Source: Burkholderiaceae bacterium (GTDB taxonomy: Bacteria > Pseudomonadota > Gammaproteobacteria > Burkholderiales > Burkholderiaceae_C). Taken from it: 49,233 nt of DNA. Shown here in pieces: positions 1-49,233 of the stretch. Every line of letters starts with the position of its first letter. Positions within the stretch are counted from its first letter, which is position 1. The notes beneath the pieces are model-generated. The model did not search any database, was not told where the DNA came from, and saw nothing but the letters and a program-made list of their open reading frames with translations. Location of the stretch: the NCBI GenBank assembly GCA_016790175.1, contig JAEUPI010000133.1:1-49233 (forward strand), given 5' to 3'. Both the position numbers and the translations under genes were made by a program.

Positions 1-613
1 AATTGCAGGTGATGCCGGACTGCGTGACGCAGTAACGCGGATCGTTCGTGTCGGTCACACCGGGGTCGCACATGCGCACCTGGCCACCCGGGAAGATCGC
101 GACGTTCAGCCGGCGCGTGCCCGCATCGGTCGGATTGCTGACCTTGACGCAACTGATCGGCGAGACGTTGGAGATCTGCCCGTAGCCGTTGAACACGACG
201 GCCGTGGCCGCCGTGGAGGCGCTGTCCTTGGCGTCGACCGACAGACCGGCAGAGGTGTCGCCCTGCGGTCGCAGCGCGATGAATGTGTCGCGATCCGTTG
301 TGCACTTGGCGGCCGGCGAGGCAGGGCTGACGACCCAGCCTGAGCTGGTGGCCGACAGCGCGCAGGTGTCGGTCAGTTCGGTCGCACCCGCCGCGTCGGA
401 AACCAGGTAGAACCCCACCGGCTGATTGCGCCGCACGGCCTCGGCGCGTGCCTGCTGCAGGCCGTTGCTGATCGATTCGGCCGCGGTGCGGATACGCGTG
501 TTCCGGATCCAGGTGCCCGCGCTCGGCAGCGCGGCGGCGAGCAGCAGGCCGGCGATCGTCACCGCGATGATGACTTCGATCACCGTGAAGCCGCGCTGGG
601 TATGTCGATGCAT
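1..613 (-). CDS. GspH/FimT-type pseudopilin (C-terminus at the window edge)
   Basis: I translated 204 codons from the ATG at 613-611 down to base 2 with no stop. The N-terminus is a class III prepilin leader: MHRHTQRG followed by FTVIEVIIAV, so cleavage is expected between G8 and F9, with Glu at position +5 of the mature protein and a hydrophobic helix. The body has the GspH/FimT layout: a QQARAEAVRRN stretch after the helix, then a beta-rich globular part with several cysteines (TDTC, AAKC, MCDP, RYC, ITC). The next codon begins with T, so the stop may lie just outside the window. It starts 13 bases after the pilE-like gene upstream and is probably co-transcribed. It likely acts as a minor pilin in type IV pilus priming. 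A type II secretion minor pseudopilin is the alternative. Confidence 0.85.
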   Translation of the reverse strand, partial: MHRHTQRGFTVIEVIIAVTIAGLLLAAALPSAGTWIRNTRIRTAAESISNGLQQARAEAVRRNQPVGFYLVSDAAGATELTDTCALSATSSGWVVSPASPAAKCTTDRDTFIALRPQGDTSAGLSVDAKDSASTAATAVVFNGYGQISNVSPISCVKVSNPTDAGTRRLNVAIFPGGQVRMCDPGVTDTNDPRYCVTQSGITCN

Positions 614-626
614 GGTCCGGCTCCGA

Positions 627-1112
627 TCAGTTGTCGCAAGCCGTGGCCGACTTGGTGAGCCAGCACGTGGCCGTCGAGGTCGAGCCGTGGTAGCTGGTGG
701 TGCCCTTCGTGCCGATCTGATTGATCGTGTAGTTGAAGCCGGTCGTCAGTCCGCCAGAACCCGTGGCCGTGATCACATAGGTCTGCGACGGTGCAGCGCC
801 TCCGGCACAGGACACGGTGAAGTACTTGCCAGTGACTGGAAACGCGCTGTAGCCCGATAGGGTGGGGCAGGTTGTCGAGTTGATCGCAGCGCCGTAGAAC
901 TTGTTGTCCTGGTAGTGCTGTTCCATCTTCGCCCGCATGTCCGACAGCGCCGTGAAGGCCTCCGACAGCTGTCCGCGGCGTACGTAGTTGTTGTAGTTCG
1001 GCATCGCGATCGCGGCGAGGATCGCGACGAGCGCCACGGCGATCATCATCTCGATCAGCGTGAAGCCGCGCTCGCGCCGTGCGCGCGTGGGGGTTCCGAC
1101 GAGGGTTCGCAT
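627..1112 (-). CDS. pilE: type IV pilin, PilE-like minor pilin
   Basis: A 161-residue type IV pilin precursor. The leader ends RRERG and mature sequence begins FTLIEMMIAVALVAILAAIA, the classical prepilin peptidase site with Glu5 and a long hydrophobic helix. A NYNNYVRRGQLSEAFTALSDMRAKMEQ segment follows, typical of betaproteobacterial PilE-like minor pilins. The C-terminal part has two cysteines (TCWLTKS, ACDN) that could form the D-region disulphide. The start at 1112 is chosen because AAAGGA lies about 8 bases upstream; an open frame extends further upstream but lacks pilin features. It precedes the GspH/FimT gene by 13 bases. Such minor pilins initiate pilus assembly and act in the inner membrane and periplasm. 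Confidence 0.9.
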   Translation of the reverse strand: MRTLVGTPTRARRERGFTLIEMMIAVALVAILAAIAMPNYNNYVRRGQLSEAFTALSDMRAKMEQHYQDNKFYGAAINSTTCPTLSGYSAFPVTGKYFTVSCAGGAAPSQTYVITATGSGGLTTGFNYTINQIGTKGTTSYHGSTSTATCWLTKSATACDN

Positions 1113-1275
1113 GGACGTTCCTTTCATGACCGGCATTGTTCGGAGCACCGACGAAACGCGTCGTGCCGGACGTCGCCCAATGCCGACCGTTCGTCCGCGG
1201 TCGCATGCACGCAGTGACTTTCCGCACGCTTGGCGGAGACGAACAACTCGTTGCAAAGCGCACAGGCGGCGACAT

Positions 1276-1293
1276 GCCCCGCAAACGCGGGGC
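1276..1293 (-). terminator. GC hairpin after the histidine phosphatase gene
   Basis: GCCCCGC (1276-1282), four-base loop, GCGGGGC (1287-1293), a perfect 7-bp stem lying 21 bases past the stop of the minus-strand phosphatase gene. There is no T run after it, so it is at best a weak intrinsic terminator or an RNA end-protecting hairpin. The rest of 1113-1313 must hold the pilE promoter, but I see no convincing -35/-10 or sigma-54 pair in it. Confidence 0.4.
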
Positions 1294-1313
1294 GGCGCGT
1301 CGTTACGCGCGCG

Positions 1314-1961
1314 TCACTCGGTGGCGGTCGGTGTCGCGCCGAAGGCGGCGTCGAGATGGGCGCTGTCGCCCCAGCTCACCAGCATCAGGCCCTGGTCGCT
1401 GTGCAGCAGGCGATTGATCGCCGCGTTATCCAGCGTCCAGCTGCGCGGCACGTCGACGGACACGCGCGTGGCAGCACGGTACAAGCAGTCGAGCACGCCG
1501 CCGTGCGTGAACCATGCCATCGTCGCGCCGGCATGCGCAACGCAGAGCCGCTCGGCCGTCTCCACGCAGCGCGCGTTGAATTCGATCAGACTCTCGCCGC
1601 CCGATGGGGCGAAGTGCAGATCGCGTTCGCGCCAGCGCTGCGCACCTTCGGGCCAGCGCGCAGCGATCTCGCTGTAGGTATAGCCCTCGAATTCACCGAA
1701 GCAGCGCTCACGAAGTCCCCGCTCCGGCGTCACCGGAAGGCCGAGCGCGCGCGCCAGCGGCGCGGCGGTGTGCATCGTGCGTTGCAGGTCGCTGGCGATG
1801 ATCAGGTCGATCGCCTCGCCGCGCAGCGCTGCCGCCACCCGTTCGGCTTGGTGTTCGCCGACGGCATCGAGTGCCGAGTCGAGCTGGCCCTGCATGCGCG
1901 TCTCGGCGTTCCATGCCGTCTGCCCATGCCGCACGACGAACAGGCGCGTGGGCTCTCTCAA
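1314..1961 (-). CDS. histidine phosphatase family protein (phosphoglycerate mutase-like)
   Basis: 215 residues of the histidine phosphatase (branch 2,3-bisphosphoglycerate mutase) superfamily. The phosphohistidine motif is FVVRHGQTAWN near residues 8-18, the second arginine sits in ASDLQRTMHTA, the acid in LRERCFGEFEGY, and the second catalytic histidine in FTHGG near residue 155. All core catalytic residues are present, so it is probably an active phosphatase. The CFGEFEG(Y/L) region resembles GpmB/CobC-like broad phosphatases rather than glycolytic mutases. Substrate cannot be told from sequence. It follows the PEBP gene by 39 bases on the same strand and is likely co-transcribed with it. 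Confidence 0.9.
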   Translation of the reverse strand: MREPTRLFVVRHGQTAWNAETRMQGQLDSALDAVGEHQAERVAAALRGEAIDLIIASDLQRTMHTAAPLARALGLPVTPERGLRERCFGEFEGYTYSEIAARWPEGAQRWRERDLHFAPSGGESLIEFNARCVETAERLCVAHAGATMAWFTHGGVLDCLYRAATRVSVDVPRSWTLDNAAINRLLHSDQGLMLVSWGDSAHLDAAFGATPTATE

Positions 1962-2000
1962 GTCGGCACACGCCTCATGCGCAGCCCGTCGCGTTCGCTC

Positions 2001-2633
2001 TCACCCGCGCATCAGGCGGCGGTTCAGCGTGTAGGTGCCCGACAGCGTGGCCTCGCCCAGCACCTTGTCGGCCAGCGCCTTCCGCACCTGCGCCCCGGTG
2101 AACGCACCGTCCACCGCGAGCCGCTCGACCGACACCGCATACAGCGTGAACACGTAGTGGTGCACCAGCGAGTCGTTGAACGGCGGGAACGGGCCGTCGT
2201 AGCCGAAATACTGCCCCGCCATCTGCGCATCGCCGGCGAACCAGCCGGTGTAGTCGTTCAGGCCGTGGCGCGCTCCATGCAAGGCGGCCGGCCCGGGCTT
2301 GCCGCGCGCGGTGAAGCCGCGGCTGAACTCGCCTTCGGCAATCTGGCCCAGGGCCGGAGGCATGTCGACCATCACCCAGTGAAAGAAGTCCACGCGCGGC
2401 AGATCGGCCGGTACCTCGCGGTCGGGCTGGTTGACATCGTCGCCGCGGCTCGGCACGTCGAAGTCATGGCAGATCAGCACCAGCGACCGCGTGCCCTGCG
2501 GCAGCTCGCTCCAGGCCAGTTGCGGGTTCACGTTGTCCGAGAAGGTGACGCCGCCGCCCTCGGCCACGCGGCCGGCCGCATAGCGTGCGGGGATCGCATC
2601 GCCATTGCTCCAGCTCTGGCTCCACAGCTTCAT
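2001..2633 (-). CDS. YbhB/YbcL family PEBP-like protein
   Basis: 210 residues, phosphatidylethanolamine-binding-protein fold. Hallmarks are NVNPQLAWSELP near residue 34 (family D-x-SPPLxW-type segment), LVLICHDFDVP, FFHWVMVDMP, and YFGYDGPFPPFND followed by HHYVFTLYAV. The start has AGAGGA spaced about 5 bases upstream. Bacterial members are small soluble proteins called Raf-kinase-inhibitor-like; their role in bacteria is not settled, and ligand binding to the conserved D/H pocket is the only inferred activity. The insert between the CHDFDVP and HWVM segments (GDDVNQPDREVPADLPRV) is typical of the longer YbhB subtype. It sits between DUF1840 and phosphatase genes with short gaps. Confidence 0.88.
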   Translation of the reverse strand: MKLWSQSWSNGDAIPARYAAGRVAEGGGVTFSDNVNPQLAWSELPQGTRSLVLICHDFDVPSRGDDVNQPDREVPADLPRVDFFHWVMVDMPPALGQIAEGEFSRGFTARGKPGPAALHGARHGLNDYTGWFAGDAQMAGQYFGYDGPFPPFNDSLVHHYVFTLYAVSVERLAVDGAFTGAQVRKALADKVLGEATLSGTYTLNRRLMRG

Positions 2634-2660
2634 TGCATTCCTCTTGTCATGGACGAATCG

Positions 2661-2960
2661 CTACACGCCCCAGACGATCGGCTCGCCGGCCGCCTGCGCG
2701 CGCTTCATCATCTCGATCATCGGCCACACCCGCTGGCGAAGGCTCACCGCGTCGGGCCGACGCGGCGCGTCGCCACGCTCGCGATCAGCCTCCTCGGCGG
2801 CCACCGCCTGCTGCAGATCGGCGATCGCGGCGAACATGGCCTGCGGCTCGATGATGCCCTTGGCCGACGGCTCGCGGCCGATCAGCCGCAACAGCTGGTC
2901 GCCATTGGGGCCGAGCATGATGAGATCGGACGTTGCCTGGCTCTTGAACTTGTAGATCAT
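2661..2960 (-). CDS. DUF1840 family protein
   Basis: 99 residues. It starts MIYKFKSQATSDLIMLGPNGDQLL, continues LIGREPSAKGIIEPQAM, and ends RVWPMIEMMKRAQ-(A/G)-EPIVWGV, the signature of the small DUF1840 family common in betaproteobacteria. The C-terminal VWGV tail is typical. It is predicted soluble with no signal peptide or membrane segment, and the function is unknown. It lies 21 bases after cfa and 27 bases before the PEBP gene, so it probably belongs to the cfa-led transcript. Confidence 0.85.
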   Translation of the reverse strand: MIYKFKSQATSDLIMLGPNGDQLLRLIGREPSAKGIIEPQAMFAAIADLQQAVAAEEADRERGDAPRRPDAVSLRQRVWPMIEMMKRAQAAGEPIVWGV

Positions 2961-2981
2961 CGTGCGCCGCGCGCGTCGGCT

Positions 2982-4229
2982 TCAGCGATACATGTAGCCG
3001 CGCTGGAACGGAAACACCGATTGTGCGCCACGCATCGCTCCGTCCTGCAGGTCGCCGCTCGGGCGGCCGGCCAGCATCTGGTTGAGCGAGATCCAGCCAT
3101 GCTCGAAGCTCATCGCCGAGCCGGCCAGGTACAGGCGGTAGGCGCGCACCACGCGCTCGCCGGCGACTTCGATCGCACGCGCGAGGCGCGACTCCAAAGC
3201 GTCGGACCAGGCCCACAGCGTGCGCGCGTAATGTGGCCGCAGGTTTTCCACGTCCAGCGGCTCGAGCCGGGCTTCGGCCATCTCGCGCAGCACATGCGAC
3301 ACGTGCAGCAGCTCACCACCGGGAAAGATGTAGCGCTCGATGAAGTCGCCGATGCCGGCGCCGAGCTGCGCATTGCGCGTGCCACCGGCGGTGATGCCGT
3401 GGTTCATCAGCAACCCTCCGGGCCTGAGCAGGCGGCGGATCTTCGCAAAGTAAGTCGGCAGCATGGCCCGTCCCACATGCTCGAACATGCCGATCGACGC
3501 GATCTTGTCCCAGGGGTGCTCCTCGGGCAGCGCGCGGTAGTCGAGCAGCTTCATCTCGACACGGCCGCCAAGGCCCTTGTCTTCGATCAGCCGGTTCACG
3601 TGGGCATGCTGGTTCTTCGACAGCGTGATGCCGGTGGCGCGCACGCCGTAGTGCTCGGCCGCCCACATCAACAGGCCGCCCCAGCCGGCGCCGATGTCGA
3701 GGAATCGCTCACCTTCGCGCAACATCAGCTTGCGGCATACATGGTCCAGCTTGGCCTCCTGTGCCTGCGCCAGTGGCATCTGGCTGTCGCGGTAGTAGGC
3801 ACAGGAGTAAACGCGCCGGGCATCGAGCCATAGCGCATAGAAGTCGTCCGACACGTCGTAGTGGAACTGCACCTGCTTCGCGTCGACCTCCTGGCTGTGC
3901 CGGGCGAGCGACTTGCCCTGCCTCAACAGAGACAGCCACCAACTCGATCGCTGGCCCTCGGCGCGCGTGGGGTCGGCGTCGAGCATCTGCGCGGCCACGG
4001 CCATCAGGTCGCGCATCGTGCCGTCGATCTCGAGGCGGCCCTCCACGTAGTCTTCCGCCAGTCGGCCCACTTGGCCGGCAGCCAGGTGCGCCAGCGGGGC
4101 GTATTCCTTCAGGCGCAGTGTGACGCTGGCGTCGGCCGGGCCGATCCGGCGGCCGCCCGGCAATTCAACCTGCGCCTGGGTGCGCAGGCCAGAGAACTTG
4201 CGTTCGATCAGGCTCTCGAGGGCATTCAT
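2982..4229 (-). CDS. cfa: cyclopropane-fatty-acyl-phospholipid synthase
   Basis: 415 residues, close to the usual 380-430 for CFA synthases. The enzyme transfers a methylene group from S-adenosylmethionine to cis double bonds of membrane phospholipid acyl chains. Visible motifs: VQFHYDVSDDFYALWLDARRVYSCAYY (family HYD-x(2)-NDFY-type block), the SAM-binding loop FLDIGAGWGGLLMWAAEHYG, ITLSKNQ, IASIGMFEHVG (conserved Glu/His near the active site), and LMNHGIT in place of the usual L-x-H-x-I. The N-terminal lipid-binding domain (residues 1-115) is present. It appears to be the first gene of a run of four (cfa, DUF1840, PEBP, phosphatase) separated by 21-39 bases. The start is ATG 4229 with only a weak Shine-Dalgarno sequence. 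Confidence 0.95.
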   Translation of the reverse strand: MNALESLIERKFSGLRTQAQVELPGGRRIGPADASVTLRLKEYAPLAHLAAGQVGRLAEDYVEGRLEIDGTMRDLMAVAAQMLDADPTRAEGQRSSWWLSLLRQGKSLARHSQEVDAKQVQFHYDVSDDFYALWLDARRVYSCAYYRDSQMPLAQAQEAKLDHVCRKLMLREGERFLDIGAGWGGLLMWAAEHYGVRATGITLSKNQHAHVNRLIEDKGLGGRVEMKLLDYRALPEEHPWDKIASIGMFEHVGRAMLPTYFAKIRRLLRPGGLLMNHGITAGGTRNAQLGAGIGDFIERYIFPGGELLHVSHVLREMAEARLEPLDVENLRPHYARTLWAWSDALESRLARAIEVAGERVVRAYRLYLAGSAMSFEHGWISLNQMLAGRPSGDLQDGAMRGAQSVFPFQRGYMYR

Positions 4230-4343
4230 GGCAAGCGATCCCGACGAAGGCCGCCATGTTGTGACAAAGTTCTCGCCCGCGCAATCCGTGGCGCATCGTA
4301 TCCGCCAGGGCCGTGGGGCCTGGGCGGCAGCGCACGCGCAGGC

Positions 4344-6482
4344 TCAGTCGCCGACCACACGCAGGCGGCGCCGGCCGCCCGACTGGGACTGCAGCTTCTC
4401 CTCGAAGCTGAAGGCGTCGAGCGCCGGGGCCACCAGATACCCCTGCAGCTGGTCGCAGCCCTCGCGCGCCAGGAACTGGCGCTGCGCATCGGTCTCCACG
4501 CCCTCGGCGATCACGCGGAGATTGAGTGCACGCGCCATCTGGATGATGGCGTGCACGATGCCCTCGTCGCTGTCGTCGCCGGGCACACCCCGTATGAAGC
4601 TGCGGTCGATCTTGAGCTTCTCGATCGGAAAGCGCTTCAGATAGGCCAGGCTCGAGTAGCCGGTGCCGAAGTCGTCGATCGCCAGCTTCACGCCCAGGTG
4701 CGCCAGCGAATGCAGGCGTTGCAGCGCGTCGCCGGCGTCGCGCACAAGGATCGACTCGGTGAGCTCGAGCTCCAGCAATGCGCCGGGCAGGTCGGCCTCG
4801 CGCAAGGCACGCGCCACCCGATCGACGAAGTCGGCCTGCTGGAACTGCAGTGCGGACACGTTCACCGCCACCGGCAGTGCGAGACCCCGGCTGCGCCACA
4901 GCGCCGCCTGCCGCACGGCTTGGCCGAGCACCCAGTCGCCGATCGCGATGATGAAGCCCGATTCCTCGGCCACGGGGATGAACTGTCCTGGCGACACATC
5001 GCCGAGCTCGGGGTCGCGCCAGCGGATCAGCGCCTCGGCGCCGACGATCGCATCGCTGGCGATATCGAGCTGCGGCTGATAGGCGAGGCGAAACCGGTTT
5101 GCGGCCAGCGCCTGGCGCATCGCATGATCCAGCCGCATGCGGCGGCGCAGGTCGGCATCGTGACCATGCTGGTGGAAGCGGAACGCCGCGCGGCCGCCGA
5201 TCTTGGCCTCCTGCATCGCCGATTCCGCATGGCGCAGCAGGGTGCCGGCGTCGGAGGCATCGCTCGGCAGCAGCGCGATGCCGACGCTGCAGGTCAGCGT
5301 GAACTGGGTGCCCTCGAGGGTGTACGGACGGTCCATCGCCTCCAGCACCCGTTGCGCCGCCGCCTCGGCGCCACGGTGGTCGGCCTGCTGCACGAGCATC
5401 GCGAACTGGTCACCCCCCACGCGGGCGAGCATGTCGCCCTGGCGCAGGCAGGTGCGGATGCGGTCGGCCACCTCGATCAGCACACGGTCGCCGGTGGCCA
5501 TGCCGAGGCTGTCGTTGATCTGCTTGAAGCGGTCGAGATCCAGCAACAGCAAGGCGAGCTTGCTGCCGTCGTGGCGCGCCCAGTCGATGGCACGCTCGAG
5601 CGCGTCGGAGAAGTGGCGCCGGTTCGGCAGGTCGGTCAGCGCATCGGTGGTCGCCAGTGCCTCGATGCGCCGGTCGGCCTTCACGAGCTCGGTGCGGTCG
5701 CGAAACGCCCACACCCGGCCAATCGGCCGGCCACGGCTGACCTGCGGCTGCGTCACCATCTCCAGCGTCTGGCCCGACAGCAGCGTCACCGACTCGTGCG
5801 ATCGCATCAGCGCCGAGTCCTGCAGCAGCACCAGGCGTCGCTGATACTCACGCGCGTCGGTGACGCTGCGGCGCATCCAGTCGAAGACGGCGTCGTCCTG
5901 ATGGCCGGTGAGCAGGTCCTCGGGCATGCCCCACATCGACGCGAAGCGACGGTTGAACGACCGGATCCGACCAGCCAGATCGGTCACCAGGATGCCGTCG
6001 CCGGTGGATTCCAGCGTGGCCTGCAGTTCCGACAGAAGCGTTTCACGTTCGGTCTGCGCACGCAGGTCATCGGTGCGGTCGTTCACGACCACCAGGTAGT
6101 GGGTCGCGGGCCGCCCGCCGATGGCCAGCGGCGCCACGCTGCGAGTCACCTGCACCAGCCGGCCATCGGCGGCCATGGCCACCGAGTCCGATCGCAATTT
6201 CGACGGGTGCCCCGCGCAGACCTCGTCCCAGAACGCCAGGTCCTCCGGCGAGCCCACCAGGTCGAGCGCATCCAGCGTGTCGAGCGCGGGCGGCGCCAGC
6301 GCCAGCAGCGACACGGCCGCCGCGTTGATGCCGGCCACCCGCAGCCCAGGTACCTCGACGATCCAGGCAGCCTCGGGCATCGAGTCGAGCATCGCACGCC
6401 AGGCCGACAGCGGGGCGGGCGCCGAGGCGCGGCGCTTCGGGACCGCCGCCACGGCGGCGTTGCGACCCGCCGGTTGCGTCAC
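4344..6482 (-). CDS. PAS-PAS-GGDEF-EAL c-di-GMP phosphodiesterase (degenerate GGDEF)
   Basis: 712 residues from a GTG at 6482, which overlaps the TGA of the HD-GYP gene as GTGA and has AGGAG 8 bases upstream; ATG 6392 is a possible alternative. Two PAS-like segments (about 30-135 and 145-265) precede a GGDEF domain (about 275-430) and an EAL domain (about 445-695). The GGDEF signature reads GGDQF (356-360): the metal-binding Glu is Gln, so cyclase activity is doubtful. The EAL domain keeps its key residues: EAL at 483-485, VNVS, ELTES, DDFGTGYS at 602-609, KIDRSF, AEGVET and QGY. I infer a c-di-GMP phosphodiesterase with a sensory N-terminus, possibly GTP-tuned by the inactive GGDEF. No membrane segments are obvious, so it is probably cytoplasmic. 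Confidence 0.93.
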   Translation of the reverse strand: MTQPAGRNAAVAAVPKRRASAPAPLSAWRAMLDSMPEAAWIVEVPGLRVAGINAAAVSLLALAPPALDTLDALDLVGSPEDLAFWDEVCAGHPSKLRSDSVAMAADGRLVQVTRSVAPLAIGGRPATHYLVVVNDRTDDLRAQTERETLLSELQATLESTGDGILVTDLAGRIRSFNRRFASMWGMPEDLLTGHQDDAVFDWMRRSVTDAREYQRRLVLLQDSALMRSHESVTLLSGQTLEMVTQPQVSRGRPIGRVWAFRDRTELVKADRRIEALATTDALTDLPNRRHFSDALERAIDWARHDGSKLALLLLDLDRFKQINDSLGMATGDRVLIEVADRIRTCLRQGDMLARVGGDQFAMLVQQADHRGAEAAAQRVLEAMDRPYTLEGTQFTLTCSVGIALLPSDASDAGTLLRHAESAMQEAKIGGRAAFRFHQHGHDADLRRRMRLDHAMRQALAANRFRLAYQPQLDIASDAIVGAEALIRWRDPELGDVSPGQFIPVAEESGFIIAIGDWVLGQAVRQAALWRSRGLALPVAVNVSALQFQQADFVDRVARALREADLPGALLELELTESILVRDAGDALQRLHSLAHLGVKLAIDDFGTGYSSLAYLKRFPIEKLKIDRSFIRGVPGDDSDEGIVHAIIQMARALNLRVIAEGVETDAQRQFLAREGCDQLQGYLVAPALDAFSFEEKLQSQSGGRRRLRVVGD

Positions 6483-7780
6483 GCCGCCATCTCCTGCCCA
6501 AAGCCGGAGTTCGCGGCGACCGCCGGTTCGAAGAAGTAGATCACCCGCTGCTGCGGCGACAGGTATTGCAGCGCCGCGGCCGGCAGATGCTGCGGGCGCA
6601 GGCTGCGCCGGATGCCGAGGTCGCTCACCTGCTCGAGATTGATCTGCAGCGCCTCGTCGGACGGCACGTCGGGCTCGTAGATCATGACGCGCGGCTTCAG
6701 CGGTCGCGTGGAGTTCACGGTGGTCACCAGTGCGAACCGATCGTCGGTGAGCTGCACCACGGACCCCGGCGGGTAGACACCCATCATGCGGATGAAGGCG
6801 TTGAGCATCGAGGCGTCGAACTTGCTCTTGGTTTGCGCGAAGATCAACGACAGCGCTTCGTGCGGCGTCAGCGCATGCGCGGCCTGCGCCGGATCGCACA
6901 GGTTGTCGTAGCGATTCACAAGCGCCACGATCCGCGCCGCCGCAGTCATCTTGTCGACGCCCAGCCGGAGCGGAAAGCCGCTGCCGTCGGCCATCTCGTG
7001 ATGCTGGCCGATGACCAGCAGCGCACCGGGCGACAGGCCCATGCGCTTGCCCTGCGCCACGCCGCGGGCCACGTGTTCGCGATACAGGTTGGCCTCGGCC
7101 GCACTCGCCTGCGGATCGGCATGCCGCACGCGCTCGGGCAGCTCGAGCTTGCCCACATCGTGCAGCAGCGCACCAACACCCATGTCGTGCATCTCGGCCT
7201 CGCTGAAGCCGAACGCGCGGCCCATCAGCATCGAGATGACCGCCACGTTCAGCGCATGCGCCGTCGCTCGGTCGCCCTGCACCTCTGACAGCACGCGGAT
7301 GCAGACCTCGCCGTCGACCATCATCTTGCCGAGCAGCGCGCGCGTCAGGCCCTCGGTGGCCTCGCGGGCAAACAGCGGCTGCGACGCCACTTGCTCGGAG
7401 GCGGCGCGCCAGGCCTTGGCCGCCTCGTTGTACTGGCGCGTGCACACGCGCGTGGCCTCGCGCTGCGCGGCCAAGTGCTCGCGCTGCTCGCGCTTACGCC
7501 GCTGCTCGGGGGATTCGGCGAGCGGCTCTGCCGGCGGGTCCTGATCAGCCGGCGCGGCGGGCCCGGGCGCCACGGGTGCTTCCGTGTCGTCGTCGAACGA
7601 GCTCTTCTCGGGGCTCCAGCGCACGCGATCCAGGCCCAGCCCCCGAATCGTCGCGATCTGGTCGTCCGACGTGATCTTGAAGCTCGACAGCGCGAACGGA
7701 TGCGCCCACCAGGCCAGATCCAGGTGAACGAACATGCCGACCCGCAGGTCGTTGACGCCGATGGTGGTCGACACGGACAC
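6479..7780 (-). CDS. DUF3391 and HD-GYP domain phosphodiesterase
   Basis: 433 residues from GTG 7780; GTG 7774 is equally in frame. The N-terminal DUF3391 region contains DLRVGMFVHLDLAWWAHPF, followed by a charged Pro/Ala-rich linker (about 60-110). The HD-GYP core follows: HALNVAVISM (H175), LLHDVGKLELP (H207-D208), YREH (H236), and HHEMADGSGFP (260-270), where the GYP signature is GFP. Metal ligands look intact, so it should hydrolyse c-di-GMP in the cytoplasm. Its last codons overlap the PAS-GGDEF-EAL gene, so two different phosphodiesterase folds are translated in a fixed ratio. A sigma-28-like promoter sits upstream. A better Shine-Dalgarno (GGAGG before ATG 7808) leads into another frame. 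Confidence 0.92.
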   Translation of the reverse strand: MSVSTTIGVNDLRVGMFVHLDLAWWAHPFALSSFKITSDDQIATIRGLGLDRVRWSPEKSSFDDDTEAPVAPGPAAPADQDPPAEPLAESPEQRRKREQREHLAAQREATRVCTRQYNEAAKAWRAASEQVASQPLFAREATEGLTRALLGKMMVDGEVCIRVLSEVQGDRATAHALNVAVISMLMGRAFGFSEAEMHDMGVGALLHDVGKLELPERVRHADPQASAAEANLYREHVARGVAQGKRMGLSPGALLVIGQHHEMADGSGFPLRLGVDKMTAAARIVALVNRYDNLCDPAQAAHALTPHEALSLIFAQTKSKFDASMLNAFIRMMGVYPPGSVVQLTDDRFALVTTVNSTRPLKPRVMIYEPDVPSDEALQINLEQVSDLGIRRSLRPQHLPAAALQYLSPQQRVIYFFEPAVAANSGFGQEMAA

Positions 7781-7825
7781 GATCCCAACACTGCGGCAGC
7801 CCCGACATGGGTTGCCTCCGGCCTT

Positions 7826-7853
7826 AGATCGGCAGCGCGACCTGCGAACTTGA
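7826..7853 (-). promoter_or_regulatory. sigma-28 (FliA)-like promoter candidate for the HD-GYP/EAL pair
   Basis: On the minus strand TCAAGTTC (7853-7846), 12 bases, GCCGATCT (7833-7826). This matches 6 of 8 positions of each half of the enterobacterial FliA consensus TAAAGTTT-N11-GCCGATAA, with one extra spacer base. It ends about 45 bases before GTG 7780. Motility-linked control of c-di-GMP phosphodiesterases is known in other bacteria, which makes it plausible, but the match is imperfect. Confidence 0.35.
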
Positions 7854-7917
7854 ATGCGGCGGATGGCACTGTGTCGCGCTGGCGCCGCCGGCACCGCATG
7901 CGACTGGTCACGCGGGG

Positions 7918-8358
7918 CTACCTCTGGATACGCGTCGACAGCACGATCGCCGAGGTGGTGCGCTCGACGCCGTCGAGCGTGCCGATGCGGTCGATCAGCG
8001 TGTCGAGCTCGCCGATCGACATCGCCGCCACCACGGCGATCAGATCGAACGGGCCACTGACCGAGTGCAGGGTCCGCACTTCGGGTATGCGCCGCAGCGC
8101 GCCCTCGATGGCCGACGACTTGCGCGGCTCGAGCGTGATCAGGATGTGGGCGCGCACCAGCATCGCTTCGTCGTCAGCGCTCGCCGTCACCGTGTAGCCG
8201 GCGATCGCGCGGGTGCGTTCCAGCCGCGCCAGGCGACTTTGCACCGTGGTGCGCGAGAGCCGGAGGCGGCGGGCCAGTTCGGCGGTCGGCGCCCTGGCGT
8301 TCTCGCGTAGCAAGGCCAACAGTGCGCGGTCGGTGTCGTCGAGAGAGACGCGGCTCAT
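7918..8358 (-). CDS. Lrp/AsnC family transcriptional regulator
   Basis: 146 residues, typical Lrp/AsnC size. The N-terminal winged helix-turn-helix is LDDTDRALLALLRENARAP followed by TAELARRLRLSRTTVQSRLARLE (about 5-45). The C-terminal ligand-binding RAM/ACT-like domain runs from about 65, with RIPEVRTLHSVSGPFDLIAVVA as the characteristic strand. It is divergent from a saccharopine-dehydrogenase-family gene starting 120 bases away, so its most likely target is that gene and itself, with a lysine-related or other amino acid as effector. That effector is inferred only from the neighbour. The start ATG 8358 has a weak ribosome-binding site. Confidence 0.92.
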   Translation of the reverse strand: MSRVSLDDTDRALLALLRENARAPTAELARRLRLSRTTVQSRLARLERTRAIAGYTVTASADDEAMLVRAHILITLEPRKSSAIEGALRRIPEVRTLHSVSGPFDLIAVVAAMSIGELDTLIDRIGTLDGVERTTSAIVLSTRIQR

Positions 8359-8477
8359 TGCCGACGAGTATCGGCGATTTGACTCAATAGATCAGACGTT
8401 TCGTCGATTTCGACTGTTCGAATTGCCGTGACTCTGCCGAAAATCCCGGCATCGCACGCCCCGAGCGGGAGACACCC
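8359..8477. promoter_or_regulatory. divergent regulatory region between the Lrp-type and dehydrogenase genes
   Basis: 119 bases, and 8371-8435 is clearly more AT-rich than the surroundings. It holds a small dyad, GTCG-ATTT-CGAC, and a TTCGAA palindrome, the kind of degenerate symmetry bound by Lrp-type octamers. GGGAGA ahead of ATG 8478 serves as the dehydrogenase ribosome-binding site. No clear sigma-70 pair was identified. Confidence 0.45.
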
Positions 8478-9584
8478 ATGACGCTGCCCATCCTCGTGAT
8501 CGGCGCCGGCAAGATCGGCCAGGTGGTGGCCGACCTGTTGGCGCTCGCCCCCAAGCGCGACTACGCGGTGACCTTGGCCGACTGCAATGAGCTGGCGCTC
8601 GCGGCCGCGGGATGCGTCGGCAGCCTTCGCACGCAAGTGCTCGACGTCGCCGACCCGGCCGCGCTGCGCGCGGCGATGGCCGGACAGTTTGCCGTGGTCA
8701 GCGCCGCGCCCTTCCATCTCACCGTGGCCATCGCCGAGGCCGCACGAGTGGCCGGGACACATTACCTGGATCTCACCGAAGACGTGGCGAGCACCCGCCG
8801 CATCCGGGCCCTCGCGCAGGATGCCGCACATGCCTTCGTGCCGCAGTGCGGGCTCGCGCCCGGGTTCATCTCGATCGTCGCGGCGGATCTCGCCCGCCGC
8901 TTCGACCGGCTCGACAGCGTGCGCATGCGCGTCGGCGCGCTGCCGGCCTACCCGAGCAATGCGCTGAACTACAACCTCACCTGGAGCACCGAGGGCGTCA
9001 TCAACGAATACATCGAGCCCTGCGAAGCCATCGTCGACGGCCGGCGCACGGAGGTGCCTGCGCTCGAGGAGCGCGAGGAGTTCGCACTCGACGGTGTGCT
9101 CTACGAGGCCTTCAACACCTCGGGCGGGCTGGGCACGCTGGCCGAGACGCTCGAAGGCCAGGTGCGCACGCTGAACTACCGCACCATCCGCTACCCCGGC
9201 CACGCGGCGATCATGAAGGCGCTGCTGCACGACCTGAGGTTGCGCGAGCGCCGCGAACTGCTGAAGGACATCCTGGAACACGCGGTGCCCGCGACGCTGC
9301 AGGACGTGGTGGTGATCTTCGTCACCGTCAGCGGCTGGCGCGACGGGCGCCTGATGCAGGAGACCTACGCTCGCAAGATCTACGCGCAGCCGCTGGCCGG
9401 CCGCATGCGCAGCGCGATCCAGGTCACCACCGCGAGCAGCGCCTGCGCCATGCTCGACCTGCTGGCCACGGGCGGGTTGCCCGCGCGTGGCTTCGTTCGT
9501 CAGGAGGATGCCGGTCTGGACGCCTTTGTCGCCAACCGATTCGGCCGGGTGTACGCGCCGCTCGACCACGCGCGTGCTGCCTAG
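8478..9584 (+). CDS. saccharopine dehydrogenase family protein (possible lysine dehydrogenase)
   Basis: 368 residues. The NAD(P)-binding Rossmann motif is LVIGAGKIGQVVADLL at the N-terminus, followed by DVADPAAL and VVSAAPFHLTVAIAEAA, then THYLDLTED. The catalytic-domain segment CGLAPGFISIVAADLARRF and the closing KIYAQPLAGRMRSAIQVTTAS are those of saccharopine dehydrogenase-like reductases. Length and the single-domain form fit the lysine 6-dehydrogenase or related amino-acid dehydrogenase branch better than true saccharopine dehydrogenase, but substrate is not proven. The divergent Lrp-type regulator supports an amino acid substrate. The gene ends 40 bases from the convergent pobR. Confidence 0.85.
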   Translation: MTLPILVIGAGKIGQVVADLLALAPKRDYAVTLADCNELALAAAGCVGSLRTQVLDVADPAALRAAMAGQFAVVSAAPFHLTVAIAEAARVAGTHYLDLTEDVASTRRIRALAQDAAHAFVPQCGLAPGFISIVAADLARRFDRLDSVRMRVGALPAYPSNALNYNLTWSTEGVINEYIEPCEAIVDGRRTEVPALEEREEFALDGVLYEAFNTSGGLGTLAETLEGQVRTLNYRTIRYPGHAAIMKALLHDLRLRERRELLKDILEHAVPATLQDVVVIFVTVSGWRDGRLMQETYARKIYAQPLAGRMRSAIQVTTASSACAMLDLLATGGLPARGFVRQEDAGLDAFVANRFGRVYAPLDHARAA

Positions 9585-9624
9585 GCCGCACCCGTGCCAC
9601 CTGCGTGCTGCATCGCTGTCGTTC

Positions 9625-10518
9625 TCATCGCCGAGCCGCATAGGCCGCACCGGCCGCGCGCCATTGCGTCGGCGTGCGACCGGTCTGGCGCTGAAAGAAG
9701 CGCGTGAAGTAGCCGGCGTCGCTGAAGCCGAGCCCGAGCGCAATCTGCTTGATGCTCAGGCCGGTGTAGGCCAGTTCGCGCTGCGCCTCCAGCAGCAGGC
9801 GCGCGTGCAGCACCGTCAACGCCGGACGGCCGGTGAGCTGCCGGCACACACGATTCAGCTGGGTCGGCGTGATGCCGATCTCGCCGGCGAAGGCCGCCAG
9901 CCGAGGCTGCCGGCGAAACCATGCTTCCACCAGTGCGCGATACCGGGCCAGATGCTGCGGCGCCCGCGCCGCGGGGCGGACGGCGGCATCGGCGGTGCCC
10001 GGTGCCTCGCGCTCCAGCGCAAGCACCAGCGCGCTCAACGCGGCGTCGATCGCCAGCCCCCGCCAGGGCCGCGGCGTGCGGAACTCGCAGTCCACCTGGT
10101 CGGCCGCGCGCCCCAATGCACGGGCCCCGGAAGCCGGGAGACGCAGCACGCGGGCCGCGATCGTGCGGTCGCGCAGGTCCGGCTCGCCCGCCAGCAGCGC
10201 GGCGAGGTGTGACTGCAGCACGGTGAACACCGTGCCCTCGATGCCCGGCTCGAAGCGGAATCCGTGCGGCGTCAGTGCCGGAACCGTCACGGCGCAAGGC
10301 CCGCGCAGCTCGTGCACCTGGGTGTCGAGCAGCGCCTGGCCGCGGCCCCGACGGATGTACAGAATTTGAAAGAGTGCATCGTGTCGGTGCGGGCGGATCT
10401 CCCAGTCGTGGCGCCGGCTGCGCTCGGCGATCGACTCGCAATGCAGCCAATCCGTCCACTGCTGGGCCGGCGCGTCGCCATAGAGCGTGTAAGTCGGCAG
10501 GCCGGCTGCGACGGGCAT
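9625..10518 (-). CDS. pobR: AraC-family activator of pobA
   Basis: 297 residues from ATG 10518. Upstream in-frame ATGs at 10584 and 10602 exist, but the conserved PobR-like start is MPVAAGLPTYTLYGD, and starting there leaves a 132-base divergent promoter. The N-terminal cupin-like effector domain includes EIRPHRHDALFQILYIRRGRG. The C-terminal AraC DNA-binding domain has two helix-turn-helices, GEIGITPTQLNRVCRQLTG and IKQIALGLGFSDAGYFTRFF. PobR-type regulators activate pobA in response to 4-hydroxybenzoate. The head-to-head arrangement with pobA is the classical one. Confidence 0.9.
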   Translation of the reverse strand: MPVAAGLPTYTLYGDAPAQQWTDWLHCESIAERSRRHDWEIRPHRHDALFQILYIRRGRGQALLDTQVHELRGPCAVTVPALTPHGFRFEPGIEGTVFTVLQSHLAALLAGEPDLRDRTIAARVLRLPASGARALGRAADQVDCEFRTPRPWRGLAIDAALSALVLALEREAPGTADAAVRPAARAPQHLARYRALVEAWFRRQPRLAAFAGEIGITPTQLNRVCRQLTGRPALTVLHARLLLEAQRELAYTGLSIKQIALGLGFSDAGYFTRFFQRQTGRTPTQWRAAGAAYAARR

Positions 10519-10587
10519 CGAAGCAACGCGGAGCAAACGGGTCACGATGTTCGGATTGTTCAAGAACGCGCGCCTTCCGTCCATTGA

Positions 10588-11817
<1,230 letters not shown>

Positions 11818-11910
11818 GAGTCTGGGCGGCAGTAATCGGTGCCCCGCGTCGGCCCCGATGCGGCCCCGGTCGCGCGCTGGCATCATGGCCGGCACCACGC
11901 AGGAGCCGCC

Positions 11911-12213
11911 ATGATTCTCGAGATCGCCGATATCCGCATCGCCGCCGGCAAGCAGGCCGAGTTCGACGAGGCCATCCAGCGTGGCATCGCCACCGTGATC
12001 AGCCAGGCCAAGGGCTTCCGCGGCTACAAGGTCAACAAGGGCATCGAGTCGCCCGAGCGCTACGTGCTGCAGATCTTCTGGGACACGCTGGAAGACCACA
12101 CGGTGCACTTCCGCGGCGGGCCACTGTTCCCGCAATGGCGCGCGATTGTCGGCCCGTACTTCGCGCAGCCCCCGCAGGTCGAACACTTCACGTTGCTGGC
12201 GAAGTCGGACTGA
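11911..12213 (+). CDS. antibiotic biosynthesis monooxygenase (ABM) domain protein
   Basis: 100 residues from ATG 11911, with AGGAG about 6 bases upstream; upstream in-frame sequence is not protein-like. It is a single dimeric alpha/beta-barrel ABM fold, with MILEIADIRIAAGKQAEFDEAI, QAKGFRGYKVNKGIE, YVLQIFWDTLEDHTVHFRG and a terminal VEHFTLLAKSD. Family members include cofactor-free monooxygenases and many proteins of unknown role, so function is not assigned. It lies 93 bases after pobA and 7 bases before the M20 peptidase, suggesting co-transcription with the latter. Confidence 0.85.
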   Translation: MILEIADIRIAAGKQAEFDEAIQRGIATVISQAKGFRGYKVNKGIESPERYVLQIFWDTLEDHTVHFRGGPLFPQWRAIVGPYFAQPPQVEHFTLLAKSD

Positions 12214-12220
12214 GTCCGCA

Positions 12221-13622
12221 ATGGACGGGCGCGCACTCGCGCTGCGACAGGCAGCCGAGCATTTCGACAGCGGCGCGTTCCAGCGCGAGCTGGCGCGCCG
12301 GGTGGCGCTGCCCACCGAAAGCGAGAACCCGGCACGCGCCGACGTGTTGCAGCGCTACCTCGCCGACGAGATCGCCCCCGCACTTGCCGCCATCGGCGGC
12401 GGCAGCTCAATCCATCCCAGCCCGGTACCCGGCGGACAGCCGTTCCTGATCGGCCAGCGGCTGGAGGACCCTTCGCGTCCGACCGTGCTCGTCTACGGGC
12501 ATGGCGACGTGGTTCGCGGACACGAGGGCCGCTGGCGTGATGGGCGCGACCCCTGGGCGCTCGCCACCGACGGTGAGCGCTGGTACGGCCGCGGCACGGC
12601 TGACAACAAGGGCCAGCACAGCATCAATCTCGCAGCGCTGGCTGCGCTGCATGCGGCCCGCGGCGGCTCGCTCGGCTTCAACCTCAAGCTGCTGGTCGAG
12701 ATGGGCGAGGAAACCGGCTCGCCGGGCCTGGCCGCGTTCTGCGCCGCCCACCGTAGCGAACTCGCCGCCGACGTGCTGATCGCCAGCGACGGTCCGCGGC
12801 TGCGCGCCGACCGGCCCACGGTGTACCTCGGCACACGCGGCGTCGCGAACTTCGACCTCACGCTCAAGCTGCGCGACGGCGGCCACCATTCAGGCAACTG
12901 GGGCGGCCTGCTTCGCAATCCCGGCACGGTGATCGCCAACGCGATCGCGAGCCTCGTCGACGGACGCGGCCGCATCCTCGTCGAGGGCCTGCGCCCACCG
13001 CCGATTCCGCCGTCGGTGCGGCGTGCGCTGGCCGACATCGAGGTCGGCGGCGGGGCCAACGATCCGGCGGTGGACCGCGAGTGGGGCGAGCCCGGCCTCA
13101 CGCCGGCCGAGCGTGTGTTCGGCTGGAACACGGTGGAGGTGCTGGCCTACACCACCGGCAACCCGGCCCAGCCGGTCAACGCCATCCCGCCCGAGGCGCG
13201 CGCGCACCTGCAGCTGCGCTTCGTGGTCGGCACCGATGCGTCGAAGCTGCGCGCGGTCGTGCAGGCCCATCTGGGCGAGCATGGCTTCGGCGACGTGGAG
13301 GTCAGCGAGCCGGTGATCATGGCCGCCACGCGGCTCGACCCCGACAACGACTGGGTGCGCCTGGCGATGCAGTCGATCGAGCGCACCACCGGCAAGAAGC
13401 CGGCCCTTCTGCCCAACCTGGGCGGCTCGCTGCCCAACGACGTATTCGCCGACATCCTCGGCCTGCCCACGGTGTGGGTGCCGCATTCGTACCCGGCCTG
13501 CTCGCAGCATGCGCCGAACGAGCATGTGCTCGCGCCGCTGATGCGCGAGGGCCTGCTGATGATGACGGGGCTGTTCGCCGACGTCGCGGCGCTGCAGTTC
13601 AGACGTCGCGCGCGAGATGCGC

Positions 13623-13636
<14 letters not shown>
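12221..13636 (+). CDS. M20 family metallopeptidase (dipeptidase-like)
   Basis: 471 residues. Zinc-site motifs of the M20 family are visible: VLVYGHGDVV (first His-x-Asp), RGTADNKGQHSIN (bridging Asp), EMGEETGSPGL (catalytic Glu and zinc Glu), IASDGPR, and the last histidine in PACSQHAPNEHV near the C-terminus. The dimerisation domain (about 195-360) includes LTLKLRDGGHHSGNWGG. No signal peptide, so cytoplasmic. Probable substrates are dipeptides or N-acyl amino acids; specificity is not visible. The start ATG 12221 follows the ABM stop by 7 bases. Its last 14 bases overlap the 3' end of the convergent hydrogenase large-subunit gene. Confidence 0.92.
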
Positions 13637-15365
<1,729 letters not shown>

Positions 15366-15387
15366 CACAGGTCCTCAGTCGGCCGGT

Positions 15388-16692
15388 TTAGTCAGCCAGG
15401 TTGTCGGCCACGAGCTCCAGCAGGCTCTCGACCTTCTTGTTCCAGTGCGCATGCTTGGCGCCCTGCTCGAGCGTGATGCGGCATTGCCCGCAGCTGGTGA
15501 CGAAACGCTCGGCGCCGGTGGCCTCGACCTGCGCCTGCTTCATCGCAAACACCTTGTGGCGCAGCGGCGTCGCGCGCTGGTTCGACACCACGCCGCCGCC
15601 GCCGCCGCAGCAGAAGCCCGCGAGCCCGTGGTCCTTCAGCTCCCTCAACTCGAAGCCGAGCGCGGCCAGCACCCGCCGTGCCGCGGCCTCCAGCCCGCCC
15701 CGGCGCACGATCTGGCACGGGTCGTGGAAGGTCGCGCTGGCGCCGATGGGCTTGACGCGGATGCGCCCGCTGGCGAGCAGCTCGTCGAGGAACTCCGTCA
15801 TATGAACGATGCGCACCGGCAGCGCAGCGCCGTACCACTTGGCCGCCTCCCAGCGCGCCGCGCCGTAGGCATGACCGCATTCGGGCAGCAGCACGGTCTT
15901 GGCGCCGATCTTCACCGCGGTGTCGATCAGCGCGCGCGTGAGCCGCTCCTGCAGCGGCAGGTCGCCGTTGTTGAAGCCGATGTTGCTGGCGTCGAAGCCC
16001 TCCGGGTGCATCGTCCAGCTGGCGCCGATGCGGTTCAGGATCTTGGCCGTGTCGGCCAGGGCCTTGGTGTGCTCGCCCAGCTCGGCCGGCGCGGCGGTGA
16101 CCAGGATGTCGGCCTGCGACGCCCCGCACGCGATCGGCACGCCGTGGGCCTCGGAGGCCTCGGCCAGGATGTCGGGCAGATCCTCGCCGGGAGTGGCCGG
16201 GCTGCCCCATTCCTTCGCCGTGCGGTCCATCAGCGCCAGGCGTTCGGGAATGAGGCCGGCCTTGAACATGCCGTGCCGCGCTTCCTTGACCAGCTCCGCG
16301 ATGTCGATGCCCATCGGACACACCATGGTGCAGCGACCACACATGGTGCACGAGTCGTAGATCAGTTCCTGCCAGCGCTCGAGCTCGGCGATCGTGGGCT
16401 TCTTGACCAGCCCCAGTGCCCGCACCACCGGCGCGAACGGCGACACCTCGCGGAAGTAGGCGCGGCGGAACAGCTCCAGCTTGTAGACCGGCGTGTACTT
16501 GGCCTCGCCGGTGGCAATGTGGAAGTGGCAGGCCTCGGCGCACATGCCGCAGCGCACGCAGCTCTCCATGTGCAACGCGGCGGTGACGCCGAATTCGCGC
16601 ACGAAGCTGCGCAGCGCGGCGTCGATGCGAGCCTGATCGCCCAGATCGCCCTGCTTGTCGAAGGCCGGGCCGGCGGTTGCCGCTGTGGTCAT
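15388..16692 (-). CDS. isp2: Isp2-type heterodisulfide-reductase-like Fe-S protein
   Basis: 434 residues from ATG 16692, which overlaps the isp1 stop as ATGA. The N-terminal half has two [4Fe-4S] ferredoxin motifs, CVRCGMCAEACH and CTMCGRCTMVCPMG. The C-terminal half carries HdrD/GlpC-like CCG-type cysteines: LLPECGH, FHDPCQIVRRGG, GFCCGGGGG and TSCGQC. In Isp hydrogenases this protein passes electrons between the hydrogenase and the membrane partner Isp1 on the cytoplasmic or membrane side. It has no signal peptide, matching the family. It lies 22 bases before hynL. Confidence 0.93.
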   Translation of the reverse strand: MTTAATAGPAFDKQGDLGDQARIDAALRSFVREFGVTAALHMESCVRCGMCAEACHFHIATGEAKYTPVYKLELFRRAYFREVSPFAPVVRALGLVKKPTIAELERWQELIYDSCTMCGRCTMVCPMGIDIAELVKEARHGMFKAGLIPERLALMDRTAKEWGSPATPGEDLPDILAEASEAHGVPIACGASQADILVTAAPAELGEHTKALADTAKILNRIGASWTMHPEGFDASNIGFNNGDLPLQERLTRALIDTAVKIGAKTVLLPECGHAYGAARWEAAKWYGAALPVRIVHMTEFLDELLASGRIRVKPIGASATFHDPCQIVRRGGLEAAARRVLAALGFELRELKDHGLAGFCCGGGGGVVSNQRATPLRHKVFAMKQAQVEATGAERFVTSCGQCRITLEQGAKHAHWNKKVESLLELVADNLAD

Positions 16693-17348
16693 ACCGATAC
16701 CCCGCGATGGCCGAAACGCCGGCCGGTGGCGCCGCGCGAGAACACGAACAACACCGCGTGCATCAGCTTGCCGAACGGAAACCAGATCAGGAAGGCAGCG
16801 ATGCTCAGCACGTGCCACGCGAGCAGCGTCTCGTAGCGTGCGCCCAGATGGCTGGTGGCCAGCAGGCCGGTGACGACGGGCAGCGTGGTCATCACCCAGC
16901 TGATGTAGTCGCCGGCATGCGAGAGCAGCCGCGTCACCGGATGCGTCATGCGGCGCGCCAGTGCGGCCAGCAGCGCCGCCAGCGTGATCACGCCGACGCC
17001 GAAGACCAGATTGCTCGGCAGCGCCGGCCAATGCAGACCGGTGAGCTGGCGGATGAAGAGAATGTGCGGCGCCAGGCCGAACACCACGACCGCGAGCCCG
17101 ATGTGGAACACATAGCTGTTGATGGTGACGAACAGCGTGCGCTGCAGGAACTCGGCGCGCGGCCACATGCGGCGCAGGATCGTGCGCAGTGCGGCCAGGG
17201 CCGGCCCCGGCGCACCCTCGCGCGCCGGCGAGAGGTCGTCCACGCGCGGCAGCAGCAGCACCCCGACCAGCCGCCACAGCGTGCCCAGCGCGAAGACGGC
17301 GAATCCGACGGTGAGCGCCGGTCCGCGGGCGAAGTCGAGCAGTTCCAT
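16689..17348 (-). CDS. isp1: Isp1-type cytochrome b membrane subunit (NarI-like)
   Basis: 219 residues with about five hydrophobic segments, related to NarI/DsrM respiratory cytochromes b. Candidate haem histidines lie in NSYVFHIGLAVVVFGLAPHI, in LLSHAGDYISW and in LLAWHVLSIAAFLIWFPFGKLMH. Charged basic C-terminus (GRRFGHRGVSV) on the likely cytoplasmic side. The gene begins 3 bases after the hynS stop and overlaps isp2 by 4 bases, so the subunits are made in a coupled manner. Role: quinone-linked or reverse electron transfer between the hydrogenase and Isp2. Confidence 0.93.
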   Translation of the reverse strand: MELLDFARGPALTVGFAVFALGTLWRLVGVLLLPRVDDLSPAREGAPGPALAALRTILRRMWPRAEFLQRTLFVTINSYVFHIGLAVVVFGLAPHILFIRQLTGLHWPALPSNLVFGVGVITLAALLAALARRMTHPVTRLLSHAGDYISWVMTTLPVVTGLLATSHLGARYETLLAWHVLSIAAFLIWFPFGKLMHAVLFVFSRGATGRRFGHRGVSV

Positions 17349-17351
17349 CGT

Positions 17352-18413
17352 TCAGCCCTCCGCCTGGTCTGCCGCGCGCTGGCGGCCGCGTGCCATCGCC
17401 GCCGCGCCGATGCCCGCGGCCACGCCGGCCGCCGCGGCGATGCCGATCACCCGGCCCATGTCGGCCGTGGCCGTCGACAGCGGCGCATAAAGGCCGCCCC
17501 GGTCCCAGAAGCGCGCTTCGCTGCAACCGATGCAGCCATGTCCGCTCTGGATCGGGAACGAGGTGCCGCCGTTCCACTTCAGCGTGGCGCAGGCGTTGTA
17601 GGTCACCGGCCCCTTGCAGCCCAGTTCGAACAGGCACCAGCCCTGTCGGGCGCCCTCGTCGTCGAAGCTCTTGGCGAACAGGCCGCGCTCATAGAACGGC
17701 CGCCGGTAGCAGCGGTCGTGGATGCTCTCGCCGAAGAACGCGCGCGGCCGGTTCATCGCGTCGAGCTCGGGCAACTTGCCGAACGCCAGGAAATGCGTGA
17801 TCGTGCCCGCCATCGCCTGCGGCAGCGGCGGACAACCGGGCACGTTGATCACCGGCTTGCCCTTGACCAGCGCGCTGATCGGCACCGCGCCGGTCGGGTT
17901 CGGATGCGCCTCGGGCAAGCCGCCGAAGGCCGCACAGGTACCGACCGCGATCACCGCCGCGGCCTGCTCGACCGTCTCGGCGAGCATCGCCAGGTTGGTA
18001 TGGCCGGCAATCGTCGAGTACACGCCGCCGTCGGCCGTCGGCACCGAACCGTCGACCACCACGATGTAGCGGCCGGCGTTGTCCTTCATCGATTGGCGAC
18101 GCGCGTTCTCGGCTGCCTCGCCCGACACCGACTGCAGCGTGTGGTGATAGTCGAGCGAGATGAAATCGAAGATCAGGTCTTCGAGGTTCGGGCTGAACGA
18201 GCGGGTGAGCGATTCGGTGCAGCCGGTGCATTCCTGAAAGCTGAGCCAGATCACGGCCTGGCGCCGGGCCTTCTGCAGGCCGGCGGCCATCTGTGCCGCG
18301 GCCTGCGGCGGCAGCGCCAGCAAGGCCGCCATCGCCGTGCTGTATTGCAGCAGCGCTCGCCGCGAGATGCCTCGCTCGCGCAGCATCGCGCCCAGTTCAC
18401 GGGCTTGCGTCAT
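17352..18413 (-). CDS. hynS: [NiFe] hydrogenase small subunit with Tat signal
   Basis: 353 residues from ATG 18413, overlapping the protease stop as ATGA, with AGGAG 9 bases upstream. The Tat signal is GISRRALLQYSTAMAALLAL. Proximal-cluster cysteines start at ECTGC (C62, C65) with GTCAAFGGLPEA and GCPPLP. The extra cysteines that mark oxygen-tolerant [4Fe-3S] enzymes are absent (CTGC rather than CTCC, GG rather than GC). Further Fe-S ligands are in IHDRCYRR, GWCLFELGCKGP, YNACATLKWNGG and HGCIGCSEARFWD. A C-terminal hydrophobic anchor (VIGIAAAAGVAAGIGAAAM) follows. It carries electrons from the NiFe site to the membrane partner. Confidence 0.96.
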   Translation of the reverse strand: MTQARELGAMLRERGISRRALLQYSTAMAALLALPPQAAAQMAAGLQKARRQAVIWLSFQECTGCTESLTRSFSPNLEDLIFDFISLDYHHTLQSVSGEAAENARRQSMKDNAGRYIVVVDGSVPTADGGVYSTIAGHTNLAMLAETVEQAAAVIAVGTCAAFGGLPEAHPNPTGAVPISALVKGKPVINVPGCPPLPQAMAGTITHFLAFGKLPELDAMNRPRAFFGESIHDRCYRRPFYERGLFAKSFDDEGARQGWCLFELGCKGPVTYNACATLKWNGGTSFPIQSGHGCIGCSEARFWDRGGLYAPLSTATADMGRVIGIAAAAGVAAGIGAAAMARGRQRAADQAEG

Positions 18414-18940
18414 GCATCGCTCTCCTGCCGGTTGTGTGCGGCATGCCCGTGCCGGGCACGCCACCGTTCGATCAGCCGCTGCACCTCATGACACAGCCGC
18501 GGCAGCGCCTCGGCAACCGGTGCGCTCGGTGCCAGGCTCAGCGACGTGCTCTGCGGCTCGACGGCCACCAGCGCCCGGTGCTCGGGCAGGCAGCCGCTCA
18601 ACGCGGCCGCACCCAGCAGATCGCCCAGCGCCAGCTCGTGCGCGCTGTGATGGCGCCCGCGCAGCTGCGCATCCATCGCCGCCCCTTCGAAGACCCGCAC
18701 CGTGCCCGGCTCGGCGCCGAACCGTGCGGCATCCACCGCGATCAAGGCCGATGTGCCCTCGATCTCGGGCAGCAAGGCCAGCCCCATCGTGCCGCCGTCG
18801 CGCCAGCGCACCGGCGTATGGGCGTCCGCGACTCCACCTGCCATTCGATCGACCACCAGCGGCCCGGCCGCGTCGTCGCCGAGCAAGCGGTTGCCCAGGC
18901 CCAGCACCAGGATCGTCGTGTCACCGGCCATGGCTTGCAT
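18410..18940 (-). CDS. hynD: hydrogenase maturation protease (HyaD/HycI family)
   Basis: 176 residues; start ATG 18940, or ATG 18931 in the same frame. The start motif LVLGLGNRLLGDDAAGP has the nickel-sensing acidic residue as Asp23, which aligns with E. coli HybD Glu16 and HycI Asp16. The other two ligands are in ALIAVDAARFG and HSAHELALGD. The enzyme cuts the C-terminal tail of the large subunit after nickel insertion, here expected after H565 of HynL. It leads the operon, and its stop overlaps the hynS start. Assignment to HynL is by position. Confidence 0.93.
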   Translation of the reverse strand: MQAMAGDTTILVLGLGNRLLGDDAAGPLVVDRMAGGVADAHTPVRWRDGGTMGLALLPEIEGTSALIAVDAARFGAEPGTVRVFEGAAMDAQLRGRHHSAHELALGDLLGAAALSGCLPEHRALVAVEPQSTSLSLAPSAPVAEALPRLCHEVQRLIERWRARHGHAAHNRQESDA

Positions 18941-19087
18941 CGTCAGCGGCTCATCCAGGCCGGCACGCTACGCCGGCTTCGTGACGCCCCGATTGACATG
19001 CATCATCGTCGGGCCCTGCGCCGCCGGCCTATGCTGCGGGCAGGCAACGGGTGGGCGGCATGCCGCACCCCGCGCCAACGAACCAAC
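18941..19087. promoter_or_regulatory. divergent region between hynD and hypC
   Basis: 147 bases between the two start codons, expected to hold both promoters. It contains a GCCGGC-N7-GCCGGC dyad (18959-18977). TTGACA occurs at 18993-18998 on the plus strand, but the nearest -10-like TATGCT is 31 bases away, so it is not a normal sigma-70 promoter. I see no clear sigma-54 element. Confidence 0.35.
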
Positions 19088-19312
19088 ATGTGCTTCACCA
19101 TCCCAATGCGGGTCGTCGCCGTCGACGGCCTGAGTGCGCTTTGCGAGGCCAAGGGCACGACGCGCAGCGTGAGCCTGTTTCTGCTGCAGCATGAGTCGAT
19201 CGCGCCGGGCGACATGCTGCTGATCCATCTCGACAGCGCGGTGCAGAAGGTATCGGCCGACGAGGCCCGCGCGACCTGGGCGCTGATCGACGAGATACTC
19301 GCCCTCGGTTGA
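19088..19312 (+). CDS. hypC: HypC/HupF family hydrogenase assembly chaperone
   Basis: 74 residues beginning MCFTIPMRVVAVDG, with the essential N-terminal Met-Cys of HypC-type chaperones after Met removal. The remainder RSVSLFLLQHESIAPGDMLLIHLDSAVQKVSADEA follows the family pattern (usually VGDYVLVHVGFAI). HypC binds the large-subunit precursor and carries the Fe(CN)2CO moiety with HypD. The sequence is divergent from common HypC (FTIPM instead of LxIPG), suggesting a subunit-specific chaperone for HynL, like HupF or HybG. It is transcribed away from the operon. No other hyp genes are in the window. It ends 10 bases from the convergent HAD gene. Confidence 0.85.
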   Translation: MCFTIPMRVVAVDGLSALCEAKGTTRSVSLFLLQHESIAPGDMLLIHLDSAVQKVSADEARATWALIDEILALG

Positions 19313-19322
19313 CGCCCGGGGG

Positions 19323-19979
19323 TCACAAGACCACGGCGATCCCGAGCATCGACGCCGCCTCGCGCACCGATCGCACCGGATCGAGCACGTCGAAATGCAC
19401 GGTTGGCAATCCGATCCGGCGCGCGCCTTCGACGTTGCGCAGCTGGTCGTCGACGAACAGCGCGTCCGTCGCCTCGACACCGAGCTGCGACAGGCAGTCG
19501 CGGTAGGCACGCGGATCGGGCTTCAGCACCCCGGTGTAGGTGGCATCGACGATCACGTCGAACAGCCTCAGCAGCGCCATGCGCTCGCGCAGCGCGCGGC
19601 CGTAGAACAGATCGAGCTCGTTGGACAGGATCGCGAGCCGACACCCGGCCGCATGCGCCGCGCGCACCAACACCTCGGTCTCGGGCCGTACAACGGCGTC
19701 GGGATCGTCGCCGCGCGCGCGCTGCACCAGCCGTTCCATGCGGTCCCAGGTTTCACCGAGCAGCGCACCGACCTCGCGGGTGCGGGCGAGCCAGTAGTCG
19801 CGCTCGCTGATCCGGCCGGCCTGCATGTCGCGCCACAGCGCATCGTTCGCGGGGTCGAACGGGCCCCGCCACGTCAGCGTGCCCGGCGCGAGGCCGAGTG
19901 CGCGTTCGCTGGCAGGATGCGTCTCGAACAGCGTGCGGCTGATCACGCCGCCGAAGTCGAGGATGAGCGCCCTGTTCAT
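19323..19979 (-). CDS. HAD-superfamily hydrolase (HAD-IA)
   Basis: 218 residues from ATG 19979, overlapping the upstream stop as ATGA. Motif I is LILDFGGV with nucleophile Asp8; the second Asp is Gly, as is common in the FDFGGV group. Motif II is LAILSNELDLFYG, the motif III lysine is in VLKPDPRAYRDCL, and motif IV is FVDDQLRNVEGAR. These are typical of small-molecule phosphatases or haloacid-dehalogenase-like enzymes; substrate unknown. It is the last gene of the aldehyde dehydrogenase, aminotransferase, UPF0261 operon, so it probably acts on a phosphorylated or related intermediate of that pathway (inference). Confidence 0.88.
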   Translation of the reverse strand: MNRALILDFGGVISRTLFETHPASERALGLAPGTLTWRGPFDPANDALWRDMQAGRISERDYWLARTREVGALLGETWDRMERLVQRARGDDPDAVVRPETEVLVRAAHAAGCRLAILSNELDLFYGRALRERMALLRLFDVIVDATYTGVLKPDPRAYRDCLSQLGVEATDALFVDDQLRNVEGARRIGLPTVHFDVLDPVRSVREAASMLGIAVVL

Positions 19980-21217
19980 CGCCGACCCGGCGCGATCAGC
20001 CCCTGCGCCACCCAATCGTCGAAGACGCCCAGCGCCGCGTCGCAGAAGGCGGCATCGTTGATGTGCGCATCGAGCTCAATGCAGCGCGTGGCCGGCTGCA
20101 CGGCGGCGCGCATCGCATCGATGAAGGCCTGCAACCCCTCGGGGTCGTGCAGCGGCTCGCCGCTCTGGTCCCATTGTTCGACGCCGCGCAGCGGCAGCAG
20201 CAGGCAGGTGGGCCCTTTCGCTGTGCCGAGCCGCGCACCGATCGCACGGGCGATGTCGCGGCGCAGCGGCGGTGCCGACGTGGCGCTCGCGATCAGCCGG
20301 TTGTGCACATGCACGCTGCGCCCCGCGAGCGCCGCGGGCACCGGCTGCCAGGCGGGAAAGTCCACCATGTCCACCGCACCCGGCGCCACGATCTGCGGCG
20401 TGCCGCGCGCACCGGCGCCGGTGAGCCGGCCCTCACCCGAGGTGACCACAGAGCCGCCGAGATGGTTGGCCAGCTCCTGCAGCGAGAAGTCCATCACCGC
20501 GCAGAAGCGTCCTGCCGCGGCCAGCGCCTCGAAGGCGCGGCCGCCCATGCCCGAGCTGTGGAACACGGCCACCTCGTAGCCACGCGCCTCGAGCGCGGGC
20601 TTCAGCGTGACCATGTAGCGCAGGCAGCTCTTGCCGAGCGAGGTCATGCCCACCAGCGGCCGGTCGCTACGCGGCGGCATCGCAGCCCGTGCGGCACCGA
20701 CCACCGCGCCGGCACCCTGTGCGAGCGCGCTCGCGCACAGGCTATTCAGGCCGTACAGGCCGCCGGCCCACAACACCATGATCAGGTCCGGCGTGATGCG
20801 CTCGGGCGGGATGAGGTGCGAGTAGGCGATCGTCGAGATCACCACCTTCGGCACGCCCAGCGGCAGCGCGGCCGCCACGTCGAAGGCGAGGTCGGTGCCC
20901 ATCGAGCCGCCGAGCGCCAGCATGCCGTGGATGCGGCCTTCATCGTGCAGGCGTGAGGCAATCGTCGCCGCGCCGCGCGCCATCAGCGTCATCGCGGTGT
21001 TCTCGTCGCCGGAGTCGATCACCGCACGCAGCGTGGTGCCCGCCGCGGCGGCGACCTCGGTGTTGGCGATGTCCACCGGCGCGTGGCCGGCGGCGAGCAC
21101 GCCCACGTCCATCACCAGCGCCCGCGCGCCCTGCTCGAGCAGGCGCTCGCGCAGAAAGGCAATTTCGTCGCTCTTGGTGTCGGCGGTGCCGATGACGAGG
21201 ATCGTCGGATCGCTCAC
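19976..21217 (-). CDS. Tm-1-like ATP-binding (UPF0261) family protein
   Basis: 413 residues from GTG 21217, which overlaps the aminotransferase stop as GTGA. The N-terminal domain has ILVIGTADTKSDEIAFLRERL, GGSMGTDLAFDVAAALPLGVPK and VVISTIAYSHLIPP. The C-terminal domain has VGMTSLGKSCLRYM, VAVFHSSGMGGRAFE and IVAPGAVDMVDF. This is the full two-domain UPF0261 fold, related to the ATP-binding part of the plant virus-resistance protein Tm-1. Biochemical function of bacterial members is largely unknown. They often neighbour a TIM-barrel phosphoenolpyruvate-hydrolase-like gene, which is not seen here. Coupling to an aminotransferase and an aldehyde dehydrogenase suggests a catabolic role. Confidence 0.9.
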   Translation of the reverse strand: MSDPTILVIGTADTKSDEIAFLRERLLEQGARALVMDVGVLAAGHAPVDIANTEVAAAAGTTLRAVIDSGDENTAMTLMARGAATIASRLHDEGRIHGMLALGGSMGTDLAFDVAAALPLGVPKVVISTIAYSHLIPPERITPDLIMVLWAGGLYGLNSLCASALAQGAGAVVGAARAAMPPRSDRPLVGMTSLGKSCLRYMVTLKPALEARGYEVAVFHSSGMGGRAFEALAAAGRFCAVMDFSLQELANHLGGSVVTSGEGRLTGAGARGTPQIVAPGAVDMVDFPAWQPVPAALAGRSVHVHNRLIASATSAPPLRRDIARAIGARLGTAKGPTCLLLPLRGVEQWDQSGEPLHDPEGLQAFIDAMRAAVQPATRCIELDAHINDAAFCDAALGVFDDWVAQGLIAPGRR

Positions 21218-22575
21218 GACGCGGCCACTTCGTCGAACGCCGCCTCCAGCGTGCCGCACAGGAAATCGAGCTCGCTCTCGCTGATCACCAGCGGCGGCGA
21301 GAGGATCAGGTTGGCGCCGGACACGCGCACCATCAGCCCGCGCCGGTAGGCGGCCTTCGCCAGCCGCGCCGGGATGTCACTCGATTTCGGCAGCGTGGAC
21401 CTGGTGGCCTGGTCGGCCACCATCTCGATGCCAAGCATCAGCCCGCGGCCGCGCACGTCGCCGACGAAGGCGTGGCGCTTCACCAGGCCGCGCAGACGCT
21501 GCTGGAAAGCCGGCGCCACGCGCGCCACATGCCCAGGGATGTCGCGCTCGACCAGCAGCTTGATCGTCGCGATCGCCGCCGCGGCCGCCACGGGATGCGC
21601 GCTGTAGGTGTAGCCGTGGGTGATCGCGCCGGCGCCGCTGCTGTCGGCGTCGAACACGTCGGCCACCTTCTGCGACACCGCGGTCGCGCCGAGCGGGATG
21701 TAGCCGCTGCTGATGCCCTTGGCCAGGCACCAGAGATCCGCCTTCACGTTCCACAGTCGCGTGCCGAACATCGCGCCGCCGCGGCCGAAGCCGGTGACCA
21801 CCTCGTCGGCGATCAGCAGCACGCCGTGCTTGTCGCAGATCTCGCGCACCAGCGGCCAGAAGTTGGCCGGCGGCACGATCACCCCGCCGGCGCCCTGGAT
21901 CGGCTCGGCGATGAAGGCGGCCACCGTGTCAGCGCCCTGGAAGGCGATCTCGCGCTCGAGCTGGCCCGCGACGATGCGGCCGAGCTCGGCCTCGTCGGCC
22001 GTGTACGCATTGCGGTACAGCCACGGCGAATCGATGTGGAACACCCCGGGCAGCAGCGGCTCGTACGGGCGGCGGAAGTTCGAGTTGCCGTTGACGCTCA
22101 TGCCGCCGAAGTGCACGCCATGGTAGCCCTGGCGCATCGCGATGAACTTCACGCGGTCCTTGTCGCCGCGCAGCTTGTGATACTGGCGCGCCAGCTTCAA
22201 AGCGCCTTCCACCGCATCGCTGCCGCCGTTGCTGAACATCACCGCGGCCACGCCGTCGGGCTGCATCAGCTCGACCAGCGCGCGCGAGAGCTCGATCGCG
22301 CGCGGGTGGGTGGTGCCGCGGAAGGTATTGAAGAACGGCAGCTCGTCGAGCTGCGCGACGATGGCATCGCGCACCTCGCGGCAGCTGTGGCCGAGGTTGC
22401 TGCTCCACAGGCCGGCCACGCCGTCGAGCAGCTTGTGGCCGTCGACGTCCCACACCCAGCAGCCCTCGCCGCGGGCGATGATGTCGGGCTTCGACTGCTT
22501 CATCGCCTTCGGATGCGCCATCGGATGCCAGAGGAACTGCGCGTTGTCGCGCTTGAGCGCCGCGGTGTCGGTCAT
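21214..22575 (-). CDS. class III PLP-dependent aminotransferase (omega-amino acid type)
   Basis: 453 residues from ATG 22575; a TTG at 22587 is the in-frame alternative. Family landmarks: QFLWHPMAH at the N-terminus, GVAGLWSSNLGHS, MFSNGGSDAVEGALKLAR, YHGVHFGG, FIAEPIQGAGGVIVPP, LLIADEVVTGFGR (D257) and LAKGISSGYIPLGA with the PLP Lys286. This layout is that of omega-amino acid:pyruvate, taurine and putrescine transaminases, which transfer a terminal amino group to pyruvate or 2-oxoglutarate and give a semialdehyde. It starts 20 bases after the aldehyde dehydrogenase, which would oxidise that semialdehyde. Cytoplasmic. Confidence 0.93.
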   Translation of the reverse strand: MTDTAALKRDNAQFLWHPMAHPKAMKQSKPDIIARGEGCWVWDVDGHKLLDGVAGLWSSNLGHSCREVRDAIVAQLDELPFFNTFRGTTHPRAIELSRALVELMQPDGVAAVMFSNGGSDAVEGALKLARQYHKLRGDKDRVKFIAMRQGYHGVHFGGMSVNGNSNFRRPYEPLLPGVFHIDSPWLYRNAYTADEAELGRIVAGQLEREIAFQGADTVAAFIAEPIQGAGGVIVPPANFWPLVREICDKHGVLLIADEVVTGFGRGGAMFGTRLWNVKADLWCLAKGISSGYIPLGATAVSQKVADVFDADSSGAGAITHGYTYSAHPVAAAAAIATIKLLVERDIPGHVARVAPAFQQRLRGLVKRHAFVGDVRGRGLMLGIEMVADQATRSTLPKSSDIPARLAKAAYRRGLMVRVSGANLILSPPLVISESELDFLCGTLEAAFDEVAAS

Positions 22576-22595
22576 GGGGGTGTCCAAGTGCGGGG

Positions 22596-24038
22596 TCAGT
22601 CGGGGGAACCCACGGTAATGGTCTTCAGCTCGGTATAGGGCAGCAGGCCCTCGGCGCCCATCTCCTGGCCGGTGCCGCTCGCCTTCCAGCCGCCGAACGG
22701 CAGCTCGGGCTGCGACACGCCGTAGTGGTTGATGCCAACCATGCCGGCCTCGATCTCGGCGCCGAGGCGGTGCGCGGTCTTGAGGTCACGCGTAAAGGCA
22801 TAGGCACCCAGCGCATAGGGCAAGGCGTTGGCCCTTGCGATCGCGTCGTCGAGCGAGTCGAACGGAGCGATGACCGCGATCGGGCCGAAGGGCTCGACCG
22901 TCATCACGCGGCTCGCGGCCGGCGCATCGACGATCACGGTCGGCTCGAAGAAGTATCCCGGCCGTACGGCGCGCGCGCCGCCGCACAGCACGCGGGCCCC
23001 GCGTGCCCGTGCGTCGTCGACGAAGCGTGCCATGTCCTCCAGCCGCCGCGCGTGCGCGAGCGGCCCCATCTGCGTGGCCGGATCGCTGCCGGGCCCGAGG
23101 CGAAGTGCCTTCGCGGCCGCGACGAACTCGCGCACGAAGCCTTCGTACAGGCGCACATGCACGAAGAACCGGATCGGCGACGCGCAGACCTGCCCGGCGT
23201 TGCGGAACTTCGCCGGCACCGACAGCTTGAGCACGAAAGCCGGGTCCGCGTCGGCGCAGACGATGACCGGCGCATGGCCGCCCAGCTCGCCGGTGAAGCG
23301 CTTGCCATGGCGCGCGCAGGCCTCGGCCAGCTGCCGGCCCACCTCGACCGAGCCGGTGATCGACACCTTGCGAATCGCCGGGTGCTCGATCAGCGCGCGC
23401 GCGACCGTCGGCGGATCGCCGAACACGAGCTGCACGGTCTCGGGTGGCAAGCCCGCATCGAGCAGGCATTGCACCAGCGCCGCCGCGCTGCCCGGGGCTT
23501 CCTCGGCGGCCTTCAGCACCACACTGCAGCCGGCGGCGAGTGCGCTGCCGAGCTTGCGGCTCGGCAGATTGATCGGGAAGTTCCACGCGGTGAATGCCGC
23601 CACCGGCCCGACCGGCTGGCGCAGCACGGTGTGCGAGAGGATGCCCTCCACGCGCGGCGGCACGGTGCGACCGTACAGGCGCCGCGCCTCCTCGGCCTGG
23701 AAGTCGACGATGTCGGCACTGAGTTTCACCTCGCGCAGCGCTTCGGCGATCGGCTTGCCCTGTTCGCGTGTGAGCGTCTGCGCCATCGCCTCGGCGCGCT
23801 CGCGCATCAACTCGGCGGCGCGCCGCAGGACGCCGGCGCGCTCCAGTGGGGAACGTGCGCGCCAGATCCGGAAGGCACGTTCCGCGCTCTCGGACGCTAG
23901 CTGCAACTCTTCGGCGCCGGCCAGCGGCAGCCGGCCGATCACCGACTCGTCCGACGGATCGATCACCGCACGTTCGCCGCCGCCTGCGCGTTCGAGCCAG
24001 CGACCGGCGATGAAGAGGCCGGGGATGGAATGGGTCAT
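22596..24038 (-). CDS. NAD(P)-dependent aldehyde dehydrogenase (succinate-semialdehyde type)
   Basis: 480 residues from ATG 24038. Catalytic residues are in place: N153 in TAWNFPIN, E251 in ELGGHAPVIV, and nucleophile C285 in NAGQVCASPIR. FRIWRARSPLERAGVLRRAAELM and TREQGKPIAEA are typical of the succinate-semialdehyde dehydrogenase (GabD) branch. The NPFP cofactor block appears as FTAWNFPINLPSRKLGSALAAGC. With the downstream aminotransferase it would convert an omega-amino acid or amine to a carboxylic acid. First gene of a minus-strand operon divergent from an APC permease 218 bases away. Confidence 0.94.
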   Translation of the reverse strand: MTHSIPGLFIAGRWLERAGGGERAVIDPSDESVIGRLPLAGAEELQLASESAERAFRIWRARSPLERAGVLRRAAELMRERAEAMAQTLTREQGKPIAEALREVKLSADIVDFQAEEARRLYGRTVPPRVEGILSHTVLRQPVGPVAAFTAWNFPINLPSRKLGSALAAGCSVVLKAAEEAPGSAAALVQCLLDAGLPPETVQLVFGDPPTVARALIEHPAIRKVSITGSVEVGRQLAEACARHGKRFTGELGGHAPVIVCADADPAFVLKLSVPAKFRNAGQVCASPIRFFVHVRLYEGFVREFVAAAKALRLGPGSDPATQMGPLAHARRLEDMARFVDDARARGARVLCGGARAVRPGYFFEPTVIVDAPAASRVMTVEPFGPIAVIAPFDSLDDAIARANALPYALGAYAFTRDLKTAHRLGAEIEAGMVGINHYGVSQPELPFGGWKASGTGQEMGAEGLLPYTELKTITVGSPD

Positions 24039-24128
24039 GACGAGGACGCTGAGTCGGTGGTCGCGGAACGACCGTGCCGATGATCTCCGCGGCAGCGCCC
24101 GCGCGAGGATCGAGATTGCGCACACGAG

Positions 24129-24180
24129 AGCCCGGGTTTACCCGGGCGTGCCGTGGCGACGACAGCCCGGGAGAACCCGC
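24129..24180. promoter_or_regulatory. two matching palindromic sites in the divergent aldehyde dehydrogenase/permease promoter
   Basis: CCCGGGT-TT-ACCCGGG (24131-24146) is a perfect 16-bp palindrome. A related site follows exactly 35 bases on: both read AGCCCGGG-N3-ACCCG (24129-24144 and 24164-24179). Repeated dyads at fixed spacing between divergent catabolic and transport genes look like operators for one regulator dimer pair. No regulator gene lies next to them, so it must be encoded elsewhere. A further dyad, GCGGTGGC (24207-24214) and GCCACCGC (24234-24241), lies just before the permease start. Confidence 0.5.
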
Positions 24181-24260
24181 AGCGCATCGTGCAGGAAATC
24201 GATAGCGCGGTGGCCGCCGGCAGCGATAGCGTCGCCACCGCAACCTGGCATCCGCGATGA
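24153..24260 (+). CDS. possible 35-residue leader ORF overlapping the permease start
   Basis: From GTG 24153 a frame runs to a TGA at 24258-24260 that overlaps the permease ATG at 24257 as ATGA. The peptide contains RENPQRIVQEIDSAVAAGSD and ends VATATWHPR. Third positions are nearly all G or C, as in real genes here. Against it: no good Shine-Dalgarno sequence, and it overlaps the second palindromic site. It may be a coupling leader peptide or chance. Confidence 0.25.
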   Translation: MATTARENPQRIVQEIDSAVAAGSDSVATATWHPR

Positions 24261-25624
24261 CCACCTCTGCCCCGACCCCCTCGCTCGGCCTGGCCACGCT
24301 GGTGGCCGTGGCGGTGGGCGTGATCGTCGCGCAGAGCACGATGGTCTCGCTGCTGCAGGCCACCGCGATCGGCGGCTGGGGCTTCGTGGGCGCGATGGCC
24401 ATCGGCTTCGCATTGATGTTGTGCAACTCGGCCACCTATGCCGAGCTGGCGCTGATGATGCCGCGCGCCAGCGGCATGAGCGCCTACATCCAGGCCGGAC
24501 TCGGACCGCTGCCAGCGATCTTCGCGGTCTTTGCCGGCTACGTGGTGCCGGCGCTGTTCGGCCCGGCGGCCGAGCTGTTGCTGGTCGACGCGGTGCTGGG
24601 CCAACTGCTGCCGGCCACCTTGCCGGCGCTGGGCTGGGCCGCAGTGCTGCTGGGCGTGCTGGTGGTGCTGAATCTGTTCGGCACCGACGTCTTTGCGCGC
24701 GTGCAGACGGTGCTGACCTTCACGATGCTGGTCTTCCTGGTGCTGACCGGACTGGCCGCATGGGCAGCGCCTGCCGCGCTGCCGGCCGCCGGCGCGAGCA
24801 GCCCGTCGGGGATGGGCGAGGCGATCACCGTGTTCGGCGTGGTGGCGCTGGTGATGTACTCGCTGATCGGCACCGAATTCGTCACGCCGCTCACCGCGCT
24901 GGCGCGCGATCCGGCGCGCAACGTGCCGCGGGCGATGTTCGTCGGGCTCGCGGTGGTGGCGCTGGCCAACCTGGTGTTCTGCCTGGGTGCGGCCCACGCT
25001 GTCGGCCGCGACAAACTCGGCAGCAGCCCGCTGCCGCACCTGGACGCCGCGATCGCCGCCTTCGGTCCGCAGGTGAAGCTGGTGTTCGCAGCGATTGCGG
25101 TCACCGCCACCGCCAGCCTCGTCAATACCGTTCTGGCCGCGGTGCCGCGCATGCTGATGGAGATGGCGCGCTCGGGCGAGGCGTTCCCGATCTTCCGCCG
25201 CGTCAACTCACGTGGCGTGCCCTGGGTGGGCACGCTGTTCGTGGCGGCATTGCCGATGGTCGGCCTGGCCTGGTCGGGCGGCGACGTCAACCGCATCGTG
25301 CCGCTGCTGATCGCGGCGGCCAGCGCATGGCTGGTGTCGTACATGGTGGCGCACGGCTCGCTGATGGCCTTGCGACGCCGGGCGCCGCAGCGTTCGCGGC
25401 CGTGGCGCGCGCCATGGCATCCGACTCCGCAGCTGCTGGCGATCGTCGGCATGGCCTATGTGATCGCCAATGCCGCGCCGGCACCGGAGCTGGAGAAACC
25501 CATCTTCATGGCGCTGGCCGCGGTGCTCGGTCTGGTGGCCGCGATCGGCACGGCCTGGGTGCTGCTGGTGATGCGGCGCCCGCCGTTCGCACCGATGGAG
25601 CACGACGATGTCGACGCGCACTGA
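24257..25624 (+). CDS. APC-family amino acid/amine permease
   Basis: 455 residues with about twelve hydrophobic helices and a short charged C-terminus (MEHDDVDAH). APC-family features: GVIVAQSTMVSLLQATAIGG in helix 1 in place of the usual GSGIF-type unwound segment, YAELALMMPRASGMSAYIQAGLG in helix 2, and FVTPLTALARDPARNVPRAMFVG after helix 6. Inner-membrane importer; substrate unknown. Its position head to head with the aldehyde dehydrogenase-aminotransferase operon suggests it brings in the substrate of that pathway, probably an amine or omega-amino acid. Confidence 0.9.
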   Translation: MTTSAPTPSLGLATLVAVAVGVIVAQSTMVSLLQATAIGGWGFVGAMAIGFALMLCNSATYAELALMMPRASGMSAYIQAGLGPLPAIFAVFAGYVVPALFGPAAELLLVDAVLGQLLPATLPALGWAAVLLGVLVVLNLFGTDVFARVQTVLTFTMLVFLVLTGLAAWAAPAALPAAGASSPSGMGEAITVFGVVALVMYSLIGTEFVTPLTALARDPARNVPRAMFVGLAVVALANLVFCLGAAHAVGRDKLGSSPLPHLDAAIAAFGPQVKLVFAAIAVTATASLVNTVLAAVPRMLMEMARSGEAFPIFRRVNSRGVPWVGTLFVAALPMVGLAWSGGDVNRIVPLLIAAASAWLVSYMVAHGSLMALRRRAPQRSRPWRAPWHPTPQLLAIVGMAYVIANAAPAPELEKPIFMALAAVLGLVAAIGTAWVLLVMRRPPFAPMEHDDVDAH

Positions 25625-25634
25625 TGTCGTGCCG

Positions 25635-25676
25635 CGCCGGACCGGTCATGGTGCAGCGCACCGTGATGGTCCGGCG
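25635..25676. terminator. long stem-loop between the permease and aauB
   Basis: CGCCGGACC (25635-25643) pairs with GGTCCGGCG (25668-25676). Inside it TCAT pairs with GTGA (one wobble), and GGTGC (25650-25654) pairs with GCACC (25658-25662) around an AGC loop. The result is a nearly continuous 18-bp stem with a small bulge. It begins 11 bases after the permease stop and is followed by TTCTT, so it is probably a terminator that insulates the amine dehydrogenase operon. The 90 bases after it should hold the aauB promoter, where I see only a GGCGCG-CTCA-CGCGCC dyad (25731-25746). Confidence 0.6.
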
Positions 25677-25772
25677 TTCTTGCCGGAACGTGATAGCCGC
25701 GATGCGGATGGATTCCCAGAATGCGGCCCTGGCGCGCTCACGCGCCGCACGTCCGCGTGGAGGTCGATGACG

Positions 25773-26975
25773 ATGGATGCCACACCGAGCACACGCCGCC
25801 ACGCGGCGAAGATCGCTTGCACGTTGAGTGCGGCGCTGGCGGTCGCACTGCCGTTGCACGCCGCCGCACCGAAGAACCCGCCGCCCGAACTGGCGGCGGA
25901 GACCCTCACGACCGGCACGCTGGCCGGCAAATCGGGCGAGCGTATCTATGTCGGCGACGTCGCCATCGCCCACATCGTCGACGGCCGCCTGCGTGTCTAC
26001 GACGCCAAGGCCGGCAAGTTGATGGGCATGATCAACACCGGCTTCGCCGGCAACTTCGCGCTCAGTGCCAAGGCCGACGAGGTCTACGTGGCCACCACCT
26101 ACTTGAGCCGCGGCGGCCGCGGCGATCGTGTCGACGTGCTCGAGGTATGGGACAGCCAGACGCTGGCATTCAAGCACGAGGTGGTGCTGCCGCCCAAGCG
26201 CGCACAGACCTTGAACTATCGCGGGCTCGTGCGGGCAACCGGCAACGGCCGTTTCGTGCTGGTGCAGAACGCCACGCCGGCGACATCGATCACCGTGGTC
26301 GATCTGTCCGAACGCAAGGTGGCCGGCGAAATCGCCACGCCGGGTTGCTGGGGCACGCTGGCAAGCGCCAGCCAGGGCGCCCGCTTTGCGATGTTGTGCG
26401 GCGACGGAAAGATCGCCACCGTGACGCTCGACGACAAGGGCCAGGTCGCCGACCGCCAGTTGAGCGACAAGCTGTTCGATGCCGACGCCGATGCCTGGTT
26501 TCACACCGCTGAGCAGATCGGCGACCGGCACTGGTTCATCTCGTTCAAGGGTGTGCTGACCGAGGTCGACGTCGGTGGCGCGACGGCCGTCGTGAAATCG
26601 CGGCGCGAACTGGTCACTGGCGTGGCGGCCACGCAGGGCTGGCGGCCGGGCGGCTACCAGGCCTTCGCCGTGCACCCGAGCGGCCGCTGGGCCGTCGTGG
26701 CGATGCACGACAAGGGCCGCGAAGGCTCGCACAAGACACCGGCCAAGCAGCTGTGGACCTTTGACCTCGAGACCGGCAAACGTGTGGCCGTGTCGCCGGG
26801 ATTCAACACGGCGTCGCTCACCTTCTCCCGCAGCGGTGCGCGGCTGCAGGCGCTCGACGGCGTGGCCGGCGCGCTGAACGTGTGGGCCTGGAAGGACGGC
26901 AAGGCGCTCGGCAAGCCCGCCGTGGTCGTCAAGCCGGCCGGCGAGGCGGCACTTCAACTCGAGTCGCACGACTGA
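25773..26975 (+). CDS. aauB: aromatic amine dehydrogenase heavy (alpha) subunit
   Basis: 400 residues from ATG 25773, chosen because GGAGGT is 8 bases upstream of it but only 2 bases from ATG 25767. A signal peptide (RRHAAKIACTLSAALAVALPLHAAA) directs it to the periplasm. The body is the seven-bladed beta-propeller of TTQ amine dehydrogenases. Landmarks shared with the Alcaligenes faecalis enzyme are RIYVGDVAIAHIVDGRLRVYD, VDVLEVWDSQTLAF, LPPKRAQTLNYRGL, QNATPATSITVVDL, TPGCWG, WRPGGYQAFAVHPSG and HDKGREGSHKTPA. It scaffolds the TTQ-bearing light chain in an alpha2-beta2 complex that deaminates primary amines. First gene of aauB-mauE-mauD-aauA. Confidence 0.93.
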   Translation: MDATPSTRRHAAKIACTLSAALAVALPLHAAAPKNPPPELAAETLTTGTLAGKSGERIYVGDVAIAHIVDGRLRVYDAKAGKLMGMINTGFAGNFALSAKADEVYVATTYLSRGGRGDRVDVLEVWDSQTLAFKHEVVLPPKRAQTLNYRGLVRATGNGRFVLVQNATPATSITVVDLSERKVAGEIATPGCWGTLASASQGARFAMLCGDGKIATVTLDDKGQVADRQLSDKLFDADADAWFHTAEQIGDRHWFISFKGVLTEVDVGGATAVVKSRRELVTGVAATQGWRPGGYQAFAVHPSGRWAVVAMHDKGREGSHKTPAKQLWTFDLETGKRVAVSPGFNTASLTFSRSGARLQALDGVAGALNVWAWKDGKALGKPAVVVKPAGEAALQLESHD

Positions 26976-26992
26976 CGCTCCGGAGCGCCGCG

Positions 26993-27532
26993 ATGTACGC
27001 CGAACTGATCGATCCGCTGCCGCTGTGGATCGCGCGTGCGTGCCTGGCCACGCTGCTGGCCCATGCGGCGCTCGCCAAATGGAGCGATGTGTCGCAGTTC
27101 GAGCAGCACCTGGCCGCGTATCGAGTGCGCCCGGGCCTGATGCCTTTGCTGCGCGTGGCGCTGCCGGCGGCCGAGGCAGCCGCTGCGATGCTGCTGCTCA
27201 CGCCCTGGCGCACGGCCGGCGCGGCGCTGGCCGGCTCGCTGCTGCTCGCCTATGGCGCCGCGATGGCCTGGCACGTCGCGCAGGGTCGCGTGCTCGACTG
27301 CGGCTGTGGCGGCGAACCGATGCCGGCGTCGTGGGCGCTGGTGCTGCGCAATGCCGTGCTCCTGGGCATCGCGGTGTTGGCCGCCGCACCGGCGAGCGCT
27401 CGGGCGATGGGCCTCGCCGATTTCATGGTCGTGGTGGCCAGCGTGCTGCTGGCCACGCTGTTGTATGCCGCGCTGCACCAGGTGCTGCGCCATGTGGCCA
27501 GGCCGGCTGCGGCCGGCTGGAGGAGGAGCTGA
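26993..27532 (+). CDS. mauE: MauE-type membrane protein (amine dehydrogenase biogenesis)
   Basis: 179 residues from ATG 26993 with CGGAG upstream; about four hydrophobic helices in a DoxX/MauE-like arrangement. Key block: CLATLLAHAALAKWSDVSQFEQHLAAYRV near the N-terminus and a DCGCGGEP dicysteine loop near residue 101, facing the membrane surface. MauE is required with MauD for formation or stability of the light chain, whose many disulphides need a thiol pathway; it may relay electrons to MauD. It overlaps mauD by one base (TGATG). Confidence 0.9.
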   Translation: MYAELIDPLPLWIARACLATLLAHAALAKWSDVSQFEQHLAAYRVRPGLMPLLRVALPAAEAAAAMLLLTPWRTAGAALAGSLLLAYGAAMAWHVAQGRVLDCGCGGEPMPASWALVLRNAVLLGIAVLAAAPASARAMGLADFMVVVASVLLATLLYAALHQVLRHVARPAAAGWRRS

Positions 27533-28122
27533 TGGATGCGATGACGATCTCGGTGGTGCTGCTGTGGCTCGCCGTGCTGGTGCTCGGCGTGCTGCTGTGG
27601 GCGCTGTCGCGCCAGGTCGGCGTGCTGTTCGAGCGCGTCGCGCCGATGGGCGCGCTCGTCACCGACGCCGGTCCGGCGGTGGGCAGCGCGTCGCCCAGCT
27701 TCTCGCTGCGCGGCATCCAGAGCGAGGCGGTCACGATCGGCGGCGAATCGGCGCAACCGACGCTGCTGTTCTTCCTGTCGCCGACCTGTCCAGTGTGCAA
27801 GAAGCTGATCCCGGTGCTCAAGTCGCTGGTGCGCGACGAGCGGCGCCGATTGAGCGTGGTGCTCGCCAGCGACGGCGAGGCCGATGAGCATCTGCGCTTC
27901 GTGCGCGAGCAGCAGCTGCAGGCTCTGCCCTATGTGCTGTCGACCGAGCTCGGCATGAGCTACCGCGTGTCGCGGCTTCCGTACGCGGTGCTGCTCGACG
28001 CCAAGGGCACGGTTGCAGCCAAGGGTCTGGTGAACTCGCGCGAGCAGCTCGACAGCCTGCTCAACGCCCACGACATGGGCAAGGCCACGATCCAGCAATA
28101 CCTGGAAAGCCCTGCCGCCTGA
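27532..28122 (+). CDS. mauD: MauD-type thioredoxin-like disulphide protein
   Basis: 196 residues with an N-terminal membrane anchor (ISVVLLWLAVLVLGVLLWAL) and a periplasmic thioredoxin-like domain. The active site is FFLSPTCPVCKKLIPVLKSL (CPVC), followed by LSVVLASDGEAD and a cis-Pro-type loop in SRLPYAVLLDAKG. MauD is thought to form or isomerise the disulphides of the cysteine-rich light chain. Start ATG 27532 overlaps the mauE stop, with AGGAGGAG directly upstream. The light-chain gene follows after 28 bases. Confidence 0.93.
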   Translation: MDAMTISVVLLWLAVLVLGVLLWALSRQVGVLFERVAPMGALVTDAGPAVGSASPSFSLRGIQSEAVTIGGESAQPTLLFFLSPTCPVCKKLIPVLKSLVRDERRRLSVVLASDGEADEHLRFVREQQLQALPYVLSTELGMSYRVSRLPYAVLLDAKGTVAAKGLVNSREQLDSLLNAHDMGKATIQQYLESPAA

Positions 28123-28150
28123 ACAACGGATTCACGATGGAGAACACGCC

Positions 28151-28705
28151 ATGCGCTGGCTTCTCGACCTGATCGATCGGCACTCGGAACGCGCCGTGCG
28201 GCGCGTGGCGCACCAGCACGGACGCCGCAGCCTGCTCACCAAGCTCGGTGTCGCGCTCGTCGGCGGCACGGTGCTGCCGATGCTGCCGTTCGACCGCAGC
28301 GGCCAGTTCGGCGGTCCCGGCGCGGCCCATGCGGCCGGCCCCGGCAAGAAGGCCAAGGCCGACCCGGCCGACGACCCCACCAAGTGCGAGTACTGGCGCT
28401 ATTGCGCCTTCGACGGCTACCTGTGCACCTGCTGCGGCGGCAGCCTCGCGCAATGCCCGCCCGGTACCGAAGCCTCGAAGGTGTCGTGGGTCGGCACCTG
28501 CCTGAACCCCAAGGACGGGCGGCAGTACCTGGTGTCCTACAACGACTGCTGCGGCAAGGCCTCCTGCGGCGAATGCCTGTGCAACAACAACGAGCGCGAA
28601 CGGCCCGGCTATCGGCTCGGCGTGCACAACGACATCAACTGGTGCATGGCCAACACCAGCTCGATGTTCCACTGCACCACGTCGATCATCGTCGGCGTGG
28701 CATGA
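28151..28705 (+). CDS. aauA: aromatic amine dehydrogenase light (beta) subunit, TTQ cofactor
   Basis: 184 residues. A long Tat-type leader (HGRRSLLTKLGVALVGG) exports the pre-folded chain. The mature part has 14 cysteines in the AADH pattern (CEYWRYC, CTCCGG, DCCG, CGECLC, WC, FHC). By alignment with the methylamine and aromatic amine dehydrogenases, the TTQ tryptophans are W113 (KVSWVGTC) and W164 (NDINWCMAN), the catalytic base is D132 (VSYNDCCG) and the active-site Thr is T176 (FHCTT). CFDGY/LCTCC and ERPGY segments match the aromatic amine dehydrogenase rather than methylamine dehydrogenase, pointing to phenylethylamine, tyramine or other larger primary amines. Its stop overlaps the next gene as ATGA. 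Confidence 0.95.
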   Translation: MRWLLDLIDRHSERAVRRVAHQHGRRSLLTKLGVALVGGTVLPMLPFDRSGQFGGPGAAHAAGPGKKAKADPADDPTKCEYWRYCAFDGYLCTCCGGSLAQCPPGTEASKVSWVGTCLNPKDGRQYLVSYNDCCGKASCGECLCNNNERERPGYRLGVHNDINWCMANTSSMFHCTTSIIVGVA

Positions 28706-29139
28706 AGCCTCACGTGTTCGCCGGACTGCTGGTCGCGGGATCGCCCTTCGGTGCCCATGCCGACGGTGCGGCGCTGTACGCGCAGCACTGCGCGGCCTGT
28801 CATCAGGCCGACGGCTCGGGCACCGTGGGTCTCGCGCCGACGCTGAAGGGCGAGCACTGGGCCAAGCTGGGTGCGGAGCGAAGCTATCTGCCCACCGTGG
28901 TGGTCCACGGCCTGTCGGGCTCGATCAAGCTCGGCACGCAGACCTTCGTCGGCAGCATGCCGCCGTTCGGTCCGCAACTCGACGATGACACGATCGCGCA
29001 GATCGCGACCCATGTGCGGCGCTCGCTGCACGGTGCCGCCGACGCGCCGGCCTACACGCCTGCCGACGTGAAGGCGGTGCGCGAGGCGCCCGGTGGTCCG
29101 CCGCAGACGCGGCAGCTGCGCGCACGCCTGCTCGGCTGA
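28702..29139 (+). CDS. monohaem cytochrome c
   Basis: 145 residues; short signal peptide (KPHVFAGLLVAGSPFGAHA), then a class I cytochrome c with haem site CAACH near residue 32 (YAQHCAACHQADGSG) and axial Met probably in VGSMPPFGPQ. The C-terminal tail (YTPADVKAVREAPGG) is extended. It begins inside the last codons of aauA (ATGA), so it is made with the light chain, and is the obvious candidate electron acceptor for the TTQ enzyme. In A. faecalis azurin is the acceptor; no azurin or amicyanin gene is seen here. Confidence 0.9.
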   Translation: MKPHVFAGLLVAGSPFGAHADGAALYAQHCAACHQADGSGTVGLAPTLKGEHWAKLGAERSYLPTVVVHGLSGSIKLGTQTFVGSMPPFGPQLDDDTIAQIATHVRRSLHGAADAPAYTPADVKAVREAPGGPPQTRQLRARLLG

Positions 29140-29160
29140 ACCGATTGCGGTGAATGCGCC

Positions 29161-29655
29161 ATGCGCCACTCGACCTTGTGCCTCCTGGTGTTGCTGCTGG
29201 GTACGGCTCGCGCCATGGCCGCTGACGGCGTCGACATGGTGCTCGGTCGCATCGTGCTGCCGCGCGGCGATGCACCGTCGGTAGCCACCACGACGTCGCC
29301 GCGTGCGCATTACGTGCTGCACTGTGCGGGCTGCCACCGCGTGGACGGCGCCGGAGCGCCAGAGAAGTACGTGCCCGATCTGCGCCAGCTCGGCAGCTTT
29401 CTGCGCGTCGACGGCGGGCGGTTGTTCGTGGTCCAGGTGCCCGGCGTGATGGGCTCGGGGCTCGACGACCGCCAGGTGGCCGAGGTCATGAACTGGTTGC
29501 TGGGCACGATGGCCCGCGCATCGTTGCCCGAGGCCACGGCCCCCTACACGGCCGACGAAGTGGGCCGCGCGCGCTCGCAGCCGCTGATCGACGTGGCCGC
29601 CGCACGCGCGCGGCTGGTGCAGCAGGCGCGCGAGCGTGGCGTCGCACTGCAGTGA
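29161..29655 (+). CDS. monohaem cytochrome c, second
   Basis: 164 residues with a signal peptide (STLCLLVLLLGTARAMAA) and one haem site, CAGCH (YVLHCAGCHRVDGAG), followed by PDLRQLGSFL and a Met-containing loop (VPGVMGSGLDD). The C-terminal ANYTADEVGRAR-like tail resembles that of the preceding cytochrome (YTADEV versus YTPADV), suggesting old duplication. The two haem proteins could form a short electron wire from AADH to an oxidase. Neither has the two haem sites of MauG. Confidence 0.88.
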   Translation: MRHSTLCLLVLLLGTARAMAADGVDMVLGRIVLPRGDAPSVATTTSPRAHYVLHCAGCHRVDGAGAPEKYVPDLRQLGSFLRVDGGRLFVVQVPGVMGSGLDDRQVAEVMNWLLGTMARASLPEATAPYTADEVGRARSQPLIDVAAARARLVQQARERGVALQ

Positions 29656-29705
29656 ACGCAATCGTGGAGCAGCGCCCGCGTGCGCTGAATAGGAGAGCCG
29701 ACATC

Positions 29706-31073
29706 ATGAAAACGACCCGACTGACTTTCGCTGCGGCTGCCGCGGCCCTGCTGCTGGCGGCTCAGCCGCTCACGCGCGCGGCCACCGAGGCGCAGGCCCA
29801 GGCCCTGGGCAAGGACCTGACGCCGATGGGCGCCGAACGCGCCGCCAACAAGGACGGCACGATCCCCGAGTGGAAAGGCGGCGACGTGCAGGCGCCCACG
29901 GGCTGGAAGCCGGGGCAGGTGCGGCCCGATCCCTACGCGGCCGACAAGCCGCTGTTCTCGATCACCGCAGCCAATGCCGAGCAATACAAGGGCCGGCTCA
30001 CCGAAGGCCAGCTGGCGATGCTCAAGCAGATCAAGGGCTACCGCATGGACGTCTACCCCACGCGGCGCAGCTGTGGCTACCCGCAGGCGGTCTACGACAA
30101 CACGCGCAAGAACGCCACCGGTGCCAAGCTTGCGGCCAACGGCTACGACCTCGGCGCCGCGGTGACGGGCGGCGTGCCTTTCCCGATCCCGGCCAACGGC
30201 GCGGAGGCGATGTGGAACTACAAGATGCGCTGGGTCGGCGAAGGCCGCATCGAGCGCTACTCGACCGTGTTCTCGCAGCCCGGCGATGGCAAGTTCGTGC
30301 CGCTGGTGCAGGACCAGTGGACGCTGACGCCGCTGGGTGACCTGAAGGGCAAGCCGGTCGACGCCGATGCCTACGAATGGCTGGTACTCAACGAGGTGGT
30401 CACGCCGGCGGCACGCACCGGCGAGATCATCCTGGTGCATTACTTCCTGCAGAAGGACAACGATGCCTGGCTGTACTTCCCCGGCCAGCGCCGCGTGCGC
30501 CGCGCGCCGACCTTCGCCTACGACAACCCGGTGCCCGGCTACGAGAACCTGCTCGCGGTGGACCAGTACCCGATGTTCGGTGGCCGGCTCGACCGCTACG
30601 ACTGGAAGCTCGCCGGCAAGCAGGAACTGATCGTTCCGTACAACACCTACCGCTTCAACAACCAGGACGCCAAGTTGGCCGACGTGTTCGGCGCCGATTC
30701 GCCCAAGCGCGAGCTGATCCGCTACGAAGCGCACCGCGTCTGGAAGATCGAGGCCACGGTCAAGTCCGGCCAGCGCCACCAGTTCCCGAAGCGCGTGATC
30801 TATCTCGACGAGGACAGCTGGATGATGGTGGCGGCCGACAACTACGACGCGCAGGGCAAGGTCTGGCGGGTGCAGGAGAGCTATCCCTACGTGGCCTGGG
30901 AACTGCCGGCCTGCGTGTACCAGGGCTACATCGTCTACGACCTGAACGTCGGCCGCTACATGGCCGACAACATGCCGCAGGAAGGCAAGGTCGATTGGCT
31001 TGCCGGCAAGGAAGGCAAGTTCGACATCAAGAAGTTCAACCCCGACGAGCTGCGTCGGGCCGGCGCACGCTGA
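29706..31073 (+). CDS. DUF1329 family periplasmic protein
   Basis: 455 residues from ATG 29706 with AGGAGA about 9 bases upstream. Signal peptide LTFAAAAAALLLAAQPLTRA. The family is recognised by LGKDLTPMGAERAANKDGTIPEWKGG near the start, YPTRRSCGYPQAVYDNT, PFPIPANGAEAMWNYKMRW, the central FYLPGQRRVRRAPTFAYD-type block (here WLYFPGQRRVRRAP), and ELIRYEAHRVWKIEATVK. It is a LolA-like periplasmic fold that usually travels with a DUF1302 barrel and an RND pump, as here. It is suspected to shuttle lipids or hydrophobic substrates; function is not established. Confidence 0.92.
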   Translation: MKTTRLTFAAAAAALLLAAQPLTRAATEAQAQALGKDLTPMGAERAANKDGTIPEWKGGDVQAPTGWKPGQVRPDPYAADKPLFSITAANAEQYKGRLTEGQLAMLKQIKGYRMDVYPTRRSCGYPQAVYDNTRKNATGAKLAANGYDLGAAVTGGVPFPIPANGAEAMWNYKMRWVGEGRIERYSTVFSQPGDGKFVPLVQDQWTLTPLGDLKGKPVDADAYEWLVLNEVVTPAARTGEIILVHYFLQKDNDAWLYFPGQRRVRRAPTFAYDNPVPGYENLLAVDQYPMFGGRLDRYDWKLAGKQELIVPYNTYRFNNQDAKLADVFGADSPKRELIRYEAHRVWKIEATVKSGQRHQFPKRVIYLDEDSWMMVAADNYDAQGKVWRVQESYPYVAWELPACVYQGYIVYDLNVGRYMADNMPQEGKVDWLAGKEGKFDIKKFNPDELRRAGAR

Positions 31074-31101
31074 GCCAGCGCCACGAGGAGGAGAAGAGAC
31101 C

Positions 31102-32922
31102 ATGAGCACCCACTTCACCCGCCGCCCCGTCGCGGCCGCAGCCGTTTGCGCCCTCACGCTGCTCGCCGGCGCGCCGGCATACGCCGTGCGCACCACCACC
31201 GACGGCGGCACCGAAATCGACTTCAGCTCGACCATCAGCTTCGGCATCCAGGTGCGCGCCGCCAAGCGCCTGGCCACCACGATCGGCAACGACAACGGCG
31301 GCAACGTGCCCACCAGTGCGGCCCTGGGTGCGCAGATGAACCCCACCGTCGCAGGCGGCGAGGCTGCAGCGAACCCGGACTTCAACTTCCTGCAGGCCGA
31401 CGACGGCAACCTGAACTACAACCGCGGCGACCTCACCTCGGCGGCGCTGAAGGGCACGCACGAGTTCGGCCTCAAGACCACCGACGGCTGGCGCGCATTG
31501 GCCCGCGGCACCTGGGTCGGCGACGCGCGCGCGGGCCACACGCGGCGCACCGAACTGTCCGACGACGCGAAGGACATCGCGACGCGCAACTTCACGATGC
31601 TCGACGCCTGGGTGTCGAAGGACTTCAAGGTGTTCGGCGACCGCAGCACCACGGTGCGGTTGGGCAACCAGGTGCTGTCGTGGGGCGAGGACATCTTCAT
31701 CATCGGCGGCATCAACTCGATCAATGCACTCGACCTGCGCAAGATCCACACGCCGGGCACGCAGGTCAAGGAGATCCTGCGGCCGGCACCGATGCTGTCG
31801 CTCAACACCGGCGTCACCGACTCGATCAGCGCCGAGGCCTACTACCAGTTCAAGTGGAACGCGTTCCGCTTCGACCCCGTGGGCACGTTCTTCTCCACCG
31901 GCGACGTGGTGGGCGCGGGCCAGCGGCCGGCGTTCATTCCAACGTCGGTGCTCGCACCGTTCGGGCTGTGCTCGCCGACCCCGTGCGGCGACATCGGCGC
32001 GGGCATTCAGCCGGGCGTCAACGTCGTGCCCTTCGAGGGTGACAAGGTCCCGCCCAAGGGCCAGCAGTTCGGCCTTGCCATGCGATTCAAGCCGGCCGGC
32101 TGGGGCACCGAGTTTGCGCTGTACTACGAGCGCTACCACGACAAGCTGCCGTTCACGACCCTGTTCACCGATACGGGCAATCCAGCGTATGCCAATGCGA
32201 ATGCCATCGCGATCGGCTACTACAACGAGTACGGCAGCAAGAAGAACCTGTTCGGCGCCTCGTTCAACACCAAGGCCGGCCCGGTCGCGCTCGGCGGCGA
32301 GATCTCTTATCGCCCGAAGGATTCCGTGGCCATCGACGGCAGCGTGCCCGCCGATCCCAACAAGCCGGAGAGCTGGCGCTACAGCGTCTTCAACCCGGCC
32401 AACGACAACGGCACCGGCCGCTATGTCGTTCGCGGCTACGTGGAGGAGAAGAAGATCCAGGCGCACCTGACCGCCCTGTACTTCACCGAAGTCAACGCCT
32501 GGACCGGTCGTTTGGTCAAGGCTCTCGGTGCCGCCGAGGGCACGCTGCTGGCCGAGGTCGCAGTGACGCACTACCCGGACCTGCAGATCGGCACGATTCC
32601 GTACCTGATCTTCCCGAGTTATGCCAACCCCACCAAGACCTCCTGGGGCTACGCACTGGAGTTCGACCTCAGCTACCCGCGCGTCTGGGGTACCGACTGG
32701 AACCTGACGCAGGTGACCGTGTTCACGCACGACGTGTCGGGCATCTCGCCGAACACGCTGCCGTTCGTCAAGGGCCGCAAGTCGCTGTTCGTCGGCCTGA
32801 ACTTCGACAACAGCTCGGTGTGGAAGGTGCAGGCCGGCTACACCGCGTTCTTCGGCGGCGGGCTGAACAACATCGTGCGCGACCGCGACAACTTCGCGCT
32901 CAGCATGAGCTACAGCTTCTGA
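31102..32922 (+). CDS. DUF1302 family outer-membrane beta-barrel protein
   Basis: 606 residues from ATG 31102 with GGAGGAG upstream. Signal peptide ends LAGAPAYA. The mature chain is rich in alternating aromatic strands and ends ALSMSYSF with a terminal Phe, the signal used by the Bam machinery for outer-membrane barrels. Family landmarks include NYNRGDLTSAALKG, VRLGNQVLSWGEDIFIIGGIN and LRKIHTPGTQVKEIL. It is probably a porin-like or transport channel for a hydrophobic compound, working with the DUF1329, RND and YCF48-like proteins encoded around it. Confidence 0.92.
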   Translation: MSTHFTRRPVAAAAVCALTLLAGAPAYAVRTTTDGGTEIDFSSTISFGIQVRAAKRLATTIGNDNGGNVPTSAALGAQMNPTVAGGEAAANPDFNFLQADDGNLNYNRGDLTSAALKGTHEFGLKTTDGWRALARGTWVGDARAGHTRRTELSDDAKDIATRNFTMLDAWVSKDFKVFGDRSTTVRLGNQVLSWGEDIFIIGGINSINALDLRKIHTPGTQVKEILRPAPMLSLNTGVTDSISAEAYYQFKWNAFRFDPVGTFFSTGDVVGAGQRPAFIPTSVLAPFGLCSPTPCGDIGAGIQPGVNVVPFEGDKVPPKGQQFGLAMRFKPAGWGTEFALYYERYHDKLPFTTLFTDTGNPAYANANAIAIGYYNEYGSKKNLFGASFNTKAGPVALGGEISYRPKDSVAIDGSVPADPNKPESWRYSVFNPANDNGTGRYVVRGYVEEKKIQAHLTALYFTEVNAWTGRLVKALGAAEGTLLAEVAVTHYPDLQIGTIPYLIFPSYANPTKTSWGYALEFDLSYPRVWGTDWNLTQVTVFTHDVSGISPNTLPFVKGRKSLFVGLNFDNSSVWKVQAGYTAFFGGGLNNIVRDRDNFALSMSYSF

Positions 32923-32974
32923 CCTTCGCTCGCGCTCGCCGGGCCGGCATCGGCCGGGCGAGCGCGCAGTCTTC

Positions 32975-35335
32975 ATGCTCGAACGATTCGTCCGCGCCGC
33001 CGAGCGCCTGATCTTCGGCCATCGCGTCGCGGTGCTGGCGTTGCTGGCGCTCGTGACCGTGGTGGCGGCGGTCTTTGCGTCGCGGCTGCACATGACGGCC
33101 GGCTTCGGCAAGCAGCTGCCGCTCGGCCACGAATACACCGACACCTTCGTCAAGTACCGCGACGTCCTGTTCGGCGCGAACCGGCTGATCGTGGTGGTGC
33201 ACGCGAAGCAGGGCGACATCTGGAAGCCCGAGTCGCTGAAGAAGCTCAACGACGTGACGCAGGCGCTGCTGTACCTGCCCGGTGTGGATCGCCGTTCAGT
33301 GAGTTCGCTGTGGACGCCGAACACGCGTGTGATGCAGGTCACAGAGGAGGGCTACGAGGCGCGCGACGTGATCGGCGGCGACATCACGCCCGAGAAGCTC
33401 GACGCGACGAACATCGCGAAGATCCGCGACAACGTGGTGCAGGGCGGCTACGTGGGCTCGCTGGTGGCGAGCGACTTCTCCGGCGCGATGGTCACCGCCG
33501 ACCTGCTCGACGCCGACCCGCGCACCAAGGAGGCCACAGACTACATTGCGCTGGGCCCCAAGATCGAGGCCGAGCTGCGCGCGAAATTCGAAGACGCCGG
33601 GCACGAGGTCCGCATCATCGGCTTTGCCAAGCAGATCAGCGACATCGCCGAGGGCGCGCAGGGTGTGGTCGTGTTCTTCGCGCTCGCCTTCGTGCTCACC
33701 GCCGCGGCGGTGTACTGGTATTGCCGTTCGCTGGCCTTCACGGTGGCGGCGCTGGTGTGCTCGCTGGTCTCGCTGGTGTGGCAGTTCGCGTCGCTGCAGC
33801 TGCTGGGCTACGGGCTCGATCCGCTGGCGATTCTGGTGCCGTTCCTGGTGTTCGCGATCGGCGTGTCGCATGGCGTGCAGCAGATCAACACCATCGTGCG
33901 CGAGATCGGCTCCGGCGTGGCCCCGTTCGACGCCGCTCGCCACAGCTTCGGCGCGCTGCTGGTGCCGGGCACGATGGCGCTGGTGACGGCCTTCGTGGGC
34001 TTCGCCACGCTGCTGCTGATCCCGATCCCGATGATCCGCGAGCTGGCGATCACCGCCTCGCTGGGCGTGGCCTACAAGATCATCACCAACCTGGTGATGC
34101 TGCCGGTGGTGGCGAGCTATGTGAAGCTGCCGGCCGACTATGCCGCGCGCATGCAGCACATCCGCGAACGTCGCTCGATGGCGGTGATCGCGCTGGCGCG
34201 TTTGGCCGAGCCCGGTCCGGCACGGACGGTGCTGCTGGTGAGCGCGCTGCTGTTCGGGCTGGCGGTCTGGGGCAGCCGCGACCGGCACGTGGGCTATGTG
34301 CAGCCGGGCGCGCCGGAGTTGCGCGACAGCGCGCGCTACAACCGCGACGCGGTGGCCATTGCCGAGAAGTTCGCTGTCGGCCTGGACGTGCTGACCGTGG
34401 TGCACGAGACCGCGCCCGACAGCTGCTACGAGCACGCCAGGATGGTCTTCATCGACGACCTCGCGTGGGAGCTCGCCAACACCGACGGCGTGATCGGCAC
34501 CGCGAGCCTGCCGGCGCTGGTCAAGCTCGGCGCAGCGGGCTTCAACGAGGGCAACCCCAAGTGGGGCGACATGCCGCGCGACAAGCGCTCGATGGCCAGC
34601 TTCATCGGCCTGGTCGGCGAGGGCTCGGGGCTGTACGACCCGCGCTGCACCGTGCTGCCGGTCAACGCCTTCCTCACCGACCACAAGGCCGAGACCATCA
34701 AGCGCGCGGTCGCGGTGGTCAAGCGCTATCGCGAAGAGAACACGCTCGAGGGCGTGAAGGTGCGCCTGGCCAGCGGCAACGCCGGCGTGCAGGCGGCGAC
34801 CAACGAGGTGCTCGAGGCCACCGAGCTGCCGATGATGCTGTACGTGTACGCGACCATCGTGGCGCTGGTGTTCCTGACCTACCGCGACTGGCGCGCGGTG
34901 ATCGCCTGCTGTCTGCCGCTGACGCTGGCCACCTTCATCGGCTACTGGTTCATGAAGGTGCTGGGCATCGGCCTCACGGTGGCCACGCTGCCGGTGATGG
35001 TGCTCGCGGTGGGCATCGGCGTGGACTACGCCTTCTACATCTACAACCGGCTGCAGCTGTACCTGGCCGACGGGCTCGACATCGTGTCGGCCTTCCGCCG
35101 CGCGCTGTCCGAAACCGGCATCGCCACCGTGTTCACCGCGCTCACGCTGTCGGTGGGCGTGGCGACCTGGGTGTTCTCGCCGCTGAAGTTCCAGGCCGAC
35201 ATGGGCCTGCTGCTGGCCTTCATGTTCATGCTCAACATGCTGATGGCAATCACCGTGTTGCCGGCGCTGGCGGTGACGATCGATACGTTGATTCCGCGCC
35301 GCGGGCCCGTGCACCGCCCTTTCATGGCGCATTGA
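32975..35335 (+). CDS. RND/MMPL-family transporter
   Basis: 786 residues, twelve predicted helices in the two-fold RND pattern: helix 1 (VAVLALLALVTVVAAVFASRL), a large periplasmic loop (about 40-220), helices 2-6, a second loop (about 420-610), and helices 8-12. The second repeat has VGIGVDYAFYIYNRLQLYL with the proton-relay Asp of MMPL/HpnN-like members; the first has FAIGVSHGVQQINTI, where the acid is replaced by Ser-His. About 790 residues without a membrane-fusion partner is typical of the lipid/hopanoid RND branch. Inner-membrane component of the DUF1329/DUF1302 export or import system. Confidence 0.92.
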   Translation: MLERFVRAAERLIFGHRVAVLALLALVTVVAAVFASRLHMTAGFGKQLPLGHEYTDTFVKYRDVLFGANRLIVVVHAKQGDIWKPESLKKLNDVTQALLYLPGVDRRSVSSLWTPNTRVMQVTEEGYEARDVIGGDITPEKLDATNIAKIRDNVVQGGYVGSLVASDFSGAMVTADLLDADPRTKEATDYIALGPKIEAELRAKFEDAGHEVRIIGFAKQISDIAEGAQGVVVFFALAFVLTAAAVYWYCRSLAFTVAALVCSLVSLVWQFASLQLLGYGLDPLAILVPFLVFAIGVSHGVQQINTIVREIGSGVAPFDAARHSFGALLVPGTMALVTAFVGFATLLLIPIPMIRELAITASLGVAYKIITNLVMLPVVASYVKLPADYAARMQHIRERRSMAVIALARLAEPGPARTVLLVSALLFGLAVWGSRDRHVGYVQPGAPELRDSARYNRDAVAIAEKFAVGLDVLTVVHETAPDSCYEHARMVFIDDLAWELANTDGVIGTASLPALVKLGAAGFNEGNPKWGDMPRDKRSMASFIGLVGEGSGLYDPRCTVLPVNAFLTDHKAETIKRAVAVVKRYREENTLEGVKVRLASGNAGVQAATNEVLEATELPMMLYVYATIVALVFLTYRDWRAVIACCLPLTLATFIGYWFMKVLGIGLTVATLPVMVLAVGIGVDYAFYIYNRLQLYLADGLDIVSAFRRALSETGIATVFTALTLSVGVATWVFSPLKFQADMGLLLAFMFMLNMLMAITVLPALAVTIDTLIPRRGPVHRPFMAH

Positions 35336-35342
35336 GACGGGC

Positions 35343-36299
35343 ATGATGCACCGACGCCGTTTCCTCGCCGCCGCGCTCGCATTCGCGGCCCTGCCCGGTC
35401 GCGCGGCCTTCAGCGTCGACGGGCCGGCGCGCGTCCGCCCCGGCGCGGCCAAGGGCGCGCTGCTCGATGTCGCGCTGGCCGGCGGGCGCCTCGTGGCAGC
35501 GGGTGAGCGCGGCCATGTGCTGCTGTCCGACGACCGCGGCAAGAGCTGGCGCCAGGCCACCGAGGTGCCCACGCGCACCACGCTCACGGCGCTGCACGTC
35601 GCCGACGCAATGACGCTGTGGGCCGTGGGTCACGGCGGCGTGATCCTGCGCTCGACCGACGCCGGCGACCGCTGGCAGGTCGTCGACGGCAAGGCGGACG
35701 GCCCCGACGTGCTGCTCGCGATCCGCATTGAACCCGATGGCCGCGGCCTGGCAGTGGGCGGCTTCGGCGTCGCGCTGGCCACCCGCAACGGCGGCAAGAC
35801 CTGGAAGGCGGCCCCGTTGCTGCCCGGCGAGGTCGGTGAGAAACACCTGAACCGCATCGCGGTCACGCCCGTCGGCACCTGGTTGATCGCGGCCGAGGGC
35901 GGCCACGTGCTGCGCAGCGCCGACCGCGGCGACACCTGGACCGCAGTGAAGACGCCGTATGCCGGTTCACTCTGGAGCCTGCTGCCGCTGGCCGACGGCA
36001 CCGTGCTCGCCGGTGGCATGCGCGGCAACGTCGTGCGCAGTCGCGACGACGGCAAGAGCTGGACGCAGCACGCCATCGCCGAGGCCGGTTCGTTCACCGC
36101 GATGGCCGAGCTGCCCGACCGGCGCGCCGTGCTCGTGGGTGTGGACGGCACGCTGGTCACCGCCGCGGCCGGCGCGGAGAGCTTCGCCTTCAGGCGGCTC
36201 GACGACCGTGCCACGCTGACGGGCGTGGTTCCCCTCTCGACGCGCGAGCTGCTCGTGTCCAGCATGAACGGTCCGCGCGTGGTGACGATGGAGGGCTGA
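35343..36299 (+). CDS. YCF48-like/BNR-repeat beta-propeller protein
   Basis: 318 residues; ATG 35343, or ATG 35346. A leader with a twin Arg (MMHRRRFLAAALAFAALPGRA) suggests export. Repeated Asp-box-like units follow, each with an SxDxGxxW core: LLSDDRGKSWRQ, LRSTDAGDRWQV, TRNGGKTWKA, LRSADRGDTWTA and VRSRDDGKSWTQ. This is a propeller related to YCF48/Hcf136 photosystem assembly factors. Such genes are regularly the fourth member of DUF1329-DUF1302-RND clusters. It probably stabilises or assembles the periplasmic complex. It abuts the AraC gene (TGAATG). Confidence 0.9.
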   Translation: MMHRRRFLAAALAFAALPGRAAFSVDGPARVRPGAAKGALLDVALAGGRLVAAGERGHVLLSDDRGKSWRQATEVPTRTTLTALHVADAMTLWAVGHGGVILRSTDAGDRWQVVDGKADGPDVLLAIRIEPDGRGLAVGGFGVALATRNGGKTWKAAPLLPGEVGEKHLNRIAVTPVGTWLIAAEGGHVLRSADRGDTWTAVKTPYAGSLWSLLPLADGTVLAGGMRGNVVRSRDDGKSWTQHAIAEAGSFTAMAELPDRRAVLVGVDGTLVTAAAGAESFAFRRLDDRATLTGVVPLSTRELLVSSMNGPRVVTMEG

Positions 36300-37262
36300 A
36301 TGGCCGCATGGATCGAACACCGGTCGGTCGACGTCGATGACCAGGCGGAAGCACTGGCGGGCTGGGAGCAGCGCTACGAGCAGTTGGGCCGCGGCGGTTT
36401 CCGCGGCATGGCCTGCCAGCTGCTGATGGCCGACGGCGTGCTGCTGCGCGAACAGACGAACCGCCAGCTGCGCGAGCAGATCCGGCCCCCGCGAGACCAT
36501 GTGGTGTTGGCCGTGCCGCTCGCGGTGGAGCCGGGCTCCGTGTTCGACGGCCGGCCGCTGGAGCGCGAATCGCTGATGGTGCTCAACGGCAGCGACGACT
36601 ACGAGCTGGTGTCGGCCGGCGAGCTCGACCTGGTGGGTCTGTCGGTGCACCGGCAGCTCGTCGAGCGTCTCGCGCCCGAGGAGGCCGAGTGGCTCGAAAG
36701 CGCGTCGCATCAGCGCGCGCTGCCGCTGGCTACCGAGGCGGCTGCGGCGATCCGCCAGCTGCTGCTCGCGCTGGTGGACGACGGCAACGGGATGCCCGCC
36801 GCACTGGATCGGCCCGATCGCGAGGCCGCGCTGCTGCGTGCGACGCTGACGCAGACGGTGCTGCTGGCGATGCGCGGCGCGCGCGCCGATGCCGTCCACG
36901 CGATCCCGCGCCGCGCCGACACGCGTCAGCGCGTGGTGCGCCGTGCGATCGACTACATGCGCGCGAACCTGCAGGCCGACATCGGCGTCGCCGAGATCTG
37001 CGCAGCGGCCTGCGCCAGCCGCCGCACCTTGCAGTACTGCTTCGAGGAGTTCATGCGCACCACGCCTCAGGCCTATCTGCGCGCGCTGCGGCTGAACGAG
37101 GCGCGGCGCGCGCTGAAAAACCACGCCAATCCAGCCATCACCGCGCTGGCCGGCGAGTTCGGCTTCTCGAGCCCGAGCCACTTCACCCGCCACTACCGCC
37201 TGATGTTCGACGAGGTCCCCTCCGAGACGCTGCGGCTGTATGGCGACGCGCTGCGCGAGTGA
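36300..37262 (+). CDS. AraC-family transcriptional regulator
   Basis: 320 residues. The N-terminal effector part is not recognisable beyond PPRDHVVLAVPLAVEP, and the C-terminal AraC domain has the helix-turn-helices IGVAEICAAACASRRTLQYCFEEF and ITALAGEFGFSSPSHFTRHYRLMF. The YFEE/TPQAYLRALRLNEARRAL stretch resembles the EutR-like group. The ATG follows directly after the stop of the YCF48-like gene and the acyl-CoA synthetase follows 12 bases later, so the regulator sits inside the operon it probably controls. Confidence 0.88.
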   Translation: MAAWIEHRSVDVDDQAEALAGWEQRYEQLGRGGFRGMACQLLMADGVLLREQTNRQLREQIRPPRDHVVLAVPLAVEPGSVFDGRPLERESLMVLNGSDDYELVSAGELDLVGLSVHRQLVERLAPEEAEWLESASHQRALPLATEAAAAIRQLLLALVDDGNGMPAALDRPDREAALLRATLTQTVLLAMRGARADAVHAIPRRADTRQRVVRRAIDYMRANLQADIGVAEICAAACASRRTLQYCFEEFMRTTPQAYLRALRLNEARRALKNHANPAITALAGEFGFSSPSHFTRHYRLMFDEVPSETLRLYGDALRE

Positions 37263-37274
37263 CAGGAGGAGACC

Positions 37275-38960
<1,686 letters not shown>

Positions 38961-38985
38961 CCGCCGCGCAGTAGATTCGTGCACG

Positions 38986-39630
38986 ATGGCAAAGGCCGCG
39001 ATCCCACGGCGTCGCGTGATCGGCAGCGCGGTCGGGCTGCTCACGCTGGGCGCGCTCGGTACGCAGCGCCTGCGTGCCGAGCGCAGTCTGCCACGCGACG
39101 ACCGTGCGATCCGCCCGCCCGGCGCGGTGGCTGAAGCGTTGTTCCTGGCTGCTTGCGTGCGCTGCGGTCTGTGCGTGCAGGCCTGCCCGTTCGACACGCT
39201 CAAGCTCAGTACCGGCAAAGGCGATTCGCCGGTGGCTGCCGGCACGCCGTACTTCCATGCCCGCGACGTGCCGTGCGAGATGTGCGAGAGCATTCCGTGC
39301 CAGCGCGCCTGCCCCACCGGCGCGCTGGTGAGCACGCTGGCCGACATCGACGACGCGCGCATGGGTGTGGCGTGGCTGAGCTCTCCGGAAGGTTGCTACA
39401 GCTTCATCGGCGCGGCGCGCTGCGACAGCTGCTGGCGCGCCTGCCCGCTGCAAGACAGCGCGATCACGATGCAGCAGGGCCGCACGCGCCTGGGCGGCCG
39501 CTTCACGCCGACCGTGAACGACCAGGTCTGCACCGGCTGCGGCCTGTGCGAGAAGGCCTGCATCGCGGTGGAGCCGGCCATCACCGTGAAGGCCTCGCGC
39601 GATGGTCAACCGGCGCCCCACCACGCCTGA
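38986..39630 (+). CDS. mauM: MauM/NapG ferredoxin-type protein
   Basis: 214 residues with a Tat-like leader (AAIPRRRVIGSAVGLLTLGAL) and four [4Fe-4S] cysteine clusters: CVRCGLCVQACPF, CEMCESIPCQRACPTG, CDSCWRACPL and CTGCGLCEKACI. MauM and MauN are accessory electron carriers of methylamine utilisation; NapG/NapH are the homologues in nitrate reduction. No nap genes are nearby, so association with the TTQ enzyme 8 kb upstream is the reasonable reading. It overlaps mauN by 29 bases. Confidence 0.85.
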   Translation: MAKAAIPRRRVIGSAVGLLTLGALGTQRLRAERSLPRDDRAIRPPGAVAEALFLAACVRCGLCVQACPFDTLKLSTGKGDSPVAAGTPYFHARDVPCEMCESIPCQRACPTGALVSTLADIDDARMGVAWLSSPEGCYSFIGAARCDSCWRACPLQDSAITMQQGRTRLGGRFTPTVNDQVCTGCGLCEKACIAVEPAITVKASRDGQPAPHHA

Positions 39631-40561
39631 GGCCGCGCCTGAGGCCAAACCAGGAGCCACGCACGCGGCGCCCGCGCCAGTGGCGGCGCCTTCGGTGGCG
39701 CAACACCCGCGCGGGCGCATCCGCCGGCTGTGGCGGCGCTCGCGCTGGCTGATCGCACGCCGGCTCGTGCAGGTGGGCTTGCTCGCGGCATTTGCGAGCG
39801 GGCCCTGGTGGGGCGTGCCCGTGGCCTCGGGCACGCTGGCCGCCAGCGAGTGGTTCGGCGTGCTGACGCTGGCCGATCCGCTGGTGGCCCTGCAGGCGCT
39901 GCTGGCCGGGCACACGCTGGCCGCCGCCGGCCTGATCGGCGCCGGGCTGGTTGCGGCGTTCTATGCGCTGCTGGCCGGTCGGCTGTACTGCGGCTGGGTC
40001 TGCCCGATCAACCTCGTGACCGATGCCGCCGAGGCACTGCGCCGCCGGCTGGGGCTCGGCAACCTGGCGCTGCTGCGCGCCGACCGGCGAGCGCGCAACG
40101 CCGTGCTGTTGGTGGTGCTGCTGGCCAGCGCCGCCGGCGGCATCGTGGCCTGGGAGATGCTGAACCCGATCACGCTCGCGATGCGCGCGCTCGTCTTCGG
40201 TGCCTGGAGCGCCGGGCTCGTCGCGGTGGTGGCCGTGCTCGTGTGCGACCTGGTCGTGCTGCGGCACGGTTGGTGCGGACACCTCTGTCCGGTGGGTGCG
40301 TTCTACGGCTGGCTCGGGCGGTTCGGCCGGCTGAGCGTGCAGGCCACACGGGCCGACGCGTGCACACGCTGCGGCGACTGTTATGCCGTCTGCCCCGAAC
40401 CGCACGTGATCGTGCCGGTGCTGCGGCCGGGCACGACCGTGGTGGCGATCACCGATGCCGACTGCCTGCGCTGCGGCCGCTGCATCGACCATTGCGACGA
40501 GGATGTGTTCGCGCTGCGCTGGGCCATGGTCACCCCGACACGATCGCCCGGCGTTTGCTAG
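39602..40561 (+). CDS. mauN: MauN/NapH ferredoxin-type membrane protein
   Basis: 319 residues with about four hydrophobic helices after a Pro/Ala-rich N-terminus. LYCGWVCPINLVTDAAEALRRRLGL and VLRHGWCGHLCPVGAFYGWLGRFG are the two CxxxCP loops of the NapH/MauN family. The C-terminal cytoplasmic part has two [4Fe-4S] sets, CTRCGDCYAVCPEP and CLRCGRCIDHC. It likely passes electrons from the quinol pool to MauM during TTQ maturation. Start ATG 39602 lies inside mauM. No MauG-type dihaem enzyme is in the window. Confidence 0.87.
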   Translation: MVNRRPTTPEAAPEAKPGATHAAPAPVAAPSVAQHPRGRIRRLWRRSRWLIARRLVQVGLLAAFASGPWWGVPVASGTLAASEWFGVLTLADPLVALQALLAGHTLAAAGLIGAGLVAAFYALLAGRLYCGWVCPINLVTDAAEALRRRLGLGNLALLRADRRARNAVLLVVLLASAAGGIVAWEMLNPITLAMRALVFGAWSAGLVAVVAVLVCDLVVLRHGWCGHLCPVGAFYGWLGRFGRLSVQATRADACTRCGDCYAVCPEPHVIVPVLRPGTTVVAITDADCLRCGRCIDHCDEDVFALRWAMVTPTRSPGVC

Positions 40562-40590
40562 AGTGCACCGACCCCAGCGCCGCCTGATCC

Positions 40591-41598
40591 ATGGACCCCC
40601 GCCCGACACCCAGCACCCTACCGCCCGGTGCGACGCCGCTGGGCGCGCAGGGCTGCTGGTTCTGGTCGGCCCAGGCGAACGATGTGGACACCCTCGCGCG
40701 CGCGCAGCCATGGTGGCACCTGCATTACGAGCAGCTCTCGCCCGGTACGTTCGATGGTCATGTGCGCCACGCCCAGCTGCCGGGCCTGCGGCTCGTGGAG
40801 GAGTCCTCCGGCCGCGCGCTGCGCCAGCGGGGCGACCTCGGGCACGACAGCTATGGCTTCGCGATGCCGCTCAAGCCCGCCGCGGCGGCCATCTTCAACG
40901 GCCAGCGCACCCCGCACCACGCCATCATGGTCGGCCGCAGCGACGAGCTCGATCTGTGCACCCCCGACGACTTCGCGCTGATCGGTGCGGTGGTCGACCG
41001 CAGCCTGCTCGCGCCGTTGTGGGAGCGCATGTACCAGAAGCCGCTCGCGCGCTGGCTCGAGCAGCAGCTCGTGGTGCCGGCGCGGCCCGCGGCGGCCGAT
41101 GCCTTGCGCGCGCTGCATCTCGAGGCCATGGCGCGCGTGCACGCGGCCGATGTGCCGCTGACCGAGTCGACGGCGCTGCTGCAGTTGCGCGACGCGATCC
41201 TGATCGAATGGATCGAGACGCTGCCCGAATCGGTGGATACCTCCGAGCTGCCGACCGCAGCGGCGCGCAAGCGCATCGTCGACCGCGCCTGCGCGCTGAT
41301 GCTGTCGGCGCCCGACGAGCCGCTGTCGATGCTCGAGGTCTGCCGGCGCATCGGCACCAGCCGGCGCAAGCTCAACTACTGCTTCCAGGATGTGCTCGGC
41401 ACCAGCCCGGTGAAGTACCTGCGCGCCGTGCGCCTGAACGGCGTGCGCCGCGAACTGCGAGGCGGCAAGGCCGCGGTGCAGGACATTGCCGCGCGCTGGG
41501 GCTTCTGGCACCTGGGCCAGTTCTCGCTCGACTACAAGCGCCAGTTCGGCGAACTGCCGTCGACGACGCTGAGGGCTGCTCGCGCCGCCACCGGCTGA
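40591..41598 (+). CDS. AraC-family transcriptional regulator (EutR-like)
   Basis: 335 residues. Effector domain of about 230 residues (WWHLHYEQLSPGTFDGHVRHAQLPGLRLVEES, then TPDDFALIGAVVDRSLL) and a C-terminal AraC domain with MLEVCRRIGTSRRKLNYCFQDVLGTSP and IAARWGFWHLGQFSLDYKRQF. HLGQFSLDYKRQFGELPSTTL is characteristic of EutR-like activators. It follows mauN by 29 bases and precedes the binding-protein gene. A dyad in the intergenic region downstream of it is a plausible site for control of the transporter-dimethylformamidase operon. Confidence 0.9.
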   Translation: MDPRPTPSTLPPGATPLGAQGCWFWSAQANDVDTLARAQPWWHLHYEQLSPGTFDGHVRHAQLPGLRLVEESSGRALRQRGDLGHDSYGFAMPLKPAAAAIFNGQRTPHHAIMVGRSDELDLCTPDDFALIGAVVDRSLLAPLWERMYQKPLARWLEQQLVVPARPAAADALRALHLEAMARVHAADVPLTESTALLQLRDAILIEWIETLPESVDTSELPTAAARKRIVDRACALMLSAPDEPLSMLEVCRRIGTSRRKLNYCFQDVLGTSPVKYLRAVRLNGVRRELRGGKAAVQDIAARWGFWHLGQFSLDYKRQFGELPSTTLRAARAATG

Positions 41599-41628
41599 GG
41601 GCTGCGGCAGCGCTGGGGTTAGTCCCTG

Positions 41629-41672
41629 GTGCAAATGAACGAGGCCCGCCGCGCGCGGTGATCCATTTGCAC
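41629..41672. promoter_or_regulatory. 9-bp inverted repeat upstream of the ABC/dimethylformamidase operon
   Basis: GTGCAAATG (41629-41637) and CATTTGCAC (41664-41672) are a perfect inverted repeat with 35 bases between centres, within the 151-base gap ahead of the binding-protein gene. Flanks extend the match (GGATCC-like side bases). The adjacent AraC-type gene is the natural candidate regulator, although AraC proteins more often use direct repeats. The gap also holds the GAGGAGGAG ribosome-binding site of the next gene. Confidence 0.55.
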
Positions 41673-41749
41673 GATGGCGCGCGCGCCGCACGCATTTCTA
41701 GACTCAGCGCGACCCTGTCGCCCCACAAGTCCACGAGGAGGAGTCTGTC

Positions 41750-43024
41750 ATGTCCCACACCGCCCTGCCGCGCCGCGGCGCGTTGAAGATCGTCGCGGCC
41801 ACGCCCGCATTGCTGAGCCCGTTGGCACTGTGGGCTCAGCCCAAACCCATCATGATCGGCCTGCCGCTCGCGCAGAGCGGCCCGGCCGGTGTGGCCGACC
41901 ACGCCGACTTCCTCAATGGCGCCAAGCTGGCGGTCAAGGAGGTCAACGCCGCGGGCGGCGTGAAGGGTCGCCCGATCGAACTCAAGGTGTTCGACCTCGA
42001 CATGATGACGCCCGAGGGCAACCAGGCCAGCTTTCGCAAGGTGGTCGATGCGAAGGTGCATGCGATCGGCTCGCCGTTCACCATCATCCCGGTGCCGGCG
42101 ATGGAGGCCGCGGCGCGCTACGGTGCACCGTACCTGAACGGCAACACGTCGATCGTCACGGTCACCGAGGTCAAGAAGAACCCGAAGAAGTACGCCCACA
42201 TGTTCCAGATGGACCCGGACGAGACGTACTACGGGGCCGGCTTCCCGATCTTCCTTGAGCAGCTGCAGGCCAGCGGCGCCTGGAAGCCCACCAACAACAA
42301 GGTGCACATCGTCACCGAGCAGCTCGCCTACACGCAGAACATCACCAAGAGCGCGCAGGAGCACTTCAAGAAGCGCGGCAAGTTCGAGGTCGTGAAGGTC
42401 ACCAACATCCAGTTCCCGGTGCAGGACTGGGGCCCCGTGCTGCAGGACCTGAAGGCCACCGGTGCCGGCGTGCTCATGATCAACCACTGGGTCGCCGCCG
42501 AGCTCGCTGCGTTCAGCAAGCAGTTCGCCGCCAACCCGGTGCCGGGCGCGCTGGTGTACCTGCAGTACGGCCCGTCGCAGCCCGAGTACCTCACGCTCGC
42601 CGGCCCGGCCGCCGAGGGCTTCATCTGGGGCACGGTGTACGGCGTGTATGCCGACAAGCAGGGCCAGGCCTTCCGCGACAAGTACAAGACCGAGTACCTG
42701 AAGAACGGCGGCGTGATGGGCATGGCCTACACCGGCGGCGGCTACGACACGGTGCACCTGCTGGCCAAGGTGTGGGCCAAGGTCGAGCCGGAGAACTTCG
42801 CCGCGGTGAATGCCGAGCTGAAGAAGACCACCTACCGCGGTGTGAACGGCTTCTACCGCTTCGACAACGCCGAGCAGGCGCCGCTGCACTATCCGCTGCA
42901 GACCAGCAAGCTCGAGGAGGGCATGGCGCACCTGTTCGTGCAGGTGCAGGGCGGCCAGCACCGCATCATCTCGCCCGATGCGGTGAAGGAGGTCGGCTTC
43001 AAGCCGGCGCCGTGGATGAAGTGA
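41750..43024 (+). CDS. ABC transporter substrate-binding protein (branched-chain/amide type)
   Basis: 424 residues. The leader (LPRRGALKIVAATPALLSPLALWAQ) has a twin Arg and a signal-peptidase site near WAQ. Type I periplasmic-binding fold (Peripla_BP_6): PIMIGLPLAQSGPAGVADHADFLNGAKLAVKEVNAAGGVKGRPIELKVFD, PYLNGNTSIVTVTEV, KVHIVTEQ and VLMINHWVAAEL. Binding proteins of this type also serve urea and short-chain amide transporters. The linked dimethylformamidase suggests an amide or amine ligand. Head gene of a six-gene run; GAGGAGGAG precedes the ATG. Confidence 0.92.
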   Translation: MSHTALPRRGALKIVAATPALLSPLALWAQPKPIMIGLPLAQSGPAGVADHADFLNGAKLAVKEVNAAGGVKGRPIELKVFDLDMMTPEGNQASFRKVVDAKVHAIGSPFTIIPVPAMEAAARYGAPYLNGNTSIVTVTEVKKNPKKYAHMFQMDPDETYYGAGFPIFLEQLQASGAWKPTNNKVHIVTEQLAYTQNITKSAQEHFKKRGKFEVVKVTNIQFPVQDWGPVLQDLKATGAGVLMINHWVAAELAAFSKQFAANPVPGALVYLQYGPSQPEYLTLAGPAAEGFIWGTVYGVYADKQGQAFRDKYKTEYLKNGGVMGMAYTGGGYDTVHLLAKVWAKVEPENFAAVNAELKKTTYRGVNGFYRFDNAEQAPLHYPLQTSKLEEGMAHLFVQVQGGQHRIISPDAVKEVGFKPAPWMK

Positions 43025-43080
43025 CGCGGCCGCATCGCCGCGTGACCTGATCCGGCACCCGCCCATGACGGACTCCCGCC

Positions 43081-43803
43081 ATGGCTGAGCCGCTGTTTGC
43101 CTGCCGCGACGTGGCCATGGATTTCGGCACGCGCCGCGTGCTCGAGGGCGTGTCGCTCGCCGCGCATGCGGGCGAGGTGCTGGGCGTCGTCGGCCCCAAC
43201 GGCGCGGGCAAGACCACGCTGTTCGAGATCCTGAGCGGCCGGCTGCGGCCCGCCACGGGGCAGGTGCTGTTCGACGGCATCGACGTCACCGCCGAGCCGA
43301 TCCATCTGCGCGCGCGCCGCGGCATCGCGCGCACCTACCAGAGCCCGGTGGTGCCCGAGGCGCTCGCGGTGGGCGAGGTGCTGAAGGCCGCGCGGCAGGC
43401 CTATGCGCCCTACCTCACGGCGCACCACGCCGAGTGGGCGGCGTCGCGCGTGGGCCTCACGGTGCCGCACGACGTCGTGGCCGGCTCGCTCGGCACGCTC
43501 GACCGCCGGCGCCTGCTGCTGGCCTGCCTGCTGATGCGCCGGCCGCGCGTGCTGCTGATGGACGAGCCCGCGGCCGGGCTGATCGATGCCGAGGTCGACG
43601 TGATCGACGGCATCGTCGACACGCTCGCGCGTGAGTTGAATGTCGCGGTGCTGCTCGTCGAACACCGGCTCGAGCTGCTGGCCTCCATCGCCGACCGCGT
43701 GCTGGTGCTCGACGCCGGCCGGCCGATCGCCGAGGGCTCGCCGCACCGCGTGTTCGACGAGCCGCAGGTGCGCGCGGCGTACTTCGAGGCCGACCCCGCA
43801 TGA
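43081..43803 (+). CDS. ABC transporter ATPase, LivG type
   Basis: 240 residues. Walker A is GVVGPNGAGKTTLFEILSG, the Q-loop is YQSPVVPEALAVGEVL, Walker B is VLLMDEPAAGL and the switch His is VEHRLELL. The ABC signature is degenerate: GSLGTLDRRRLLLA in place of LSGGQ-type, while other motifs are intact. It overlaps the next ATPase by 4 bases (ATGA). It energises the importer as the LivG-type partner; the weakened signature may mean one consensus ATP site comes from the other subunit. Confidence 0.92.
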   Translation: MAEPLFACRDVAMDFGTRRVLEGVSLAAHAGEVLGVVGPNGAGKTTLFEILSGRLRPATGQVLFDGIDVTAEPIHLRARRGIARTYQSPVVPEALAVGEVLKAARQAYAPYLTAHHAEWAASRVGLTVPHDVVAGSLGTLDRRRLLLACLLMRRPRVLLMDEPAAGLIDAEVDVIDGIVDTLARELNVAVLLVEHRLELLASIADRVLVLDAGRPIAEGSPHRVFDEPQVRAAYFEADPA

Positions 43804-44531
43804 CGCTCGCCCTCGCCGAATCGCCCTCGGCCGCCGACGCGGCATCGGCCGCGCCCGAGGTGCTGCACATCGCCGGGCTCTCGGCCGGCTATGGCCCGCT
43901 GACGGTGCTGCACGACCTCGACCTCGTGGTGCGCGCCGGCGAGCGCCTCGCGCTGGTCGGCCTGAACGGCCACGGCAAGACGACGCTGTTTCGCGCCATC
44001 AGCGGCCTCACCGGCTGGCAACGCGGCTCGATCCGGCTGCGCGGCCGCGAGGTCGGCGGCGAGCGCACCGAAGGCCCCGGCCGCCACACGCACCGCATCG
44101 TGCGCCTGGGCCTTGCGCACATGCCGCAGGGCGACGCGATCTTTCCCGGCCTCACGGTGGCGCAGCACCTCGACGTCGGCGCCTATACCGCGGCCGCGTG
44201 GCGTGCCCGGCGCCAGCGGCGCGATCAGCTGCTCGAGGTGTTTGCGCCCTTGAGGCCGCTGCTCGGCGCAGTGGCCGGCACGCTGTCGGGCGGCGAGCGG
44301 CGCATGGTGTCGCTGGCGCGCGGGCTGATGGCCGATGCCGTGCTCTACCTCGTCGACGAACCCTCGCTCGGCCTGGCGCCGATCGTCAGCATCGGCGTGG
44401 TCGACGCGCTGATGAAGATCGACCTCGGCGCCGGCGCGATGGTGATCGCCGAGCAGAACCTGTCGTTGCTCGCCGGCCGGGTCGATCGCGTGCTGAACAT
44501 GCATGCCGGTCGCATCAAGGGCAACCAGTAG
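43800..44531 (+). CDS. ABC transporter ATPase, LivF type
   Basis: 243 residues. Walker A reads GLNGHGKTT, where the usual Ala is His; the catalytic Gly-Lys-Thr is intact. Q-loop MPQGDAIFPGLTVAQHL, signature TLSGGERRMVSLARGL, Walker B LYLVDEPSLGLAPI and switch region IAEQNLSLL. This is the LivF-like partner, with a full signature motif, so it complements the degenerate LivG-type subunit. The LivH-type permease gene follows 2 bases after the stop. Confidence 0.92.
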   Translation: MTLALAESPSAADAASAAPEVLHIAGLSAGYGPLTVLHDLDLVVRAGERLALVGLNGHGKTTLFRAISGLTGWQRGSIRLRGREVGGERTEGPGRHTHRIVRLGLAHMPQGDAIFPGLTVAQHLDVGAYTAAAWRARRQRRDQLLEVFAPLRPLLGAVAGTLSGGERRMVSLARGLMADAVLYLVDEPSLGLAPIVSIGVVDALMKIDLGAGAMVIAEQNLSLLAGRVDRVLNMHAGRIKGNQ

Positions 44532-44533
44532 CG

Positions 44534-45412
44534 ATGGATATCGCCTTCGTCGCCACCTCGGCGCTCACGCTGGCGTGCATCTACGCGCTGCTGGCGCTCG
44601 GCGTGTCGATCGTGTTCTCGAGCCTGGGGCTCGTGAACATGGCACACGGGCTGTCGTTCGCGGTGGCCGGCTTCGGCGCCTGGCTGGCGGCCACGCATGT
44701 CAGCTCGTCGGCCGCGGTGGTGCTGGCTGCCGGCATCGGCAGCGGTGCAGCCTGCGGGCTGCTGATCTGCGCGATCGCGTTCATCCCGCTGCACGACAAG
44801 CCGAACTTCGTCGTGCGCAGCCTGATCGCCACGCTGGCGATCAGCCTGCTCGGCTCGCAGATCCTGCTCGCCGCCTTCGGACCCAACGCGAAGAGCCTGC
44901 CGGCAATCTTCGGTGAACAGCCGCTGCGCCTGGGCGCGCTCACCGTGCCGGCCGACAAGGCCGGCGCGATCGCCTGCGCGCTGGTGCTGATGGGCGTGAC
45001 GCTGGTGTGGATGACCAAGAGCCGCATGGGCCTGCAGATCCGCGCGATGATGCAGAACCCCGAAGGCGCGGCGCTGGTGGGCATCGGCGTGCGGCCGACC
45101 GCACTGGTGGTGATGGGCGTCACCGGCGCGCTGGCCGGGCTGGCCGCGGTGCTGCTGTCGCAGACCTATTTCGTGAGCCCGTTCGCCGGCACCACGCCGC
45201 TGGTGAAGGGCCTGATCGTCGCGCTGGCCGGCGGGCTCGGCTCGGTGCCCGGTGCGGTGATCGCCGCGGCGCTCGTCGGCGTGGTCGAGGCGCTCACCGG
45301 CGCGCTGATCGGTGGCCAGTACGTGCTGCTGACGCAGTTCGGCTTCATCATCGTCGTGCTGCTGCTGCGCCCGCGCGGCATCGCCGGCCTGCTGGACAAG
45401 TCGCGGGAGTGA
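44534..45412 (+). CDS. ABC transporter permease, LivH type
   Basis: 292 residues with about eight hydrophobic helices. LivH/UrtB family landmarks: TLACIYALLALGVSIVFSSLGLVNMAHGLSF at the N-terminus, FVVRSLIATLAISLLGSQIL, and the coupling-helix region SRMGLQIRAMMQNPEGAALVGI. VKGLIVALAGGLGSVPGAVIAAALVGVVE is the conserved C-terminal block. Inner-membrane channel subunit. It ends 4 bases before the LivM-type gene. Confidence 0.92.
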   Translation: MDIAFVATSALTLACIYALLALGVSIVFSSLGLVNMAHGLSFAVAGFGAWLAATHVSSSAAVVLAAGIGSGAACGLLICAIAFIPLHDKPNFVVRSLIATLAISLLGSQILLAAFGPNAKSLPAIFGEQPLRLGALTVPADKAGAIACALVLMGVTLVWMTKSRMGLQIRAMMQNPEGAALVGIGVRPTALVVMGVTGALAGLAAVLLSQTYFVSPFAGTTPLVKGLIVALAGGLGSVPGAVIAAALVGVVEALTGALIGGQYVLLTQFGFIIVVLLLRPRGIAGLLDKSRE

Positions 45413-45416
45413 GTCG

Positions 45417-46952
45417 GTGAGCACCACGCCTCGCATGTATCTGGTCGGCCGCTGGCGCTGGTGGCCGCACCTGCGCGCGCACGGCGCGAAGCTGTGGACG
45501 CGCTGGCGCTGGCCCGGCACGCGGCGCCATGTGCTGCACCTGCGCGGCCACTACAACCCGAAGAGCCTCGGCGCCGAACTCAAGGTGGTGGACAAGCGGC
45601 CGATCGCCTGGGTCGTGGGCCTCGTGCTGCTGGCCGTCGTGCCGCCGCTGCTGGGCGTGGCGCTCGACTCGACCAACCTGCTCGCCGCCGCCGCGGTGTT
45701 CGCGCTCTATGCGGCGATCAACCTGGTGTGGATGCTGGTGATCGGCACCGCGGGTATCTTCTCGCTGGCCACGCTGGCCATCGTCGGCTCGGCCGCCTAT
45801 GCCGGCGCGTGGCTGTCGATCGAATACGGCCTGCCGTGGTGGGGCATGGTCGGCGTGGGCACGGTGGTCGGTGCGGCGTTCGGCGCGCTGGTGGCGATAC
45901 CGGCGAACCGGCTCGAGGGCTTCTACTACGCGCTGCTGACGCTCGGGCTGGTGGAGATGCTGCGCGTGTCGGTGGTGCAGTCGCGCGCGCTCGGCTCGGC
46001 CACCGGCGGCCTGTTCGGCGCCGACACCTACGTGCCCGATGCCTTCGACGAGACGCAGGCGCTGGTGTTCGCCTATGCCTGCTGCTTCGTGGTGATGCTG
46101 CTGGCGCTGGCGCTGTACCGCTTCGTCAACGGCAACCGGCTCGGGCGCATCCTGCGTTGCGCGCCCGAGAAGCACGAGGCGTTCGCCGAGGCCTGCGGCA
46201 TGGACGTGCGGCGTGCGCGCACCCACGTGTTCCTGATCTCGTCGGCTGCGCTCGGTGCGATCGGCGGCTTCTATGCCGCCCACTTCAAGGGCGCGAGCCC
46301 GTCGCTGTTCGCGATCGACCAGCTGATGCTGCTGATGGCGATGATCGTCATCGGCGGCCTCGGTCGCGCCGAGGGCGCGGTGGTCGGCACGCTGCTGGTG
46401 GTGGCGATCGACAAGCTGCTGGTCGACCTGGGGCCGATGCGGCTGGTGCTGATCGGCGCGCTGATGCTGGCCACGGTGCTGTTCACGCGCAACGGCCTGT
46501 TCGGCATCCGCCAGCAGTGGCGCGACTTCCGCCGCAAGCGCGCCGCCCAGGCGCGCGCGGCCCGCACCGAAAAAGGAGGCGAGTTCATGCCCGAGGAAGC
46601 CATCGCGATCCACGACAAGGCGCAGATCGCGTTCCGCCGCTTCGACAAGCGCCACCGCGACGCGCTGAAGCCGCTGGTGCGGCCCGACCTGATCGAGGAG
46701 CACCGGCGCGACCCCAGCGGCATGCGCCACAGCGACGAGCTGATGCGGCTGCTGGTGTACTTCCGCCACGCCTCGGTGGTCGACAAGTACGCGCTGCGCG
46801 TCGACGAACCCTTCAAGCGCTACCGGCTGATCGCGCTGTCAGGCGTGCGCGGCGTGCCGCCCCGGCTGGTGGACGACCGCGTGTACGGCTCGCTGCCCGA
46901 AGCCTTCCACGCGGTGTTCCTCAAGCGCTGCCAGGACCTGCTCGAGTCGTAG
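45417..46952 (+). CDS. LivM-type ABC permease fused in frame to dimethylformamidase small subunit
   Basis: 511 codons from GTG 45417, with no stop until TAG at 46952. Residues 1-390 are a LivM-like permease: basic N-terminal tail, then about nine helices with LVWMLVIGTAGIFSLATLAIVGSAAYAGAW, FYYALLTLGLVEMLRV and GIGGFYAAHFKGASPS-type blocks. A charged tail (QQWRDFRRKRAAQ) follows. Residues 391-511 are the dimethylformamidase small (alpha) subunit. The junction GGEF-MPEEA has no stop in this frame and carries its own ribosome-binding site. Either a true fusion tethers the enzyme to the membrane, or the subunit is mostly made from the internal start. A one-base loss in the A5 run at 46570-46574 would instead send LivM to a TGA at 46666. 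Confidence 0.8.
   Translation: MSTTPRMYLVGRWRWWPHLRAHGAKLWTRWRWPGTRRHVLHLRGHYNPKSLGAELKVVDKRPIAWVVGLVLLAVVPPLLGVALDSTNLLAAAAVFALYAAINLVWMLVIGTAGIFSLATLAIVGSAAYAGAWLSIEYGLPWWGMVGVGTVVGAAFGALVAIPANRLEGFYYALLTLGLVEMLRVSVVQSRALGSATGGLFGADTYVPDAFDETQALVFAYACCFVVMLLALALYRFVNGNRLGRILRCAPEKHEAFAEACGMDVRRARTHVFLISSAALGAIGGFYAAHFKGASPSLFAIDQLMLLMAMIVIGGLGRAEGAVVGTLLVVAIDKLLVDLGPMRLVLIGALMLATVLFTRNGLFGIRQQWRDFRRKRAAQARAARTEKGGEFMPEEAIAIHDKAQIAFRRFDKRHRDALKPLVRPDLIEEHRRDPSGMRHSDELMRLLVYFRHASVVDKYALRVDEPFKRYRLIALSGVRGVPPRLVDDRVYGSLPEAFHAVFLKRCQDLLES
46572..46579 (+). promoter_or_regulatory. strong internal Shine-Dalgarno inside the permease-subunit frame
   Basis: AAAGGAGG, 7 bases before ATG 46587, is one of the best ribosome-binding sites in the window, and lies in the middle of an open frame. 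It implies that the dimethylformamidase small subunit is translated on its own as well as, or instead of, as a fusion. Confidence 0.7.
46587..46952 (+). CDS. dmfA1: N,N-dimethylformamidase small (alpha) subunit, internal start
   Basis: 121 residues, against about 130 in the Alcaligenes and Paracoccus enzymes. Shared segments: (L/I)EEHxxxPxGxRH, seen here as LIEEHRRDPSGMRHS; the YFRHA-type block; YRLIALSGVRGVPP (IREFGELPE in Alcaligenes) and the C-terminal EAFHAVFLKRCQDL (EAMHAVFLRRIEDV). The small subunit pairs with the large catalytic subunit. The ATG, in frame with the upstream permease, is preceded by AAAGGAGG. The large-subunit gene follows 12 bases after the stop, the usual dmfA1-dmfA2 order. 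Confidence 0.7.
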   Translation: MPEEAIAIHDKAQIAFRRFDKRHRDALKPLVRPDLIEEHRRDPSGMRHSDELMRLLVYFRHASVVDKYALRVDEPFKRYRLIALSGVRGVPPRLVDDRVYGSLPEAFHAVFLKRCQDLLES

Positions 46953-46964
46953 ATTCCACCTCAC

Positions 46965-49233
46965 ATGGCTCATATCCGCATCCACGGCTACACCGACCGG
47001 CTCAATCCCAAGGCCGGCGACACGGTCACCGCCTACGTCAGCGCCGATGGCACGCACACGGTGCGCGCGCAGCTCGTGCGGCTGATCCACGGCGACGAGA
47101 ACCCCGAAGGGCCGGGCTTCGTCGAGCGCGAGATCGAACATTCGGTGAACCGCGAGTGGCCGGTGAGCCGGCAGTACACGCAGCGCGGCAACTTCCTGAC
47201 GGTGAACGACCCCGCTGGCCACCTGGCGTTCGTCGGGCGTTCGTTCACGCTGCATGCCTTCGTCTTCCCGACACTGCTCGCGGCCGGGCGGCAGGTGATC
47301 CTCGGTCGCTGGGACGTCAACACGCAGCGTGGCGCGGCGCTGGGCCTCAATGCCGAGGGGCGGCTGGAGTTCTGGTGCGGCGACGGCCAGCGCGTGGACA
47401 GCCTCGCGGCCGAACTCCCGCTGCTGGCGCAGCAGTGGGTGTTCGTGGCCGCCAGCGTCGACGCCACACGCGGCATGATCAGCCTGCACCAGGTGCCGGT
47501 GGTCAACCGCTGGAACGGGCTGCTGTCGGCCATCGTGCCGATCGATCCGACCTGCCATGCGCAGATGACGCTGCGCATCGGCGTGGCCGATGCCGAGCGC
47601 GGCTTCCTGGTCGGCGGCGCGCACGAGTCGACGCCGGCGCGCGGCGCCTTCGTCGCGCAATGCTTCAACGGCAAGATCGACCGGCCCGGCGTGCTGTCGC
47701 GCGCGATCGGCCTCGACCTCGTGCACGCCCTCGCGCGCGGCGAACCGGCGCCGGCCGAGGCCCGGCTCGCCGCCTGGGACACCACGGCCGGCTACACCGA
47801 CCGCGGCATCGGCGACACGGTGACGGACACCGGCCCGCACGGCCTGCATGCCACCGGCGTGAACAAGCCGGTGCGCGCACAGACCGGCTGGAACTGGAAC
47901 GGCCGCAACGACTGCTTCCGCCTGGCGCCGCACGAATACGGCGGCATCGAGTTCCACGACGATGCGATCACCGACTGCCGCTGGCAGGCGACCTTCACCG
48001 CCGCGCTGCCGGAGGACCTGAAAAGCGGCTGCTACGCGCTGCGGCTCACGGCCGGCGAGAAGGGCCCGCCCGGCAGCGACAGCCACCAAGGCGAGGAGTA
48101 CCTGCCGTTCTTCGTGCGGCCGAAGGTGCCGCGCGCGAAGATCTGCATGCTGATGCCGACCGCGAGCTACCTCGCCTACGCGAACGCGCAGCTGTCGTTC
48201 GAGGTGCCGCTGGCGCAGGCGGTGACGGCCACGGTGGCGGTGGCGAGCGACGTGGAGATCGACTACCAGAAGGACGGGCTGCCGTTCGGCCTGTCGACCT
48301 ACGACCACCACCGCGACGGCGCCGGCGTATGCTACTCGAGCGCGTTGCGGCCGATCATCAACATGCGGCCCAAGTGCCGCATGCCCGGCGTGCACTGGCC
48401 GTGGCAGTTCCCGGCGGACCTGTCGATCGTGGCGTGGCTCGAGCACATGGGCTACGACTACGACATGCTGACCGACTTCGACCTGCATGCCGAGGGGCTG
48501 GCTGCGATCAAGCCCTATGCGGTGGTGATCAACGGCACGCACGCCGAGTACTACAGCGAACGCATGCTCGACGCCACCGAAGACTATCTCGCCGAGGGCG
48601 GCCGCGTGATGTACCTCTCTGGCAACGGCTACTACTGGGTGGTCGGTTTCGACGAGGCCGAGCCGCGGCTGATGGAGGTGCGCAAGCTCGAGGCCGGCTC
48701 GCGCGCCTGGCAGGCGCGGCCGGGCGAGCACTACCTGGCCACGACCGGCGAGCGCAGCGGCCTGTGGCGGCACCGCAACCGCGCGCCGCAGAAGATCATG
48801 GGCACCGGCTTCGCCAGCGAGGGCATGGACCATTCGGTGGCGTTCCGCCGCATGCCCGATTCGTGGCACAAGCGCGCGGCCTGGATCTTCGACGGCGTGC
48901 AGGGCGAGCTGATCGGCGACTTCGGCCTCGCCGGCAATGGCGCCGCCGGCGTGGAGATCGACCGCTACGACCTCACGCTCGGCACGCCGCCGCACGCCCG
49001 CATCCTGGCCACCAGCGAGCAGTTCAGCGACCACTACCCGCTGGTGCAGGAGGAGGTGCTGTACATGCACCCGGGTCTCGGCGGCACGCAGCACCCGGGC
49101 GTGCGCTGCGACATGGTCTACTTCACGACGCCGCAGCACGGCGCGGTCTTCGCGCCCAGCTCCATCGCCTGGGGTCAGGCCTTGCCCTGCAAGGGCTTCG
49201 ACAACAACGTGTCGCGCGTGATGAAGAACGTGG
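46965..49233 (+). CDS. dmfA2: N,N-dimethylformamidase large (beta) subunit, right end cut
   Basis: 756 codons read from ATG 46965 to the window edge; the Alcaligenes protein is about 762, so only a few residues are missing. N-terminal MAHIRIHGYTDRLNPKAGD, a LamG-like domain with YTDRGI and HLxGxxxxR-type motifs, and the C-terminal catalytic domain all match. The catalytic iron ligands of the published enzyme align with Y405 (SYLAYANAQ), Y446 (GLSTYDHH), H526 and E528 (NGTHAEYY). NNVSRVMKNV at the edge matches the family end. It hydrolyses dimethylformamide to dimethylamine and formate in Alcaligenes; a related amide may be the real substrate here. Cytoplasmic, no signal peptide. Confidence 0.93.
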   Translation, partial: MAHIRIHGYTDRLNPKAGDTVTAYVSADGTHTVRAQLVRLIHGDENPEGPGFVEREIEHSVNREWPVSRQYTQRGNFLTVNDPAGHLAFVGRSFTLHAFVFPTLLAAGRQVILGRWDVNTQRGAALGLNAEGRLEFWCGDGQRVDSLAAELPLLAQQWVFVAASVDATRGMISLHQVPVVNRWNGLLSAIVPIDPTCHAQMTLRIGVADAERGFLVGGAHESTPARGAFVAQCFNGKIDRPGVLSRAIGLDLVHALARGEPAPAEARLAAWDTTAGYTDRGIGDTVTDTGPHGLHATGVNKPVRAQTGWNWNGRNDCFRLAPHEYGGIEFHDDAITDCRWQATFTAALPEDLKSGCYALRLTAGEKGPPGSDSHQGEEYLPFFVRPKVPRAKICMLMPTASYLAYANAQLSFEVPLAQAVTATVAVASDVEIDYQKDGLPFGLSTYDHHRDGAGVCYSSALRPIINMRPKCRMPGVHWPWQFPADLSIVAWLEHMGYDYDMLTDFDLHAEGLAAIKPYAVVINGTHAEYYSERMLDATEDYLAEGGRVMYLSGNGYYWVVGFDEAEPRLMEVRKLEAGSRAWQARPGEHYLATTGERSGLWRHRNRAPQKIMGTGFASEGMDHSVAFRRMPDSWHKRAAWIFDGVQGELIGDFGLAGNGAAGVEIDRYDLTLGTPPHARILATSEQFSDHYPLVQEEVLYMHPGLGGTQHPGVRCDMVYFTTPQHGAVFAPSSIAWGQALPCKGFDNNVSRVMKNV

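Follow-up and report, generated by a model that had tools for sequence, protein, structure and literature searches.

The locus described here raises the question of why the permease gene of an ABC importer runs, without any stop codon, into the small subunit of a dimethylformamidase (DMFase), and which proteins such a gene gives rise to. The window, i.e., the whole stretch of 49,233 nucleotides that was analysed, corresponds to the complete contig C167 of a 283-contig draft genome (82% complete), and the importer operon comprises its last genes (Table 1). As proposed in the initial annotation, permease and small subunit were found to share one open frame, which extends from a GTG at 45417 to a TAG at 46950-46952 and encodes 511 amino acids. 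The permease part matches the Pfam family BPD_transp_2 (residues 88-353, E 1.4e-24), and the last 121 residues (391-511, from ATG 46587) match the solved DMFase small subunit 6lvb_B, with an E value of 5.1e-9 when taken alone and of 5.3e-16 with a profile of the fusion. Among solved chains, this profile recovered the small subunit only and no chain with both halves. The linker behind the last membrane segment is strongly basic, as judged by a simple hydropathy scan. The junction carries the Shine-Dalgarno sequence AAAGGAGG 7 bases ahead of the ATG, as well as a run of five A residues at 46570-46574, both of which had been correctly pointed out at the outset; just 1% of synonymous versions of the window junction contain an equally strong site. 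Folding of the junction RNA was not unusually open (z 0.63) and no notable RNA structure was detected there. A single small-subunit match was found in the draft genome, and the downstream stretch beyond the contig end could hold a separate copy.

Table 1. Features of the importer operon and of the fused gene in the window
Feature	Position	Strand	Basis
AraC-type regulator gene, probable regulator, adjoins operon	40591..41598	+	HTH_18, E 5.6e-24
Periplasmic substrate-binding protein (Peripla_BP_6)	41750..43024	+	E 1.4e-35
LivG-type ATPase	43081..43803	+	ABC_tran, E 4.1e-24, and BCA_ABC_TP_C
LivF-type ATPase	43800..44531	+	ABC_tran, E 2.3e-25
LivH-type permease, 292 aa	44534..45412	+	frame located; served as query for relatives
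LivM-type permease, basic linker and DMFase small subunit in one gene	45417..46952	+	Pfam, 6lvb_B, 54 homologous fusions
Junction peptide EKGGE codons, residues 385-389	46569..46583	+	conserved in fusions
Internal Shine-Dalgarno AAAGGAGG, overlapping the K-G-G codons	46572..46579	+	duplex -11.6 kcal/mol
Predicted free DMFase small subunit, 121 aa, internal ATG 46587-46589	46587..46949	+	start codon conserved at site
DMFase large subunit, cut by contig end	46965..49233	+	6lvb_A, E 5e-185

The operon brings together a binding protein, whose closest solved structure is 3h5l (E 5e-53), two ATPases and two related permeases, the composition that defines ABC importers of the HAAT type (LivHMGF). The substrate class of this importer was left broad, since the fused permease scores far under the NCBIfam cut-offs for both LivM (70 bits; cut-off 366) and UrtC (58 bits; cut-off 296). 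The adjoining regulator is EutR-like, with a score under the curated cut-off. Just upstream of regulator and operon, NapG/MauM-like and NapH ferredoxin-type genes were found (38986-40561), preceded by an acyl-CoA synthetase-like frame identified by eye (37275-38960) and, before the latter, by a frame resembling the AraC-type regulator of the operon (about 36300-37259). At the other end, the small-subunit homologue adjoins a homologue of the large subunit, as in two-subunit DMFases. Residues Y405, Y446, H526 and E528 of this large subunit align with Y399, Y440, H519 and E521, so that the iron ligands (Y399, Y440, E521) and the catalytic histidine (H519) are all matched.

The initial annotation had suggested searching for the same fusion in related genomes, and this search yielded 54 further loci with the fusion in the same frame (53 besides the window in a main set of 54, plus L186), all with the junction peptide EKGGE-x-x-PEEA. 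All 39 aligned fusions contain EKGGE without any variation, and none of the 51 rows that entered the statistics lacks it. As far as the stretches extend, the genes follow the order binding protein, LivG, LivF, LivH, LivM-small subunit and large subunit; frames resembling LivH were encountered in 28 loci. Regulator-like frames also recur near the fused operons, differing by clade, and no conserved catabolic gene pointing to the substrate was recognized when the recurrent reading frames were inspected by eye. No relative of the fusion was found in the viral contigs searched. Small-subunit genes, fused or not, are present in a minority of genomes, as indicated by the numbers of matches in relatives (4 of 149, own genome included), in the class (10 of 369), in the phylum (7 of 397), in two families (26 of 295 and 12 of 246) and in one order (36 of 259). 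Matches were found in 36 plasmid records, 24 of which annotate the gene as a 'branched-chain amino acid ABC transporter permease', a label that conceals an enzyme subunit and can now be corrected.

Fusions were selected by their long open frame. Among short-frame small-subunit matches of at least 130 bits, six were second copies within fused operons, two (G262 and G1543) had no adjoining LivM and one (L126) was a fusion cut by a contig edge; none of them was a relative with a stop codon at the place where the window lacks it, the case that the initial annotation had foreseen as contrary to its reading. Fourteen unfused loci were used for comparison. Only in two of them (L184 and L185), both weak and distant, does an unfused small subunit directly follow a LivM-like gene, in another reading frame and with its start falling within a range from 11 bases ahead of the end of the LivM stop to 4 bases behind it. 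Both loci (L184:6554-10443 and L185:6599-11056) contain a distant LivG-LivF-LivH-LivM set, behind which the two DMFase subunits, small before large, are encoded by unfused genes; this arrangement may represent the state before fusion, a fusion that was split again or an assembly that arose independently. In the large-subunit tree, the unfused L015, L143/L144 and L184/L185 were placed among fused loci, several of them on long branches, so that the fusion may have arisen more than once.

Three other loci deserve mention. A haloarchaeal plasmid (L017:8839-11712) carries a DMFase-like pair whose small subunit, a 183-residue frame without any LivM match, is annotated as 'inner-membrane translocator'. 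The fused operon L012 sits on plasmid pMDW2 of Aminobacter sp. MDW-2, described in the excerpted text of PMC8292978 as a methomyl-degrading strain that uses methylamine; a link of this operon to methylated amides or carbamates is possible. L124 and L126, two contigs of one draft genome, are alike at 580 of 654 bases, either as recent duplicates or as a consequence of mixed strains.

To characterize the junction, every in-frame ATG, GTG and TTG of the aligned fusions was scored, a strong site being defined by a duplex of -10 kcal/mol or lower with the 16S tail. The scored rows comprise the 39 fusions for which the stretch read shows no small-subunit gene besides the fused one; L124, L141 and L182 were left out of the statistics because their contigs end. 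An in-frame start codon was found at the junction in all 39 rows (ATG or GTG in 38, TTG in one), although the residues at this position vary (ML in 22 rows, VM in nine, VV in four, and FM, IM, IV and PL in one each). This start is accompanied by a strong Shine-Dalgarno sequence in 32 rows, whereas such a combination occurs in at most one of the 39 at any other of the 521 columns. Weak sites (-7.1 to -7.7) were found in the other seven rows (L011, L013, L020, L105, L115, L117 and L172).

Codon choice at the junction was equally distinctive. The lysine is encoded by AAA in 31 of 39 rows, as opposed to 99 of 662 lysines elsewhere in the same genes, and the first glycine by GGC in only two of 39, as opposed to 1125 of 1709; at a conserved Ile-Gly-Gly, GGC is used in 35 of 39. 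When one row per 80%-identity group was retained, GGC was found in 0 of 19 (11.9 expected) and AAA in 15 of 19 (2.7 expected), and for neither codon was any of 1,000,000 simulations as extreme. The junction glycine codon has changed nine times on the tree, yet it is other than GGC in 37 of 39 rows. The codon background was taken from the gene alone; the outcome is the same with the entire open frame, which extends into the preceding gene in some loci. In single genes the synonymous-codon test is weak, with p values for start plus Shine-Dalgarno ranging from 0.002 to 0.65 in uncut rows that lack a separate gene. Selection acts on the nucleotides of the internal ribosome site, and the junction is dual-coding, with a conserved in-frame start and its ribosome site located at the domain border, as in genes with two products. 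The alternative that the Shine-Dalgarno-like letters are dictated by the peptide was ruled out by the synonymous-codon tests over the set.

A separate small-subunit gene was found in 12 of the fused operons, located either directly after the fusion (L014, L123, L127, L134, L139 and L178) or after the first large-subunit gene (L120, L126, L129, L130, L132 and L181). In none of these 12 rows is a start combined with a strong Shine-Dalgarno sequence; the first glycine is GGC in all 12 and the lysine AAG in 11. An ATG is retained in four of the 12 and a TTG in L123, and a strong Shine-Dalgarno without start is present in L014. Five genomes harbour operons of both kinds, each operon fitting its own kind (L119/L120; L125/L123 and L126; L128/L127; L131/L130; L135/L134). 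Since operons in which a separate gene encodes the small subunit have lost the internal site, production of the free subunit from the other fusions is strongly suggested. Taken together, comparison of the loci indicates that one conserved gene very probably yields both a tethered and a free small subunit.

A prediction recorded before ten new loci were read was largely borne out. Two of them had been predicted to lack the site: L178 lacks both site and start, and L181 lacks the site and keeps an ATG. Eight had been predicted to carry it, and a start codon was found in all eight and a strong site in seven; by the strict score six of the eight agree, because L180 uses TTG and the site of L172 is weak. 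As for the loci whose contigs end, L124 and L141 combine a weak site with the lack of a start and would be exceptions should they have no separate copy, and in L182 start and strong site are both present. The Fisher values for the association (6e-6 and 3e-7) overstate it, since just three gains or losses of the separate copy were counted on the tree, and the independent pairs (one on supported branches, three on all) are fewer than the six from which the sign test can reach 0.05.

Two other readings of the conserved junction have to be weighed against this. In the first, only the fused protein is made, and the Shine-Dalgarno-like codons serve to slow down ribosomes so that the membrane domain inserts before the soluble domain folds. 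The site does lie just after the membrane part, and codons of this type have been proposed to pause ribosomes. However, a start codon is kept at the right distance in every one of the 39 rows without a separate gene even as the residues change, and start plus strong site are missing in all 12 rows with a separate gene despite the same kind of membrane part, which renders this explanation improbable.

According to the second, which is slightly less probable still, function depends on the free subunit, and the fusion, left behind when a stop codon was lost, is simply tolerated, with a tethered domain devoid of any role. The strength of the internal site in the window is consistent with this, as is the fact that the small subunit of the known DMFase is functional as a free protein (excerpted text of PMC7686228). 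Nevertheless, fusion and linker peptide are maintained in all 12 operons with a separate subunit (fusions having been chosen by their open frame), and in each of the eight pairs compared, conservation is higher for the fused domain than for the separate copy. Identities of fused and separate domains are 78% vs 45% for L134/L139, 89% vs 54% for L127/L134 and 91% vs 62% for L014/L178, the smallest gap being that of L120/L181 (61% vs 57%). The fused domain thus appears to be more than a mere by-product. In the tree, the separate copies cluster together within the fused domains (support 83/68) and are therefore probably derived from them. In the six operons where the separate gene directly follows the fusion, its product diverges much faster than the fused domain.

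An error of sequencing or assembly at the A5 run, a concern for any single contig of a 283-contig draft, could also make a stop codon disappear. This explanation is refuted by 54 other loci in which the junction is likewise in frame; some of these belong to genomes assembled as one contig (G978, G919) or to plasmid records labelled as complete sequences. The resequencing of the run initially recommended is unnecessary. The initial annotation had offered two alternatives, channelling of substrate at the point of entry by the tethered subunit, or a permease that lost its stop with fused and free subunits both made. The second is the better one with regard to its products, for which codon choice and loss of the site beside a separate gene both argue, and its view of the junction as a lesion gives way to that of a conserved arrangement.

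The large subunits provide a further line of comparison. Seven operons carry two large-subunit genes (L012, L120, L126, L129, L130, L132 and L181), and in all seven one copy has the five active-site residues checked and the other is without one or two of them: E521A in L012, Y440C in L120 and L126, and Y399F or L together with H519R in L129, L130, L132 and L181. None of the checked residues is missing from the 44 large subunits that occur singly in fused operons (58 large subunits were checked in all). In the Paracoccus enzyme, the replacements Y440A, E521A and H519A lead to inactivity (excerpted text of PMC7686228), and the altered copies are candidate pseudo-enzyme subunits. The two large subunits of L012 are each other's nearest relatives (84% identical), indicating that active-site loss arose at least twice; the lesions are of three kinds. 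In L012 the internal start is retained and a separate small-subunit gene is absent, in line with the two-product model. Overall, the paired copies suggest an asymmetric, importer-docked enzyme.

How the two products might be used can be outlined as follows. Full-length translation would yield a LivM permease subunit bearing the DMFase small subunit at its C-terminus, probably in the cytoplasm given the strongly basic linker and the positive-inside rule, and initiation at the internal AAAGGAGG-ATG would yield the same small subunit in free form. A Liv-type importer contains one LivM per complex, as a LivH-LivM pair. The known DMFase is an alpha2beta2 enzyme whose large subunit alone is inactive and whose small subunit helps to form the active-site entrance (excerpted text of PMC7686228). 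With one LivM and an enzyme of this composition, one small subunit would be docked per importer and the second would have to come free, which would account for both forms being kept. The enzyme would lie beneath the importer, with the tethered small subunit at the active-site entrance facing the incoming amide, an arrangement that might channel the substrate as it enters. Docking of the enzyme on the importer is put forward tentatively. The same scheme would explain why a separate gene can substitute for the internal start and why second large subunits can lose their active site. The broadest proposal, no firmer than docking itself, is an import-and-cleave machine, an ABC importer carrying half an amidohydrolase on its permease, in which the enzyme would be obligatorily asymmetric, one of its small subunits being tethered and the other free; derived forms would in addition pair an active with an inactive large subunit. 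This asymmetry would stem from the two starts of a single gene, and on more than one occasion gene duplication would have taken their place. If so, importer and catabolic enzyme would physically constitute one machine, in which an internal ribosome site within a single gene sets the ratio of docked to free subunits. Natural variants exist for each step, namely the internal start, the separate small subunit and the second large subunit without active site, making the coupling of transport and catalysis directly testable across the family.

Internal starts yielding a C-terminal domain and DMFases as two-subunit enzymes are already known; among the matches listed in the open-access literature on DMFase, transporter-enzyme fusions and internal starts, no LivM-DMFase fusion was found. 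The importer shares with LivHMGF-type (HAAT) systems the binding protein, two ATPases, two permeases and the BPD_transp_2 domain, but scores far under the cut-offs of the LivM and UrtC models. Small and large subunits are homologous to DmfA1-DmfA2 of the Paracoccus DMFase (PDB 6lvb; excerpted text of PMC7686228 and PMC4543880), with which the window also shares the small-subunit gene directly before the large one, the iron ligands and the catalytic histidine. In Paracoccus, however, the small subunit is free and the genes follow a LuxR-type activator, with no transporter in the stretch shown in those sources, whereas here the small subunit is fused to LivM within an importer operon. The acetamiprid amidase AceAB likewise comprises two subunits similar in sequence to DMFase and showed no activity on DMF, and no importer fusion is mentioned in the excerpted text (PMC11573777); as this relative did not act on DMF, the substrate here need not be DMF. 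With regard to expression, a close parallel is found in SctQ/SpaO/HrcQ of type III secretion, where, in the excerpted text of PMC8553256, one gene gives rise to the full-length protein and, from an internal Shine-Dalgarno and ATG, to its C-terminal domain, both products joining one complex; in its Table 1, HrcQa and HrcQb of one species are separate proteins. These proteins are unrelated to the fusion and include no enzyme subunit, whereas in the system described here the long form is a permease and the predicted short form a subunit of an enzyme.
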